From Prochlorococcus marinus str. MIT 9312 (GTDB lineage: Bacteria; Cyanobacteriota; Cyanobacteriia; PCC-6307; Cyanobiaceae): a DNA stretch of 64,000 bases. Position 1 is the first letter of the stretch; every line of letters begins with the position of its first letter. The notes under the pieces were generated by a model, which made no database searches, was not told where the DNA came from, and saw only the letters and a list, made by a program, of their open reading frames with translations. The translations under genes were made by a program, and so were the position numbers. Of this stretch, positions 1-64,000 are shown one piece after another. The DNA is taken from positions 1,488,001 to 1,552,000 of the forward strand of contig NC_007577.1 in the NCBI RefSeq assembly GCF_000012645.1. The letters are read 5' to 3'.

Positions 1-1190
1 TCAAAATGGGTCTAAAAAGAGCACAAAAATACAACAAAGATGTAACTGTAATTTTAGGAGGCGGAGCAGTTAGTGTCTTCTATGAACAATTAGGCAATCT
101 ACTTCCAAAAGGAACTGTAATTTCAGTTGGAGAGGGAGAAAATCTAATAGAGAAAATTATTAGGGGAGATTCTATAGAGGAAGAAAGATGTTATTTTGCT
201 GGACAAAAACCTCGGAACAAATTAATACATGAACAACCTTCAGGCACTATTAAAACTGCCTGCAACTATAAATATATCAAATCAATATGGCCTGAATTCA
301 ATTGGTATATAGAAGGTGGAGATTACTATGTAGGGGTGCAAACAAAAAGAGGTTGTCCTCATAATTGTTGTTTCTGTGTTTATACAGTTGTGGAGGGGAA
401 GCAGGTTCGCGTGAATCCTGTTAAGGAAGTGATCAAAGAAATGAAGCAATTGTATGATCTTGGAGTGAGGGGATTTTGGTTCACAGATGCACAGTTTATT
501 CCAGCCAAAAAACATATTGAAGATGCAAAAATACTTTTGCAAGCTATTAAGGATCAAGGCTGGGAAGATATTAATTGGGCTGCATACATCAGAGCAGATA
601 ATATTGATGCTGAGCTAGCTCAGCTTATGGTGGATACAGGTATGAGCTATTTTGAAATAGGTATCACCTCAGGATCTCAAGAACTTGTTAGAAAAATGAG
701 ATTAGCATATGACCTTGAAACAGTATTAAATAATTGCAGAATGCTAGTCGAATCAGGTTTCAAGAACCATGTTTCAGTCAATTATTCATTTAATGTTTTT
801 GATGAAACGCCAAGCACCATTAGACAAACAATTGCTTACCATAGAGAATTAGAAAAAATTTTTGGTAAAGGCTTAGTTGATCCAGCTATATTCTTTATAG
901 GTTTGGAACCTCACACTCTTCTTGAGAAGTACGCCTTAGATCATAAAATTTTGAAGCCGAATTATAATCCAATGAGTATGATGCCCTGGACAGCGAGAAA
1001 ACTTCTGTGGAATCCAGGCTCATTAGGGAAAAAACTTGGTCAGGTTTGCTTAGAAGCTTTTGATAATCAAGAAGATGAATTTGGTAAAACAGTTATCAAC
1101 ATTCTTGAGAGAGAATATGGAAAGTCATCCTTAAAAGAATCCTTAAAAGTCCGTCCCTTGTCAGAACGGAAATTAGCTCATTCTAAATAA
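1..1190 (+). CDS. B12-binding-type radical SAM protein, 5' end cut by window edge
   Basis: A radical SAM enzyme, probably with an N-terminal cobalamin-binding domain. The reading frame is open to the left edge, and the first visible residues (a VILGGG strand and a VGEGE turn) look like the second half of a B12-binding fold, so the ATG at base 6 is not the true start. Counting from that Met, the 4Fe-4S cluster motif CPHNCCFC has Cys117, Cys121 and Cys124 in the CxxxCxxC spacing, followed by a typical SAM barrel of about 200 residues. The substrate cannot be deduced. The gene converges on clpS, with 19 bases between stops, and no terminator is evident. The family is certain; the role is open. 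Confidence 0.85.
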   Translation, partial: KMGLKRAQKYNKDVTVILGGGAVSVFYEQLGNLLPKGTVISVGEGENLIEKIIRGDSIEEERCYFAGQKPRNKLIHEQPSGTIKTACNYKYIKSIWPEFNWYIEGGDYYVGVQTKRGCPHNCCFCVYTVVEGKQVRVNPVKEVIKEMKQLYDLGVRGFWFTDAQFIPAKKHIEDAKILLQAIKDQGWEDINWAAYIRADNIDAELAQLMVDTGMSYFEIGITSGSQELVRKMRLAYDLETVLNNCRMLVESGFKNHVSVNYSFNVFDETPSTIRQTIAYHRELEKIFGKGLVDPAIFFIGLEPHTLLEKYALDHKILKPNYNPMSMMPWTARKLLWNPGSLGKKLGQVCLEAFDNQEDEFGKTVINILEREYGKSSLKESLKVRPLSERKLAHSK

Positions 1191-1209
1191 TAAATTCAAC
1201 CGTTATTAA

Positions 1210-1527
1210 TTAATCCTCTTTCTCAATTGAACTAGAAATTCCTTTCGATTTTAATGATTCTGAGTAGAATTCTGCTGGCTCTAAATCACAAACAATTACC
1301 AAACCTACACCCGTATTGTGTGCCTCTAGCATTATGGCAATAGCATCTTGTTCGCTTAATTGCGGCACAACTTCTCGTAGAGAAATAGTGACATACTCCA
1401 TAGAATTAACTGGGTCATTATGAAGTAAAACCCTATATTTTGGAGATTTATTTTTTAATTCAGCAGGTTTCTTTTCAATCACTGCTGAATTATTACTTAC
1501 ACTTTGTTCTAACTTTATAGATAACAT
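1210..1527 (-). CDS. clpS: ATP-dependent Clp protease adaptor ClpS
   Basis: The cytoplasmic N-recognin that delivers N-degron substrates to the ClpAP/ClpCP protease. The protein has 105 residues, as usual for bacterial ClpS: a disordered N-terminal arm of about 28 residues, then the core. The signature HNDPVNSMEYV begins at His36, with the Asn37-Asp38 pair that contacts the substrate N-terminus, and a second conserved stretch is EAHNTGVGLV. The start is ATG, and no strong ribosome binding site is visible. It lies 32 bases downstream of dapL on the same strand and may share its transcript. The assignment is firm. Confidence 0.95.
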   Translation of the reverse strand: MLSIKLEQSVSNNSAVIEKKPAELKNKSPKYRVLLHNDPVNSMEYVTISLREVVPQLSEQDAIAIMLEAHNTGVGLVIVCDLEPAEFYSESLKSKGISSSIEKED

Positions 1528-1559
1528 TAAATTTTCTAGAATCTAGATAGTACTAATAA

Positions 1560-2786
1560 TTATATATTAATTATTCTTTCCATTGCATCAAGAACGTTTG
1601 ATCGTGAGTTAAATGCTGACAAACGAAAATAACCCTCTCCTGATAATCCAAATCCGCTCCCAGGTGTACCTACAACACTAACGTTTTGAAGAAGGAAATC
1701 AAAAAAGTTCCAAGATGTCATTTGATCAGGAACTTTAATCCAGATATAAGGAGCATTGTCCCCACCATAAACTTTATATCCTGCAGTCTGAAGTTTATTT
1801 TTCATGATTTTTGCATTTTCCATATAAAAATCAATTAAACCTCTTACCTCTTTCTTCCCTTCAAGAGAATAAACAGCCTCTGCTCCTCTCTGAACCACAT
1901 AACTTACTCCATTGAACTTTGTAGATTGTCGCCTATTCCAAAGAGGCCATAAGTCTATTTCCTCATTTGTTGAGCTCAAACCTTTGAGATTTTTAGGTAT
2001 TACGGTAAAAGCACATCGAACTCCAGTGAATCCTGCATTCTTTGAAAAAGATCTAAATTCAATAGCACAATCCTTTGCTCCCTCAATCTCATATATTGAA
2101 TGTGGAATATCATTATCTTGAATAAATGCTTCATAAGCCGCATCAAAAAGTATTAAAGATTTGTTTTGAAGAGCATAGTCAACCCACTTTTTCAATTCTT
2201 CTTTAGTAATCGTTGCTCCAGTCGGATTATTAGGAAAACAAAGATATAAAATATCAACTTTTTTTTGAGGTAGTTCTGGCAGAAAGTTATTTCCCTCGTT
2301 TATTGCAAGATATGTCAACCCTTGATAAGTTCCATTTTCAAGAGCATCTCCAGTTCTGCCTGTCATAACGTTACTATCTACATAAACAGGGTAAACAGGA
2401 TCTGTTACAGCAATTGAATTATCTTTGCCAAGAATATCTAAAATATTGCTACTATCGCATTTAGACCCATCTGACACAAAGATTTCTTCAGGTAATATTT
2501 GACAGCCTCTCGAAATAAAATCATGCTCAGATATTTTTTCTCTGAGCCAAGAATAACCTTGTTCTGGTCCATAACCTCTAAAACCTTCGGCTGTTCCCAT
2601 ATCATCTAAAGCTTTACTCATAGCATCTATGCATGCTCTAGGTAATGGTTCTGTAACATCTCCTATGCCAAGCTTAATAATTTCAGCACTCTTATTTGAT
2701 TGAGAATATATTTTCACCCTTTTCGCAATTTCAGGAAATAAATAGCCTGCTTTAAGTTTTAAATAATTTTCGTTTACTTGAACCAC
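1560..2786 (-). CDS. dapL: LL-diaminopimelate aminotransferase
   Basis: A PLP-dependent class I/II aminotransferase that converts tetrahydrodipicolinate directly to LL-2,6-diaminopimelate, the short lysine/peptidoglycan route used by cyanobacteria and plants. With 408 residues it matches the DapL family. The PLP-binding lysine is Lys249 in [19 protein letters not shown] (185-190) and the Asp of [10 protein letters not shown] contact the cofactor. The start is GTG, giving [12 protein letters not shown], which is the normal N-terminus of the family. It diverges from rne across 287 AT-rich bases that must hold both promoters, though I could not pick a convincing -10 box. Confidence 0.96.
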
Positions 2787-3073
2787 TTTAAATAAAAAAT
2801 TTAACCAATATTAGAATAATGGATCAACGTGCTTAAGTGGTGATTAGATGTTAATATTATTGTAGTTATGATTAATATAAGAGATAATCATAGCTATGAA
2901 TTCAATTTCAATTAGTTTGAAAATCGTTTAAAGCTTTATAAATAGCAGAATTCAATCACTATTAATTTTAAAAAGTAAATAATACTAGCTATAAAAATTG
3001 CTTTCTTAAAAGATAAAATCTAATTCTTTTCTTTAGATGATTTTCAAAATTCAAACCATTCAGAATCTACTAT

Positions 3074-4891
3074 ATGTCTCAGCAAATTATCATCGCTGAG
3101 CAGGCTCGAATTGCAGCACTACTCAAAGATGATCGAGTTGATGAATTAATCGTCGCACAAGGTCAATATCAAATTGGCGATATTTTTTTAGGAACAGTTG
3201 AAAATGTTCTTCCTGGTATTGATGCCGCTTTCATAAATATTGGTGAAAGTGATAAAAATGGATTCATCCATGTTTCAGATCTAGGTCCATTGAGACTCAA
3301 AAAAGGGACATTTGGAATAACTGAATTACTAGAACCAAAACAAAAAGTTCTAGTACAAGTAATAAAGGAACCCACAGGATCTAAAGGGCCTAGATTAACC
3401 GGGAATATTTCAATCCCTGGGAAATACATAATATTACAGCCATATGGCCAAGGGGTAAATATTTCAAGAAAAATAAATACAGAAACAGAACGAAGCCGTT
3501 TAAAAGCTCTTGGAGTTTTAATAAAACCACCTAGCACAGGTTTAGTATTCAGAACAGAGGCTGAAAAGATAAAAGAAGAACTACTAATTGATGATTTAGA
3601 AAAATTAATTCAACAATGGGAAAACATATTGAAAATTTCTGAGGCGTCTAATCCACCAAATTTAGTAAAAAGAGATGATGATTTCTCTCTCAAAATCTTA
3701 AGAGATCATATTAAATCATCAACTAAAAGCATAATTATCGATAGTAAATTTTCAGTTGAAAGGGCAAAAGATTTTTTAATAAATTATGAATCTAATATAG
3801 GTATTGAATTTCACGATAACAATTTAAACCAAAATATTTTAGAGAAATATGAAATCAAGAAAACAATTCAAAAAGCTCTTCAGCCAAGAGTAGATCTACC
3901 GTCAGGGGGTTATATAATTATTGAACCTACTGAAGCCTTAACAGTAATTGACGTAAACTCTGGATCATTTACAAGATCCGCTAACTCAAGACAAACCGTT
4001 TTGTGGACGAATTGCGAAGCAGCAGTTGAAATCTCAAGACAAATGAAATTAAGAAATATAGGTGGAGTTATTGTTGTAGATTTTATTGATATGGAATCTA
4101 GAAGAGATCAATTCCAATTACTTGAGCATTTTACTTCAGCGATAAAAGATGATTCTGCTAGACCTCAAATAGCTCAGCTTACTGAATTAGGTTTAGTTGA
4201 GTTAACGAGAAAAAGACAGGGTCAAAATATATATGAATTATTCGGTAAAAAATGTTCCATATGCAATGGAACAGGACATGTAGAAAATATATTGAATAAT
4301 GAAAATCCTAACCTAAAAATTAAAAATATTGACGAAAAATCTAATCAATCAAACATTATAAAACCGTTGGATATAGATACTTCTAAATCAGCTGAAAATC
4401 AGGAGAAAATAATTGAAAAGGAATTACTTAACCAACAGAACTTAAGTAAGGAGAATTCTTCTAATAAAAAAGAAAATGATAATGATGATTTGAACAGATC
4501 AAATTCAAAAGAAAAAAACATAATAACTGTTGATCTTACTAATGAAGAAAAAATTGTTTTCAGCCAATTAGGTATTAATCCACTAATCAAGTTAGGTAAA
4601 GAATACCTAACCAGTAATAATTTTGTGCGTTTAAAAGAGAATAGTAAGGAACAAGATAAAACTTTAGATAATAAAAAAACAAAATCAAAACAAATTAAAA
4701 AAATCTCAAACTCAAAAGAAGGAATGATTGAGATTAATATTGAAACAAATGCAAATCCCAAAGATAAATCAAAAAAAACTAATAAAAAAAATGAAGTTAT
4801 ATTTATAGATAAGAAGGATGAAGTTGAACTTACCGATGAAATAAGCAATGCGAGAAAAAAAAGAAGAAGATCTTCAGCAAGTATTGAATAA
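3074..4891 (+). CDS. rne: Ribonuclease E/G
   Basis: An endoribonuclease that processes and degrades mRNA, rRNA precursors and tRNA precursors. The 605-residue protein follows the compact cyanobacterial plan: an S1 RNA-binding domain near residues 35-95, then the RNase H-like and DNase I-like catalytic parts. The metal-binding aspartates lie in VIDVNSGSF (about residue 293) and VVVDFIDM (about 336), and the zinc-link CSICNGTG sits near residue 395. The C-terminal 200 residues are Lys/Asn/Ser/Glu-rich and look disordered; they end in a basic [11 protein letters not shown] tail, and cyanobacterial RNase E tails are known to bind partners. The last 44 bases overlap the start of rnhB. Confidence 0.96.
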
Positions 4892-5465
4892 AGTATCCGA
4901 AGTTGGAATAGATGAAGTTGGAAGGGGAGCAGTTTTTGGTCCAGTTTTCTCCGCTGTTGTAGTTTTAACTGAAAAAAATAAATTTATCTTGAAACAATTT
5001 GGAGTAAAGGATAGTAAAAAATTAACTCCTAAAAAAAGAAAATTACTTTTGCCAAAAATTTTATTACTTTCTTCAGATTATGGAATTGGGCAATCCTCAG
5101 CCAGAGAAATAGATATGCTCGGCATCAGAGTCGCAACAGAACTTTCAATGATAAGAGCTTTAAAAAAATTAAAAGAAAAACCATCTGAAATAATAGTTGA
5201 TGGCCCTTTATTGTTAAGACCATGGAAAGGAATTCAGAAAAATATAGTATCAGGAGACTCGAAAATTACCGCAATAGCTTCAGCAAGCATAGTTGCAAAA
5301 GTAGCTCGAGACAATCTAATGGAAAGATTAGAAAAAAAATACTCAGGATACTTAATATTTAAAAATAAAGGGTATGGTACCAGGGAGCATTTTTCAAATA
5401 TCAAAAAAAATGGAATAACTAATCTTCATAGGAAAAGTTTTTTAAATCAATCAGATCTTATTTAA
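4848..5465 (+). CDS. rnhB: Ribonuclease HII
   Basis: An endonuclease that cleaves RNA in RNA-DNA hybrids, including single misincorporated ribonucleotides. The acidic active-site residues Asp22 and Glu23 lie in GIDEVGRG, Asp55 in VKDSKKL, and a further Asp in IIVDGPLL. The length of 205 residues is normal. The ATG lies inside the final rne codons in another frame (44-base overlap), which suggests translational coupling. The next in-frame alternatives would leave too little sequence before the active site. The 3' end overlaps the convergent DUF1997 gene by 15 bases. Confidence 0.94.
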
Positions 5466-5969
5466 TTCACACCAATCTACAAAATCTTTCACTAATTGCT
5501 GTTGAACTCTTGACTTTATACCCAACAAAATTCCGTTCAATACCGAATGACCAGTAGATTCCAAAATTTTCTTTGGGACCAGTTTCAGTAAAGGAGGTTG
5601 GCTTACAGATACTCCTAAAAGCGCCTCTCCTTCTAATCCAATATCAGTTGCTTCCAAATTCGCTTTCAAAATAAGATTAAAGTCATCTATCATCCCCAAA
5701 CCATCCAATTTACTTTCAAGAGCACTCATTTTTAAAATTCCATCTTTATTTTCTACTGCAATTGAAACAACAGGATTGATATCTAATTGAAAAACCTTAA
5801 AACTTGTTACTGTATACTTATACCTACCTTCTCCTTCAGGTACTAATTTTTTGGAGTCCAGCATTGCTCCAACAACTCTTTCTTCTTCCAAAAGATATTT
5901 AGAAAGATATTCTTTATTCCGTGTTACGGAAAGCTTTAGTTTTTGTTTTGCATCAAAAGACAATAGCAT
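5451..5969 (-). CDS. DUF1997 family protein
   Basis: A protein of 172 residues that resembles the DUF1997 family, found mainly in cyanobacteria and plastids and without an established function. The sequence alternates short strands and helices with no signal peptide, membrane segment or obvious catalytic motif. A general likeness to lipid-binding or polyketide-cyclase-like folds is only my impression. The start is ATG. It sits between rnhB, which it overlaps tail to tail, and the divergent pheA, whose start is 52 bases away, so it has its own short promoter region. Confidence 0.75.
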
Positions 5970-6021
5970 TTTCTATATTCCTCCAATGCTTACTTGATCT
6001 TTTTTTTTCTTACTATTAATC

Positions 6022-6867
6022 ATGAGCAAACAAGTTGCATATTTAGGTCCTCAAGGGACATACGCAGAAAAAGCAGCTCATATATTATCAAAGCTTGCCA
6101 ATTTTCAGACACCTATATTTGTACCATGTAACGGACTACATTCGGTTATAAAATCATTAGCCTACAAAAATTGTGATGCTGCTGTAGTTCCTATTGAAAA
6201 TTCTGTAGAAGGTGGAGTGACAGCCACTCTAGATGCCCTCTGGAAATTTCCTGATATTTTTATCAATAAAGCAATTGTTTTACCCATCAAACATGCATTA
6301 ATTAGTGATGGAGAACTTTCAAAGATTTCAGAAGTATTATCTCATCCTCAAGCATTAGCTCAATGTTCAGAATGGTTATCTGAAAATCTTCCAAATGCTA
6401 TCCCTCTTCCAACAAATTCAACATCAGAAGCTGTGAATATGGTAAAGGGAAGTCAATTTAGAGCAGCTATCGGTTCAAAATCATTAATTCAAATTGAAGG
6501 GCTTAAAGAATTAGCCTTCCCTATTAATGATGTTCCAGGTAATTGCACTAGATTTGTCTTATTGAGCAAAGAATCAAATTCTAATTCGCCTAATCTTGCC
6601 AGTTTTGCTTTCTCATTAATCTCCAACAAACCAGGTGCTTTACTTAAGGCTATAAATTATATTGCTGATTTTGGCTTTAATATGAGTAAAATAGAGTCTA
6701 GACCTTCTAAAAGAGAGTTAGGGGAATATATTATATATGTTGATTTAGAAATCAATAATCAAAATAATATTGAAAACTTTCTTGAATTAAAAAATCATCT
6801 CAAACCCCTATGCAATAACTTTGTAGATTTTGGAAATTATTTTTCTGAGAATATTGAGTTAGATTAA
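6022..6867 (+). CDS. pheA: Prephenate dehydratase
   Basis: Converts prephenate to phenylpyruvate in phenylalanine synthesis. The protein has 281 residues and is monofunctional, with no chorismate mutase domain. The N-terminal YLGPQGTYAEKAA starts the periplasmic-binding-protein-like catalytic domain, and the conserved catalytic threonine is in NCTRFVLLS near residue 175. From about residue 195 there is a C-terminal ACT domain (SNKPGALLKAI, then IESRPSK), the usual site of feedback control by phenylalanine. The stop codon is one base from the stop of the convergent methyltransferase gene. Confidence 0.96.
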   Translation: MSKQVAYLGPQGTYAEKAAHILSKLANFQTPIFVPCNGLHSVIKSLAYKNCDAAVVPIENSVEGGVTATLDALWKFPDIFINKAIVLPIKHALISDGELSKISEVLSHPQALAQCSEWLSENLPNAIPLPTNSTSEAVNMVKGSQFRAAIGSKSLIQIEGLKELAFPINDVPGNCTRFVLLSKESNSNSPNLASFAFSLISNKPGALLKAINYIADFGFNMSKIESRPSKRELGEYIIYVDLEINNQNNIENFLELKNHLKPLCNNFVDFGNYFSENIELD

Positions 6868-6868
6868 T

Positions 6869-7804
6869 TTATCCTCTACATTTATAAACTCCAAACTCCA
6901 TTAAACCTTTTCTAAATGCCCAATTCATAAGAAGTATTGTCGGGATCTCTCTTATTGACTTAACTATCGCTAAAGGTCCAAGAGTTAAAATTGCAGAAGG
7001 TCTTCGAATTCCCTCGATTATGGAGTCGTACCATGAAGGATTTGTATAAAAATTCCAATTTTCAGAAACAACTCTTCCTGCACTATTTTTATTAGTACTA
7101 AGAATATTAGCAAATTCGTTAATGCTTATAAAATCAGGATGAACCCACTGATCAAGTAATTGTTTAAGAACCAACTTTTCAAAAAAAGAAGGAGGATATG
7201 ATCTGAGATCTCTTGAGTTCCAATCAGCTAATGCCAAATAACCTCCGGGTCTCAAAGTTCTCAGCATTTCATCTGCAAACTTAGTTTTATCATTCATGTG
7301 TGCGCCCGCCTCCACACTCCATACCGCATCAAATGATCCATCTTTAAATTTTAAATTCAATGCGTCCATAACTTGAAAATTACAATTGAGTCCAAGAGGA
7401 GTAAGTTCTTTTGCTCTTTTTACTTGAGCAGGACTAATTGTAATTCCAGTAACATTAAATCCATAATATTTCGCAAGAATCCTAGAACTTCCTCCTATTC
7501 CACAACCTACATCGAGTATTCTGGATCCTTTTGGCAATTTATCTAAACCACTCCACTTGACTAATTCATGCACAAACTGAACTTTAGCCTTTCTAAAATC
7601 AATATTCTTCCCATCTGAGGGATAAAAGCCTAAATGTATATGCTCTCCCCACAATCTCTCAAGCAATTTATCTTGGGTCCAAGCATCATATGCAGATGCC
7701 ACTGTGCCAGAAGAAATATATTTTCTAGGATTAATTCTCCAGACAAAAAACAAAGCTAAAAGAAATAAAACCAGTAAAAAAAAAGGTAAAAATAATTCAA
7801 CCAT
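6869..7804 (-). CDS. MPBQ/MSBQ-type methyltransferase (plastoquinone/tocopherol pathway)
   Basis: A SAM-dependent methyltransferase of 311 residues closely resembling the cyanobacterial 2-methyl-6-phytyl/solanesyl-benzoquinone methyltransferase (Synechocystis sll0418 type). A membrane anchor spans about residues 4-23. The SAM-binding motif ILDVGCGIGGSSR lies at 96-108, followed by VTGITISPAQVKRA and the post-motif WSVEAGAHM. By family knowledge it would methylate quinol head groups of plastoquinone or tocopherol precursors at the membrane; gamma-tocopherol methyltransferase is the main alternative. It starts next to the LON-domain gene on the same strand, with no gap, so the two are probably co-transcribed. 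Confidence 0.82.
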   Translation of the reverse strand: MVELFLPFFLLVLFLLALFFVWRINPRKYISSGTVASAYDAWTQDKLLERLWGEHIHLGFYPSDGKNIDFRKAKVQFVHELVKWSGLDKLPKGSRILDVGCGIGGSSRILAKYYGFNVTGITISPAQVKRAKELTPLGLNCNFQVMDALNLKFKDGSFDAVWSVEAGAHMNDKTKFADEMLRTLRPGGYLALADWNSRDLRSYPPSFFEKLVLKQLLDQWVHPDFISINEFANILSTNKNSAGRVVSENWNFYTNPSWYDSIIEGIRRPSAILTLGPLAIVKSIREIPTILLMNWAFRKGLMEFGVYKCRG

Positions 7805-8461
7805 TTAATTTTCTTTTATATCAGGAAAACTTTCTTTCAAAGCAGTTCTTGCAGCCAGTTGTTTTCTTGTATGATCAAGCATTTCATATTCTCTTTGCAA
7901 ACGAGTATAAGTATTTCTTTCCTCTAGAAGTCTTTGCTGCTCCTCTGCAACAGGACCACCCAAATGAGCTCCTATCCAAAATGATAATTCCATAGGATTG
8001 TTAGGTAGTTTATCAGGTAGGTTTTTTTTTGTATTTGTCAATTTACTTGTTAAGTTAATAACATCATTAAGTGCTTCAGTAACTAAATCTTTTAAAGAAT
8101 CTAATTTTTGAAGATCATCAATCTTTTCATCACTAATCCAACTTACCATCGCTGAAAAATATGGAGTTGAACGAGTTATTTCTAATACTTGGAATCTTTG
8201 TTGTCCGAGGGTGATAATATTACTTCTTCCATCCTCTGCAGTTTGATGTTTTAAAATTTGAGCACAGCATCCAACTTTAGCCATACTTTTAGTATTTGAA
8301 TCCAACTTTATAACGCCAAACATAGAATCACTCTCTAGTACAGATTTAAGCATAATTCTGTATCTAGATTCAAAAATATGTAAAGGCAATATTTCTTGAG
8401 GGAAAAGAACTACCTCTGGCAAAGGAAATAAAGGTAATTCCCTTACTGAGAGCTCTCCCAT
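7805..8461 (-). CDS. LON peptidase substrate-binding domain protein
   Basis: A stand-alone N-terminal domain of Lon protease (LON_substr_bdg) without the ATPase or peptidase parts, 218 residues long. The diagnostic opening is ELPLFPLPEVVLFPQEILPL, followed by HIFESRYRIM, and the C-terminus is helical and Gln/Arg-rich (EEQQRLLEERNTY). Such proteins are common in cyanobacteria and other bacteria, and their role is not settled; protein quality control is inferred from the domain only. The start is ATG. It lies 56 bases after rpsJ on the same strand and may be read from the str operon. Confidence 0.85.
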   Translation of the reverse strand: MGELSVRELPLFPLPEVVLFPQEILPLHIFESRYRIMLKSVLESDSMFGVIKLDSNTKSMAKVGCCAQILKHQTAEDGRSNIITLGQQRFQVLEITRSTPYFSAMVSWISDEKIDDLQKLDSLKDLVTEALNDVINLTSKLTNTKKNLPDKLPNNPMELSFWIGAHLGGPVAEEQQRLLEERNTYTRLQREYEMLDHTRKQLAARTALKESFPDIKEN

Positions 8462-8517
8462 TTAAACCTCATTAATGTTTTTTTATACTAATCAATTTAA
8501 GTCCTTTTCGGGATTTC

Positions 8518-8838
8518 TTAAAGTTTAACTTCTATATCTACACCACTAGGAAGATCCAACTTCATTAAGGCATCAATAGTTTTTGCGGAAGGACTATAAA
8601 TATCTATTAATCTTCGGTGAGTTCTTGTTTCGAAATGCTCTCTAGAATCTTTATCAACATGTGGTGACCTCAAAACACAATAGATTTTCCTTTTAGTAGG
8701 TAGAGGTATTGGACCTATTGCTGAGGCAGATGTAGTATCGGCGGTTTGAATTATTTTTTCACAAGACAAATCAAGCATTCTTCTATCAAATGCTTTTAGT
8801 CTTATTCTTATTTTTTGTTGTGCAATTGATGCAGTCAT
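8518..8838 (-). CDS. rpsJ: 30S ribosomal protein S10 (uS10)
   Basis: A small-subunit head protein that also serves as NusE in antitermination complexes in bacteria. It has 106 residues, with the typical [14 protein letters not shown] opening, the [10 protein letters not shown] loop and the C-terminal [13 protein letters not shown]. It is the last gene of the str cluster here, not the first gene of the S10 operon as in E. coli, an arrangement known from cyanobacteria. A strong RNA hairpin lies just upstream, between tuf and this gene, and may set its expression relative to tuf. Confidence 0.97.
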
Positions 8839-8863
8839 AATTTCAAATTAATTTCTAGTGGTA

Positions 8864-8884
8864 GGCCATTGATTAACAATGGCC
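8864..8884 (-). other. RNA hairpin between tuf and rpsJ
   Basis: A perfect 8-bp inverted repeat, GGCCATTG and CAATGGCC, around a five-base loop in the 102-base spacer between tuf and rpsJ. On the transcribed (minus) strand it is not followed by a U-run, so it does not look like a complete intrinsic terminator. A processing site, an mRNA 3'-end stabiliser or a partial attenuator is more likely. Confidence 0.6.
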
Positions 8885-8940
8885 CTAGTCCATTGACTTA
8901 TTTTAAGTGATTGAGGTTAAATTCTTAAAATTCAAACGTC

Positions 8941-10140
8941 TTATTTGAGAATTTTAGAAACAACTCCAGCACCAATAGTACGTCCACCTTCACGAATTGC
9001 AAATCGCATACCTTGTTCAATAGCTACTGGACAAATTAATTCTCCAGTCATCTTGATTCTGTCACCTGGCATAACCATTTCAACATTAGAACCGTCATCA
9101 GAAGTAAAGGCTGTGATTTGACCTGTCACATCAGTTGTTCGGATATAAAACTGAGGCCTATAACCTGCGAAGAAAGGTGTATGTCTGCCGCCCTCTTCTT
9201 TCTTTAGAACGTAAACTTCTCCTTCAAACTGAGTATGAGGGGTAATGGATCCTTTCTTAACGAGTACCATTCCTCTCTCAATATCCTCTTTCTGAACACC
9301 ACGTAAAAGTAAACCAACATTATCACCAGCCATACCTTCATCAAGAAGTTTACGGAACATTTCAACTCCAGTAACTGTTGTCAATCTTGTATCTCTTATT
9401 CCAACTATTTCAACTTCTTCTCCAACCTTAACTTTTCCTCTTTCAATTCTTCCAGTAGCTACAGTTCCTCTACCAGTAATTGAGAAAACGTCTTCAACTG
9501 CCATCAAGAATGGTTTATCAACTTCTCTTTCTGGTTCAGGAATGCTTGCATCAACTGCTGTCATTAATTCTTCTATTTTTGATTCCCAAGTAGAATCACC
9601 TTCAAGAGCTTTTAAACCTGAAACTTGAACTATAGGAATATCATCTCCAGGGAAATCATAACTATCTAATAGTTCTCTGATTTCCATTTCAACAAGTTCA
9701 ATAATTTCTTCATCATCGACCATATCGCACTTGTTAAGAGCTACTACAAGAGCAGGTACTCCAACCTGTTTAGCTAGAAGAATATGCTCTTTTGTTTGCG
9801 CCATAGGGCCATCGGTGGCTGCACAAACTAGAATAGCTCCGTCCATTTGGGCGGCTCCTGTAATCATGTTTTTTACATAATCAGCATGTCCAGGGCAATC
9901 AACATGAGCATAATGCCTGCCTTCAGTTTCATATTCGACGTGAGCTGTATTAATAGTAATGCCGCGCTCTCTTTCTTCAGGAGCACCATCAATGTCTCCA
10001 TAGTCTTGAGCTTGAGCTTGACCTTTTTTTGCTAATACGTTTGTAATAGCAGCAGTAAGTGTTGTTTTTCCATGATCAACATGGCCAATAGTACCTATGT
10101 TGACATGTGGTTTGTTCCTTTCGAACTTCTCGCGAGCCAT
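8941..10140 (-). CDS. tuf: Elongation factor Tu
   Basis: The GTPase that brings aminoacyl-tRNA to the ribosomal A site. It has 399 residues. The P-loop GHVDHGKT is at 19-26, DCPGHADYV forms the switch II region, and NKCD gives base specificity. Domain II ([12 protein letters not shown]) and domain III (the C-terminal [15 protein letters not shown]) are complete. This is the only tuf copy in the window. The start is ATG with [14 protein letters not shown], as in other cyanobacteria. It follows fusA by 45 bases in the str operon. Confidence 0.98.
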
Positions 10141-10185
10141 TTTGAATTAAAGAATCGAGGGTTTAAGAGTGTTTTAGTTTAGAGA

Positions 10186-12261
10186 TCAGGAGTTGCCCTG
10201 ATTCTTGGTAATGATAGCTTCAGCAACATTACGAGGGACTTCCTCATAATTTGCGAACTCCATTGAGAATATACCCCGACCTTGAGTCATTGATCGGAGT
10301 TGAGTGGCATAACCGAACATTTCGGCTAAGGGCACTTTGGCCTGTACCTTAGACAATCCATCATCAACAGATTGTCCTTCTACTTGACCTCTTCTAGAGG
10401 AGAGATCACCAATTACAGATCCAAGAAAGTCGTCAGGACTTTCGACCTCAACTTTCATCATAGGCTCTAAAAGGACAGGGTTGCATTTTTTAACCCCATC
10501 TTTAAAAGCCATGGAACCTGCAATTTTGAAGGCCATTTCTGATGAGTCTACATCGTGGAATGAACCATCGACTAGTGTTACTTTTACATCAATGAGTGGA
10601 TAACCGGCAAGAACACCAGATTCACAGGTTTCTTTCATTCCATTAGATGCAGGACCAATGTACTCTTTCGGTACAGCTCCACCAACAATTTTGTTAACAA
10701 ATTCAAACCCTTTACCAACTTCAGCAGGTTCCATTTCAATTATTACATGACCATATTGACCTTTTCCTCCAGTTTGTCTTGCATATTTACCTTCACCTTT
10801 AGAGCTAGACCTGATGGTCTCTCTATATGAAACCTGAGGAGCTCCAATATTAGCTTCAACTTTAAACTCCCTTAACATTCTGTCTACAAGGATTTCTAGG
10901 TGCAACTCGCCCATACCAGCAATAACAGTTTGATTTGTCTCCGGATCAGTACTTACCCTAAAGGTTGGATCCTCTTCGGACAAAGCAGTTAAAGCTTTTG
11001 ATAATTTTTCCATATCACCTTTGGTTTTTGGCTCAACGGCCACAGAGATAACTGGTTCGGGGATAAACAAGGTCTCTAAAACTATAGGATCTTCTGTATT
11101 ACATAAAGTGTCACCAGTTGTAGTGTTCTTAAGTCCTAATACAGCTCCTAAATCTCCAGCTCTCAATTCATCAACCTCCTCTCTTTCATCAGCCTTTAAA
11201 ATTACTAATCTAGAAATTCTCTCTTTAGCATCTTTAGTAGAATTCATGACATAACTTCCCTTTGAAAGAACACCCGAATACATCCTTACAAAAGTTAATT
11301 TCCCATAGGGATCTGACATCACTTTGAAAGCTAATGCACTGAAAGGGGCATTATCATCAGAAGGTCTAACATCTTCTTTGCCACTTGGTAAAACACCTTG
11401 AATTGGCTTCACATCAACTGGAGCTGGCAAATAATCGACAACAGCGTCTAAAACAAGTTGGACACCTTTGTTCTTAAAGGCTGACCCACACAATACAGGA
11501 ACTAGTCCATGTTTTAAAACCCCTTCTCTTATCCCTTTTTTAAGTTGTTCTTCAGATAATTCTCCTGTTTCGAGAAATGTTTCTATTAGCTCTTCATCAT
11601 TTTCTGCAACACTCTCCATCAATTTATATCTCCACTCAGCAGCTTCATCATCCATTTCAGATGGAATTGGTGCTTCCTGAATATCAGTACCTAAGTCATT
11701 TTTGTAAAGATATGCTTTGTTAGCAACCAAATCAATAATGCCCGTGAGATCTCCTTCAGCTCCAATAGGTAGCTGAATAGGAAGTGCATTTGCTTTTAGT
11801 CGGTCTTTAATTTGATTATTAACTTTTAAAAAATCTGCGCCAGTCCGGTCCATTTTGTTTACAAAAACCATTCTTGGAACAGAGTATCTATCTGCTTGTC
11901 GCCAAACTGTTTCAGATTGAGGCTGAACTCCTCCTACAGCACAAAATACAGCAATAACTCCATCTAAGACTCTCATTGATCTTTCCACTTCAATAGTAAA
12001 ATCAACGTGTCCTGGAGTATCAATAATATTGATTCTGTGATCTTGCCAACTTGTAGATATTGCAGCAGCAGTAATAGTTATGCCTCGTTCTCTTTCTTGG
12101 GCCATCCAATCTGTTACGGCAGCACCATCATGAACTTCTCCAATCTTGTGAACAACACCTGAATAAAATAAGATTCTTTCAGTTGTTGTTGTCTTCCCTG
12201 CGTCAATATGAGCGGCTATACCTATATTCCTAACTCGTTCTAGGGGAAAGTCGCGTGCCAA
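10186..12261 (-). CDS. fusA: Elongation factor G
   Basis: The translocase GTPase of protein synthesis, 691 residues. The G1 motif AHIDAGKT is at 17-24, followed by [19 protein letters not shown] and the five-domain EF-G layout, including the domain IV stretch [14 protein letters not shown]. The start is a TTG with a GGAG Shine-Dalgarno nine bases upstream, and [14 protein letters not shown] is the normal N-terminus, so I accept the rare start. It lies between rpsG and tuf. Mitochondrial-type or tetracycline-resistance paralogues are excluded by length and context. Confidence 0.97.
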
Positions 12262-12358
12262 TTTTAAAGCTCCAAATACAATAATTTTTGATAAGTATAG
12301 TTCACCCTAAAAGTAAACTTTTATAATAATAAACTACTTCAGTACCTTTTTGACGAAA

Positions 12359-12829
12359 TTAATATCGGTAATGTGCAAAAGCTTTATTAGCTTCAGCCAT
12401 TTTATGGGTATCTTCTCTTTTTTTAACTGAACTACCAGTTTCATTCGCTGCATCCATCAACTCACCAGCTAGTTTTTGGGACATACTTTTACCATTTCGT
12501 GCACGAGAGAATGTAACAAGCCATCTTAATGCCATAGCTGTGCCCCTTTCCTGGCGAACTTCCATAGGCACTTGGTAAGTTGCACCACCAACTCTTCTAG
12601 CTCTTACTTCAACAAGGGGAGTAGCATTTTTCACCGCTGTTTCAAATAATTCGACTGCATCCCCTCCAGTTCTCTCACTTATTAAAGAAAAAGCATCAGA
12701 CAATATTCTTTGAGCTGTAGATTTTTTACCGTGTTTCATCAATCGAGAAATCATCATTGAAGCTAAACGACTATTAAATTGAGGATCAGGTAGAACTGGT
12801 CTTTTTACTGCTGCATTCCGACGTGACAT
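12359..12829 (-). CDS. rpsG: 30S ribosomal protein S7 (uS7)
   Basis: The primary 16S rRNA-binding protein that nucleates assembly of the 30S head. It has 156 residues, the standard bacterial length. The opening [16 protein letters not shown] and the conserved [14 protein letters not shown] are intact, as is the C-terminal [15 protein letters not shown]. It is 25 bases downstream of rpsL and 97 bases upstream of fusA. The longer spacer before fusA could hold a secondary promoter, but nothing definite is visible. Confidence 0.98.
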
Positions 12830-12854
12830 GTTTTTTAAAAGTGATGTTTACAAA

Positions 12855-13229
12855 TTAATCTTTTGGAGCTTTTGCTCCATACTTAGATCTGGATTGACGT
12901 CTATCTTTGACTCCAGCCGTATCTAAAGTTCCTCTTATTATATGATATCTGACTCCTGGTAAGTCCTTAACTCTTCCACCCCTAAGTAGTACTACAGAGT
13001 GTTCTTGCAAATTATGCCCAATTCCAGGGATATAAGCTGTCACTTCAAAACCAGAAGTTAATCTTACCCTTGCAACTTTTCTTAAAGCTGAATTAGGTTT
13101 TTTAGGTGTTGATGTATAAACTCTTGTACATACCCCTCTTCTCTCAGGGCAGGATTTTAATGCAGGAGATTTTGTTTTCCTAGTCAGACGTTTTCTTTCT
13201 GAACCTATTAATTGTGAGATGGTGGGCAT
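12855..13229 (-). CDS. rpsL: 30S ribosomal protein S12 (uS12)
   Basis: A decoding-centre protein and the first gene of the str operon, 124 residues long. It carries the conserved [15 protein letters not shown] loop, where the lysine of TPKKPNS is the classic streptomycin-resistance position and is wild type here, and the [13 protein letters not shown] segment near the C-terminus. The operon promoter must lie in the 194-base spacer shared with the divergent glutamate synthase gene. Confidence 0.98.
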
Positions 13230-13423
13230 TTATTATATTTAGAAAAAAATAAACATCTAATCATAATAACCTTTTATGTGCACCAACTAAAAGTTTTTAA
13301 TCATATTTTTTTAAAATTTGTGAATTTAAAATTCTTTGGTAAATATTAATTATCTCTAGATTTATTTTCATATTTATTTTTATAATGGAAATACATAAAT
13401 AAATAAATAGAATTAAATAATCT

Positions 13424-16400
13424 ATGGGAGAGAGTATTAAAAGAATCGTTGAGCCATATCAAGATAGTTATTCCCCAAATGGAATAATTGGTGAGAAAGA
13501 TTCGTGTGGAGTTGGTTTCATAGCAAATGTCAAAGGTATTGAAAGCAACTGGATCCTTAAACAATCCCTGAAGGGTCTTAACTGCATGGAACATAGAGGA
13601 GGTTGTGGTGGAGATAGTGACTCAGGAGATGGAGCAGGAATTTTATGTTCAATTCCATGGAAATACTTAGAAGAAAAAATGAATCTACAAAATAAAAAAG
13701 ACTTTGTTAGAGGTTTAGGCATGGTTTTTATGCCTAACAAAAAAGAGAAAATTGAAGAATGTAAAACAATATGTGAGGAAGAAGCAAAAAAATTAAAAGT
13801 AAAGAACACATTTTGGAGAACAGTCCCTGTTCATAATGAAATTTTAGGTCCTTTAGCTAAAGCAAATGCTCCATTCATAAGTCAGTGGATTTTATACATA
13901 GATAAAAAAGATAACCAGGATATTGAGAGGCTTTTATTTCAGTTAAGGAAAAGAATTGAAAAAAAAATAAGAGTTACTTTTAAAAATCATGTTGGGGATT
14001 GTGAATTTTATTTTGCTTCACTAAGTTCTCAAACAGTTGTGTATAAAGGTATGGTTCGTTCTGAAATATTATCTGAGTTTTATCAAGATCTAAAAGAAGA
14101 TAGTTTTAAGGTCTCATTTTCTGTTTATCATAGGAGGTTTAGTACAAATACACTTCCAAAATGGCCGCTAGCTCAGCCTATGAGATTTTTAGGGCATAAC
14201 GGTGAAATAAATACTCTCTTAGGCAATATCAACTGGGCTAAAGCTTCAGAAAAACATATAGATGATTTTTGGGGAGAGTTATCTAATGAAATCAAGCCCA
14301 TTGTGGATGTAAATAAAAGCGATTCTTCCAATCTTGATGCAACCCTTGAAATTAATATTCGTTCAGGTCAGCCAATTACCGACTCATTATTAAAACTTGT
14401 TCCTGAAGCATTTAGAGGTCAACCAGAACTTGAACAAAGAGAAGAAATTAAAGCATTTTATGAGTATTCTGCGAGCCTACAAGAAGCTTGGGATGGTCCT
14501 GCTCTCCTTGTATTTGCTGATGGGAATTTTGTGGGGGCCACACTTGATAGAAATGGTCTAAGACCAGCAAGATATTCAATTACAAATGATGGTTTTGTAA
14601 TAATGGGTTCTGAAACAGGAGTAGTAGATCTTGAAGAGGAAAAAGTAATAGAAAAAGGTCGATTAGGACCGGGACAAATGTTAGCAGTTGATTTTCATCA
14701 AAATAGAATCCTAAGAAATTGGGAGGTAAAATCCGAAGCGGCTCAAAGACATCATTATAAAAAGCTCCTAAATAAAAGAACAATAAAAATTGATAATCAT
14801 GAATGGTTGAAAGACTGCAAACTAAAAGACCTTGAGTTGTTACAACAACAAACTGCATACGGGTTTTCAGCAGAAGATAATGACCTTATCTTAGATTCAA
14901 TGGCTTCATTAGCTAAAGAGCCTACTTATTGTATGGGTGATGACATCCCATTAGCAGTGCTTTCATCAAAGCCACATATTCTATATGACTATTTCAAGCA
15001 AAGATTTGCGCAAGTTACCAATCCTCCTATTGACCCTCTGAGAGAAAAACTTGTAATGAGTTTAGAAATGCATCTTGGTGAAAGATGTACACCTTTTGAG
15101 ATTAAAGATCCCAAACCTTTTGTTCATTTAAAAAGTCCAATTCTCAATGAGGAAGAACTAATATCAATAAAAAATTCAAAAATTAAATCTCAAACAATTT
15201 CAAGTTTGTTTGATATAGAGGAAGGTGTTCAAGGTTTAGAAAACCAATTAAAAGCAATTTGTAAACAGAGTGAGCTCTCTATCGAAGAAGGCTGCTCTTT
15301 AATAATTATTTCTGATAAAGGAATTAATCCTAAAAAGACTTTTATTCCCCCTTTACTTGCTGTTGGATCAATTCATCATTATCTTCTTAAAAAAGAAATC
15401 AGACTAAAAGCTTCTCTTATAGTTGAGACAGGTCAATGTTGGAGTACACATCACTTAGCTTGTTTAATTGGTTATGGTGCAAGCGCAGTTTGCCCTTGGT
15501 TAACTTTTGAAGCAGGAAGACACTGGTTAAAACACCCAAAAACTCAAAAACTTATAGATAGCAAAAAAATAAATACATTATCAATAATTGATGTTCAAGA
15601 AAATATTAAAAAAGCTTTAGAAGATGGTCTAAGAAAAATTCTTTCAAAAATAGGTATCTCACTTTTGTCAAGTTACCATGGTGCACAAATTTTTGAAGCC
15701 GTAGGCCTTGGTTCTGACATAATAAAAATTGCTTTTGATGGTACAACAAGCCGAATTGCTGGAATAACATTAAAAGAATTAACTAATGAAACACTTTCGA
15801 TACATACGAAAGCCTACCCAGAGATCGATTTAAAAAAATTAGAATTTTTAGGATTTGTACAATTTAGAAATAATGGTGAATATCACTCCAATAACCCAGA
15901 GATGTCCAAAGTTTTACATTCGGCTGTAAAACAAGGCCCAGGTTACGATCATTTTGAAACTTACAAACAACTCATAAGTAATAGGCCTACCACATCTTTA
16001 AGAGATTTATTAACAATTAGTTCTAAAAGAAAAAGTATTCCATTAGAGAAAGTTGAAACTGTTGAATCAATTTGCAAAAGGTTTTGCACTGGAGGAATGA
16101 GTTTGGGTGCATTATCAAGAGAAGCCCATGAAGTTTTAGCAGTTGCAATGAATAGAATTGGTGGGAAAAGTAATAGTGGGGAAGGAGGAGAAGATCCAGC
16201 TCGATTTAATGTTTTAAATGACATTAATGCAAATACTCAATCAGCGACATTGCCATTTATAAAAGGTCTAAGAAATGGTGATACCGCATGCTCAGCTATT
16301 AAACAAATAGCATCAGGTAGATTCGGGGTTACGCCTGAATATCTAAGAAGTGGTAAACAACTCGAAATTAAAATGGCTCAAGGAGCGAAACCTGGAGAAG

Positions 16401-17992
16401 GAGGACAATTACCAGGTCCAAAAGTTGATTCTTACATCGCAAAGCTAAGAAATAGTAAACCTGGAGTAGCTCTAATATCTCCTCCACCGCATCATGATAT
16501 TTATTCAATTGAAGATTTAGCTCAACTAATCCATGACTTACACCAAGTCCATCCAAAAGCAAAGGTAAGTGTTAAGCTTGTTTCTGAAATTGGAATAGGC
16601 ACTATTGCTGCCGGAGTAAGCAAAGCAAATGCGGATGTAATTCAAATTTCAGGACATGACGGAGGTACAGGTGCTTCACCTTTAAGTTCTATTAAACATG
16701 CAGGTTTACCATGGGAATTGGGTGTCGCTGAGGTTCATAAATCTTTATTAGATAATAACTTACGAGAAAGAGTAATATTGAGAACTGATGGAGGTCTTAA
16801 AACAGGCTGGGATGTTGTTATTGCTGCTTTACTAGGTGCTGAAGAATACGGATTTGGTTCAGTAGCAATGATTGCTGAAGGATGCATAATGGCACGTGTT
16901 TGTCATACAAACAAGTGTCCTGTTGGAGTAGCTACTCAAAAAGAAGAATTAAGAAAAAGATTTAAAGGTATTCCAGAAAATGTTGTTAATTTTTTCTTAT
17001 ATATTGCTGAAGAAGTAAGACAGATAATGAGTAGCATCGGTGTTGCTAATATGGAAGAACTTATTGGTAATCAAGAATTTCTTTCTACAAGAAATATAGG
17101 TCTTCCAAAAACTTCTAATATTGATCTTTCTTCTTTAGTAAATAATGAATGCTCAAACAATGATAGATCATGGTTAAAACATTCAAAAAATGCTCATAAT
17201 AATGGATCTGTGTTAGAAGACGAGTTTTTGTCGGATGCTGAATTCATAGATTCAATTAAAAACCACGAAAAATTAACCAAAGAAATTAAGATAAAAAATA
17301 CAGATAGAAGTGTTTGTGCGAAAATATCAGGCGAAATCGCAGAACTTCATGGCAATACTGGCTTCAATGGCGAACTCAGCTTAAATTTCAAAGGATACGC
17401 AGGACAGAGCTTTGGGGCATTTTTATTGAAGGGAATGAATATCCAATTAATAGGAGAAGCTAATGATTATGTATGCAAAGGAATGAATGGAGGAATACTA
17501 ACTATAATTCCACCGAAAATAGATAAAAGCTCCTCCGAGCAGGTTATTTTAGGAAACACCTGTCTTTATGGCGCAACAGGAGGAAAATTATTTGCATTAG
17601 GTAAATCGGGAGAAAGATTTGCAGTAAGAAATAGTGGCGCTACAGCAGTAACAGAGGGTGCAGGTGATCATTGTTGTGAATACATGACTGGTGGTAAAGT
17701 AATTATTCTAGGTTCTGCAGGAAGAAATATTGGTGCTGGCATGACTGGTGGAATAGCTTTTATACTCGATGAGAATAATGATTTAAGTAATAAAGTTAAT
17801 AAGGAAATAGTTAGTATTCATAAAATAACTTCATCAAAGCAGGAAGAGATCTTATTGGAAATTATTAGAGAATATCTAGCAAAAACAAATAGCTTAAAGG
17901 CTGCCAAAATAATAGAAAATTGGTCTTTTTTCAAGAGTGCATTCAAATTAATAGTTCCCCCAAGCGAGGAAGAAATGCTTGGCATAAAATAA
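13424..17992 (+). CDS. gltB: Ferredoxin-dependent glutamate synthase, large subunit
   Basis: Makes two glutamates from glutamine and 2-oxoglutarate, the GOGAT step of ammonium assimilation; often named glsF in cyanobacteria. It has 1522 residues. The class II amidotransferase nucleophile is Cys28 in DSCGVGF, so 27 residues form the propeptide removed on maturation. The FMN-binding synthase domain follows (GGKSNSGEGGEDPARF; GHDGGTGASPL). The 3Fe-4S cysteines lie in CIMARVCHTNKCP with the C-x5-C-x4-C spacing, and the GXGXG beta-helix ends the protein. No small NADPH subunit is adjacent, in line with ferredoxin as donor. I could not find a convincing NtcA site (GTA-N8-TAC) upstream. Confidence 0.96.
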   Translation: MGESIKRIVEPYQDSYSPNGIIGEKDSCGVGFIANVKGIESNWILKQSLKGLNCMEHRGGCGGDSDSGDGAGILCSIPWKYLEEKMNLQNKKDFVRGLGMVFMPNKKEKIEECKTICEEEAKKLKVKNTFWRTVPVHNEILGPLAKANAPFISQWILYIDKKDNQDIERLLFQLRKRIEKKIRVTFKNHVGDCEFYFASLSSQTVVYKGMVRSEILSEFYQDLKEDSFKVSFSVYHRRFSTNTLPKWPLAQPMRFLGHNGEINTLLGNINWAKASEKHIDDFWGELSNEIKPIVDVNKSDSSNLDATLEINIRSGQPITDSLLKLVPEAFRGQPELEQREEIKAFYEYSASLQEAWDGPALLVFADGNFVGATLDRNGLRPARYSITNDGFVIMGSETGVVDLEEEKVIEKGRLGPGQMLAVDFHQNRILRNWEVKSEAAQRHHYKKLLNKRTIKIDNHEWLKDCKLKDLELLQQQTAYGFSAEDNDLILDSMASLAKEPTYCMGDDIPLAVLSSKPHILYDYFKQRFAQVTNPPIDPLREKLVMSLEMHLGERCTPFEIKDPKPFVHLKSPILNEEELISIKNSKIKSQTISSLFDIEEGVQGLENQLKAICKQSELSIEEGCSLIIISDKGINPKKTFIPPLLAVGSIHHYLLKKEIRLKASLIVETGQCWSTHHLACLIGYGASAVCPWLTFEAGRHWLKHPKTQKLIDSKKINTLSIIDVQENIKKALEDGLRKILSKIGISLLSSYHGAQIFEAVGLGSDIIKIAFDGTTSRIAGITLKELTNETLSIHTKAYPEIDLKKLEFLGFVQFRNNGEYHSNNPEMSKVLHSAVKQGPGYDHFETYKQLISNRPTTSLRDLLTISSKRKSIPLEKVETVESICKRFCTGGMSLGALSREAHEVLAVAMNRIGGKSNSGEGGEDPARFNVLNDINANTQSATLPFIKGLRNGDTACSAIKQIASGRFGVTPEYLRSGKQLEIKMAQGAKPGEGGQLPGPKVDSYIAKLRNSKPGVALISPPPHHDIYSIEDLAQLIHDLHQVHPKAKVSVKLVSEIGIGTIAAGVSKANADVIQISGHDGGTGASPLSSIKHAGLPWELGVAEVHKSLLDNNLRERVILRTDGGLKTGWDVVIAALLGAEEYGFGSVAMIAEGCIMARVCHTNKCPVGVATQKEELRKRFKGIPENVVNFFLYIAEEVRQIMSSIGVANMEELIGNQEFLSTRNIGLPKTSNIDLSSLVNNECSNNDRSWLKHSKNAHNNGSVLEDEFLSDAEFIDSIKNHEKLTKEIKIKNTDRSVCAKISGEIAELHGNTGFNGELSLNFKGYAGQSFGAFLLKGMNIQLIGEANDYVCKGMNGGILTIIPPKIDKSSSEQVILGNTCLYGATGGKLFALGKSGERFAVRNSGATAVTEGAGDHCCEYMTGGKVIILGSAGRNIGAGMTGGIAFILDENNDLSNKVNKEIVSIHKITSSKQEEILLEIIREYLAKTNSLKAAKIIENWSFFKSAFKLIVPPSEEEMLGIK

Positions 17993-17999
17993 AATGTAA

Positions 18000-18293
18000 A
18001 TGCCTTTATTTGTAAAAACTGAAATCATAAAAAAAGAATATTTAATTAATAATGATTTAAAAAGAGCAATAATTAACGAACATATTAATTGGATAAAACA
18101 ATTAAAAAAAGAGGGTATAAATATAAAAAGTGGTTTTTTGATTGATGAGTTAAAGAGGCCTGGTGACGGCGGATTACTCATTCTTGAGATGAATAATTAT
18201 AAAAATGCACTAAAAATAATCAAAAATGATCCAATGATTACAAATAATCTAGTTGAGTGGAAATTAAATGAGTGGGTAGATTCAGATCAATGA
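18000..18293 (+). CDS. YciI-like family protein
   Basis: A small protein of 97 residues with the dimeric alpha-beta ferredoxin-like pattern of the YCII family: LFVKTE strand, HINWIKQLKKEG helix with the conserved His near residue 30, a glycine-rich GDGGLLILEM turn and an NDPMITNNLVEWKLNEW ending. Family members have loosely defined roles (some are dehalogenase- or lactone-related), so no reaction is proposed. The ATG lies seven bases after the glutamate synthase stop, which suggests co-transcription. Confidence 0.75.
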   Translation: MPLFVKTEIIKKEYLINNDLKRAIINEHINWIKQLKKEGINIKSGFLIDELKRPGDGGLLILEMNNYKNALKIIKNDPMITNNLVEWKLNEWVDSDQ

Positions 18294-18300
18294 AAAATGA

Positions 18301-19194
18301 CTATCTTGGATACTTTTTCATAAGTTTTTGAATCTCTTCTGCATGGTAACTGCTACGAGTTAGAGGAGAACTAACTACTTGCATAAAGTCCAAATCTTTT
18401 TCCCCAAAAACTTTAAAATAATTAAATTTTGAAGGACTCACAAATCTTTGAACAGGTAAATGATTAGGGCCAGGAGATAAATATTGACCAATAGTAACTA
18501 TATCAACGTAATTACTCCTTAAATCCTCAAGAAGATTCAAAACCTCCTCATCTTTTTCCCCTAAACCAAGCATAAAGCCAGACTTTGTATAAACTTTAGG
18601 AGAATAATCTCTAGTTCTTTTAAGTAACTCTAGAGTTCTCTCATATTTACCCTGAGGCCTTACTTTTTTATATAGCGATGGCACAGTTTCTATATTGTGG
18701 TTTAAAACGTTTGGATTGGAATCAAGAACTTTTTCAAGAGCTTTCCAGTTGCCACAAAAATCTGGAATTAAAAGCTCGATCGTAGTTTCAGGAGATTTTT
18801 TTCTTACTTGATAAACACATTCAAAAAATTGAGATGCGCCACCATCCTCAAGATCGTCTCTATTAACTGATGTAATTACAACATGTTTAAGCCTCATTCT
18901 ATAAACTGCTTCGGCTAGACGATATGGTTCTGTTGGATCTAATTCCCTTTTAGATCTATCAAAATCAATATCACAATATGGACATGCCCTAGTACAGCCA
19001 GGACCCATTATGAGAAAAGTCGCAGTTCCACTAGCAAAACATTCACCAATATTTGGACAGCTTGCTTCTTGACATACAGTATTGAGATTTAAATCATTTA
19101 ACAAATTTGCAGTATCCCCAATTCTCTGAACTTGCGGAGCTTTTACTCTTAACCAATCAGGTTTTGAACTTAAACTATTAGGATTTTTAGTCAA
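18301..19194 (-). CDS. lipA: Lipoyl synthase
   Basis: A radical SAM enzyme that inserts two sulfurs into protein-bound octanoyl groups to make lipoate for 2-oxoacid dehydrogenases and the glycine cleavage system. It has 297 residues. The auxiliary cluster cysteines Cys41, Cys46 and Cys52 are in [12 protein letters not shown], and the SAM cluster cysteines Cys67, Cys71 and Cys74 in CTRACPYC. The C-terminal RSSYHAEE includes the conserved serine that ligates the auxiliary cluster. Cyanobacteria often have two lipoyl synthases; only one is in this window. The start is ATG. Confidence 0.96.
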
Positions 19195-19487
19195 ATTAAT
19201 TCGTTCTTGCCTGTAATTTTATTTTACTAAAAACAGGATAAATTAACTATTAATAATTTCAAAGATGAAGCCTATTCAATAGAAGTCAAAAAATAAAATT
19301 AATTCTACTAATCCATCTACACTTTAGAAAATCCTAATTCAAGTTACTAGTTAAACAATATACACGTTTCATTAACTAAAATAAAAACAGAATTTAGAAC
19401 AGTCTTTTTAATACAGATATCAAAACAGTTTTATCATAGCCTATATCACTAGATTAGATCTATAATTAATATTTTTTGTACTAAAAA

Positions 19488-20162
19488 GTGTTTTTTTATT
19501 TATTTATTGATACACTAAAAAATATATGTAAGAAAACATTGACTTTTAAATTCAAAAGAAAACGTCTTTTACTATCTAAAAAAAATAAAAACTATAAAGC
19601 TATAGGATATGCTAGAGCTATTCATAATGAATTTGAATATTTAGAGGAGCAAATAAAAAATTTAAAGGAAAAAGGTTGCAGTGAAGTATTCTCTGAATTT
19701 GTAAGTTTAGATGAAGAAATCAAACCCCAACTAAATAAAGCTATAAATTGCTTATCTAAAGGAGATGAATTAATAATAACTAAGCTTGATCGAGCATTTA
19801 AAAATAAAAAAGAATGTTTGATGACAATAAATAAACTCATTAATCAGGATATTAAATTGCGAACTCTGACTGGATTTTTTGCGGATTATGATTCCTCTAA
19901 AACAAATTCTTCAATTTTTAAGATTTTATATGAATTGGATAATTTAGAAGACAAAAGTTTAGGGGAAAGAAAAAAAGAACAACTATTACGTAGAAAATTA
20001 TCCGGGAATAATCTAGGAGGAAGGCCAAAGATCAGTCCTTTAAAAGAATCTCTAGTAATCAGATTACGTAATGAAGGATATTCATATCGATCAATAAGAG
20101 CACAAACAGGAATTGCATTGTCAACAATTAGGAGAGTAATTTTGGAAGGAGAATTAAACTAA
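19488..20162 (+). CDS. Serine-recombinase-like protein with HTH domain, catalytic serine missing
   Basis: Resembles the resolvase/invertase family over its whole length. AIGYARAIHNE aligns with the GYARVST start of resolvases, but the nucleophilic serine is Ile45. The GDELIITKLDRAFK stretch keeps the Arg of LDR (Arg102), while the next arginine is Lys105. The long-helix region LYELDNLEDKSLGERKKEQL is followed by a GGRPK hinge and a C-terminal helix-turn-helix (NEGYSYRSIRAQTGIALSTIRRVI). It should therefore be unable to cut DNA and may act as a DNA-binding protein. The start is uncertain: GTG here, with a TTG 51 bases further in. The next gene follows after one base. Confidence 0.75.
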   Translation: MFFYLFIDTLKNICKKTLTFKFKRKRLLLSKKNKNYKAIGYARAIHNEFEYLEEQIKNLKEKGCSEVFSEFVSLDEEIKPQLNKAINCLSKGDELIITKLDRAFKNKKECLMTINKLINQDIKLRTLTGFFADYDSSKTNSSIFKILYELDNLEDKSLGERKKEQLLRRKLSGNNLGGRPKISPLKESLVIRLRNEGYSYRSIRAQTGIALSTIRRVILEGELN

Positions 20163-20163
20163 A

Positions 20164-20376
20164 ATGAGGAATAAAGAAATTGAAAACTTAATTAAAGAAA
20201 ATTTCAAAGATACAGCATTGCGTATTTATGAATTAGATAATGAAGATAGAAAAAGTTTGTTAGCAGAATATAGAGAATGGATTATGAATGATTTAGATTT
20301 TGAAGAAGTAATGATGCTACCTTATGAAGCCTATACTGACAAATTAGATTCTAATATCTTAGACGATTCACTTTAG
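20164..20376 (+). CDS. Small acidic protein of unknown function
   Basis: I do not recognise this 70-residue protein. It is rich in Asp and Glu, predicted mostly helical (EIENLIKENFKDTALRIYEL; LLAEYREWIMNDL), and has no membrane segment or cysteine. The ATG is one base after the stop of the recombinase-like gene, so the two almost certainly share a transcript and may act together. Its last four bases overlap the end of the convergent beta-lactamase-like gene. Confidence 0.7.
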   Translation: MRNKEIENLIKENFKDTALRIYELDNEDRKSLLAEYREWIMNDLDFEEVMMLPYEAYTDKLDSNILDDSL

Positions 20377-21281
20377 TTCTCAAAAACATATCTCTTATTA
20401 AATTCATATACTTCTTTTGCTATTAAAGGAAGGAAGGAAGTATCTTTGGAATATTTTTCTCCATTACAAAAAACGACTAATAAAGTTTGTAGGGATTGAC
20501 TATTAATCCACCAAGCAGAATCATGTCTAACTTCAGACATTAAGCCTGCTTTACTCCAAAGATTCATGCTTTCGGGTAATCCTGCACCTAAAAAACCATC
20601 TATTTGATTCAAAGAATCGTTTTTAAGAGCAACTTTATTTAAACTTCTTTTTAAAAAACTTCTTAAATTTAAGTCATTTTTCTGATAATCAATATGAATC
20701 ATAATTTGCTCCAAAACCCTTGCAACTGAATCAGTAGTCATTGCATTCCTATTTTTATTTTCATATCCATAAAATTCTTTTTCACGCCCAAATGGTCCAT
20801 CATCCCAGGTCTTCTGACAGCAATTTATACCAATCAATTCCTCCCAATGTAAATCATGCAGCCAATCATTAATTATACTTCTTTGATATTTCCAATTTTC
20901 CCATAATTCACCCTCAATGCATGGTCCACTTGTGGTACCAGTAAGTAAATCAATTAAAAAGCTTGTCGCATTATTACTTGAGAAAGACAACATTTTCCTC
21001 ACGGCATCTATGATCTCATCTGATAATAATAAACTTCCTTTTTCAATCCAATAATATGCAGCGAGACCATAAACCAACTTGACTACACTGGCAGGATATA
21101 TCATTTTTTTATTATTTATACCAGATCCACACCCTTTAAATACGCTTTTATTTTCACTTTTGTAGTTAATCCAAGTTATGGCAATATCTTCTCTTAAAAA
21201 ATCTTTATTATAAGAGCATACCCTCCCTAAAATATCATTTAAGGCTAGACCCATCTCTTTACTTACATAGTAGAAGGACAT
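20373..21281 (-). CDS. Beta-lactamase-fold serine hydrolase
   Basis: A class A beta-lactamase-like protein of 302 residues. The SxxK motif is Ser65-Val-Val-Lys68 in YPASVVKL, an SxN-like motif lies in FSSNNAT (residues 100-106), and the KTG triad is replaced by KAG in WSKAGLMS, followed by SAWW. No signal peptide is evident, which is unusual for a secreted lactamase or peptidase and argues against a drug-resistance role. A peptidoglycan- or peptide-related hydrolase is more likely but unproven. It diverges from the NlpC/P60 gene with only three bases between the start codons. Confidence 0.75.
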   Translation of the reverse strand: MSFYYVSKEMGLALNDILGRVCSYNKDFLREDIAITWINYKSENKSVFKGCGSGINNKKMIYPASVVKLVYGLAAYYWIEKGSLLLSDEIIDAVRKMLSFSSNNATSFLIDLLTGTTSGPCIEGELWENWKYQRSIINDWLHDLHWEELIGINCCQKTWDDGPFGREKEFYGYENKNRNAMTTDSVARVLEQIMIHIDYQKNDLNLRSFLKRSLNKVALKNDSLNQIDGFLGAGLPESMNLWSKAGLMSEVRHDSAWWINSQSLQTLLVVFCNGEKYSKDTSFLPLIAKEVYEFNKRYVFEN

Positions 21282-21284
21282 TTT

Positions 21285-22043
21285 ATGGAAAATTATAAAG
21301 ACCCTATCTCACTATTTAAACAAACAAATTTTTCAAAGACTATTTGGTGGAAATTAAAAGTTAATATTTCTGGATATCAAAATGAAAAAGAAAATAAGTT
21401 AGTGACAGAAATTTGTAAAAATAGAATTTTTAGACTACTTTACCCAAATATTCATCAACGTACCCATAAATTTTCAAGGATTTTAGTTCAACTATATGAA
21501 GATGGTTACGTCTGTTGGATAAATTTGGATGAATTGATTATTGAGAAAAGCGAATTAAGAAAAACTGAGAATTTTAAAAATGAACACTTCTTTATAAAAG
21601 ATAAAGTTCCCTTAATTATAAAATGGATACAAAAACAATCTGAGTTAACGAATGAATATCTTTGGGGAGGTACATTAGGACCCAATTTTGATTGTTCCGG
21701 ATTAATTCAGACTGCTTTCTTCATACATCATATTCATATTCCTAGAGACTCTTTTCAAATAAAAAGTTTTTGTAAACACCTTTTTTATTTCAAAGAATCT
21801 TATGCAGCTCTTCAACCAGGAGATCTTTTGTTTTTTGGAAATAAAGAAAAATGTGACCATATAGGAATCTACAAAGGAGATGGGTTATATTACCATAGCT
21901 CTGGAAAGGAGTTTGGAAGAAATGGAATAGGATTAGATAGTTTCAAAGAGACTAATGACCCAATTTCATTGCATTATAAATCCAAACTAATCTCAGCCGG
22001 AAGAGTCGTAAGAAATTATAGGTGGGATAGAAGTATTAGATAG
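21285..22043 (+). CDS. NlpC/P60 family cysteine peptidase
   Basis: A probable cell-wall peptide hydrolase of 252 residues. The catalytic triad is visible as Cys137 in FDCSGLIQ, His192 in KCDHIGIY and His204 in YYHSSG. The N-terminal 100 residues look like an SH3-type beta domain, as in the cyanobacterial dipeptidyl peptidase of this family that cuts gamma-D-Glu-diaminopimelate links. No clear signal peptide is seen, so a cytoplasmic role in recycling muropeptides is possible. Its divergent neighbour is a beta-lactamase-fold protein, so the pair may serve wall turnover. Confidence 0.85.
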   Translation: MENYKDPISLFKQTNFSKTIWWKLKVNISGYQNEKENKLVTEICKNRIFRLLYPNIHQRTHKFSRILVQLYEDGYVCWINLDELIIEKSELRKTENFKNEHFFIKDKVPLIIKWIQKQSELTNEYLWGGTLGPNFDCSGLIQTAFFIHHIHIPRDSFQIKSFCKHLFYFKESYAALQPGDLLFFGNKEKCDHIGIYKGDGLYYHSSGKEFGRNGIGLDSFKETNDPISLHYKSKLISAGRVVRNYRWDRSIR

Positions 22044-22091
22044 CAGTCTTTTAATTAAATTAAAATATAAGACCTTCTTTAAATTTTAAAA

Positions 22092-22682
22092 TTAACCAGT
22101 AGTCCAAATATTCTGAATTAGTTGCATTATGTTGTTCAAATGCAGTGTTCCAACAAGAAGCCATGCAAAAACTGCACCACCGCAACCGCCTAGCCAAAAT
22201 CCACTTGTAAAGTCAGCCCACCCTGCTCTAGTAAATAAATCTGCAGGAGGATTATTAACAGTAGCATCAGGAGGTTGCACATTAGGTGCTTTACCTGGGG
22301 CGTTATAAAGAACTAAAAGTGCTGTCAAAATATGAACCGCGCCAATAGCAGCAAGTAATCCTGCGGTTAATGCGAAATCAGAATTTCTTAAAGGACCAGT
22401 CATAGTAAATGGACCATATAAGAGATAACCTAAAGCCGCTCCAGTTTCTAAACCTCTAAAATTTGGAGAAATGCCTTCTCTATAAAAAGGTAAATTATTT
22501 ATAAAAACTTTGGTAAAATAACCACTATTAACTGGGGTAGCCAAATTCCCAACAAACGGATCAGCAACAGTTTTAACAGCCCATTGTTCTGCGATACCAA
22601 TATCTGTAGGCAGGACACTTTGATCTATATATTTTTCGGGAAATTTAGGATTGGCTCCTAATGGTGTTTGTGAATCGCTCAT
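22092..22682 (-). CDS. psaL: Photosystem I subunit XI
   Basis: A membrane subunit at the trimer interface of photosystem I, needed for trimer formation in cyanobacteria. It has 196 residues, with a soluble N-terminal arm ([18 protein letters not shown]) and hydrophobic helices around residues 75-95, 105-125 and 160-190. The conserved [17 protein letters not shown] precedes the first helix and carries chlorophyll contacts. It follows psaI by 30 bases on the same strand, the usual psaI-psaL order. Confidence 0.96.
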
Positions 22683-22712
22683 TTTAAAAAAGGATAATGT
22701 GATAATTAATTT

Positions 22713-22826
22713 TTATTCAGTAGCCGTTATGAATCTGCCTATTAAAACAATAAAAACAGCAGGTGCTACCAAGCCAATCATGGGGACAAAGACCGAAGGC
22801 AGAAGATTTGAAAATTCAGATGACAT
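22713..22826 (-). CDS. psaI: Photosystem I subunit VIII
   Basis: A single-helix photosystem I subunit of 37 residues beside PsaL. The sequence MSSEFSNLLPSVFVPMIG is followed by a hydrophobic helix (LVAPAVFIVLIGRFI). The frame is open for 37 further codons upstream to 22937, but the family always begins near MSSEF, so I place the ATG at 22826. It heads a psaI-psaL operon, and an inverted repeat lies 29 bases upstream of the start. Confidence 0.93.
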   Translation of the reverse strand: MSSEFSNLLPSVFVPMIGLVAPAVFIVLIGRFITATE

Positions 22827-22855
22827 AATTCGTTTAACATCTTTAAACACTTTAG

Positions 22856-22872
22856 TATTTATCTGATAAATA
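22856..22872 (-). promoter_or_regulatory. Inverted repeat upstream of psaI-psaL
   Basis: A perfect palindrome, TATTTAT-CTG-ATAAATA (7-bp arms, 3-base centre), 29 bases upstream of the psaI start in the 92-base spacer shared with a divergent gene. It could be an operator or overlap a -10 element. It does not match the HLR1 direct-repeat consensus of RpaB. Confidence 0.4.
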
Positions 22873-22918
22873 GTGTTAATTTTATTACTGGATGATATAA
22901 AAATTATTAACTTTTTAC

Positions 22919-23302
22919 ATGTTAAATTTTTTCGCAATATTACTCATTATTTTTATTGTATTTTTACTATTAATTTTTAAAAAAAGACAGTTTAAAAATG
23001 CAATAAATTTAAAAAACTTATCTTCAAATAAACTTATAAATAATAATAATAAAAATATATCTAAAAAGAATAGTGTTTCTTACAAGCATGAAGATACCAT
23101 ATACTCAGAATTTGATAAAAAGGCTCTAAGAAATAAAATGTTTAAACTTTTTCAAAGCCATAAAGAAGATAAATTAAAAGCTTTAAAAATTGCAGAGAAA
23201 TTAGCTGATAAATCAATATTGCCTATTCTTAGAAGAGGTTTAAAAGATACATCTCCAGAGATAGTTGAAAAGTCAGCTTACTTAATTAGAAACTTTAAGT
23301 AA
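22919..23302 (+). CDS. Membrane-anchored protein with HEAT-like C-terminus
   Basis: I do not recognise this 127-residue protein as a named family. The N-terminus is a strongly hydrophobic helix (residues 2-20) followed by a basic KKRQFK stop-transfer sequence. A polar Asn/Lys-rich linker follows, and the last 45 residues (ALKIAEKLADKSILPILRRG and then LKDTSPEIVEKSAYLI) look like one and a half HEAT or PBS-lyase-type repeats. A scaffold or chaperone role near the photosynthetic membrane is speculation. The gene diverges from psaI-psaL and overlaps the glycosyltransferase tail by 8 bases. Confidence 0.7.
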   Translation: MLNFFAILLIIFIVFLLLIFKKRQFKNAINLKNLSSNKLINNNNKNISKKNSVSYKHEDTIYSEFDKKALRNKMFKLFQSHKEDKLKALKIAEKLADKSILPILRRGLKDTSPEIVEKSAYLIRNFK

Positions 23303-24269
23303 AAGTTTCATTCTTCTTGCTTTCATCAATTTCTCTAACTCTATAAATTGGTCTGTTTTGACTCTCATGATAAGTCCGAATTAAAAGCTCACTTAATAAT
23401 CCAAAGCTAAATAATTGAACCCCTGCAATTCCTAATATTAATGCAAACATAAGCATCGGACGATTCCCAATATCTTCTCCCAATATTTTTATAATTAACA
23501 AATAAGAACTCATTGAGAGACTAATCAGAATACTAATTATTCCAATAAAACCAAATCCATACATAGGTCTTGTTAAAAATTTAGTCATAAACCAAACAGT
23601 TAGTAAATCCATTAACACCCTAAAAGTTCTATCAATCCCATATTTACTTGATCCATATTTACGACTTCTATGATTGACCTTGATTTCCTTAATTTTTGCA
23701 CCTTCAATATTTGCTAAAACTGGAAGAAACCTGTGCAGTTCTCCATATAGTTTAATATCATCAATTATTTCTTTTTTAAAAGCTTTTAATGAACATCCAT
23801 AATCATGCAACTTCAAACCTGTTACTTGAGCTATTAATTGATTTGCTATTTTTGATGGTATCTTCCTATTAATTAATTTATCTTTTCTATCAAACCTCCA
23901 ACCACATATCAAATCATAGCCATTATTAATTTCTGAAATTAATTTAGGTATATCATTAGGGTCATTCTGTAAGTCACCATCCAATGTAATTACAATGTTA
24001 CCTTTTGAGTGATCAAAGCCAGCTGACATTGCTGCAGTTTGTCCATAATTTTTACGAAGAGAAATTACTGACAATTCCTGAATTTTGTGAGTTAAGTGTT
24101 TTAATACTCGATGAGTATTGTCTTTAGACCCATCATTTACAACAATCAATTCAAAATCAAATTTATGTGATGCCATTACACTTATAACTTCATCTAATAA
24201 AAAACCAATACTTTCACTTTCATTGAAAACAGGAATAATAATTGATATTAATTGGTTTATATTTGACAT
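23295..24269 (-). CDS. Family 2 glycosyltransferase, polyprenyl-phosphate type
   Basis: A GT-A fold transferase of 324 residues resembling dolichol-phosphate mannosyltransferase/GtrB proteins, which charge a polyprenyl phosphate with a sugar at the inner membrane. The catalytic domain starts ISIIIPVFNESESIG. The DxD motif is Asp97 and Asp99 in LDGDLQNDP, and CGWRFDR lies further on. Two C-terminal membrane helices (about residues 235-260 and 270-290) match the GtrB layout. Donor sugar and acceptor glycan are unknown; envelope glycan or LPS decoration is likely. Confidence 0.85.
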   Translation of the reverse strand: MSNINQLISIIIPVFNESESIGFLLDEVISVMASHKFDFELIVVNDGSKDNTHRVLKHLTHKIQELSVISLRKNYGQTAAMSAGFDHSKGNIVITLDGDLQNDPNDIPKLISEINNGYDLICGWRFDRKDKLINRKIPSKIANQLIAQVTGLKLHDYGCSLKAFKKEIIDDIKLYGELHRFLPVLANIEGAKIKEIKVNHRSRKYGSSKYGIDRTFRVLMDLLTVWFMTKFLTRPMYGFGFIGIISILISLSMSSYLLIIKILGEDIGNRPMLMFALILGIAGVQLFSFGLLSELLIRTYHESQNRPIYRVREIDESKKNETFT

Positions 24270-24324
24270 ATTTATTTAGATAATAATCCTATAATTTTAA
24301 CTTAATTTAGAAGAATAAAATTAA

Positions 24325-24355
24325 ACAAAAAAAATCACCACATTCGTGGTGATTT
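24325..24355 (-). terminator. Intrinsic terminator of psaA-psaB
   Basis: A 10-bp perfect stem, AAATCACCAC with GTGGTGATTT, and a four-base loop, followed on the minus strand by a U-rich run. It begins 19 bases after the psaB stop, so it ends the psaAB message. Confidence 0.9.
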
Positions 24356-24373
24356 GTATTATTTAAGAAGACT

Positions 24374-26602
24374 TTAACCGAACTTACCTGATGTTGATGC
24401 AATCACAAAGGCTCCAAATGTAAGGATGTTTCCTATCGTGAAATGTGCCAAACCAACTAATCTAGCTTGAACAATTGAAAGTGCAACTGGCTTATCTCTC
24501 CAGCCTACAAGGTTAGCTATTGGTGTGCGCTGATGTGCCCAAACTAATGTTTCTATTAATTCTTGCCAATAACCACGCCATGAAATCAGGAACATAAATC
24601 CAGTAGCCCAAACTAAATGACCAAATAGGAACATCCAAGCCCAAGGAGATAAGGAGTTAACACCAAATGGATTATATCCATTAATTAACTGTGATGAATT
24701 GAGCCATAGATAATCTCTAAACCAACCCATTAAGTAGGTACCTGATTCATTAAATTGAGCCATATTACCTTGCCAAATTGTTAGGTGCTTCCAGTGCCAG
24801 TAGAAAGTTACCCATGCAATAAGATTTAATGCCCAGAACATTGCAAGGTACATAGCATCCCATGAAGAACTATCACAAGTTCCTCCACGACCTGGTCCAT
24901 CGCAAGGGAAAGCATAACCTAAATCCTTTTTATCAGGAATTAATTTTGTACCTCTAGCATCTAATGCTCCTTTAATAAGGATTAGTGCTGTTGTATGAAG
25001 TCCTAGCGCTATAGCATGATGAACTAAGAAATCTGCTGGTCCAATAGGCAAGAAAGAGCTTAGAGCATCTTGTCTATTAATTAGATCCATCCAATAGTGA
25101 TTTCCTGGCATAGAGTTTGCTGCTATAGTTGCAGAACTCGTAGGATCAGATAATAAAGCATCGAAGCCATACATCATTTTCCCTTGGGCAGCTTGAACAA
25201 ACTGAGCAAATACAGGTTCAATTAGAATTTGTTTTTCTGGATTTCCAAAAGCTACTACTACATCGTTATGAACATAAATTCCAAGAGTATGGAATCCCAG
25301 TAACATTGTTACCCAACTTAAGTGACTTATTAGTGCTTCTTTGGTTCCTAAGACTCTAGCTAAAACATTATCTTTGTTTACTTCTGGATCATAATCACGT
25401 ACAAAGAAAATAGCCCCATGAGCAAAAGCTCCCACCATTAAGAACATAGCTATGTATTGATGGTGAGTATATAGAGCTGACTGTGTAGTGTAATCTCTAG
25501 CAATAAAAGCATAAGAAGGAAGAGCTCCCATATGTTGAGCAACTAGAGAAGTAGCAACACCAAGAGATGCTAAAGCTAAACCTAATTGAAAGTGTAGAGA
25601 GTTGTTAACCGTCTCATAAATTCCATCATGACTAATTCCGAAACTACCTTTATGAGGGTCATTTGGATGTCTAGTGTTATGAGCTTCAGTAATTTCTTTG
25701 AGGCTGTGTCCTATGCCAAAAGTATTTCTATACATATGGCCAGCAATTACAAAAACACAACCAATTGCAATATGATGATGTGCAATATCAGTAAGCCATA
25801 AAGCTTCACTTTGAGGATGTAGTCCTCCTAAGAACGTAAAGATTGCTGTTCCAGCACCCTCTGCAGTTCCGAATACTTGATCTAAAGAATCAGGATTTTG
25901 TGCATAAGCACCCCAATTTAGAGTAAAGAAAGGAGCTAATCCTGCAGGATGAGGAAGAACTGTTAACCAATTGTCCCAACCAACATGCTGACCTCTAGAT
26001 TCTGGAATTGCTACATGAACCAAATGTCCTGTCCAAGCAATACTACTGAAACCAAATAAGACAGATAAATGATGATTTAACTGTGCCTCAGCATTTTTAA
26101 ACCAAGCTAGTGTAGGTCTGAATTTAGGCTGTAAATGTAACCAACCAGCAAATAAAACCCAACAAGCTAAAATGCTCATAAAGATTGAAGCCTGAAAAAG
26201 TTGCTCGTTAGTTCTCATACCGATTGTGTACCACCAATGGTAAAGGCCTGAGTAAGCTATGTTAACTGGACCATTAGCTCCAGCTTGAGTCATTGCTTCT
26301 GTTATGCCTTCTCCAAAATGAGGATCCCAAATTGCATGGGCAATTGGACGGACATGAGTTGGATCAAGTACAAATTGCTCAAAGTTACCCTGCCAAGCTA
26401 CATGGAATAGGTTACCAGCTACCCAAAGGGCGATAATTGCTAGATGACCAAAATGGGTAGAGAAAAGCTTCTGATAAAGCTTTTCTTCAGTCATTCCATC
26501 ATGACTCTCAAAGTCATGAGCGGTTGCTATTCCGTACCATATTCGGCGGGTTGTCGGGTCCTGAGCTAGACCCTGGTTAAATGATGGAAATTTTGTTGCC
26601 AT
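24374..26602 (-). CDS. psaB: Photosystem I P700 apoprotein A2
   Basis: One half of the photosystem I core heterodimer, binding P700, the A0/A1 cofactors and part of the FX cluster in the thylakoid membrane. It has 742 residues and eleven predicted helices with many chlorophyll-ligand histidines ([17 protein letters not shown]). The two FX cysteines are in [15 protein letters not shown]. It lies 27 bases downstream of psaA in the same operon and is followed by a strong terminator. The ATG start, [12 protein letters not shown], is the standard N-terminus. Confidence 0.99.
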
Positions 26603-26629
26603 TGAATTAAAAAGGTGAAGTTCAGGTAA

Positions 26630-28933
26630 TTAGCCCAGCCCGAAAAGGCGAGCATGGAAGAAAGCCCAAGTAGTTGCTATACCTCCGAGAAGGAAGTGAG
26701 CTACACCAACGGCTCTACCTTGAGTAATTGAAAGTGCTCTTGGTTGTATTGTTGGGGCAACTTTAAGCTTGTTATGAGCCCATACTATTGATTCAAATAA
26801 TTCTTGCCAATAGCCTCTTCCACTGAATAAGAACATCAAACTAAACGCCCATATGAAGTGAGCTCCTAAGAACATCAATCCATACATACTAATAGCTTCA
26901 CCGTAACTTGTTAGTACTTGAGATGATTGAGCCCATAGGAAATCTCTTAGCCAACCATTAATGGTGATAGCACTTTGAGAGAAGTTTCCTCCTGTAAGTC
27001 CCCACACATCACTTTGCATTTTCCAAGAAAAGTGGAATATAACTATTGATATGCAGTTATACATCCAGAAAAGAGCTAAGAAGACATGATCCCATGATGA
27101 AACCTGACAAGTACCACCTCTTCCTGGACCATCACAAGGGAATCTAAATCCAAGAGAAGCTTTATCTGGAATTAGTCTTGAACTTCTTGCGTAAAGTACT
27201 CCTTTAAGGAGTATTAAAACGGTTACATGTATTTGGAAAGCATGAATATGATGGATCATCAAATCAGCAGTTCCAAGTTGAATTGGAGATATGGCTACCT
27301 TTCCACCTACTTCAACTAAACTTCCGTTAAAGACTTCACTTAAAGCTTTTTGAGGTAATCCCTCCGGAGTACCAGCTAAAATTGAAGTGCCTACTGCAGA
27401 AGCTTGAATACTTTGAACCCATTGCGCAAATATTGGTTGAAGCTGAATTGCATTATCACTAAACATGTCCTGAGGTCTACCTAAAGCTCTCATAGTGTCG
27501 TTATGAATATAAAGTCCAAAACTATGAAAACCTAACCACATACAAACCCAGTTAAGATGACTTATTAAGGCATCTCTAGCTTTTAAAATCCTATCTAAAA
27601 CGTTATCAATATGTTTTGCTGGATCATAGTCTCTAACCATGGCTATACCAGCATGAGCTCCAGCCCCAACTATAAATAAAGCTCCTATCCACATATGATG
27701 TGTAAATAAACCAAGAACAGTCATATAATCAGTCGCTATGTAAGGATATGGAGGCATCGCATACATATGATGAGAAATCAGGATGCTAAGAGATCCTAGA
27801 CATGCGAGGTTTACAGATAGTTGAGCGTGTCTGCTTTCAGCCATGAACTCGAAAAGACCTTGATGACCTTTTGGTGCTGGGAATAATATTGGATCTCCTT
27901 GATGAGCTTCTAAAATCTCTTTCATACTTGAACCAATTCCATAATTAGTTCTATATAAATGACCTCCAATTATGGCAATTACACCAAAAGCTAAATGATG
28001 ATGTGCAATATCAGTCATCCATAAACTTCCAGTGACAGGATTCAAACCACCTTTAAAAGTTAAGAAATCTGAGAAAGCGAACCAATTAAGACTAAAGAAA
28101 TTACCAACTCCACTAGCTAGACCAGGAAAGATCTGACCAATTATTTGGGGATCGCAAAGCTGATGAGGCATTGGCATATCCGCAATTGTTGCGATCTTTT
28201 GACCATTAATAACTAAAGGTGATCCAGCGTCAATTGCATCAAGAAGTGCAGCTGTTGGCGCTCCAATATGAATACAATGTCCAGCCCAAGCTAGTGATCC
28301 AAGCCCAACCAAACCTGCAATATGGTGATTAAGCATTGACTCAATATTTTGGAACCATTCCAATTTTGGAGCAGCTTTATGATAATGGTATATACCTCCA
28401 TGAAGCATAAGAGCAGCCATTATTACTGCACCAATAGCCAAAGCCATTAACTCACTTTCGTTAGTAATACCCCAAGCTCTCCACATATGAAAAATTCCAG
28501 AGCTTATTTGAATACCGTTGTAGTCCGCACCAAGATTACCGTTTAGCATCTCTTGGCCGACAACAGCCCAAACTTGCTGAGCTCCTGGTTTAACATTAGT
28601 TGGATCAGCTAACCAACCTGTGTAATTTGAAAATCTTGCTCCATGGAAAAAAGCAGCACTCATCCATATAAAAATGATTGCAAGATGTCCAAAGTGAGCT
28701 GAGAAGATTTTTCTTGTTGCTTCTTCAGCATCGCCTGTATGCACATCAAAATCATGTGCATCTGCATGCAAATTCCAGATCCAAGTTGTAGTTTTTGGAC
28801 CCTTGGATAATTTAGTAGACCAGAAACCTGGCTTATCTAATTTGGCAAAATCAATAGGTCTTGGATCGGCCTTAACAGGATCTTCCAAAACTTTCTTGTT
28901 TTTTTCTCCACTTTCTGGTGGGCTGATGGTCAT
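26630..28933 (-). CDS. psaA: Photosystem I P700 apoprotein A1
   Basis: The partner of PsaB in the photosystem I core; it carries the P700 special pair and the other two FX cysteines in [16 protein letters not shown]. It has 767 residues, with the eleven-helix pattern. The N-terminus [14 protein letters not shown] is stromal and hydrophilic. A GAGGTG Shine-Dalgarno precedes the ATG at a suitable distance. It is first gene of the psaAB operon, with a 334-base upstream region that holds its promoter and an inverted repeat. Confidence 0.99.
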
Positions 28934-29267
28934 CTAGCACCTCGAAAATAATTGACATTAAAGCCGATTGATCAAATCTTGGACTTATTTTTAATAATAA
29001 TGTTCAAGAAAACGAAATCATTCGGAACTTTAGATATTCGTTTCAAAAATAATAAGTCAAAGATCTTTCGTTATGCATTAACGTAACAAATGTTCTAATG
29101 ATTGTTACTATATGAATATTTTGTTAATTTTTTGTCTATGACTAAATTAAGAGTATTTTTACCCAAGTTTTGTAAGGATTTCTTTATATTTGTTTTATAT
29201 TTCACACGATTTTTTTGAAATGCATTGAAAGTATATAATTTCCTTATAACAAATAAAATTTTTTGAT
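28934..29267. promoter_or_regulatory. psaA / cbiG-cobJ divergent regulatory region
   Basis: This non-coding stretch separates the divergent psaA and CbiG-CobJ genes. It holds an inverted repeat with arms CGTTA and TAACG around a 5-base centre (29069-29083), about 136 bases upstream of the psaA start. The adjacent minus-strand GTTACGTT half is one base off an HLR1 half-site, but no second half-site follows at the right spacing. A 62-codon frame on the minus strand (29095-29283) has no family likeness and is judged noise. Confidence 0.5.
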
Positions 29268-31088
29268 TTGAAAGGAATCGCAATAGGTCTATCTAGTAAT
29301 TCAAAAGCAATTTTAAAAAGACTTCAAAAAACTGAATTTGTTGAAGAGATATATATAGCAAGCTCTTTAAAAAATGATGATATAGAAGATGATCTTGTAA
29401 AAATACATAAGCCTAAGGAAATTTTACTTAAAAAATGGCCAGAACTAGATTTAATAATTTTTATAGGATCAATTGGTGCATCGATACGTGTAATAAGTCC
29501 TTTTTTAACCTCTAAAGATAAAGATCCAGGCGTGATAGCAATAGATAACAAATGTTCCAAGATAGTGCCTTTAATTGGTTTACATCAGTCAAATACCCAA
29601 AACATCGCATTTCAAATTTCTAATTTATTTGGTGGCCAAATAATAGAGACTAATAATTCAAATGATCAAAGCTTTTTAAATCTTGATTCATTTGGGAATC
29701 AATGGGGTTGGAAAAGATCTGGCAAAATACAGAACTGGTCAAAACTAGTAATAAATCAAGCTAAGAACAAAGAAATATTTTGCAAACAATTATCTGGTAA
29801 CAGTTTATGGAAAACTTCAGAATCAGGAGAGTTGATTAATAAACTTCATCAAAAGGAAACTGAAAAACCAGATTCAACATTTCATGTGAGTATATTCGAA
29901 ACGCATGTTACAACTTGGCATCCGCGCGTATTATGGATTGGCATTGGTTGTGAGCGAAATACTAGCAAAGAACTAATAGCAAATTCTTTAAATAAAATTT
30001 TGGAGTTAGAAAATTTATCTCAGCATTCAATTGCGGGATTTGCAACTATTGATATTAAAAAAGATGAGCAAGGGATTTTAGAACTCGCTGAAGAAAATAA
30101 CTTGCCTATCAAGTTTTTTACTAAAGAAGATCTTTCAAAAATAATTGTTCCAAATCCATCAAGTGTAGTTCAAAAGGAAATTGGCACATCTTCTGTAGCA
30201 GAAGCTTCATGCTTACTCGCAGCAGGAGAAGAATCAAATTTATTAAAAGAAAAAATAATTTTTAAAGATAAAGATCTTCCAAAAAGTAAATCTGGCGCAG
30301 TTACTATTGCTATAGCTGAATCAAAAAATCAATATTATCCAAAAAATGGCGAAATACATATTATTGGAAGTGGGCCTGGCGATCTTTCCTTTTTAACCAA
30401 TAACGCAAGAAAAGCACTCTCAAGATGTAGTGTTTGGATTGGATACAAAATGTATTTAGATTTAATTAAACCATTGAAAAGGAGTGACCAGGTTTCAATT
30501 GAAAGTAAACTTACTGAGGAAAAAGAAAGATGCAGCACAGCAATTAAACTAGCCGAGGAAGGAATAAAAGTGGCTTTAATTTCGTCAGGGGAATCTGGAT
30601 TTTATGGCATGGCTGGTTTACTTTTAGAATTACTTCTAAAAATCAAAAAAGAATATAGACCTTACTTTGAAGTACACCCTGGGATCAGTAGTGTTCAATT
30701 AGCCGCTGCGCTTAGTGGAGCTCCACTAATGAATGACTTTTGTTCAATAAGCTTAAGTGATAAGTTAACGCCCTGGTCTTTAATAGAAAAAAGAATTGAG
30801 GGAGCTCTTCTAGGTGACTTCGTAATAGCTTTATTTAATCCTCAATCAATTGAAAGAAATTGGCAGCTAAAAAGTGCAATTGATCTATGTATAAAATTTA
30901 GGCAAAGTGAAACTCCCATTTTAATAGCTAGACAAGTAGGAAGAGAAAATCAATCTAGAAAATTTTTTACTTTAAACACCATTCCCTTTGAAGAAATCGA
31001 TATGTTATCAATAATTATTATTGGTAATTCTCAAACCACTTTAGTAGATGAAATATTTCTTACTCCAAGAGGATATTTACAAAAATAA
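29268..31088 (+). CDS. cobJ: CbiG-CobJ fusion (cobalamin biosynthesis; precorrin-3B C17-methyltransferase)
   Basis: A two-part corrin-ring enzyme of 606 residues. The first 340 residues match CbiG (cobalt-precorrin-5A hydrolase), including IGSIGASIRVISPFL and GIGCERNTSKELI. From about residue 362 a SAM-dependent tetrapyrrole methylase domain begins (IIGSGPGDLSFL), with the family motif VALISSGESGFYGMAG typical of CobJ/CbiH. Both halves act next to each other in ring contraction, so a fused protein makes sense. The start is TTG; upstream lies only AT-rich non-coding DNA. No cobalamin riboswitch is visible. Confidence 0.9.
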   Translation: MKGIAIGLSSNSKAILKRLQKTEFVEEIYIASSLKNDDIEDDLVKIHKPKEILLKKWPELDLIIFIGSIGASIRVISPFLTSKDKDPGVIAIDNKCSKIVPLIGLHQSNTQNIAFQISNLFGGQIIETNNSNDQSFLNLDSFGNQWGWKRSGKIQNWSKLVINQAKNKEIFCKQLSGNSLWKTSESGELINKLHQKETEKPDSTFHVSIFETHVTTWHPRVLWIGIGCERNTSKELIANSLNKILELENLSQHSIAGFATIDIKKDEQGILELAEENNLPIKFFTKEDLSKIIVPNPSSVVQKEIGTSSVAEASCLLAAGEESNLLKEKIIFKDKDLPKSKSGAVTIAIAESKNQYYPKNGEIHIIGSGPGDLSFLTNNARKALSRCSVWIGYKMYLDLIKPLKRSDQVSIESKLTEEKERCSTAIKLAEEGIKVALISSGESGFYGMAGLLLELLLKIKKEYRPYFEVHPGISSVQLAAALSGAPLMNDFCSISLSDKLTPWSLIEKRIEGALLGDFVIALFNPQSIERNWQLKSAIDLCIKFRQSETPILIARQVGRENQSRKFFTLNTIPFEEIDMLSIIIIGNSQTTLVDEIFLTPRGYLQK

Positions 31089-31180
31089 ATTTTGATTCAT
31101 AAATTAATAATAGAACGTTTTTCTTTGCTTTTTTTTAATAAGAATACTAATCTTTTATAAATAAGGATTAAGAAAATTAA

Positions 31181-31969
31181 TTGAAAAATATTGGTTTAAT
31201 TTTATTTGACATAGATGGTGTAATACGCAGCGTAGAGAATAGTTACAGACTTTCACTAAAAAAAACAGTTTACAAATTTTCCGGATGGGAGCCAAGTTAT
31301 ATAGATATTGATAATGCAAAAAATGAAGGGATATGGAATAATGACTGGGATTTAAGTTTAGAACTTATAAAAAGATGTATAAAAAAAGAGAACTTAAACC
31401 TTAAAATACCCTCCAGAGAGGAAATAGTTAAATGTTTTGGAGAGTTTTACTTTGGAGGAGATCCAAATGAAGATAGTAAATATTGGTCTGGATTCATAAC
31501 AAATGAGAAGTTATTAGTTGATAAAAAGTTTTTTGAATTAATACAAAGTAATGGAATAATGTGGGGTTTTGTGAGTGGTGCAGAGCATGCTTCTGCAAAA
31601 TTTGTTTTAGAAAAAAGACTTGGGCTGAAATCACCTCCATTAATATCTATGGGAGATGCCCCAGACAAGCCTGATCCTAAAGGTTTTATTAACTTATCAA
31701 AAAAGCTTCTTGGAGATAAGCTTGGAGAATCAAATATTCCCATTGCTTATGTAGGAGATACTATTGCGGATATAAATACAGTTATAAACGCTAGAAAGGA
31801 AATACCATCTCAGAAATTCGTAAGTATTGGAATAGCCCCCCCTCATTTACATTTAAAGTCTCGATTAAAAGAACGTAATTCATACGAAAAAAATTTACAA
31901 AGTGCAGGAGCTGACTTGATTTTAAATTCTATTAATGACCTTAAAAATATTAATCTAGACTTGTTTTAA
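31181..31969 (+). CDS. HAD-superfamily hydrolase (TIGR01548-like)
   Basis: A haloacid dehalogenase-type phosphatase of 262 residues. Motif I is LFDIDGVIRSVE, with the nucleophile Asp and general acid Asp at residues 9 and 11; motif II is the FVSGAEHAS serine; motif III Lys lies in DKPDPKGFI; motif IV is YVGDTIADI. A helical cap domain covers residues 20-110. The substrate is unknown. The start is TTG, and no ATG precedes motif I. It lies 92 bases after the CbiG-CobJ gene on the same strand. Confidence 0.82.
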   Translation: MKNIGLILFDIDGVIRSVENSYRLSLKKTVYKFSGWEPSYIDIDNAKNEGIWNNDWDLSLELIKRCIKKENLNLKIPSREEIVKCFGEFYFGGDPNEDSKYWSGFITNEKLLVDKKFFELIQSNGIMWGFVSGAEHASAKFVLEKRLGLKSPPLISMGDAPDKPDPKGFINLSKKLLGDKLGESNIPIAYVGDTIADINTVINARKEIPSQKFVSIGIAPPHLHLKSRLKERNSYEKNLQSAGADLILNSINDLKNINLDLF

Positions 31970-32020
31970 AAGGTATTAACTAATCAATATTTCTCAATTC
32001 ATTTCGGAGAAGGAGGGATT

Positions 32021-32140
32021 ATGCGAGCAACTCTATGTCTAGGTATGGCAAGAATAGTCATAATAGAAGATAGAGAAAATAACATTTTTCCGACAAAATT
32101 TCCGAAAGCACTTAAGCCATTCTTTAAGGAGGAAATCTAA
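32021..32140 (+). CDS. Candidate 39-residue small protein
   Basis: A short ORF beginning MRATLCLGMARIVIIEDREN and ending in a basic-aromatic KFPKALKPFFKEEI. I do not recognise it. The support is a perfect AAGGAGG ribosome binding site four bases before the ATG; in this genome strong Shine-Dalgarno sites occur mainly at ribosomal protein genes, so chance is less likely. It starts 51 bases after the HAD hydrolase gene and ends exactly where the stop of the convergent repeat gene begins. Whether it is translated is not shown by the sequence. Confidence 0.5.
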   Translation: MRATLCLGMARIVIIEDRENNIFPTKFPKALKPFFKEEI

Positions 32141-32452
32141 CTACTTTCCTATTTGTGAACCCACACCTTTGTTATTGAGTTCCTTTTGATATGCCTCTTT
32201 GCTTGAGAGTAAGATCTCGTTAATCGAGAATTTATTAAATAATGACTTTCCTATTTGTGAAACCACACCTTTGTTATTGAGTTCCTTTTGATATGCATCT
32301 TTGCTTGAGAGTAAGATCTCGTTAATCGAGAATTTATTAAATAATGACTTTCCTATTTGGGAACCCACACCTTTGTTATTGAGTTCCTTTTGATATGCCT
32401 CTTTGCTTGAGAGTAAGATCTCGTTAATCGAGAATTTATTTAACAATGACAT
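32141..32452 (-). CDS. Three-repeat protein (34-residue units) of unknown function
   Basis: A protein of 103 residues that is exactly one Met plus three units of 34. Each unit runs S-L-[LF]-NKFSINEILLSSK, then [ED]-AYQKELNNKG and V-[GV]-SQIGK. It is mainly helical and amphipathic, with no signal peptide or cysteine. The underlying DNA is a 102-bp tandem repeat, so the gene arose by recent duplication of one unit. I know no function for it. The ATG lacks a strong ribosome binding site. It may share an origin with similar single-unit proteins elsewhere in the genome, which the window cannot show. Confidence 0.65.
   Translation of the reverse strand: MSLLNKFSINEILLSSKEAYQKELNNKGVGSQIGKSLFNKFSINEILLSSKDAYQKELNNKGVVSQIGKSLFNKFSINEILLSSKEAYQKELNNKGVGSQIGK
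32144..32449. repeat. Three tandem 102-bp repeats
   Basis: Three direct repeats of 102 bp with no spacer. On the plus strand unit 1 (32144-32245) and unit 2 (32246-32347) differ at 2 positions, and unit 1 and unit 3 (32348-32449) at 3 positions. All changes keep the reading frame of the minus-strand gene. Each unit holds the small palindrome TCTCG-TTAAT-CGAGA. Confidence 0.97.
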
Positions 32453-32569
32453 AGTAGATGATCACTTAAGTTATCCATTCTTTTATAACGCATAGCAATT
32501 TGTACTTCAAATGTGTGAGATCTTTTTTGAAAATCTACATATCGAACTTTTGCAATTCAATCTGGACAA

Positions 32570-32599
32570 CCGACTACTGCGTCTGTAGTGGGGTTTTTT
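32570..32599 (+). terminator. Intrinsic terminator with no assigned gene
   Basis: A stem of CC-GACTAC with GTAGTG-GG (seven pairs with one G-G mismatch), a 7-base loop and a run of six T on the plus strand. No plus-strand gene ends nearby except the 39-codon ORF, 430 bases back and beyond the antisense repeat gene. It may end an unrecognised small RNA or a long 3' untranslated region. Confidence 0.7.
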
Positions 32600-32736
32600 A
32601 TGCAATTTTTTTTCCGACAACAAATTTGGGGTTGGATTAAAAATCTAACCTATAAAAAATAACTCATAAGTTGCTCTAATTCTTTTAACTGCAATTATTT
32701 TGACCCTTTCTGACGTTATCTGACACTAATAAAATA

Positions 32737-32825
32737 CGGAGAGGGAGGGATTCGAACCCTCGACAAAAGTTACCTCCTGTAACTCCTTAGCAGGGAGCCG
32801 CTTTCAACCACTCAGCCACCTCTCC
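32737..32825 (-). tRNA. tRNA-Ser(GCU)
   Basis: A class II tRNA of 89 bases. The acceptor stem is GGAGAGG with CCTCTCC plus discriminator G, the D-arm begins TGGCTGAGTGG, and the anticodon loop CTGCTAA reads GCT for serine AGC/AGU codons. A long variable arm follows, and the T-loop is GGTTCGAATCC. No CCA is encoded. Confidence 0.97.
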
Positions 32826-32886
32826 AGTTCTTATACATTATCAATTTTTTTGCAAACATTCAAAATTTTTTATTTAATCGAAATGT

Positions 32887-34086
32887 CTAATCAACTTGAA
32901 CTCTCGGCAATCTATTTTTAAAGGAACAAAGAATTTCCCATGGAATAGTGTTAGATTGATTTGCCCAATCAAAAGGAGAAATTGTTTTGTCTCCGTCAGA
33001 TCCTAGTAATAACATAGTACTACCAATTTTAATTTCATCTGAACCTGTTATGTCCACCATCATTTGATCCATAGTTATAGATCCAACTTGGGGATAAAGT
33101 TCATTATTATGAATAACGTTTATCTTGCCTGAAAGATTTCTTGGGACTCCATCTGCATAACCAATGCTTAATACAGCTAACTTAGTTTTTCTACCACTTA
33201 CAAATTTTCCTCCGTAACTTACTTTTACCCCTTGATCAATAATTCTTATAAAAGCTACTTTGACCTTCAAAAATAAAGCTGGTTTAAGAGATAAATTTCT
33301 ATCTATTTTTGCGAGAGGACTATATCCATACATAGAAAGCCCAACACGTACCATATGAAAATGAAAGTCTTTATTAATAAGCATGCCCGCAGAATTTGCC
33401 AAATGAATCTTGATATTGTGATTTCTATCAACGTTAATTTGCTGTAATAATTCCTGAAACTTTAGTCTTTGTATTTGTGTACTACTTTTGGGATCTAATG
33501 AGTTATCTTCATCTGCAGATGATAAATGACTATATATTCCTTCTACTGAAATGTTTTCAAAAGATTTTATTTTTTCAAATTGCTGAACAAATTTATTAGA
33601 TTCAAACCCTAATCTTGACATTCCAGTATCAACTTTAAGATGTAAAGAAAATTTCGACCCAAAGTGCTTCCCAATATTATTGCAAATTAAACACTCTCTT
33701 ATACTACTAATAGTTGGCATAAGATCATTTTTAAAAGATATTATTAAATCCCTTTTGGCATATAGATTTCCCAGAATAAGAATTGGTTTTTTAACTCCAG
33801 AAGAACGAAGCATAATCCCTTCTTTTAAAGTGGCAACTCCTAATTGCGAAGCTCCACCTTTAATAGCATATTCAGATACTACTTTTGCATCATGTCCATA
33901 TCCATCTGCTTTAACAACTGCCATAAATTGACAACTTTTACTTAATTTTGATCTTAACTGCCTTACATTTGACTCTATTGCTTTACCTTTAACTTCAATC
34001 CATGCTCTTTGTTTTGGATCTATATCTTTTTCAAAAGTTGGATATTTGTCAGAATTAAATCCATGATTTTTTTGCCGAATTTGCAT
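32887..34086 (-). CDS. alr: Alanine racemase
   Basis: A PLP enzyme that makes D-alanine for peptidoglycan. It has 399 residues, including an N-terminal extension of about 25 residues before the barrel. The PLP lysine is Lys59 in VVKADGYGH. The second catalytic base, a Tyr, lies in VSYGGKFV near the domain boundary, and the C-terminal beta domain contains VGSITMDQMMVDITG. The start is ATG. It diverges from the HNH gene, with about 70 bases between the most likely starts. Confidence 0.95.
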   Translation of the reverse strand: MQIRQKNHGFNSDKYPTFEKDIDPKQRAWIEVKGKAIESNVRQLRSKLSKSCQFMAVVKADGYGHDAKVVSEYAIKGGASQLGVATLKEGIMLRSSGVKKPILILGNLYAKRDLIISFKNDLMPTISSIRECLICNNIGKHFGSKFSLHLKVDTGMSRLGFESNKFVQQFEKIKSFENISVEGIYSHLSSADEDNSLDPKSSTQIQRLKFQELLQQINVDRNHNIKIHLANSAGMLINKDFHFHMVRVGLSMYGYSPLAKIDRNLSLKPALFLKVKVAFIRIIDQGVKVSYGGKFVSGRKTKLAVLSIGYADGVPRNLSGKINVIHNNELYPQVGSITMDQMMVDITGSDEIKIGSTMLLLGSDGDKTISPFDWANQSNTIPWEILCSFKNRLPRVQVD

Positions 34087-34154
34087 TAACTTTGCACATT
34101 TATATGCGCTTATTGAAATATACAGTTAGCATGACATGTAAATTCTATTTTGGC

Positions 34155-34661
34155 ATGGGCCAGACTCTAGTTTTAAATGCATCCTATGAACCTTTAAATA
34201 TCACTTCTTGGCGAAGAGCTGTTATTTTAATGATCAAAGGTAAAGCAGAAAGCTTAGAGGAAGATAAATCTTATTCAATACATTGCGGCAGAAAATTACC
34301 TACAGTTATAAGACTTCGTTACTACGTTAAGGTACCTTTTAGGGAGGTTTCTTTAACAAGAAAAAATATTCTTCTAAGAGATAATAATGCCTGTCAATAC
34401 TGTAACTACAGAGGTAGTGATTTATCAATAGATCATGTTTTACCGAGAAGCAGAGGTGGAACTGATAACTGGGAAAATGTTACTACAGCTTGTCTTAGAT
34501 GTAATGTACAAAAAGGTAACCGCACCCCAGAAGAGGCAAATATACCTTTAAAACGAAAGCCATACCGTCCACTAAGTAATCTCAATTTTGAGGCTACAAG
34601 ACAAATTGACTCTGGCAGACATAAAGAATGGAGTAAATATGTAATAGGGGTTGCAATCTAA
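34155..34661 (+). CDS. HNH endonuclease family protein
   Basis: A protein of 168 residues of the cyanobacterial stand-alone HNH type, which begins GQTLVLNASYEPLNITSWRR. The zinc-stabilised HNH core has two CxxC knuckles (ACQYCNYRG and CLRCN) on either side of LSIDHVLPRSRGG and NWENVTTAC. The open frame extends to a TTG at 34092, but family members start at the Met-Gly-Gln used here. It is not next to an intron, intein or restriction system, so its target and purpose are unknown; it is conserved enough in this lineage to be a resident gene. Confidence 0.85.
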   Translation: MGQTLVLNASYEPLNITSWRRAVILMIKGKAESLEEDKSYSIHCGRKLPTVIRLRYYVKVPFREVSLTRKNILLRDNNACQYCNYRGSDLSIDHVLPRSRGGTDNWENVTTACLRCNVQKGNRTPEEANIPLKRKPYRPLSNLNFEATRQIDSGRHKEWSKYVIGVAI

Positions 34662-34673
34662 GAAAATAAAATC

Positions 34674-35768
34674 TTAATTCACATCGTTATTAAAATCTTC
34701 CATCATTCTCTTTTGCTCTTGCGCTATACATGCATCAATCACTTCATCCAACTGACCAGCGAGAATTGGTTCTAGCGAAAAATTGGAACCTAATCTATGA
34801 TCAGTTGTTCTGTTATCTTTAAAATTATAAGTTCTAATTTTTTCACTCCTATCACCAGTTCCAACCTGTGAAAGCCTTTGTGATCTCTCTTTTGCATTAG
34901 CTTCTTTTAATTGAATTTCATACAATTTAGCTCTTAAAATTTCCATTGCTCGCTCACGATTTTGCAATTGTGATCTCTCTTGAGTACAAAAAACTCTTAT
35001 TCCTGTGGGCTTATGGAGAAGATCAATAGCAGTCTCAACCTTATTCACATTTTGGCCCCCTGCACCTCCTGATCTTGCTGTGCCAACCTCTAAATCGGTA
35101 GGATCAATCTTAACCTCAACAGGATCTGCTTCAGGCATGACAGCAACTGTAGCTGTAGAGGTATGAACTCTACCTTGAGACTCAGTAGCTGGAACTCTTT
35201 GAACTCTATGTACGCCAGCCTCGAATTTAAGTTGACTATATACAGAATCTCCTTTAACTGAGATAACTAGCTCCTTAAATCCTCCCATATCTGACTCGGA
35301 AGCACTAACAGGTTTTACAGACCATCCGATTTTTTGTCCGTATCTCTCATACATTCTTGCTAAATCACCCGCCCATATACAAGCTTCGCTACCTCCAGCA
35401 CCAGCTCTGATCTCTAACATTACACTTCTCTCATCTCTTGGATCTTTAGGTAATAAGGCGATTGTAGTTTTTTGAATAAGTTGATTCTTACATTCCTCAA
35501 GGTTAATTAACTCTTCATTTATTAAAGATTCCATCTCTTTATCATTTCGATTCTCTTTCAGTAGATTTTTTGAATCTTCAATTTCTTTATCGGTATCAAG
35601 CAACTTATTAAAATCAATCACCAAAGGTTCCAACTTTGACCTTTCTCTTGCTATTGATTCTAATTTTTTAGGATCATTAGCTATATCAGGATCTGCAAGC
35701 TGCACTTCCAAATTTTCAAAACTTTCTGAAGCAGTTTTCAACCTTGCAATTAGTGTTGAGTATTCCAA
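34674..35768 (-). CDS. prfA: Peptide chain release factor 1
   Basis: Recognises UAA and UAG stop codons and triggers peptide release. It has 364 residues. The hydrolysis motif GGQ is at 237-239 in SGGAGGQN, and the codon-reading tripeptide is PAT at 193-195 in RVPATES, which marks it as RF1 rather than RF2. The N-terminal coiled coil is complete. It follows rpmE by 28 bases and is probably the last gene of the rplM-rpsI-rpmE transcript. Confidence 0.97.
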
Positions 35769-35796
35769 TTGAAATTATGCTTAATTTTTGAAAATT

Positions 35797-36057
35797 CTAT
35801 TTATTAGAATCTTTTTCTTCTTTTTGCTCTTTTGATGTAGCTGAATTAGCTGAACCCATTCCATATTTTTTCATAAACCTATCAACTCTACCTTCTGTAT
35901 CAAGAATTTTCTGAGTTCCAGTAAAGAAAGGATGATTACCACTCCATACGTCGACATGTAGTTCAGGTTGCGTTGAACCCGTAGTCATTACAACTTCTCC
36001 ATTACAAATAACTTTTGCATCTGGATACCATTTTGGGTGGATTTCTGATTTTGGCAT
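35797..36057 (-). CDS. rpmE: 50S ribosomal protein L31 (bL31)
   Basis: A bridging protein between the subunits, 86 residues. The family start is MPKSEIHPKWYPDAKVICNG, so I use the ATG at 36057; a longer open frame runs back into rpsI but encodes nothing conserved. Only one cysteine remains in the first half (VICNG) and there is no CxxC pair, so this is the zinc-free C-minus form. The C-terminal tail is Lys/Glu/Ser-rich and extended compared with the E. coli protein. Confidence 0.95.
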   Translation of the reverse strand: MPKSEIHPKWYPDAKVICNGEVVMTTGSTQPELHVDVWSGNHPFFTGTQKILDTEGRVDRFMKKYGMGSANSATSKEQKEEKDSNK

Positions 36058-36070
36058 AATTAAAATTTCT

Positions 36071-36481
36071 TTAACGTTTGGAGAATTGTGGAGCTTTTCT
36101 TGCTTTTTTAAGACCATATTTTCTTCTTTCCTTAGCTCTAGGATCTCGACTAAGATGACCTTCTGTTTTTAGCGGTTTTCTGTTGTCGGGAGATAATTCG
36201 CAAAGTGCTCTTGCTGCTCCTTGCTTGATAGCGTCAGCTTGGCCTGTCAATCCCCCACCAAAAACATTTACGAGGATATCATATGAATTTTCAAGGCCTA
36301 ACGTTTGCAAAGGTGCTTTAATTGAATTTAAGTGCAGAGGATTGAAGTTTAAATAATCATCTCCAGAACGACCATTAATTTTAATTTGTCCATTCCCCGG
36401 GATCAAGCGAACTCTAGCTACTGAAGTTTTTCTTCTTCCAGTTCCCCAATAAACAGCTTTGTTTTTTATTTGACTATTCAT
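36071..36481 (-). CDS. rpsI: 30S ribosomal protein S9 (uS9)
   Basis: A head protein whose C-terminal tail reaches the P-site tRNA. It has 136 residues. The opening [16 protein letters not shown], the [19 protein letters not shown] segment and the basic tail [12 protein letters not shown] with the invariant final Lys-Arg are all present. It pairs with rplM, ten bases upstream, as in most bacteria. Confidence 0.98.
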
Positions 36482-36490
36482 TTTTATAAA

Positions 36491-36922
36491 TTAACTATTT
36501 AATAATACAGGATTCTGGGCAGCATGAGGATGATCAGCACCTTTATAAACTTTTAGTTTTTTAAATTGCTGTCTTCCTAACGAGTTATGAGGCAGCATGC
36601 CCTTGACAGCTTGCTCGATGATTCTTTCAGGAATCCTCTCTTGGAGAGACTCAAATTTTTCTGTTTTCATTCCTCCTGGTCTACCAGAATGTCTTCTATA
36701 CAACTTTTGTGATGCTTTTTTGCCTGATACCTCGATTTTTTCTGCATTTACAACAATGACAAAATCTCCAGTATCAAGATGAGGAGTAAATGTTGGTTTA
36801 TTCTTACCTCTTAATACAGTTGCAATTTCTGTAGCAAGTCTTCCAAGTGTCTTATCTTTTGCGTCGACTAAAAACCAATTTCTTTCTATGGTTTCTAAAG
36901 ACGGAGTAATTGTTTTATTCAT
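36491..36922 (-). CDS. rplM: 50S ribosomal protein L13 (uL13)
   Basis: An early-assembly protein of the large subunit, 143 residues. It carries [17 protein letters not shown] near the start, the [13 protein letters not shown] core and the [19 protein letters not shown]-terminal signature. It starts a four-gene set (rplM-rpsI-rpmE-prfA). The 115-base gap from truA is larger than most spacers nearby and may hold a promoter. Confidence 0.98.
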
Positions 36923-37037
36923 TTACCAAATCTATGCAAATAAATTTAAAGTTAGTTCTAAATTCTACCTTATTGAAGGAATTTTAAACAACAAATTTGG
37001 ATGATTTACACAAATAATTCGCTTTGATCAACTTTAC

Positions 37038-37844
37038 TTAAGAAAAACCCTTAATTAAAAACACTGGGAAAAAATCATTGTTATTGATCTTTTTAAAAAC
37101 ATTTTCTTCATAAACAGCATTTACAAAACATAAACCCTTAGCTGGAGCAGATTCTTTAACATCATTTTTTTTTTGGTTTACCCATATATCTGTAAAAATT
37201 TCTGGCGATATTTTTTTCTCTCCAACTAACACTAATTGACCAACAATTAAACGGACCATTCCATATAGAAAACCAGTAGCTTTAATATCAACTAAAATTA
37301 AATCCTCTACTCTTTTAATTTCTACATTTTTTATTTTTGTAATAGAGTTTTTCCTTTGACTTCCACTTTTCTGGAAAGCAAAAAAATCATGCTCTCCTTC
37401 CATTAGCTTTGATGCATTTGACATTAAAACTTCATCTAATATTTTTTGGTATCTATGCCATGACCAATTATTTATGAACAAATTAGGGAATTTACTGTTA
37501 TTAATGACGTATCGATAATGTCTATACATTGCTGAATAGCATGAATGCCAACTATCTTTAACCTCAACTGATTCTAAGATTCTAATTGCTGAGGGTAACA
37601 AACCATTTAAGATATCAGAATAACTATTTGCTGGAATAACACAATCAATGTTGAAGTGTACTACTTGCCCTGATGCATGAACACCCGCATCAGTTCTACC
37701 TGCGGCAAAAGTCTTTACGACTTGATGGGTAATCTTAAAAAGAGCTCTCTCTAGAGTTTCCTGAACTGTAGTTGCATTTTTTTGTCTTTGCCAACCTGAG
37801 TAATTAGATCCATCATATTGGACTAATAAAGCTATCCTTTTCAA
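37038..37844 (-). CDS. truA: tRNA pseudouridine synthase A
   Basis: Forms pseudouridine at positions 38-40 of tRNA anticodon arms. It has 268 residues. The catalytic Asp52 lies in AAGRTDAGVHA, followed by VVHFN; the C-terminal half contains the conserved FLYGMVRLIVGQL. The start, MKRIALLVQYDGSNYSGWQR, is typical. It follows rplQ by 38 bases at the tail of the ribosomal supercluster, the common cyanobacterial position. Confidence 0.96.
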   Translation of the reverse strand: MKRIALLVQYDGSNYSGWQRQKNATTVQETLERALFKITHQVVKTFAAGRTDAGVHASGQVVHFNIDCVIPANSYSDILNGLLPSAIRILESVEVKDSWHSCYSAMYRHYRYVINNSKFPNLFINNWSWHRYQKILDEVLMSNASKLMEGEHDFFAFQKSGSQRKNSITKIKNVEIKRVEDLILVDIKATGFLYGMVRLIVGQLVLVGEKKISPEIFTDIWVNQKKNDVKESAPAKGLCFVNAVYEENVFKKINNNDFFPVFLIKGFS

Positions 37845-37882
37845 AAGTTTTTTTCTAATAAAAGGAACCTTTATAAACCAAT

Positions 37883-38233
37883 TTAAACAAGCTCAATTAT
37901 AGCCATCTGAGCGTTATCACCTTTTCTAGAGACTGTTCTAACTATGCGTGTATAACCACCTTTTCTATCTCCATATCTTTCCTGTGCTTTTTCAAATAAT
38001 GAATGAACTAATTTCTTATCATAAATATATCCTATAGCCCTTCTCCTAGAGGCTAAACTTCCATCTTTAGCTAGAGAAATCATCCTCTCTGCTTCGTTTC
38101 TTAATGCTTTTGCCCTAGCTTTTGTTGTAGTTACTCTACCTTCCCTAATTAGTTGGGTAGTCAAACCTCTTAAAAGTGCTTTCCTCTGATCAGCAGGTTT
38201 ACTCAGTAATGGAATTCTAAGTTGGTGTCTCAT
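37883..38233 (-). CDS. rplQ: 50S ribosomal protein L17 (bL17)
   Basis: A large-subunit protein near the exit-tunnel side, 116 residues. It begins [20 protein letters not shown], with the [18 protein letters not shown] core and the [12 protein letters not shown] motif. It is directly downstream of rpoA with a 15-base gap, the usual rpoA-rplQ pair. Confidence 0.98.
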
Positions 38234-38248
38234 AATTTTTAAAAATTG

Positions 38249-39184
38249 TTAAACAGAGGTTCTGCTTTGTGGAATAGAAATTCCTATACGCTCAAGAGCT
38301 TCAATAACCTCATCCGCAGATTTTGAGCCAAAGTTCTTAATTTCAAGAAGATCTTCATAACTAAAACCCATTAAGTCCGAAACTGAGTTAACTTGAGCTC
38401 TTTTTAAACAATTATATGCTCTAACGGACAAGTTTAGTTCCTCAAGAGGAATTTGAGCTTCAGGAGATGGTTCCGGTTCTTCAGGAATTTCCTCAACCAT
38501 TGTAACAGTCGCAAGAGGTTGAAAGAGTTCTATTAACTGGTTTGCAGCTTCAGCGATAGCATCATCAGGGCTTGTTGAGCCATCTGTTACTACTTCCATT
38601 TTTAATCTTTCTCTACCTGTTCCACCCTCTGCTACAGCAGTTTCATCAATTGAAAAATTAACTCTCTTTACTGGCATAAATACAGCATCTATTTGAAGTA
38701 AATCAATAGCAGTTGTCTCCTGATTCTTACGATCAACAGGTCTATATCCAACACCTCTTTCAACATGGATTTCCAACTCTAGGTTATGACCCTCTTGAAT
38801 AGTCGCAATCGGTTTTTCGCCATCAACAATTTCAACTTGAGAGGAAAATTGAATATCGTTCGCCTTCACATCCAAGGGACCGCTTGCTACTAACCTGCCA
38901 ATTTCAAGCTCTGGATTAGAACTATTAATTGATAATTGCTTACAATTGAGAAGAATGTCTAAAACGTCTTCTCTAACTCCAGGGATAGTGGCATATTCGT
39001 GATTTATTCCTGCTATTCTTACTGCAGTAACTGCACTCCCTTCAAGTCCTCCCATAAGGACTCTTCTAAGAGAATTACCCAAAGTTGTAGCTTGTCCCCT
39101 TTCTAAAGGGCCAATTAAAAAAGTTCCTGTTTGGGAGCGATCATCTGCTATTTGATGATCGATTCTTTCAATCTGGTATTGCAA
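38249..39184 (-). CDS. rpoA: DNA-directed RNA polymerase subunit alpha
   Basis: Assembles the RNA polymerase core and contacts upstream promoter DNA. It has 311 residues. The N-terminal dimerisation domain ([18 protein letters not shown]) runs to about 230, then a Pro/Glu linker, then the C-terminal domain with [12 protein letters not shown] and [16 protein letters not shown]. The start is a TTG without a visible ribosome binding site; related proteins begin near this point, and no ATG precedes it, so the exact initiation codon is uncertain. A ten-G tract lies 31 bases upstream on the plus strand. Confidence 0.96.
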
Positions 39185-39215
39185 AACGGAAAAAAATAAG
39201 GTTAAAAGTTTTTTT

Positions 39216-39225
39216 GGGGGGGGGG
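39216..39225. repeat. Ten-G homopolymer between rpsK and rpoA
   Basis: A run of ten G preceded by seven T on the plus strand, so the rpsK-rpoA message reads C10 then A7. It sits in the 58-base spacer before rpoA. It is strikingly out of character for such AT-rich DNA and prone to slippage or sequencing error. Confidence 0.9.
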
Positions 39226-39242
39226 TTGAGAATGGTTAAGAT

Positions 39243-39635
39243 CTAAACGCGTCTCCGTTTAGGTCTTCTACATCCATTATGAGGTAATGGAGTTACATCT
39301 CTTATTAGAGTTATTTCTAAACCGGCCACTTGTAAAGCTCTTATGGCCGTTTCCCTACCTGAGCCTGGCCCTCTAACTAATACTTCTATTTGTCTCATAC
39401 CTTGATCAAGTGCTCTCCTAGCTGCTGCTTCAGCGGCTGTTTGAGCGGCAAATGGCGTACCTTTACGGGCGCCCTTGAATCCACTGGCACCTGCAGAAGA
39501 CCAAGAAATTACATGACCAGAAGTATCAGTGATAGAAACGATTGTGTTGTTAAATGTGCTTTGAATATGTACCACACCATTAGGTACATTACGTTTGGAT
39601 TTCTTTGAACCTGTTTTTTTTACTGTAGCTGCCAT
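39243..39635 (-). CDS. rpsK: 30S ribosomal protein S11 (uS11)
   Basis: A platform protein near the mRNA exit, 130 residues. The [14 protein letters not shown] and [17 protein letters not shown] segments and the C-terminal [15 protein letters not shown] are canonical. It lies between rpsM and rpoA; the rpsD gene often found here in other bacteria is absent, as is usual in cyanobacteria. Confidence 0.98.
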
Positions 39636-39679
39636 GATGTTTTAATTTAATACTGGAATTGATGAATAGATTTAGTTAA

Positions 39680-40045
39680 TTATTTTTTTCTTCCAGCAAC
39701 TGTTTTTCTTGAACCACGTCTTGTCCTTGCATTAGTTCTAGTTCTTTGGCCTCTCACTGGCAGGCTCATTCTATGTCTTCTTCCTCTCACGCACCCTATA
39801 TCTTGTAAACGTTTTAGGGCCATTCCCTCTTTTCTTCTCAAATCTCCTTCTAAGGTAAATTCCTCTGTAGCACCTCTAAGTTTTTGCACATCAGAATCTG
39901 AAAGATCTTTGACACGAATATCTGGGTTTACACCCGCATTAGCAAGAATTAGCTTAGATCTTGTTAAACCAATTCCATAGACGTATGTAAGTGCAATTTC
40001 AACTCGCTTTTCGCGAGGTATGTCAATTCCTGCAATCCTGGCCAC
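39680..40045 (-). CDS. rpsM: 30S ribosomal protein S13 (uS13)
   Basis: A head protein that contacts L5 and the P-site tRNA. It has 121 residues, starting [20 protein letters not shown] and ending in the basic [19 protein letters not shown], with [13 protein letters not shown] before it. The ATG follows rpmJ by 41 bases. No unusual features. Confidence 0.98.
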
Positions 40046-40086
40046 GTGTTTTGAGTAAGTAAAAGTTTTAATTAAAGGGTTTAAAT

Positions 40087-40203
40087 TTAACCCTGACGTT
40101 GTTTATTGCGAGGTCTTTTCTTGTTAATAACATAGATTTTACCTCTTCTCCTCACGATCTGATCGTCAGGGCTAATTTTTTTGACTGAAGATCTGACCTT
40201 CAT
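40087..40203 (-). CDS. rpmJ: 50S ribosomal protein L36 (bL36)
   Basis: A tiny late-assembly protein of 38 residues, read as [20 protein letters not shown] followed by [18 protein letters not shown]. The cysteine/histidine zinc ligands of the common L36 form are replaced (Ser, Asp, Arg, Gln positions), so this is a zinc-free C-minus version. It lies between adk and rpsM. The initiation-factor gene infA, often next to it, is not present in the 45-base gap from adk. Confidence 0.93.
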
Positions 40204-40248
40204 AGGGGTTTTACAAATAAAACGTTAATTCTATATTCTACATCATCA

Positions 40249-40797
40249 TCAAGCCATTTTTTGTTTGATATCAGAGGAAATGGTTTTTAAATCTCTATCA
40301 GCATCAATATATTCTAGTAATGAAAGATCTTTAAAATATTTAATCAATGGTTCTGTAGTTTTTTTATAAATGTCAACTCTTGTTCTAATAGTCTCTTCAG
40401 TATCATCTTTTCTCCCTCTTAAAAGCAAACGCTTTATTAGAACTTCTTCTGGAATATCTAAGTAAAAAACTACTTCTAAAGGTTGATTGATCTCAATTAA
40501 AACCTCATTCAATGAATTTGCTTGAGATAAATTTCTTGGGTAACCATCTAGAATCCAACCTTTATTATCCTGATCTAAATTTTGCCTTACTATTTTTAAT
40601 ACAAGTTCGTCACTCACAAGTTCTCCCCGGTTAATAATATCCTTTACCTGTCTACCAAGGTTAGTATTCGTTTCAATTTCTTTTCTTAACAATTCACCTG
40701 TGGAAAGGTGCAAGTAAGAATTGGTTTTACTTAATAATTCCGCCTGAGTCCCTTTCCCTGCGCCAGGGGCTCCTAAAAATAGTAAATGTTTTTTCAT
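40249..40797 (-). CDS. adk: Adenylate kinase
   Basis: Equilibrates ATP, AMP and ADP. It has 182 residues, the short form without the zinc-type LID insertion. The P-loop is [10 protein letters not shown] (8-17), the AMP-site STGELLRKE follows, and LDGYPRN and the [13 protein letters not shown] hinge are present. The ATG overlaps the secY stop by one base (TAATG), which suggests translational coupling. The secY-adk pairing is widespread. Confidence 0.97.
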
Positions 40798-42116
40798 TAA
40801 TTGTTAATTAGTCCCTCATACCTTTGGGAAATAACATAAGTCTGAATTTGCTTAGCAGTATCAATAGCAACACCCACGAGGATGAGTAATGAAGTTGCTC
40901 CTAAACCTTGAAAAGTCTGGACATTTGTCGCTCTTTCTACTGCAGCTGGGATTATAGCTACTGATCCCAGAAATAATCCTCCTAATAATGTCAACCTATT
41001 TTGTATCCCTGATAAGTAGTTTGCTGTATTACTTCCAGGTCTAACCCCTGGTATTGCTACTCCTCCTTTCTTTAGGTTTGATGCCACATCCACTGGATTA
41101 ATCGTAAGGGATGCATAAAAAAAGGAGAATCCCAAAATCAAGGCGAAGAATGTAAGAGCATATGGCCATGGATTTGAGGATCCAGGATTTAAACTACTAG
41201 CTATTTTTATTAAGAATGGATTACCAGTTACATTTGCAATAGTGATTGGTAAAAAAATTAAAGCAGATGCAAAGATAATAGGCATGACTCCACCTGCATT
41301 TAATTTTAAAGGTAAATAACTTTGCCTTGTAGGAAGTAATGTTGCATTTCCTATTTGCCTTTTTGCACTAACGATAGGAATACGTCTCGCACCCTCTTGG
41401 ACAAAAATTATCCCAACAATTGTAAGTAAAAAAACTCCAAGTAAAACTGCTATACCTAAAACGTCTCCTCTATCACCAGTTTGAGCCTTTTCGATTGTTG
41501 AACTTAGAGCCTTTGGCAAAGTCGAAACAATATTCAAAAATATTACCAATGAAGCTCCTTGTCCAATACCTTTCTCTGTAATAATTTCACTAAACCACAT
41601 CACTAACATTGACCCAGTAACTAAAGCAATAGATGTTTGCAAGACAAATGTAGTTTCACTTATGCCCTGTATTGCATATTGTCTAAGGATTAATGAAAAA
41701 ATGATACTCTGCAAGAACCCCCAACCCAAAGAAACATATCTAGTTATTTGAGCAATTTTTCTTCTACCAGCTTCCCCCTCATTTTTTTGTAAATCTTCAA
41801 GAACAGGTAAGGAAGCTGTAAGAAGCTGAATAATAATTGATGCGTTTATAAAAGGAAGTATGCCTAATGCGAAGATTCCTAAGGTTGAAATTCCTCCTCC
41901 AGTAAAAATATCTAAGAATCCTATTAATTGACCTCCTTGATCTATAAAACTTTTAAAAGCAACCCTATCAATACCTGGCATGGGGATATAGATACCAAGT
42001 CTTACTAAAAGAAGAAGCCCTAAAGTTGTTAAAACTCTACTCCTTAGCTCTTTATTTAAAAATAATTGGGATAGTATTTCAGAAGCGCTAGGATTTCTAC
42101 TTTTGTTGACAAACAT
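40797..42116 (-). CDS. secY: Preprotein translocase subunit SecY
   Basis: The channel of the Sec translocon, in the cytoplasmic and thylakoid membranes. It has 439 residues with ten predicted transmembrane helices. [10 protein letters not shown] lies in the first loop, and the conserved signature [16 protein letters not shown] and [10 protein letters not shown] follow. No second SecY is seen here. It sits between rplO and adk in the spc operon order. Confidence 0.97.
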
Positions 42117-42146
42117 TTTGAAGCTTACCTAAATTTTCTAGTAAAT

Positions 42147-42605
42147 TTATTTATTATTTAGAAGCTCGCAAGATCCACCTGCGTCCTCAATTTTTTGCTT
42201 TGCAACTTTTGTGAATGCATGAGCTTGAACTGTTAACTTTACATTAACTTTTCCATTGCCAAGAATTTTTAAAGGGAATTTTGGCTTAAAGATCAATCCT
42301 TTCTTAACTAGCGAGTCTAGGTTAACAGTATCATTATCATTGAAATCTTTTAATTTATCTAAATTTATTATAGAAAAGTTCTTTTGATTAATTATTTCAA
42401 AGTGCTTTAATTTTGGAACTCTTCTATACAAAGGCATTTGCCCACCTTCAAAACCTGGACGTGTTGGTCTTCCAGAACGAGACTTTTGACCCCTCATTCC
42501 AAAACCACATGAAGCACCCTGTCCAGCAGCAATACCCCTACCTTTTCTTAATTTTTTCTTTCTAGAGCCAGAGTTTGATTTAAGTGTATTTAATGTTGAA
42601 GTCAT
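42147..42605 (-). CDS. rplO: 50S ribosomal protein L15 (uL15)
   Basis: A late-assembly core protein. I start it at the ATG giving [20 protein letters not shown] (152 residues); an in-frame TTG three codons earlier overlaps the rpsE stop and is less likely. The glycine-rich [18 protein letters not shown] stretch and [16 protein letters not shown] are diagnostic. The gene follows rpsE directly, with no rpmD (L30) between them, which is normal for cyanobacteria. Confidence 0.96.
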
Positions 42606-42610
42606 AATTT

Positions 42611-43234
42611 TCAAGAATAGAGCTGTTCAAGTGAGATCCCTCTCTCCCTTGAAGCAGATTTGTGTGTTCTTAATTGAGAAAGAGCTACCATAGCAGCTCT
42701 TGCATTATTTAAAGGTGTTTTACTACCCAATCTTTTTGCTAAGACATTTTTTATGCCTGCTAATTCTAAAACTGTTCTAATTGAACCACCAGCAATTACA
42801 CCTGTACCTGGTGCAGCTGGCCTAATAAGTACATTTGCAGCTCCATCTCTACCTTTAGATAAAGTTGGTATTGAATTATTTGGAGTTAAGGGAACTCGAA
42901 CAAGATTCTTTTTGCCATCTGAAACTCCCTTTCTAACAGCACCAATGACATCTCCAGCTTTTCCAACTCCAACTCCAACTTGACCTTTCTCATTACCAAC
43001 AACGACGATTGCTCTAAAACTCATTTTTTTTCCACCCTTAACAGTTTTAGATACTCGTCTTATTTGAACAACTCTTTCTTGCCAATCAGAATCTCTCTCA
43101 AGATTTTTCGAATCACCTCTTCTATTTCTTTTTCGATCGTTATTACGATTATTCTTTTTTTGTTCGCCAGGAATAGCTCCAGGAACTTTATCATTCTTGG
43201 ATGTAATTTCTTGTTTTGTTGGAGTGTCAGTCAT
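42611..43234 (-). CDS. rpsE: 30S ribosomal protein S5 (uS5)
   Basis: Acts at the mRNA entry channel and in decoding accuracy. At 207 residues it is longer than E. coli S5 because of a charged N-terminal extension of some 45 residues ([19 protein letters not shown]). The double-stranded RNA-binding core begins [18 protein letters not shown], and [13 protein letters not shown] and [13 protein letters not shown] are intact. Confidence 0.97.
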
Positions 43235-43249
43235 AGTAAAAATAAAAAG

Positions 43250-43618
43250 TTAGAATTCTAGGCCAGCTTCGCGAGCAGCATCTGCAAGAGCTTTAACTCT
43301 CCCGTGATATAAATTACCTCCACGGTCAAAAATTACTTGCTTAATCCCTTTTTTTATAGCTCTATTTGCTAATAATTTTCCAACAATAGAAGAAGAATTA
43401 CAATCGGAAGGTAATTTGTCTGATTTTTCTCTGAGTTCTTTGTCAACTGTTGAGGCCGAACAAATAGTTTTTTGAGCACTATCGTCTATAACCTGGGCAT
43501 AAATATGGTTATTAGAGCGAAAAACAGACAATCTGGGACGCGTTGCATCTCCTATTACAGATCTTCTTAATCTTCTGTGTCTTTTTTGGGTTTGTAATTT
43601 CCTGGAAAGTTTGGTCAT
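43250..43618 (-). CDS. rplR: 50S ribosomal protein L18 (uL18)
   Basis: The 5S rRNA-binding protein of the central protuberance, 122 residues. It has the basic N-terminus [17 protein letters not shown], the [18 protein letters not shown] strand and the ending [28 protein letters not shown]. It lies 15 bases both after rplF and before rpsE. Confidence 0.97.
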
Positions 43619-43633
43619 TTTTATTAAGTGGAA

Positions 43634-44173
43634 TTATTTTTTGCCAGATTTACCAGCTTTTCTGAGAATTCTCTCATCATGGTATTTAATTCCTTTTCCT
43701 TTATATGGCTCTGGAGGTCTAATTGATCTGATTTTTGCTGCTTCATTGCCAACAATCTCCTTATCAATTCCAGATACGGTAACGTTTGTATTACTCTCAA
43801 CCTTGTATGTTATACCATCAGGGGGGATCATTTCTACAGGATGACTATATCCTGCACTTACAACTAGATTTTTACCTTTTACTTGTGCTCTGGATCCAAC
43901 CCCTACAATTTCAAGTTTCTTTGAAAAACCTTGAGTAACCCCTTCAACCATATTTGCAATTAAGGCTCTGCATAAACCATGTCTTTGCCTTGAATGTATT
44001 TTATTTGTAGTAGGACTTACTACGACAGTATTATCTTTTTTATCAAAACTAACTCCCTCAGGCATCAAACGTTTTAACTCACCCTTGGGACCTTTTACAG
44101 TAACTATTAATCCATCCAAATCAACTGTAACTTTTTCTGGAATAAGTACTGGTGTTTTTCCGATTCTTGACAT
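43634..44173 (-). CDS. rplF: 50S ribosomal protein L6 (uL6)
   Basis: Sits near the factor-binding site by the sarcin-ricin loop. It has 179 residues with two repeated alpha-beta domains; [15 protein letters not shown] opens it and [20 protein letters not shown] is the C-terminal signature. An AAGGAG ribosome binding site lies before the ATG. Confidence 0.98.
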
Positions 44174-44185
44174 GATTAATTCTCC

Positions 44186-44587
44186 TTAATAAACATAGCA
44201 AAGGACTTCACCGCCAATGCCTTGCTTCCTGGCATCGCGATCACTCATGACGCCTTTAGAAGTTGAGATAATGGCAACTCCAAGACCTCCAAGTACTTTT
44301 GGTAAGCCTCTTGTATTTTTATAAATTCTCAAACCTGGTTTACTAACTCTTTGCATAGACCGAATAGTGGGGAATTTATTTTTACCACTATATTTGAGAC
44401 TGAGTATTATTTGTGATTTATAACCTTCTCCTTCCTCATTAATATCAGAAATGAACCCCTCTTTTTGAAGCACTTTAGCAATACTCAAGGACATTTTTGA
44501 ACCTGGGATTGTTGTAGTTGTATGCTTTTTTTGACTCGCATTTCTAATTCGAGTAAGCATATCTGAAATAGGATCGTGATTTGACAT
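44186..44587 (-). CDS. rpsH: 30S ribosomal protein S8 (uS8)
   Basis: A primary 16S rRNA binder of the central domain and the translational repressor of the spc operon in E. coli. It has 133 residues. It begins [17 protein letters not shown] and ends [20 protein letters not shown] with the usual LCYVY tail. It follows rplE by nine bases with no rpsN (S14) between them. Confidence 0.98.
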
Positions 44588-44596
44588 GGTTTTAAT

Positions 44597-45136
44597 TTAA
44601 TTCTTACTAAAAGGCATTCCTAACTCTTGCAAAAGAGCTTTACCTTCCTGATCTGATCTTGCACTAGTGACAATAGTTATATCCATACCTCTTATTGAAT
44701 CTATTTTATCAAAAGAGATTTCAGGAAAAATCAATTGCTCTTTCACTCCAACGGTGTAATTACCTCTCCCATCAAAACTTTTTGGATTGACTCCTCTAAA
44801 GTCTCTGATTCTTGGTAACGCAAGATTTATAAATCTCTCCAAAAAAGAATACATCCTGTCTCCTCTCAAAGTTACAGTACAACCAATGGGCATACCTTCA
44901 CGAATTTTAAAACCCGCGATGGCTTTTTTAGCCCTAGTTACTAAGGCCTTTTGTCCTGTAATTGTTGCCATTTCGTTTAAAGAGGCTTCTAGAGATTTTG
45001 AATTTGAAGCTGCCTCACCAAGGCCTCTGTTTACGTTGACTTTGACAACTTTAGGTACTTGATGAATATTTTTAAGACCAAGATCCTTTAAAAGTTTTGG
45101 CCTAATTGATTCTTTGTAGCGATTTTTTAGAGTCAT
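44597..45136 (-). CDS. rplE: 50S ribosomal protein L5 (uL5)
   Basis: Binds 5S rRNA and the P-site tRNA elbow. It has 179 residues, the same as in E. coli. Key segments are NVHQ-like [19 protein letters not shown], the [19 protein letters not shown] loop and [17 protein letters not shown] near the end. The spacer from rplX is 74 bases, long for this operon. Confidence 0.98.
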
Positions 45137-45210
45137 AATTTTTTGTTAATTCTGGTCTTTGTCAGAATTGATAAATTAGAAAAAGTTGAAATCTGATTTC
45201 TGATGAAAAA

Positions 45211-45567
45211 TTAATCAATTACTTCACCAGTTTTCTTCAACCTTCTTTTTTTTACTCCCTGTTTATCAATAAAGTATTCAATCTTACTTGTAAGATTTTT
45301 ATCTTTTGAAAAGAACATTACATTTGAAGCATGCAAAGATGCTTCTTCTGTAAGTATTCTTCCAGTTTCTCCTTCCTGAGTTGGTTTTACATGTTTAGTC
45401 CTAAGGTTAATGCCCTTAACTACCACTCTATTTTCAAGAGGGATAGTTTTTAAAACCTCACCAGTTTTCCCTTTGTCCTTGCCATTAATTACTTTTACCA
45501 AATCTCCAGTTTTGATTCTCATTTTTATTCTTTGGAAATTTTTCTTTTGTTTTAATGAATCCAACAT
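45211..45567 (-). CDS. rplX: 50S ribosomal protein L24 (uL24)
   Basis: An assembly-initiating protein with a KOW domain ([20 protein letters not shown]). The choice of start matters. The upstream ATG directly abuts the rplN stop (TAAATG) and has a perfect GGAGGTGA Shine-Dalgarno eight bases away, giving 118 residues with the extra [15 protein letters not shown]. The internal ATG at 45522, the usual family start, has no such site. I therefore keep the longer form, but either may be used. Confidence 0.93.
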
Positions 45568-45933
45568 TTAAATCACCTCCGGAGCAAGAGAAACAATCTT
45601 AGTGTAATTTTTATCCCGCAGTTCTCTAGCTACAGGACCAAAAACTCTAGTACCTTTTGGATTCTTATCTTCATTAATCAAAACAGCAGCATTATCATCA
45701 AATCTGATGGAATTACCAGTATTTCTTCTTAATGTTGCTTTAGTTCTAACGATGACGGCTTTTACAACTTCAGATTTCTTAACTCCCATATTCGGAAGTG
45801 CATCTTTTACAGTTGCTACAATTACATCCCCAACATGTGCATATCTTCTATTAGATCCTAAAACCCTAATACATTGGAGTCTTTTCGCACCGCTATTATC
45901 AGCGACTGTTAAATAAGTTTCTTGTTGAATCAT
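45568..45933 (-). CDS. rplN: 50S ribosomal protein L14 (uL14)
   Basis: Contacts the small subunit at bridge B8. It has 121 residues: [39 protein letters not shown] and the C-terminal [19 protein letters not shown] are all standard. The ATG overlaps the rpsQ stop by four bases and has an AAGGAGG site. Confidence 0.98.
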
Positions 45934-46196
45934 TTTTTAACCTCCTTTGTCTGACTAGTTTTATTGAGGATCTCTTGTATTGCCCATCTTTTATGAGCGC
46001 TAAGCGGTCTAGTTTCTCTAATCTTAACTCGATCACCTAAAGCACATGTATTTTCAGGATCATGTGCCTTATATCTTGTGGTTCTACTTACAATTTTTTT
46101 ATAAGTAGGATGTGGATATCTGTTAATAACAGCAACAACAACCGTCTTATCCATCTTGTCGCTGACAACAGTTCCAATTCTTTCTTTAAGTGCCAT
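45930..46196 (-). CDS. rpsQ: 30S ribosomal protein S17 (uS17)
   Basis: A primary binder of the 16S 5' domain. It has 88 residues with an OB fold: [20 protein letters not shown] and [20 protein letters not shown] are the signatures. No strong ribosome binding site is visible before the ATG. It follows rpmC by ten bases. Confidence 0.98.
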
Positions 46197-46206
46197 AACT
46201 AAGTAA

Positions 46207-46425
46207 TTATTCAGAAGTTGTTTGAGAAGCAGATTGACTCTTACTGAGAGTTAGTAATTGTGCAACTTGTTTCTTAATGGTTTTAAATTTATGAGTTTCA
46301 TTAAGCTGTCTAGTAGCTTGCTTGAATCTCAAATCAAAAAGATCTTTTCTTAATTGGTCAATCTTTTCAGTAATTTGAGCAGAATTTAATTTTTTAAATT
46401 CTTTAAGTGACTCTGAGTTTTTCAC
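46207..46425 (-). CDS. rpmC: 50S ribosomal protein L29 (uL29)
   Basis: A helical protein at the exit tunnel, near the signal-recognition docking site. It has 72 residues, with [20 protein letters not shown] as the signature and a Ser/Gln-rich tail. The start is GTG with an AGGAGG site, in a four-base overlap with the end of rplP. Confidence 0.96.
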
Positions 46426-46904
46426 TGTTTAACCTCCTCTTGAGATTCTTTATTATTTTTTGTGTTTTCTTGAGAAGAAACTTCTAGATTTTTATCACTC
46501 GAGATAAATTTTGTCTTTACAGGAAGTTTGTATTGAGCTAGACGCATAGCTTCTTTTGCAATTTCCTCTGTAATATCATCTCCACCCATTTCAAAAAGTA
46601 TTCTCCCTGGTTTTACAACTGCAACCCAAAACTCGGGATTACCTTTACCAGAACCCATTCTAGTTTCAGCAGGTCTCATGGTGACAGGTTTATCAGGAAA
46701 TATTCTTATCCAGATTTGACCTCCACGCTTAATATATCTTGTCATTGCTCGTCTACTTGCTTCAATTTGACGAGCAGTGACCCAACCACAGTCTTGAGCT
46801 TGGAGAGCAAATTGGCCGAAAGCGATCGTATTGCCTTTAGAGGCTACTCCCCTCATTCTGCCTCTATGTTGTTTACGAAATTTAGTACGTTTTGGACTAA
46901 GCAT
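46422..46904 (-). CDS. rplP: 50S ribosomal protein L16 (uL16)
   Basis: Helps to form the A-site side of the large subunit. It has 160 residues, about 20 more than usual because of an acidic, Asn/Gln/Glu-rich C-terminal tail after residue 130. The core is canonical: [37 protein letters not shown] and [18 protein letters not shown]. An AGGAGG site precedes the ATG. Confidence 0.97.
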
Positions 46905-46915
46905 TTTTATACCTC

Positions 46916-47647
46916 CTATGAATTCTCATTTGAACGATCCTCAAATTGCTGAGGTCTTCTACCAGCTTTCCTTTTGGGGCTTGCACCCACTGGAATTGTT
47001 TTTTCTTCTTTAGGAAGAACTTCTCCTTTAAAAACCCAAACTTTAATGCCTAAAACACCGTAAGTTGTGTTAGCTTCACGAGTCGCATAATCAATTTCAG
47101 CTCTCAAGGTATGTAGAGGGACTCTACCTTCTCTAGTCCATTCTGTTCTAGCAATTTCAGCGCCATTTAACCTTCCACCTACTTGTATTTTTAGACCTAA
47201 GACACCAGCTCTTTGAGCCCTTTGTAGGGCCATCCTTATAGTTCTTCTAAAAGCAACTCTTTTTTCCAGTTGTTGAGAGATATATTCAGCCAGTAAAAAA
47301 GCGTCGGCGTCAACACGCTCTACTTCAACAACATTTATTCTAACTTGCCTTGTATTATCTCCTATAGTTTTTTGAATTCCAGCTCTTAATTCTTCAATAC
47401 CACTTCCTTGTCTTCCCACAATCACTCCTGGTCTTGCAGTTTTTAATTCAAGTTCAAGTTGATCAGCTTTTCTAGCTATTAATACATCGCTAATTCCTGC
47501 TGCACCATATTTTTTCTGTATGAAAGTACGAATTTTAAAATCTTCTTGGAGAAGAATTGGATATGTCTTGGAAGTAGCAAACCATTTGGAACGATGCTCT
47601 TGTGTAATTCCTAATCTTAGTCCAGAAGGATGTATTTTATGTCCCAT
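46916..47647 (-). CDS. rpsC: 30S ribosomal protein S3 (uS3)
   Basis: Lies at the mRNA entry site. It has 243 residues. [20 protein letters not shown] opens it; the KH domain includes [17 protein letters not shown], and [20 protein letters not shown] follows. A basic, Gln/Arg-rich tail ends the protein. The ATG overlaps the rplV stop by one base and has a GGAGGT site. Confidence 0.98.
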
Positions 47648-48033
47648 TAGTTTTGTACCTCCGCATTAATTTGAGTAGGAGCAGATTCAACAGAAATACT
47701 AATATGGCAAGTCTGTTTTTTGATAGAAAAAGCTCTACCTTGAGCTCTAGGCCTATACCTTTTCATTACAGGACCATTATTAGCCCATGCAGAGGAAATA
47801 ATTAAGGTGGATGGATCCATTCCATAATTATGCTCTGCATTAGCAACTGCAGATCTTAGAACTTTAGTAATAGGATCAGTAGATCTGTAAGGCATAAATT
47901 CCAACATAATTAATGCATCTCTATATGACCGACCCCTTATTTGATCCAAAACTCTTCTCACTTTAGAAGCTGATCCGCGAACATAGTTTCCATGAGCAAT
48001 TGCTGTTTTTGTTGTTTCAGATGTATTAGTCAT
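47647..48033 (-). CDS. rplV: 50S ribosomal protein L22 (uL22)
   Basis: Its beta-hairpin lines the exit tunnel. It has 128 residues, with [20 protein letters not shown] and the hairpin region [20 protein letters not shown]. The N-terminus is extended by about ten residues. The start overlaps the rpsS stop by four bases, with an AAGGAGC site inside rpsS. Confidence 0.98.
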
Positions 48034-48308
48034 GATTTTGCTCCTTTCTTATCTCTTATGTGGCCACGGTAAGTACGTGTAGGAGCAAATTCTCCTAATT
48101 TATGGCCTATCATTTGTTCGGTAATAAATACAGGAATGTGAGTCTTACCATTATGAACAGCAATTGTGTGGCCAATCATTAAAGGTAAAATCGTAGAGGC
48201 TCTAGACCAAGTTTTGATAACAGACTTGTCATTATCGGTATTTTGTTTTTCTACCTTTTTAAGCAAGCTATCTGCTATAAAAGGTCCTTTTTTTAGTGAA
48301 CGTCCCAT
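48030..48308 (-). CDS. rpsS: 30S ribosomal protein S19 (uS19)
   Basis: A head protein in complex with S13. It has 92 residues, the same as in E. coli: [40 protein letters not shown] and the ending [20 protein letters not shown]. It follows rplB by 37 bases. Confidence 0.98.
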
Positions 48309-48345
48309 GTTTATAAAATAGAAATTAAGGTAATAAATGAAGTAA

Positions 48346-49209
48346 TCAAGAGTCTCTTCCTCCTCTACTCCTCTTAGAAATGCGACGACGCCTTCGAACT
48401 ACTAATTTATTACTTGGTTTGTTCTTTTTACGTGTCTTTAACCCAAGAGCTGGTTTACCCCATGGAGTAACAGGGCCTGCTCTACCAATTGGTGCTTTTC
48501 CCTCTCCTCCTCCATGTGGGTGATCACATGGGTTCATTACACTTCCTCTTACTTGGGGCCTTCTTCCAAGCCATCTTCTTCTTCCTGCTTTACCTAAGCT
48601 AGTATTTCTTATTTCTGAGTTACCAACTTCTCCAAGAGTTGCATAGCATTCTTTTCTAACAAGTCTTACCTCAGTAGATGGAAGTTTTAAAGCAACATAA
48701 TCTCCCTCTTTTGCCATAACTTGGGCACTAGCTCCTGCAGATCTAACCATCTGAGCACCTCTACCTGCGTATAACTCAACACAATGCACACTAGATCCTA
48801 AAGGCATCACAGAGAGTGGCATTGCATTGCCATCTTCTATTGGAACACTTTCCCCTGATATGACATTTTGGCCAACTTTTACTCCAGCTGGAGCGATAAT
48901 GTATCTTTTCTCTCCATCCTCGTAAAATAGAAGTGCAAGCCTAGCATTTCTATGAGGATCATAGTGAATAGCAGCAACTTTAGCATTAATGTTCCTTTTA
49001 TCTCTTCTGAAGTCAACTAATCTGTATTGTCTTTTGTGACCACCTCCACGATGACGACAAGTAATAACTCCACGATTATTTCTGCCTTTAACTCTATGTT
49101 TTGACACTATTAGTGATCTCTCTGGTTTAGCACTTGTTATTTCACTAAAGTCAGTAACTACTCTCTGTCTAGTGCCAGGTGTATAAGGTTTAAATTTACG
49201 AATTGCCAT
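48346..49209 (-). CDS. rplB: 50S ribosomal protein L2 (uL2)
   Basis: Needed for subunit joining and peptidyl-transferase activity. It has 287 residues. Diagnostic parts are [14 protein letters not shown], the [20 protein letters not shown] loop and the catalytic-centre segment [20 protein letters not shown], which contains the conserved histidine. An AAGGAG site precedes the ATG. Confidence 0.98.
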
Positions 49210-49220
49210 GATTAAACTCC

Positions 49221-49523
49221 TTAAGATTCTGGAAATAGTTGGATTTTGTCTCCTTCAGCAAGACGAACAATTGCCTTCTTGACCTGAGAACGTTTACCGG
49301 AAAATTTGCCCACTCTTCTTGTTCTCCTAGGAGGATTCATAGTGTTAACTCCTATGACTTTAACACTGAACAAGGCTTCAATAGCAGCTTTAATTTGTGG
49401 CTTTGCCGCTCTATGATCGACTTCAAAAGTATATTGGTTAAGATCTAGTGCGTTTGTAGCTTTTTCAGTAATAACTGGCTTTCTTATTACATCTGCTAAA
49501 CGAGAATCAAATAATTTACTCAT
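49221..49523 (-). CDS. rplW: 50S ribosomal protein L23 (uL23)
   Basis: The docking site for trigger factor and signal recognition particle at the tunnel exit. It has 100 residues: [20 protein letters not shown] and [20 protein letters not shown] are the family marks. The start overlaps the rplD stop by four bases, with an AAGGAGG site upstream. Confidence 0.97.
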
Positions 49524-50152
49524 GATGCATAAACCTCCTTAATTTTATTTATTGCTGATTGACCAATGACCAACTTATTAGCGTTGAGAATATCAAATAC
49601 ATTTAGTTGATCGGCGGCTATTAATTTTACTTTTTCAATATTATTTATGGATTTTTTTATTACCTCAGAGGGACTATCAAGAATAACCAAAACTTTTTCA
49701 GTTTTTTGTATTCCTAATCGAGTAAGGCCATTGATAATGTCACTTGTTTTAGGTTGCTTTAGGGTAGATCCAAAATCTTCAACAGCCTTCACATCAGATA
49801 TTCTTGACATAAGTGCTGTTCTTAGAGCTAACCTCCGTTCCTTTCGATTCATATCAAGATTGTAAGAACGCGGTTTAGGGCCAAAAATAATTCCACCACC
49901 AGGTCTTAAGGGGGTTCTTATTGAACCTTGACGAGCTCTTCCTGTACCTTTCTGTTTATATGGCTTTCTACCACCACCTCTTACTTCAGATCTTGTCAAA
50001 GTTGATGCAGTGCCTTGTCTTTTATTTGCTAATTGCCTAAGAACTGCTCTATGGATTAAGTCTGCTGAAGAAGTTTCCTTAGCAACTGTTAAGTCAAGTT
50101 TAACTTCGCCGGATTTTTTTCCATCCCACTTAAGAGTTTCTATTGTTGTCAT
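49520..50152 (-). CDS. rplD: 50S ribosomal protein L4 (uL4)
   Basis: A tunnel-constriction protein; in E. coli it represses its own operon. It has 210 residues. [20 protein letters not shown] and [19 protein letters not shown] form the extended loop. The start overlaps the rplC stop by four bases and carries an AAGGAGG site. Whether it autoregulates here is unknown. Confidence 0.98.
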
Positions 50153-50802
50153 GATTTTTGACCTCCTTTTTTACCTACAACATTATTTGGCTTAATGTTG
50201 ACAATTGAGCCAGGCTTACCTGGAACAGAACCCTTTATCACTAGCAAGTTTTTCTGATCATCAATTTTTAGAACTAACAAACCTTTTGTAGTTATCTGTT
50301 TACCTCCATATCTTCCTGCCATTCTTTTCCCAGGATAAATTCTGCCCGGGGTTGTTCCTGCTCCTGTAGAACCTGGAGCTCTATGATTTTTTGAGCCATG
50401 ACTCATAGGACCTCTGCTAAAACCATGCCTTTTCTGGTAACCAGCAAAACCTCTACCCATAGATTTGCCACTAATATCAACTTTTTGGCCGACCTCAAAG
50501 TTTTTTACTGTTATTTGATTTCCAATTTCATAAGATGTAGTTTCTTCAACCCTATATTCTTTTAAGTGCTTTAAAAGTTCTTCACCTGACTTCAATAAAT
50601 GTCCCTTTTCAGGTTTATTTATATGCTTGTCTTTAGACAATCCATATCCTATCTGAACGGCGGAATAACCATCCAAAGTGGTAGTTTTCAATTGAGTGAC
50701 ACGGCATGGACCAGCTTCTATAAGCGTAACTGGTACAGCATTACCTTTGTCATCGAAAAGTTGGGACATACCCAATTTCTTTCCTAAAATTCCTATAGAC
50801 AT
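50149..50802 (-). CDS. rplC: 50S ribosomal protein L3 (uL3)
   Basis: An assembly-initiating protein near the peptidyl-transferase centre, 217 residues. [20 protein letters not shown] opens it, and [20 protein letters not shown] and [20 protein letters not shown] are canonical. It is the first gene of the S10-spc-alpha supercluster because rpsJ has moved to the str operon, so the promoter must be in the 281-base region shared with ndhN. Confidence 0.98.
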
Positions 50803-50985
50803 AAGACTAAATTAGGCTAGCTCGTAATGATTTTTAAATTACCTAAAACCTTCAGTTATTAAGGTGAAGTTAATAAAAAAACAATTAATAAGGTTGAGAC
50901 TTATCTAAAAAATATAGATAGTTTCTCTTGGGATAAACCCACCTGAATTTTCTAACGAAACGCTAAAAAATGTGAAATTTTACAG

Positions 50986-51008
50986 AGGCTCGGCTAGCTT
51001 GCGAGCTT
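50986..51008. other. Hairpin in the rplC-ndhN spacer
   Basis: An inverted repeat with GCTCG and CGAGC arms, extendable to seven pairs with one wobble, around a 9-base loop that contains GCTAGC. It could be part of a leader of either divergent message. No U-run follows, so it is not a terminator. Confidence 0.45.
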
Positions 51009-51083
51009 AAAAATTCACTGAGTTACAATTGTACATCATCAAGTACCATAAAATAAAATAAAATAGAAATAAAGGAAATTTTT

Positions 51084-51560
51084 ATGCCATTACTTCTCAC
51101 AGGGAAACAGTTTCATAACGATTTAAAAACTAACAAATGTCTTGCAATCTTTGCTCCTCTTGAAGGAGGTTATGAAACTCGTCTTTTGAGGAGAATGAGG
51201 GCCAAGGGCTTTAAAACTTTTATAACCTCCGCAAGAGGGCTTGGAGATCCAGAAGTCTTCTTGCTCAAATTGCATGGCGTGAGACCTCCGCACCTTGGTC
51301 ATCAAAGCGTAGGAAGAAATGGAGCGCTCGGGGAAGTTCAACAAGTAATCCCACAAGCTTCTGAGTTATTTAATGAAAATGATAAAAATAAATTACTTTG
51401 GTTATTAGAAGGTCAAGTATTGTCTCAGTCTGAATTAGAGAGCTTAATAGAGATTTGCACTAATGATAATAAACTATCAATAGTTGTTGAAATGGGAGGT
51501 TCAAGAAAACTTGAATGGAAGCCATTAAGTAATTATATTTTAGATGAATTTGAAAGTTAA
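51084..51560 (+). CDS. ndhN: NAD(P)H-quinone oxidoreductase subunit N
   Basis: A cyanobacteria- and plastid-specific subunit of NDH-1, used in cyclic electron flow and respiration at the thylakoid membrane. It has 158 residues and is soluble, with no membrane helix. [20 protein letters not shown] and the [20 protein letters not shown] signature are typical. It is followed after five bases by ldpA, an arrangement seen in related genomes. Confidence 0.95.
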
Positions 51561-51565
51561 ATTGT

Positions 51566-52573
51566 TTGACTACAACCAAGAATAAAAAAGATAAATGGAT
51601 TAAATTAATTTGTGGTGCCAGTAATGAAGATATTGTTGCCATAGAAGATTTATGTGCAATTTATACTGCTGCTGGTGTCGACTACATAGATGTTGCCGCA
51701 GAAGAATCTATAGTCCATGCAGCAAAAAAAGGAATCGAGTGGGCAAAAAATGTCTTTAAAAACTCCCCTGGATTAATGATAAGCATTAGTGATGGTAATG
51801 ATATACACTTTCGTAAAGCAAAATTTGATTCGTTAAAATGTCCTCCTAATTGTCCAAGACCGTGCGAAAAAGTATGCCCCACCTTTGCAATTGATAATTC
51901 TGGGATCAAAAAGAGTAAATGTTATGGATGTGGAAGATGTTTGAATAGCTGTCCCCTAAATCTAATTAGTGAATATGAATATAATTTGTCAAAAGATGAT
52001 TTAGCATCAACAATTCAAAAAATAAAGCCTAATGCAGTAGAAATTCATACAGCAATCAATCGCCTAAATTCTTTTACAAAAGTTGTCAATATCCTTAAAA
52101 GTTCTGAAATGAAGTTAGACAAGATATCTATCAGTTGTGGATTAAATCAATCTTTCAAAAAATCACAAGAGCCCGAAGATCTTTTGAAAGCTCTTTGGGA
52201 AAGATATGAAATTCTTAAAAAACTTGATATACCCCTTATTTGGCAGCTAGATGGAAGGCCAATGTCTGGAGATCTTGCTCCTATAACAAGTAGAGATGCT
52301 GTTAAGTTATTTGAAAAAATTGGTTCGGATCTTCCACCAGGATTAATTCAATTAGCAGGAGGAACAAATGAAAAAACTCATGAATTTTTGAATTCAAACA
52401 ATCTCCCAGACGGAATAGCATTTGGAAGTGCTGCAAGAAAAATTATGCAGCCCCTTATTGAATTTGCTCACAAAAATAACAAAAAAATCTATGAGTATCC
52501 TGAAAGAATGGCTTTAGCGATCAAAAAAGCTCAGAAATTTCTAGAGCCATGGAAATCGAGCTCATTCAAATAA
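51566..52573 (+). CDS. ldpA: LdpA-like iron-sulfur protein (circadian input)
   Basis: Resembles LdpA, which in Synechococcus elongatus senses redox state and passes light information to the circadian clock. It has 335 residues. The Fe-S ligands are in CPPNCPRPCEKVCP and CYGCGRCLNSCP, a pattern for two 4Fe-4S clusters. The C-terminal LdpA domain follows (PLIWQLDGRPMSGDLAP). The start is TTG. Prochlorococcus has a reduced clock, so its role here may differ. Confidence 0.88.
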   Translation: MTTTKNKKDKWIKLICGASNEDIVAIEDLCAIYTAAGVDYIDVAAEESIVHAAKKGIEWAKNVFKNSPGLMISISDGNDIHFRKAKFDSLKCPPNCPRPCEKVCPTFAIDNSGIKKSKCYGCGRCLNSCPLNLISEYEYNLSKDDLASTIQKIKPNAVEIHTAINRLNSFTKVVNILKSSEMKLDKISISCGLNQSFKKSQEPEDLLKALWERYEILKKLDIPLIWQLDGRPMSGDLAPITSRDAVKLFEKIGSDLPPGLIQLAGGTNEKTHEFLNSNNLPDGIAFGSAARKIMQPLIEFAHKNNKKIYEYPERMALAIKKAQKFLEPWKSSSFK

Positions 52574-52667
52574 TATTTTTATTTTTCAAAACTAGCGCCA
52601 TGTTTATAAAAACTTTGTATTTTTTGGATAGAAAAAAATCTTTTCATGTATTAAAATAGAAATTCAA

Positions 52668-52739
52668 TGGGCCGTCGCCAAGTGGTAAGGCATCGGGTTT
52701 TGGTCTCGACATTCCTAGGTTCGAATCCTAGCGGCCCAG
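52668..52739 (+). tRNA. tRNA-Gln(UUG)
   Basis: A class I tRNA of 72 bases. The acceptor stem is TGGGCCG with CGGCCCA plus discriminator G, the D-arm has AAGTGGTAAGGC, the anticodon loop TTTTGGT reads TTG for glutamine, and the T-arm is CCTAGGTTCGAATCCTAG. No CCA is encoded. Confidence 0.97.
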
Positions 52740-52752
52740 TTCTAATATTCAA

Positions 52753-53538
52753 TTGGTGTCTTCTCAAAAAATATTTCTATTTGATTTCGATGGAGTAATA
52801 GTCGATGGAATGCAAGAATATTGGCATAGTTCCTTGCTGGCCTGTGAAAGATATTTGAATTCACCCTACATCTCTATTGATCAAAAACTTTATGAAAAAG
52901 TACCAAATTCTTTCAAAGAAATTAGGCCTTGGGTTAAATATGGTTGGGAAATGATTCTAATTGTTCACGAAATTATAAAAACAGAAAATCCATTAAAAAA
53001 TGATAATAAAGATGATTTCATGAATAATTATCATCAAAATTGCCAGAGGATATTAAATGAAAATTCCTGGATTGCCGAAGATTTACAAAAAATGTTAGAT
53101 AAGTCACGCAAGTACCAAATTGATAAAGATTTTAAATCGTGGGTAAATTTACATAATCCTTTTTTTGAAATTATAAATTTCATGAAAGAATTAAGGAAAA
53201 GAGAAATAAAAATTGGAGTTATAACAACTAAGAGTAAAATATTTGCAGAAAAAATTCTTAAACAATTAAATATTTTTCCAGAATTTATTTTTGGTTATGA
53301 ATCAGGAACAAAAATCAAAATAACTGAAAAGCTTACACAAACTTATGAAATTTTAGGTTTCATAGAAGATAGAAAAAAAACTCTAATAGATATTAAACAA
53401 AATTCAGAAACTTCTCACATTCCATGCTTCCTCGCAGATTGGGGATATTTGAAAGGAACAGATAGAGATACTTTAAGTAATGAAATCAAATTATTAAAAT
53501 TAGGCAACCTTGAGGAATTAGTTGCATTTAAAAGATAA
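52753..53538 (+). CDS. HAD-family hydrolase
   Basis: A phosphoglycolate-phosphatase-like protein of 261 residues. Motif I is LFDFDGVIVDG; the threonine of motif II is in GVITTKSK; and the acidic motif IV is in GFIEDRKKT. A large helical cap covers residues 20-130. The substrate is not evident. The start may be the TTG used here or the GTG one codon later. It begins just after tRNA-Gln and is the last gene before recA. Confidence 0.8.
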   Translation: MVSSQKIFLFDFDGVIVDGMQEYWHSSLLACERYLNSPYISIDQKLYEKVPNSFKEIRPWVKYGWEMILIVHEIIKTENPLKNDNKDDFMNNYHQNCQRILNENSWIAEDLQKMLDKSRKYQIDKDFKSWVNLHNPFFEIINFMKELRKREIKIGVITTKSKIFAEKILKQLNIFPEFIFGYESGTKIKITEKLTQTYEILGFIEDRKKTLIDIKQNSETSHIPCFLADWGYLKGTDRDTLSNEIKLLKLGNLEELVAFKR

Positions 53539-53546
53539 TCGGCTAG

Positions 53547-53560
53547 AGTACAGATGTACT
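53547..53560. promoter_or_regulatory. LexA-type SOS box upstream of recA
   Basis: The palindrome AGTACAGATGTACT fits the cyanobacterial LexA consensus RGTAC-N3-D-GTWC-B at every position. It lies about 85 bases before the recA ATG, suited to repression of recA until DNA damage. Confidence 0.8.
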
Positions 53561-53644
53561 ATGGTTTGTATTTATGAAGTTTGGTTTAAATAAAAATTTC
53601 CAAATTTAGAATAATTACAAGAACTTTAACCGATAAATCAAACA

Positions 53645-54742
53645 ATGAGCCTTGAAGAAAAGAAAAAACCCGAATCAAAAGAAAAAGACAAGGCTTTAAG
53701 TCTTGTCTTAGGTCAAATAGAAAGAAATTTTGGACGAGGATCAATAATGAGACTTGGTGACGCCTCAAGAATGAAAGTAGAAACAATATCTACTGGAGCG
53801 CTCACCTTAGATTTAGCATTAGGAGGGGGCTACCCAAAAGGAAGAGTAGTAGAAGTTTACGGACCAGAAAGTTCAGGAAAAACAACATTAACGCTTCACG
53901 CGATTGCGGAAGTCCAAAAGAATGGAGGAGTAGCTGCATTTGTAGATGCTGAGCATGCACTCGATCCAGTTTATGCAGCCTCTTTAGGAGTTGATGTTGA
54001 AAATTTGTTAGTTTCACAACCAGATACAGGTGAAATGGCTCTGGAAATAGTTGACCAACTTATAAGATCGAGTGCAGTAGATCTTGTAGTTGTTGACTCG
54101 GTCGCAGCACTAACCCCAAGAGCCGAGATAGAAGGAGAGATGGGAGATCACGTAATTGGCAGCCAAGCAAGGCTAATGAGCCAAGCGATGAGGAAAATAA
54201 CAGGAAATATTGGGAAATCTGGATGTACGGTAATATTCCTGAATCAATTACGCCTAAAAATTGGCGTTACATACGGCAATCCAGAAACAACCACAGGAGG
54301 TAATGCATTAAAATTTTACGCCTCAGTGAGACTTGATATCAGAAGAATTCAAACTCTTAAAAGAGGTACTGAAGAATATGGCATAAGAGCAAAAGTAAAA
54401 GTAGCAAAAAATAAAGTTGCACCACCATTTAGAATTGCAGAGTTTGATATTCTCTTCGGAAAAGGTATTAGTACAACAGGATGTTTATTAGATTTAGCAG
54501 AAGAGACTAATATCATCATAAGGAGAGGTGCTTGGTATAGTTATGAAGGAGAAAATATTGGACAAGGAAGAGATAATACAATTATTTGGCTTGATCAAAA
54601 CTTAGAAATCAGGAATAAAGTAGAATCTATGGTTAAAGAGAAATTAACAGAAGGAACTGAAGTCAGTTCTAATTCAATGAAAGCATTAAATAGCAATCCT
54701 GCTAATACAATCGCTGTTAATGATATAAAAACAGTAGCTTAG
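53645..54742 (+). CDS. recA: Recombinase RecA
   Basis: Forms filaments on single-stranded DNA for homologous recombination and the SOS response. It has 365 residues. The Walker A motif GPESSGKT is at 73-80, Walker B is [12 protein letters not shown], and the L2 loop region [16 protein letters not shown] is intact. The N-terminus is a charged Lys/Glu extension. A LexA-type box lies upstream. The 3' end is two bases from the stop of the convergent DUF2839 gene, with no terminator. Confidence 0.98.
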
Positions 54743-54744
54743 AT

Positions 54745-54990
54745 TTATAAAGAATCAGCTAAAGTCCACCACCCAGCAGCAGGGCCTATAAATCTCACTA
54801 CAATCCATAAGATTACTAACCCTCCGATCCCAAACCAACTTGCCTTAATACTTAATTTAATTAGGTTATCTCTTTGATTGATTGTAAAGGGCAGCCATTC
54901 AAATAATCTTGGAGACTCATCAATTTTAGTTGTAGTATTATTTTTTTTTGGAGGTAAACCAAGTGTTTTACGTCTTTTTGCTTCTCCCAT
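54745..54990 (-). CDS. DUF2839 family protein
   Basis: A cyanobacterial protein of 81 residues with no known function. The start MGEAKRRKTLGLPPKK is the family mark. A Trp-rich middle (LFEWLPFTINQRDN) is followed by one predicted transmembrane helix at about residues 52-70. It lies downstream of the DinG-like gene on the same strand, with a 29-base gap. Confidence 0.85.
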   Translation of the reverse strand: MGEAKRRKTLGLPPKKNNTTTKIDESPRLFEWLPFTINQRDNLIKLSIKASWFGIGGLVILWIVVRFIGPAAGWWTLADSL

Positions 54991-55019
54991 ATTTCTTTAG
55001 GTATTTACAAAATCATAAC

Positions 55020-56468
55020 CTACTCAAAAGGTAGCATATAGTTAATTTGTTTTGAGGGTTGAATGTTTTTCAAAAGTAATCTTCCCCAGTTTCTTTTATT
55101 TGCTCTTCCATCTAAGATTATTAACTTACCTGAATTTCTTCTTAAAGGTGAAATAGATCTTTCAAGTTTTATTCTGGCTTGAGGAAGAAAGAAGTCTCTA
55201 AACCAATCTTGAGAAAGCTTATTTTTATGAGAGACTGTAATTGCATTAATAGGTTCTGACATATTCGGAATCGGAAGTAAAGGAATGATAATTTGTTCTG
55301 GAATTTGAATTAAATAAGAATTAATTATCCACCAGTCAAAACTAGAGCAAAGGATTTCATTTTTACCAGATGGAATTGTCTCTAGCAATACCCTCTTCCC
55401 GTACTTAGAAGCTAATTCTGTAGCAAGATTAGTTTTTAAATCAATATCATCAGACAAAACTAACGTTAAACCCTTTCTAAAAAGTATTAACTTTTTGCAT
55501 TTATCCACGATTGAATTGGTAAAAAGAGGATTATTAGGAAGCAACTGTTTAGAGGGTATATATAATGAAATCTTTTTCTCTTCAAAATTACTTTTAAAAT
55601 TAATAACCAAGTCAATATCTAAACTGTGCTTTTTAAAATACATTTGGAAAAAATTATCTTTTCTCAATGATGATAAAAAAACAAATTTATTATTTGAAAA
55701 AAATTCCTTAATTTGAGAAAGTTCATCTATTGGCTGCAAATACAAATTCCAATCTAAATTTGTATCGTTTAACTTTACCCAGCATGCCCAACCTTGAGAT
55801 AATGCTTTGTTGACGCTTAAAAATTTATCAGAAAAAAAAGAATTTTCACAAAAAAAGTTTGAAAAGAAACTAATTTCTTTTTCATCTAAATTGATATAAC
55901 TAGTTCCTAAGACCTTTCTCATGAAAAACTTTTTCTTAAACGAATCATATACTTTTATAAATTTTTGATTGATTAATTCAAATTCTTTAAAATTTTTTGT
56001 CCAATCCTTTTTATGTAAAGAAATTCTAAAATGCTTTTTTAAATCCTCTTTTATATCCTCAATTCCAGAATAAACTATTCGATGATTTCTAAGATTACGA
56101 GAATTGGGATCATTAAGTAAATTTTGGATTGTCATCAAGCGAACATGATGATTTGCAAAAATAAATTGATCATTTTTCAAAATAAAATTAAAACCTAGAT
56201 TTTTCAATGAATCAATCTGAAATTGGCTTATAAATTGAATTTTTTCTTTAGACAAAATAAAAGTTGAATCCTCTTCCTTTAAAAATAAAGAAATCATAAT
56301 TGGAGGGATCCAATCATAGGTAGAGAAAATTTCTGAATTAATTAGATATATAGAATCATTTTCAATACATTTGGAAATTATCCTCCCAAAAGAATATATG
56401 TGTTCCCAACTATTACTTTGATCTCTCAAAAAATTTTTCAAATATTGATGACTTAAAGTTTCAAGCAT
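55020..56468 (-). CDS. Degenerate DinG-like helicase homologue
   Basis: The last 180 residues of this 482-residue protein look like the C-terminal helicase domain of DinG/XPD-type proteins: PIPNMSEPINAITV, then WFRDFFLPQARIKLERSI, RRNSGKLIILDGRANKRNWG and LLKNI. The motif VI that normally reads QxxGRxIR is altered to SISPLRRN. The N-terminal half has no Walker A (GxGKT) or DEAH box, so ATP hydrolysis is doubtful. The frame is intact over its length, which argues against a pseudogene. A structural role or a lineage-specific DNA repair factor is possible. Confidence 0.65.
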   Translation of the reverse strand: MLETLSHQYLKNFLRDQSNSWEHIYSFGRIISKCIENDSIYLINSEIFSTYDWIPPIMISLFLKEEDSTFILSKEKIQFISQFQIDSLKNLGFNFILKNDQFIFANHHVRLMTIQNLLNDPNSRNLRNHRIVYSGIEDIKEDLKKHFRISLHKKDWTKNFKEFELINQKFIKVYDSFKKKFFMRKVLGTSYINLDEKEISFFSNFFCENSFFSDKFLSVNKALSQGWACWVKLNDTNLDWNLYLQPIDELSQIKEFFSNNKFVFLSSLRKDNFFQMYFKKHSLDIDLVINFKSNFEEKKISLYIPSKQLLPNNPLFTNSIVDKCKKLILFRKGLTLVLSDDIDLKTNLATELASKYGKRVLLETIPSGKNEILCSSFDWWIINSYLIQIPEQIIIPLLPIPNMSEPINAITVSHKNKLSQDWFRDFFLPQARIKLERSISPLRRNSGKLIILDGRANKRNWGRLLLKNIQPSKQINYMLPFE

Positions 56469-56562
56469 TTATAATTAATTTCAAATACATACAAAATTTA
56501 TGAACCTAATATACAAAAAATTGGTATCAATATAAATAAGAGGGTTTTGAATTAATCAATCT

Positions 56563-57402
56563 ATGAAAATTGGAATAGTAGGATTAGGTTTAATTGGGGG
56601 TTCTTTAGGATTAAAACTCCAAAGTATAAATCATACAATTTATGGAATAGCAAATAATGAATTTAATGAAAAAAAAGCTAAGGATAAAAAACTTGCAAAT
56701 TTTGTTAGTTGTGATCTGAGCTTATTAAAAAAATGTGAGCTAATAATTTTGGCATTGCCTATCAAAGATTTGATCAGTCCGTCTCAAAAATTGGTATCAT
56801 CAATACCTCAGGCAACAATACTAACTGATGTAGGATCTGTTAAAGAACCAATTGTAAATACATGGGAAAATTTACATCCTCTATTTATTGGATCTCATCC
56901 AATGGCAGGAACAGAAAAAAAAGGAGTTGATTCAGGTTTTGAAGGTCTTTTTAAAAATGCAAAATGGATTATTACTCCAACACAAAATAGTGATTTAAAT
57001 GCAGTGAGAACAATTTCCGAGATCATAAAATCAATGGATTGTGAAATTTGCCAAGCTTCGCCAAAAGAGCATGATGAAGCAGTATCTCTAATTTCTCATC
57101 TTCCTATATTTTTAGCTTCTGCCCTAATTGAAACTGCGCATACAAAAAATAATCAATCTTTATTAGATCTCACGCAAAAATTAGCTGCTACAGGATTTGC
57201 TGACACTTCGAGAGTTGGTGGCGGCAATGAACAACTAGGCCTAGATTTAGCTATTAATAATCAGATTAATGTTTTAAATTCCATAAATAATTTTAAAAAT
57301 AAGCTGAATATACTGGAATCGCTTATTAAAGAAAAAAATTGGGAGTTACTTTCTAACAAACTGGCTGAAGCAAAAGAAAACAGACAAAATTTTATAAACT
57401 AA
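56563..57402 (+). CDS. tyrA: Prephenate/arogenate dehydrogenase
   Basis: The last dehydrogenase of tyrosine synthesis. Cyanobacterial forms usually use arogenate and NADP. It has 279 residues: a Rossmann domain from [14 protein letters not shown], the active-site histidine segment [12 protein letters not shown], and the helical domain with [14 protein letters not shown]. No ACT or chorismate mutase domain is fused. It overlaps the convergent crtD gene by 11 bases. Confidence 0.95.
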
Positions 57403-58897
57403 AATTTTTTATACCTTTGGAAGCTAAAATTTGCCTTGAAACCATTAATGCAGACTGACTAACACCTGCAGTCCCCTCTCCTGGATAAATAGAATCTCCA
57501 CATAGCCATAAACCTTCAAAAGGTGTCCTACTTGATAATCCAAATAAACCAAAAATATCTGGTTTTTGACCAAGCCCGCCTACTATTCCATTAGGTCTTT
57601 TTGTCCATTTTTCAAAGCCCAATGGAGTTGCTAATTCCCTATGAAGCCATTTTTCAGGATCAATATCAAATTGACTTTCCAATTCAAGCGATATTTTTTT
57701 CATGAAACTATTTTTCTTCTTTAAGTAAGTTTGTTTATCTAGATCAAACCAATCTTTAGTCTTGGCAAAGATACTCGCAATTAAAGTAACCTCACCTTTT
57801 GGCGCTCTTCCATCACCATCATCACTAATTGATACAAATAACGAACAAAATTCTTTCGAAACAAATTGATAATGATTGGAGAATGTTTTTTTAATATGTT
57901 CTTTTTTTAATGCTGAATAAAAAACTATAGCTCCACTTGGATTAGGCAAATTATTAAGTCGATTTTTATAATTTTTTTTTCGTTCTAAAGGATCTTTCAA
58001 ATGCTTGAGTAAAGATTGTGGAGGCGCGGTATAAATCACATCTTTTGCTTGGTAAATAAATGATTTTTTTTTCGAATTAGCAGATACTTTCCAACACATA
58101 TTTACGTTGTCAAAAGTTATAGAATTAACTTCTTGCCCAAAAATTAAATTAACTCCAGTTTTAATCAATGAACCTTCTAATGATTCACTTAAAGACTGCA
58201 TAGATTTTTTAAGATGCCACAGACCATGTGGCTGTTGACACATCTGAAGAACAGTAGATCCATATAAAGCTGCAGTATTATAAACGTCCTCTTGAGAATA
58301 AAGTTTTAGTTGAAGATTTAAGAATTTAATCAATCGTTCATTCTTAGATAATCCACATATCCGCAATAAATCAAAAATAGTAGATTTAAGTAAGATACCT
58401 GTGACAAGGTTTGAAGGTACTAGTGCTTTAAGAACTTGAGAAAAATCCCAAAAATTACTTATTGGTAATACAGGATTATTATTAGCAAATATCCAATTAC
58501 TTTCATGTATGAGAGTACAAAGTTTCCAAAATCTTTGACTCCCAGGAAACTGCATTTCTCGTTCAGCAATCCATTTACTTTTTTCATACCAAATAGGTAT
58601 AGGATTAGCACCATCATTTAAATCAACAATGCAAGCAGGGTCTAAAATTTTGGCTTCTGGGGATGGAATATCTAAAAATTCAAAAATTCTAGAATGTATT
58701 CCTCCCTTCTCTAAACCCGCAACCTGAGTTGCACCAACATCAAAAATATAATTCTTTCTTTTAAAAGTACCGGCACATCCTCCGGATTGAGTATGAGATT
58801 CGATTAAAGTTACTGATAAGCCTTGTTTTGATAAAATCGCTGCAGAAGTAAGTCCTGCTATACCGGCGCCTACAACAATAACTTCAGACTTTCTCAT
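57392..58897 (-). CDS. crtD: CrtD-like carotenoid desaturase (C-3',4' desaturase type)
   Basis: An FAD-dependent amine-oxidase/CrtI-type protein of 501 residues. The FAD-binding motif is [13 protein letters not shown] (residues 8-20), followed by SGGCAGTF and DVGATQVAG; the C-terminal dinucleotide-binding end is [18 protein letters not shown]. It most resembles cyanobacterial CrtD. Carotene isomerase (CrtH) and phytoene desaturase are alternatives that I judge less likely. Prochlorococcus carotenoids do not include myxoxanthophyll, so the real reaction may differ from the name. Confidence 0.75.
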
Positions 58898-58901
58898 TAA
58901 A

Positions 58902-59780
58902 ATGCAAAAATTATCCCCTATTGAAATTAACGAAATTTGTGAAGAATTAGGTGAAACTTATCCAAAAAGTATTGAACAAGTACATGGTGGTGATATTCAT
59001 AGTGCCTGGCGAATAGAATTCTCAAACAAAAAATTATTTCTTAAAAGAAACATTAGAAACAAAAAATTTCTTGAATTTGAAAAATATTGTCTTCAAAATT
59101 TGAGAAAATATATTAATCAAGAAAACTTAGTTATTCCTAAAGTTATTGCATATAAAAATATAAAAAATATAGAGATTCTATTAATTGAATGGATCAATAT
59201 GCATAATTTTGACCAAAAAAAGCTTGGAAAAGGTTTAGGTGAATTACACTTAAAATCAGCTGAATCTAATCCCAAAATGTTTGGGTTTCCAGTTGAGGGT
59301 TTTATTGGAACTACAGATCAGAAGAAAGGCTTGGAAGAAGATTGGATAGATTGTTTTTTAAACTTAAGGATAATACCTCAATTATTAATTCTTAAATCGA
59401 CGATTTTAGATAAAGAAATTATAAATAAAGTTAAAGAAAAAATTAAATCAGAATTACTGAATCACAAACCAATAAATGCTCTAGTTCATGGCGATTTGTG
59501 GTCGGGCAATACAGGAATGGACGAAAGTGGAAGGGGGGTTATATTTGACCCGGCATCTTGGTGGGCAGATAATGAAGTAGATATAGCTATGACAAAACTA
59601 TTTGGAGGTTTTAGAAAAGAATTTTATGAAGAATATCATAGAATTTTTCCTATAAAAAACGGATTTGAAAAAAGAATTATTATTTATAATTTTTATCACA
59701 TATTGAATCACGCCAATATGTTTGGAGGAGGTTACTTAAAACAAGTTAAAGATTACGTACAAGCAATACTCAATATGTAA
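58902..59780 (+). CDS. Fructosamine kinase family protein
   Basis: Belongs to the ketosamine-3-kinase family, which phosphorylates sugar-amine adducts on proteins so that they break down. It has 292 residues with a protein-kinase-like fold: IHSAWRIEF near the nucleotide-binding strand, LKRN, the catalytic loop [13 protein letters not shown] and the DFG-like [16 protein letters not shown]. The ATG lies only four bases from the start of the divergent crtD gene, so its promoter must overlap crtD coding sequence. Confidence 0.92.
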
Positions 59781-59787
59781 TCTTTAA

Positions 59788-60159
59788 CTACCCTAAATAT
59801 GTCTTCTTAAGATTTTGTACCTTATCTAAAACAGCTTCACGATTTTCACTGGTACGAAGATTCTGCCAGCTCCATTGCCCAACAACAAATACGCCTAAAA
59901 GTTCCAGTAAACCTGGAAGAATTGGGAAAAAGTTTATCGTGTCAATGACAACTTTGATTATTATTTGGGCGATAATTACAACGGCAATAATGCCTGCTGC
60001 TTTACCGTATTTTCCCATTTGGGTCCAATCAACATTTCCAAGTGTTTGGTTGACTTTTCCCATTACATCAGAATACTTCTCTGAAAAACTTTTGGTGTCG
60101 GCGCTTGTATCGGAGCCAGAGTCTTGATTTGACTCAGAAGTGTTGTCACTCATGAACAT
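59788..60159 (-). CDS. CAAD/CURT1-like membrane protein
   Basis: A protein of 123 residues with an acidic, Ser-rich N-terminus, an amphipathic helix (VNQTLGNVDWTQM) and two hydrophobic hairpin helices (about residues 52-72 and 77-96), then a final amphipathic helix. This is the CAAD layout, related to the thylakoid-curving CURT1 proteins of plants. A role in shaping or anchoring at thylakoids is inferred from the family. An internal ATG two codons on (60153) is an equally good start. Confidence 0.85.
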   Translation of the reverse strand: MFMSDNTSESNQDSGSDTSADTKSFSEKYSDVMGKVNQTLGNVDWTQMGKYGKAAGIIAVVIIAQIIIKVVIDTINFFPILPGLLELLGVFVVGQWSWQNLRTSENREAVLDKVQNLKKTYLG

Positions 60160-60451
60160 TCAGGCTGCAAATTATATATATGAACCAGACAGTATCGGAA
60201 AAAATGCCAATTGACTACCTTTTTGTTGTGCAAAATTCCGAACCGAAACATTTTGTATTTTTGAAATGTGTTGGCACATAAAGTTTTTGAAGCTATTTAA
60301 CCTTAAAATTGATTTATAAAAACTTCACATTATCACCTAGTTCTAACAAAAACATGAAAAAAATTAAGTAATAGGAGATTTTAAAAAGGCTAAAATTTTT
60401 ATTTTAATTATTATATTTTCATAGTTAATTTTGCATAATTAAAGAATCGAT

Positions 60452-61594
60452 ATGTCCAAAGATATCAAATTTAATTGCCTAAACTCAGATGAAGAAGAAA
60501 GATATCAAAAACATTTAACTCTCAAAGAAATAGGTTATGAGGGTCAAATAGATATTAAAAACAGTTCAGTATTATGTATTGGCGCAGGCGGGCTTGGATC
60601 TTCTGTTTTACTTTACCTGACGGCATCAGGAATTGGAGAAATTGGAATAGTAGATAATGATCACGTTGAGAAGTCTAATCTACAAAGACAGATAATCCAT
60701 GAAACAAATAATATTGGTAATCTTAAAATTGATTCTGCACGGGAAAGAATGAGAAAATTGAATCCTAATTCTAAATTAATAACTTTTGCTGAAAGAATTA
60801 ATCCTAAAAATGCCCTAGAAATAATTCGACAATTTGATATTATTTGTGATTGCTCAGATAACTTTAGCACTAGATATTTGATAAACGATGCGTGTCTGAT
60901 ACTAAAGAAACCTCTAGTCTTTGGCAGTGTACAAGGATTTGAAGGGCAAGTAAGTGTTTTTAATTTACACGAAAAGAGTCCTAATTTAAGAGACTTGCTT
61001 CCAGAATCACCCTCAAAAAATAATGTTCCCAGTTGTGCGGAATATGGGGTCGTGGGAGTTTCAACAGGTCTAATAGGCATTCTTCAAGTGAATGAGATAA
61101 TTAAAATCATTTTAAAAAAAGGTGAAATTTTAGATGGGAAAATTTTGATTTTTGATCTCTTGAATATGAATATGAAAAAATTAAATCTAAAAGGTGATCA
61201 AATAAATAAGCGAATCAAAAATCTTTCTCAGTTTGTGGACTTTTATTGTGAAGATGAATGTTCTGATAAAAATAAAATCAACAGAATCAATGCTAATGAT
61301 TTTAATAGCTTATACAAAGCAAAACCCAACAAAATTCTTTTAATTGATGTTAGGGAAAATGAAGAATTTTCTAATTCTGCAATAGAGGGTTCTATATCAA
61401 TTCCCCTAAGTCATTTGAGCCAAAAGCCTGACTTAGAATTTATTCAAAAAGAAAGTTTAATTAAAGAGGTTTTCACTATATGCAAATCGGGGAAACGTTC
61501 TGAAAAAGCTTCCAAAATCTTGTCTAAATTCAAAATTAAATCGAGATCTATTGAAGGTGGCATTGAAAAGGTAAAAAAATTATTATGCAATTAA
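60452..61594 (+). CDS. moeB: MoeB/ThiF-type adenylyltransferase fused to rhodanese
   Basis: An E1-like enzyme of 380 residues that activates the C-terminus of a small sulfur carrier. The ATP-binding GAGGLGSSV starts near residue 44; NLQRQIIH is the adenylation arginine region; PSCAEYGVVG holds the conserved cysteine near residue 195. From about residue 285 a rhodanese domain ends with the active-site loop CKSGKRSEK (Cys about 344). Canonical paired CxxC zinc ligands are not obvious. The partner may be MoaD, ThiS or a Urm1-like protein. Confidence 0.88.
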   Translation: MSKDIKFNCLNSDEEERYQKHLTLKEIGYEGQIDIKNSSVLCIGAGGLGSSVLLYLTASGIGEIGIVDNDHVEKSNLQRQIIHETNNIGNLKIDSARERMRKLNPNSKLITFAERINPKNALEIIRQFDIICDCSDNFSTRYLINDACLILKKPLVFGSVQGFEGQVSVFNLHEKSPNLRDLLPESPSKNNVPSCAEYGVVGVSTGLIGILQVNEIIKIILKKGEILDGKILIFDLLNMNMKKLNLKGDQINKRIKNLSQFVDFYCEDECSDKNKINRINANDFNSLYKAKPNKILLIDVRENEEFSNSAIEGSISIPLSHLSQKPDLEFIQKESLIKEVFTICKSGKRSEKASKILSKFKIKSRSIEGGIEKVKKLLCN

Positions 61595-61608
61595 TATTTC
61601 AAAAATAT

Positions 61609-62769
61609 TTAGTAATCTACCCCTCTTTTTAAATCAACTCCAACATTTGCATAATGCTTATGACAGACCATTTCAGAGTAAATATCAGCAAGTTCAAAGT
61701 ATGAAGGTTCATTTTTACATCTCCCAGTAATAACAACTTCTGTTTCTGCTGGTTTTTTTAAGAGCGTTTGATGTATTGATTCCACAGGCAGTAACTCTAA
61801 ATCAACAGTTGGATTCAATTCATCCAAAATAATTGTTTTATACAAACCACTCAAAATAGCAGCTTTAGCAATTTCCCATGCTCTTTCAGCCTCAACATAA
61901 TCAATTGGTTGTTGCTGACCTCTCCAAACGATTGCATCTCTTCCTGAACGCAAATGATCTACCAAATGTGGGTAACTTTCTCTCAAAGCATCTATGGCAG
62001 CATCTTCGGTATAACCATTTCCACCTTTTAACCACTGTAATATTAAAACTCTATGACTTTTATCTTGAGATATTCCTTTACCAATTGCTTGAAGAGCCTT
62101 GCCAAGTGCACTTGTGGATTTCCCTTTTCCCTCACCTGTATAAATCTCAATTCCACCATTAAATCTCCTTTGTCCTGTTATTTTTGATAAGTCTCCACTT
62201 AGTCTCGGTCTCATTTCTGAATGGAGTTGCGATATTCTTACCAAAGAAGGAGGGGCTGCCCTTCCTGTAATAATTATTTCCAATCCATCAGGACGACTTT
62301 GAAGAGAATCAACTACTTCCTTGATATCAAGCATTCCTAAGTCAAGAACTGGATTCAGCTCATCAAGCACAACTACTGAATAGAGAGAACTAGCAATTGC
62401 ACCTTTAGCAATATTCCAACCTCTCTCAGCCTCACCAATATCAAACTTTGTCACCTGGTCAGCAGCAAAGAATTCCGATCTTCCTGTCCTTACGTGGTCA
62501 ATTAAGTGTGGGAATCCTCTCTGCAAGGCCTCTATAGCAGAATCCTCATCATATGGTCTCTCAGGACCTTTTAAAAATCTAAGAAGTAGTACTCTGGACT
62601 GTCTTTTTTCGCATATTCCTAAACCTATCGTCCTCAGCACAACACCTAAAGCAGCCTGACTTTTACCCTTACCTTCGCCATCATAAATATGTAATTGACC
62701 TTTTAATCTCTCTTGACTGTCACTTGCTGTGACAATTCCAATACCTCGATTTCTAATGTTATTCGTCAA
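61609..62769 (-). CDS. Tandem-duplicated CobO/CobA-like protein
   Basis: Two copies of the ATP:corrinoid adenosyltransferase (CobA/CobO) P-loop domain in one 386-residue chain. The first P-loop GEGKGKS is at 32-38 region, with Walker B VVVLDELNP near 132-140; the second GEGKGKS is at 212-218, with IILDELNP about 100 residues on. Each copy has a DHVRTGR / DHLRSGR stretch and an ITGR end. The single-domain enzyme adenosylates cobalamin, so an intramolecular dimer is likely. Function as a true adenosyltransferase is inferred. Confidence 0.85.
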   Translation of the reverse strand: MTNNIRNRGIGIVTASDSQERLKGQLHIYDGEGKGKSQAALGVVLRTIGLGICEKRQSRVLLLRFLKGPERPYDEDSAIEALQRGFPHLIDHVRTGRSEFFAADQVTKFDIGEAERGWNIAKGAIASSLYSVVVLDELNPVLDLGMLDIKEVVDSLQSRPDGLEIIITGRAAPPSLVRISQLHSEMRPRLSGDLSKITGQRRFNGGIEIYTGEGKGKSTSALGKALQAIGKGISQDKSHRVLILQWLKGGNGYTEDAAIDALRESYPHLVDHLRSGRDAIVWRGQQQPIDYVEAERAWEIAKAAILSGLYKTIILDELNPTVDLELLPVESIHQTLLKKPAETEVVITGRCKNEPSYFELADIYSEMVCHKHYANVGVDLKRGVDY

Positions 62770-62877
62770 TGGAACAAGGTTAATAAACTTAATCTAGGAT
62801 ATAGTGAAGAATATTATTAAACATTTAATAATAAATTCAACCTATACATAGGTAATTTGAATTTTAAAGTAATAAGC

Positions 62878-63702
62878 ATGTTCAATCAACTAGAAATTCT
62901 CTCTGATGAACAAAGTGAAAAACTTTATACAATTAGAAGATACATTAAGAATCTGGATAGTGTTTGTATTGCTTATTCAGGAGGAGTTGATAGTACATTG
63001 GTAGCATCATTAGCGTTCGAGCAATTAGGCAGTAAAGCAATCGCAATTACTGGGATTTCTCCTGCACTAGCCAATACACTTCGTGAAGATGCAAGAAGTC
63101 AAGCAAAATGGATTGGAGTAAAGCATTTAGAAATTCAAACATCAGAATTAGAACAATCAAGTTACAGTGAAAATCCCAAAGACAGATGCTTTGCATGCAA
63201 AAAAGAGCTTCACAAACATACAACCTATTTGTCTAAAAAATTTAATTACAAGATTGTTTTAGATGGAGTTAATCTTGATGATCTTAAAGATCATAGGCCA
63301 GGTATACAAGCCGCAAAAAAAGCAGGAGTTATTTCGCCTCTTGCAAAGTTTAAATTTTCAAAACAAGATATTAGGGATATATCAAGAGCATTAGGTTTCC
63401 CTTGGTGGGATAAACCTGCTCAACCTTGCTTGTCATCAAGATTTCCTTATGGCAATGAAATAACTAGTGAGAGGCTAAAAATGGTTGAGAAAGCAGAAGA
63501 ATACCTCAAAGAAGGTGGTTTATCTGAAGTTAGAGTAAGATGTCAGGGCTTAACAGCAAGAATAGAAATTCCTCAAGATGAATTAAAGCATTTTTTTATA
63601 AAATATAATCTTAGTGATTTGGTTCAATATTTTTCCCATTTAGGATTTAATTGCACAAGTTTAGATCTTGAAGGATTAATAAGCGGAAAATTAAATAGAT
63701 GA
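62878..63702 (+). CDS. larE: ATP-dependent sacrificial sulfur transferase LarE-like
   Basis: A PP-loop ATP pyrophosphatase of 274 residues. The PP-loop is SGGVDST (34-40), CFACKKELH follows, and PCLSSRFPYG carries the cysteine that donates its sulfur in LarE. Known LarE makes the nickel pincer cofactor of lactate racemase together with LarB and LarC; neither is in this window, so the sulfur may go elsewhere. I use the ATG; an in-frame TTG seven codons upstream is possible. Confidence 0.88.
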   Translation: MFNQLEILSDEQSEKLYTIRRYIKNLDSVCIAYSGGVDSTLVASLAFEQLGSKAIAITGISPALANTLREDARSQAKWIGVKHLEIQTSELEQSSYSENPKDRCFACKKELHKHTTYLSKKFNYKIVLDGVNLDDLKDHRPGIQAAKKAGVISPLAKFKFSKQDIRDISRALGFPWWDKPAQPCLSSRFPYGNEITSERLKMVEKAEEYLKEGGLSEVRVRCQGLTARIEIPQDELKHFFIKYNLSDLVQYFSHLGFNCTSLDLEGLISGKLNR

Positions 63703-63711
63703 GAATGCAAG

Positions 63712-64000
63712 CTAAACAGCCGTTCTAATCTCTTGAAGAACTGCCTCAGGAGGATTTCGTTCAATAGCACGCAAGTAATGTTCTTCAGCCTTTAAAGCTT
63801 CAATTAGATATTGACTAGCAAGTTCTGGCATCATATTTTGACCACATGTAAAGATGTCGACTGCAGAATAATTAGATTCAGGCCAAGTATGTATTGAAAT
63901 ATGAGATTCAGCTAGTAATGCAATTGCGGTAACTCCTTGAGGTTCAAATTTATTACTTATCAAATTCAGAACTGTTGCCTTTGCTAATTTTGCAGCCCTA
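63712..64000 (-). CDS. speD: S-adenosylmethionine decarboxylase, 5' end cut by window edge
   Basis: A pyruvoyl enzyme that supplies aminopropyl groups for spermidine. The self-cleavage site ESHISIHTWPE, in which the serine becomes the pyruvoyl group, and the DIFTCG cysteine region are visible. The frame remains open past base 63963 to the right edge and reads ...AAKLAKATVLNLISNKFEPQ, so the start lies outside the window. It converges on larE, with nine bases between stops. Confidence 0.92.
   Translation of the reverse strand, partial: RAAKLAKATVLNLISNKFEPQGVTAIALLAESHISIHTWPESNYSAVDIFTCGQNMMPELASQYLIEALKAEEHYLRAIERNPPEAVLQEIRTAV

What the first reader, a model, noticed from the sequence alone, without database searches (positions are those of the whole stretch)
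32141..32452. A gene made of nothing but three near-identical 34-residue repeats
Seen in sequence: after the Met the protein is exactly three 102-bp units, 97-98% identical, and the stop follows the last unit at once. Such high identity implies recent duplication, so copy number may differ between strains. The unit is amphipathic and helical, with a conserved AYQKELNNKG core. I know of no described function. A stand-alone repeat scaffold or a family of single-unit paralogues in Prochlorococcus is an inference.
Basis: partly seen in the sequence, partly recalled or inferred. Interest (0 to 1): 0.62.

Follow-up and report, generated by a model that had tools for sequence, protein, structure and literature searches.

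The report
Mobile gene built from core-gene shards
A tiny gene in the ocean cyanobacterium Prochlorococcus appears to be stitched together from short pieces of ordinary housekeeping genes, repeated one to four times, and carried from place to place in the genome, often beside transfer-RNA genes, which gives a rare glimpse of a new gene being made on mobile DNA.

Summary
A 103-residue minus-strand ORF (32141-32452) is Met plus three 34-residue units, 95-98% identical in DNA. (1) Each unit looks like a chimera: about 17 residues resemble MsrA (protein-level evidence), and about 16-20 come from the first helix-hairpin-helix of RuvA. The leader is a shard of rpsO. In this genome the three source genes lie within 14 kb. 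One single-cell genome still has ruvA sequence running on from the array. (2) The gene is mobile. It occurs in 52 of 266 genomes of the genus, with 1-4 units, in at least seven chromosomal contexts, five of them at tRNA genes or tRNA 3' fragments. Here it is the only convincing gene of a 0.73-kb insertion between intact tRNA-Ser(GCT) and a displaced 15/17 copy of its 3' end; 10 of 20 other genomes show the empty site. (3) It behaves as coding: dN/dS about 0.45, only 3n unit spacings, few stops. I file it as a non-autonomous, tRNA-targeted mini-element that works like tycheposon cargo; tycheposon membership is not met (too small, no recombinase). Molecular function is unknown; weak nucleic-acid binding is only a guess. 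The searches made found no description.

The parts
32141..32452 (-). Chimeric tandem-repeat ORF, 103 aa plus stop (P0001)
32348..32449 (-). Unit 1 (34 codons)
32246..32347 (-). Unit 2 (34 codons)
32144..32245 (-). Unit 3 (34 codons), followed by TAG
32372..32422 (-). msrA-like shard in unit 1 (EILLSSKEAYQKELNNK); the same in units 2 and 3. Protein-level evidence only
   Evidence: ungapped 21-aa score 44-70 in 12 of 14 regions, against a maximum of 36 in 500 shuffles on L163
32324..32371 (-). ruvA-like shard across the unit 1/2 junction (GVGSQIGKSLFNKFSI); the same at the unit 2/3 junction
   Evidence: L042 and L150 run on into ruvA
32454..32557 (-). Leader shared with other sites; 32454-32508 matches rpsO DNA of one relative at 84%
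32005..32021 (-). Displaced copy of the tRNA-Ser 3' end, 15/17 (att-like)
32737..32753 (-). 3' end of the intact tRNA-Ser(GCT) (att-like, gene side)
32736..32826 (-). tRNA-Ser(GCT) gene, the integration target
32005..32736 (.). Inserted segment between the repeats, about 0.73 kb, absent from empty sites

Best explanation
The ORF is the only convincing gene of a very small, non-autonomous integrative element that sits at the 3' end of tRNA-Ser(GCT) in a Prochlorococcus genome. The element, or the array inside such elements, moves between several tRNA sites and between strains, most likely through tyrosine recombinases supplied in trans by larger tycheposon-type elements. The gene is young and chimeric: a shard of the msrA coding sequence fused in frame to a shard of ruvA (first helix-hairpin-helix), headed by a shard of rpsO and then amplified to 1-4 tandem units. 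Shown: the tandem ORF, the protein-level match to all three source genes and the DNA-level match to ruvA and rpsO, the tRNA 3'-end direct repeats, the empty sites, the presence at many sites, the unit-number change, and a coding signature. Inferred: recombinase-driven movement in trans, unequal recombination or slippage as the cause of unit-number change, and translation. Guess (about 25%): the product is a small basic helical protein that binds nucleic acid weakly through the RuvA-derived GVGxxxGKS hairpins. The confidence given is for origin and mobility; the first rival shares both and disputes only function.
For: Chimera: RuvA-like segment scores 51-68 in 14 of 14 regions (maximum of 500 shuffles 42); MsrA-like segment 44-70 in 12 of 14 (shuffle maximum 36); the shuffles were run on one region, L163. 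DNA matches: rpsO shard 55-79 bp at 75-84%; ruvA shard of unit copies 50-74 bp at 76-84%, listed only against L174; L042 runs on into 155-179 bp of ruvA-like DNA at 73-74% for the best matches. Leader sORF typed from other sites hits Pfam Ribosomal_S15, E 1.1e-4, below its cut-off. Source genes lie within 780338-794149 of this genome. Mobility: the displaced tRNA-Ser 3' end at 32005 is the only other match of 14/17 or better in the 64-kb window; empty site in 10 of 20 genomes; of 22 loci picked, 15 hold an intact tRNA and all 15 (four tRNA contexts) have its 3' end facing the array; tRNA 3'-half copies within 0.65 kb of the array in 7 of 35 loci picked, 5'-half control 0 of 35. Own array at tRNA-Ser and the G006 array at tRNA-Asn are 98.4% identical, the HAD gene 89.1%, ruvA 87.6%. 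Coding: dN/dS 0.446 (0.28-0.70) in frame, 0.78 and 1.56 in the other sense frames; 129 unit spacings, not deduplicated, are 102 (94) or 99 (35), while 3 of 17 distinct leaders have 1-nt indels; stops in 2 of 95 distinct unit windows, one of them upstream of the start, where about 11 are expected if neutral.
Against: No recombinase in the own element. The recombinase-like protein beside the site-F arrays is named from motifs only: no Pfam, PHROG, NCBIfam or PDB relative and a poor model. The own displaced repeat is imperfect (15/17). The most populous context (C) shows no tRNA within the fetched 6 kb; one genome has a partial tRNA-Pro 3' end 8 kb away. Array movement is not seen in every pair: for G009, G003 and G026 the array is about as divergent as the HAD gene. 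A DNA search of the own genome found only the ruvA match (58 bp, 74%, E 0.0039), not rpsO or msrA. dN/dS about 0.45 is relaxed for a conserved gene (recalled norm), and one antisense frame scores as low (0.39), as expected when third positions coincide. Units were collected with a motif, so stops inside the motif could be missed. No expression data, no fold, no minus-strand promoter-like site in 31950-32860.
Confidence: 0.78

Rival explanations
1. A degenerate, non-functional gene-fragment pile-up: islands at tRNA genes collect debris of core genes, the array was tandemly duplicated by chance and is merely young.
For: Relaxed dN/dS 0.45; decayed unit copies after the stop at the tRNA-Cys site; rpsO leader drifting with 1-nt indels; detached ruvA remnants.
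Against: All 129 unit spacings (not deduplicated) are multiples of three, far fewer stops than expected, presence in 52 of 266 genomes.
Confidence: 0.3
2. The DNA, not the protein, matters: the 102-bp repeats are homology for recombination between tRNA-site islands, swapping cassettes.
For: The same array with differently placed 5' boundaries (-457 to -17) at different sites.
Against: Third-position excess (33/35/74 changes by codon position) points to the protein. The two arrays of G030 (3 units and 1 unit) are not homogenised.
Confidence: 0.12
3. The unit is a diverged copy of RuvA alone; the MsrA likeness of SSKEAYQKELNNK is convergence.
For: RuvA has SSKDQKNFFIEILNIRG just before the hairpin, which can be aligned with a three-residue gap. 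The MsrA likeness shows at protein level only (37-43 of 63 identical bases in the 12 matching regions).
Against: Ungapped MsrA match of 44-70, shuffle maximum 36. The ruvA DNA match in unit copies begins within a few codons of where the MsrA match ends. msrA lies 13 kb from ruvA.
Confidence: 0.08
4. A repeat scaffold protein, as first proposed (34-residue helical repeat like TPR).
For: 34-residue period, helical prediction.
Against: No TPR-like family at E up to 10; no confident fold; traceable to MsrA and RuvA.
Confidence: 0.04

Closest known systems
Tycheposons (Prochlorococcus cargo-carrying integrative elements at tRNA genes; passages of PMC10872708, original paper recalled, not held)
   Same: Same genus, site at tRNA 3' ends, variable cargo; in context F the array lies near tRNA-Met, a recombinase-like gene and an excisionase-like HTH gene
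   Different: 0.73 kb in the window, 4-200 kb quoted for tycheposons; no recombinase of its own; one chimeric gene
tRNA/tmRNA-gene genomic islands (PMC4383910, abstract start in a search listing) and additive flexible islands with tRNA-Lys 20-nt repeats, 330 bp-42 kb (passages of PMC10872708)
   Same: Intact tRNA at one end, displaced 3' fragment at the other; tandem fragments as in L216
   Different: The same small gene recurs at several different tRNAs; no integrase inside the own segment
RuvA (TIGR00084) and MsrA
   Same: About 16-20 residues of the first RuvA helix-hairpin-helix and about 17 residues of MsrA
   Different: No RuvA N domain, second hairpin or MsrA active site; not a functional copy of either
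Pack-MULEs and Helitrons of plants (titles and abstract starts in the listing only)
   Same: Mobile DNA holding fused fragments of host genes
   Different: Eukaryotic transposons with other chemistry; here a bacterial tRNA-site element

Membership tests
Tycheposon | Located at a tRNA gene with a 3'-end direct repeat | tested here: met
Tycheposon | Carries a tyrosine recombinase | tested here: not met
   No such ORF in the 0.73-kb own segment. In context F a 446-464 aa frame has GLRNHEL/DLRHTW/MGH/HYQ motifs (motif recalled) but no HMM support
Tycheposon | Length 4-200 kb (as quoted in PMC10872708) | tested here: not met
   about 0.73 kb
Tycheposon | tRNA among the seven described targets | not tested
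   Original list not held; only tRNA-Met is named in the passages read
tRNA-gene genomic island (Islander type) | Intact tRNA plus displaced fragment marking the ends, and an empty site in relatives | tested here: met
   (empty in 10 of 20 genomes examined)
tRNA-gene genomic island (Islander type) | Integrase gene within the island | tested here: not met
   no such ORF between 32005 and 32736
RuvA | RuvA_N domain plus two helix-hairpin-helix motifs | tested here: not met
   P0001 hits neither RuvA nor HhH models; the own RuvA P0002 does
MsrA | Catalytic GCFW motif (recalled) | tested here: not met
   Absent from P0001; present in the full gene
TPR or other 34-residue solenoid | Match to a repeat-family model | tested here: not met
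   no TPR-like family at E up to 10; the only repeat family listed is Strep_SA_rep at E 1.7 over 8 residues

The most novel reading that the evidence does not exclude
A bacterial counterpart of Pack-MULE/Helitron gene-fragment shuffling: tRNA-targeted mini-elements of Prochlorococcus capture roughly 50-80-bp shards of core genes, fuse them in frame into new ORFs, amplify them in tandem and disperse them, and selection keeps at least one of the products as a new protein.
Probability: 0.35. Interest if true: 0.82.

Novelty: new variant of a known kind. Interest (0 to 1): 0.62.

Why it matters
New genes made from pieces of old ones are well known in plants and animals but seldom caught in bacteria (recalled). 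Here the pieces, their likely sources, the mobile carrier, empty sites and an intermediate (an array still joined to ruvA) are visible in one genus. It makes testable whether tRNA-site elements manufacture genes, not only carry them, in one of the most abundant photosynthetic organisms.

Tried and rejected
Pfam hits of the own protein at E 6e-5 to 3e-4 (CFAP141, Cas9_PI2, Mad3_BUB1_II) were rejected as composition and repeat effects: short stretches, unrelated to each other, 9 of the 10 listed below the curated cut-off (Mad3_BUB1_II 21.2 bits, cut-off 21, with no stretch passing on its own). Four PHROG hits of unknown function (E 1.9e-4 to 3.5e-3, no stretch passing on its own) and one NCBIfam hit (E 0.0079) were treated likewise. 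The PDB hit 8pjs_A covers 12 residues and was not used. Phage origin: no match in 50,697 phage records; of 50 candidate stretches in IMG/VR none was confirmed. AlphaFold2 for the array (pLDDT 39.6) and for the recombinase-like protein (41.6) was too poor to search with, so no fold search was run. The weak hits with 217-262 aa frames were first thought to be paralogues; those I read are RuvA and MsrA. The tRNA-Ala 3'-half hits in L069 and L071 fall in tmRNA and were set aside, as was a 14-nt tRNA-Gly hit in L068. Literature searches for the gene, for ruvA-derived repeats and for chimeric genes in Prochlorococcus found no description (listings seen, passages of PMC10872708 read); the library lacks the original tycheposon paper, so absence from print is not proven. 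The donor lineage of the shards was not resolved: the best matches come from different clades.

Full report
WHAT WAS CHECKED. The ORF at 32141-32452 is on the minus strand: Met, three units of 34 codons, TAG. DNA identity between units is 97/102, 99/102 and 100/102. The genome is a single contig of 1,709,204 bp, which by size I take to be Prochlorococcus MIT9312 (recalled; no call names it).

DISTRIBUTION. With one-unit profile A1, 77 of 266 genomes of the genus match at E up to 1e-5. Of the 77, 52 have a best E below 1e-9 (the arrays); the other 25 have E of 1e-7 or worse, and those of them listed by place lie in 240-260 aa frames. I read one such frame, in the own genome (L004), and it is MsrA. 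In the family-wide sample of 400 genomes, 20 genomes of other genera match, all at E 1.8e-5 or worse; the 16 listed by place lie in 239-259 aa frames. No relative was found in phages or confirmed in IMG/VR. Among 56 distinct loci read, units in one frame number 3 (28 loci), 2 (13), 1 (13) or 4 (2); several are cut by contig ends and some are two ends of one array.

WHERE THE UNIT COMES FROM. Weak hits of the repeat led to two ordinary genes. RuvA reads ...LNIRGVGSQIGMGILSKFSISEV..., the unit reads ...LNNKGVGSQIGKSLFNKFSINEI... MsrA reads KKIIIASKEQYQKELNKKNLG, the unit reads NEILLSSKEAYQKELNNKGVG. I scanned 14 chromosomal regions from different genomes of the genus for ungapped 21-residue matches. 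The RuvA-like half scores 51-68 in all 14 (500 shuffles on L163, maximum 42). The MsrA-like half scores 44-70 in 12 regions (500 shuffles on L163, maximum 36); in L174 and L175 the best scores are 26 and 17, so no MsrA match was found there. At DNA level the MsrA-like half shows only 37-43 of 63 identical bases and I ran no separate DNA control for it. DNA comparison gives the ruvA shard 50-74 bp at 76-84% (listed only against L174), beginning within a few codons of where the MsrA likeness ends; in the own genome the ruvA match is 58 bp at 74%, E 0.0039, and neither rpsO nor msrA is found at E up to 1. Direct historical evidence is L042/L150 (scB241_528O2): after the last unit's stop the sequence continues as broken ruvA into the second hairpin (155-179 bp at 73-74% for the best matches). 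L025 and L068 also run on into FNKFSIKEIINAI, and L067/L148 hold a detached ruvA remnant with a similar downstream tail. The leader just upstream of the ORF matches rpsO (55-79 bp at 75-84%; Pfam Ribosomal_S15 E 1.1e-4, below its curated cut-off). In the own genome ruvA is 793475-794149, rpsO 793173-793463 and msrA 780338-781066, all on the minus strand. So rpsO', msrA' and ruvA' point to one 14-kb stretch, in an order different from the chromosome's (ruvA then rpsO there, rpsO' then ruvA' here).

MOBILITY. The arrays lie in at least seven chromosomal contexts: beside tRNA-Ser (own site), tRNA-Cys, tRNA-Asn, 2.3 kb from tRNA-Met with a recombinase-like and an excisionase-like gene, among five tandem tRNA-Pro 3' fragments (L216), and two or more contexts without a nearby intact tRNA, one of which (C) is the most populous. 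Of 22 loci that I picked, 15 hold an intact tRNA (four tRNA contexts, so not 15 independent cases) and in all 15 its 3' end faces the array; 7 hold none. A scan of 35 loci that I picked, with the 3' halves of 37 own-genome tRNAs, found copies outside intact tRNAs in 10; 7 of these (L101, L010, L027, L063, L046, L062, L042) lie within 0.65 kb of the array, 2 are tmRNA and 1 is a 14-nt hit elsewhere. The 5' halves found none in 35. The own copy (15/17) and that of L074 were below that scan's threshold and were seen. At the tRNA-Cys site the repeat extends past the gene (31 of 33 bases, counted from the output). In the window the only other match of at least 14/17 to the tRNA-Ser 3' end is at 32005-32021. 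In 20 genomes that I picked from the more complete ones, the HAD gene is followed after 22-37 bp by the intact tRNA-Ser 3' end in 10 (G002, G007, G008, G011, G012, G014, G016, G026, G032, G043). In 2 (G006, G030) the tRNA is 240-248 bp away, G006 with a degenerate repeat-like stretch at the old position; in 1 (G042) there are two 16/17 copies and no intact tRNA in reach; in 7 nothing was found within 1.5 kb. The own genome has 35 bp, the displaced copy, 715 bp, then the tRNA. That is an insertion, and its only convincing gene is the array; a 39-aa plus-strand ORF begins at the displaced repeat and hit no Pfam family.

RECENT MOVEMENT. The own array (tRNA-Ser) and that of G006 (tRNA-Asn) are 98.4% identical; HAD gene 89.1%, ruvA 87.6%. 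For G022 the array is 89.3%, HAD 77.1%, ruvA 73.3%. For G030 it is 95.8%, 91.0%, 84.7%. For G009, G003 and G026 the array (90.0, 90.3, 90.3) is about as close as the HAD gene (91.5, 89.7, 90.6). So three of six comparisons point to recent exchange and three do not. DNA shared between sites has a ragged 5' boundary (from -457 to -17 relative to the first SSK codon) and a 3' boundary mostly 57-77, at most 124, bases after the last SSK codon where the match runs to the array's end.

IS IT A GENE? dN/dS over codons 2-24 of 66 distinct segments is 0.446 (bootstrap 0.28-0.70), with 0.78 and 1.56 in the other sense frames; of the antisense frames one scores 0.39, as expected when its third positions coincide, and two exceed 1.6. 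Changes by codon position are 33, 35, 74, including 14 at the Met/Lys junction codon's second position. Stops occur in 2 of 95 distinct unit windows, one of them upstream of the start; about 11 would be expected under neutrality in the 24-codon part alone, by a rough count. The motif used to find units can hide some stops. All 129 unit spacings, not deduplicated between overlapping loci, are 102 or 99, while 3 of 17 distinct rpsO leaders show 1-nt indels. I conclude weak to moderate purifying selection on a translated frame. No fold could be predicted and no family fits convincingly.

HOW IT MOST LIKELY WORKS. Inferred: the element is mobilised in trans by tyrosine recombinases acting on tRNA 3'-end sites; units are gained and lost by unequal recombination or slippage; the product is a small basic helical protein (net charge +6). 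That it binds nucleic acid through the RuvA-derived hairpins is a guess at about 25%.

COMPARISON. Tycheposons are quoted as 4-200 kb elements with a tyrosine recombinase at tRNA genes (passages of PMC10872708; the original paper is recalled only). The window's element shares the site logic but fails on size and recombinase, so it works like their cargo or hitchhiker and is not filed as one. No search found the chimeric gene described.

Noticed in passing
L216 6271-17511: Five tRNA-Pro(TGG) 3'-end fragments in the same orientation over about 11 kb, with the array and other genes between them: a tandem of tRNA-bounded segments.
   Followed up: partly
L049 5559-5867; L149 2156-2398: A small protein just upstream of the array at the tRNA-Cys site matches PHROG 16908 at E 7.6e-17, unknown function; a similar one, judged by eye, lies near the array at tRNA-Asn.
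   Followed up: no
L214 7276-7701; L215 7657-8172: Another tandem-repeat ORF in the same islands (ASLLQL / ASPPQL repeats) whose sequence and length vary between strains.
   Followed up: no
L217 2247-8225: Genes that look like a type I restriction-modification system next to tRNA-Asn in an island that also holds an array; recognised by eye, not by a family search.
   Followed up: no
window 32021-32140: A 39-aa plus-strand ORF that seems to have a strong ribosome-binding site; that GGAGGG is in fact the displaced tRNA-Ser end.
   Followed up: partly
window 32215-32229, 32317-32331, 32419-32433: Each unit holds a perfect small inverted repeat TCTCG-TTAAT-CGAGA, and a terminator-like hairpin lies at 32574-32591, all reported on the plus strand.
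   Followed up: no
L071 1089-7379: Four copies of a family of about 350-420 aa, on both sides of an array.
   Followed up: no
own genome 780234-780338: msrA, one shard source, ends about 30 bp from tRNA-Pro(GGG), which might bear on how it was captured.
   Followed up: no
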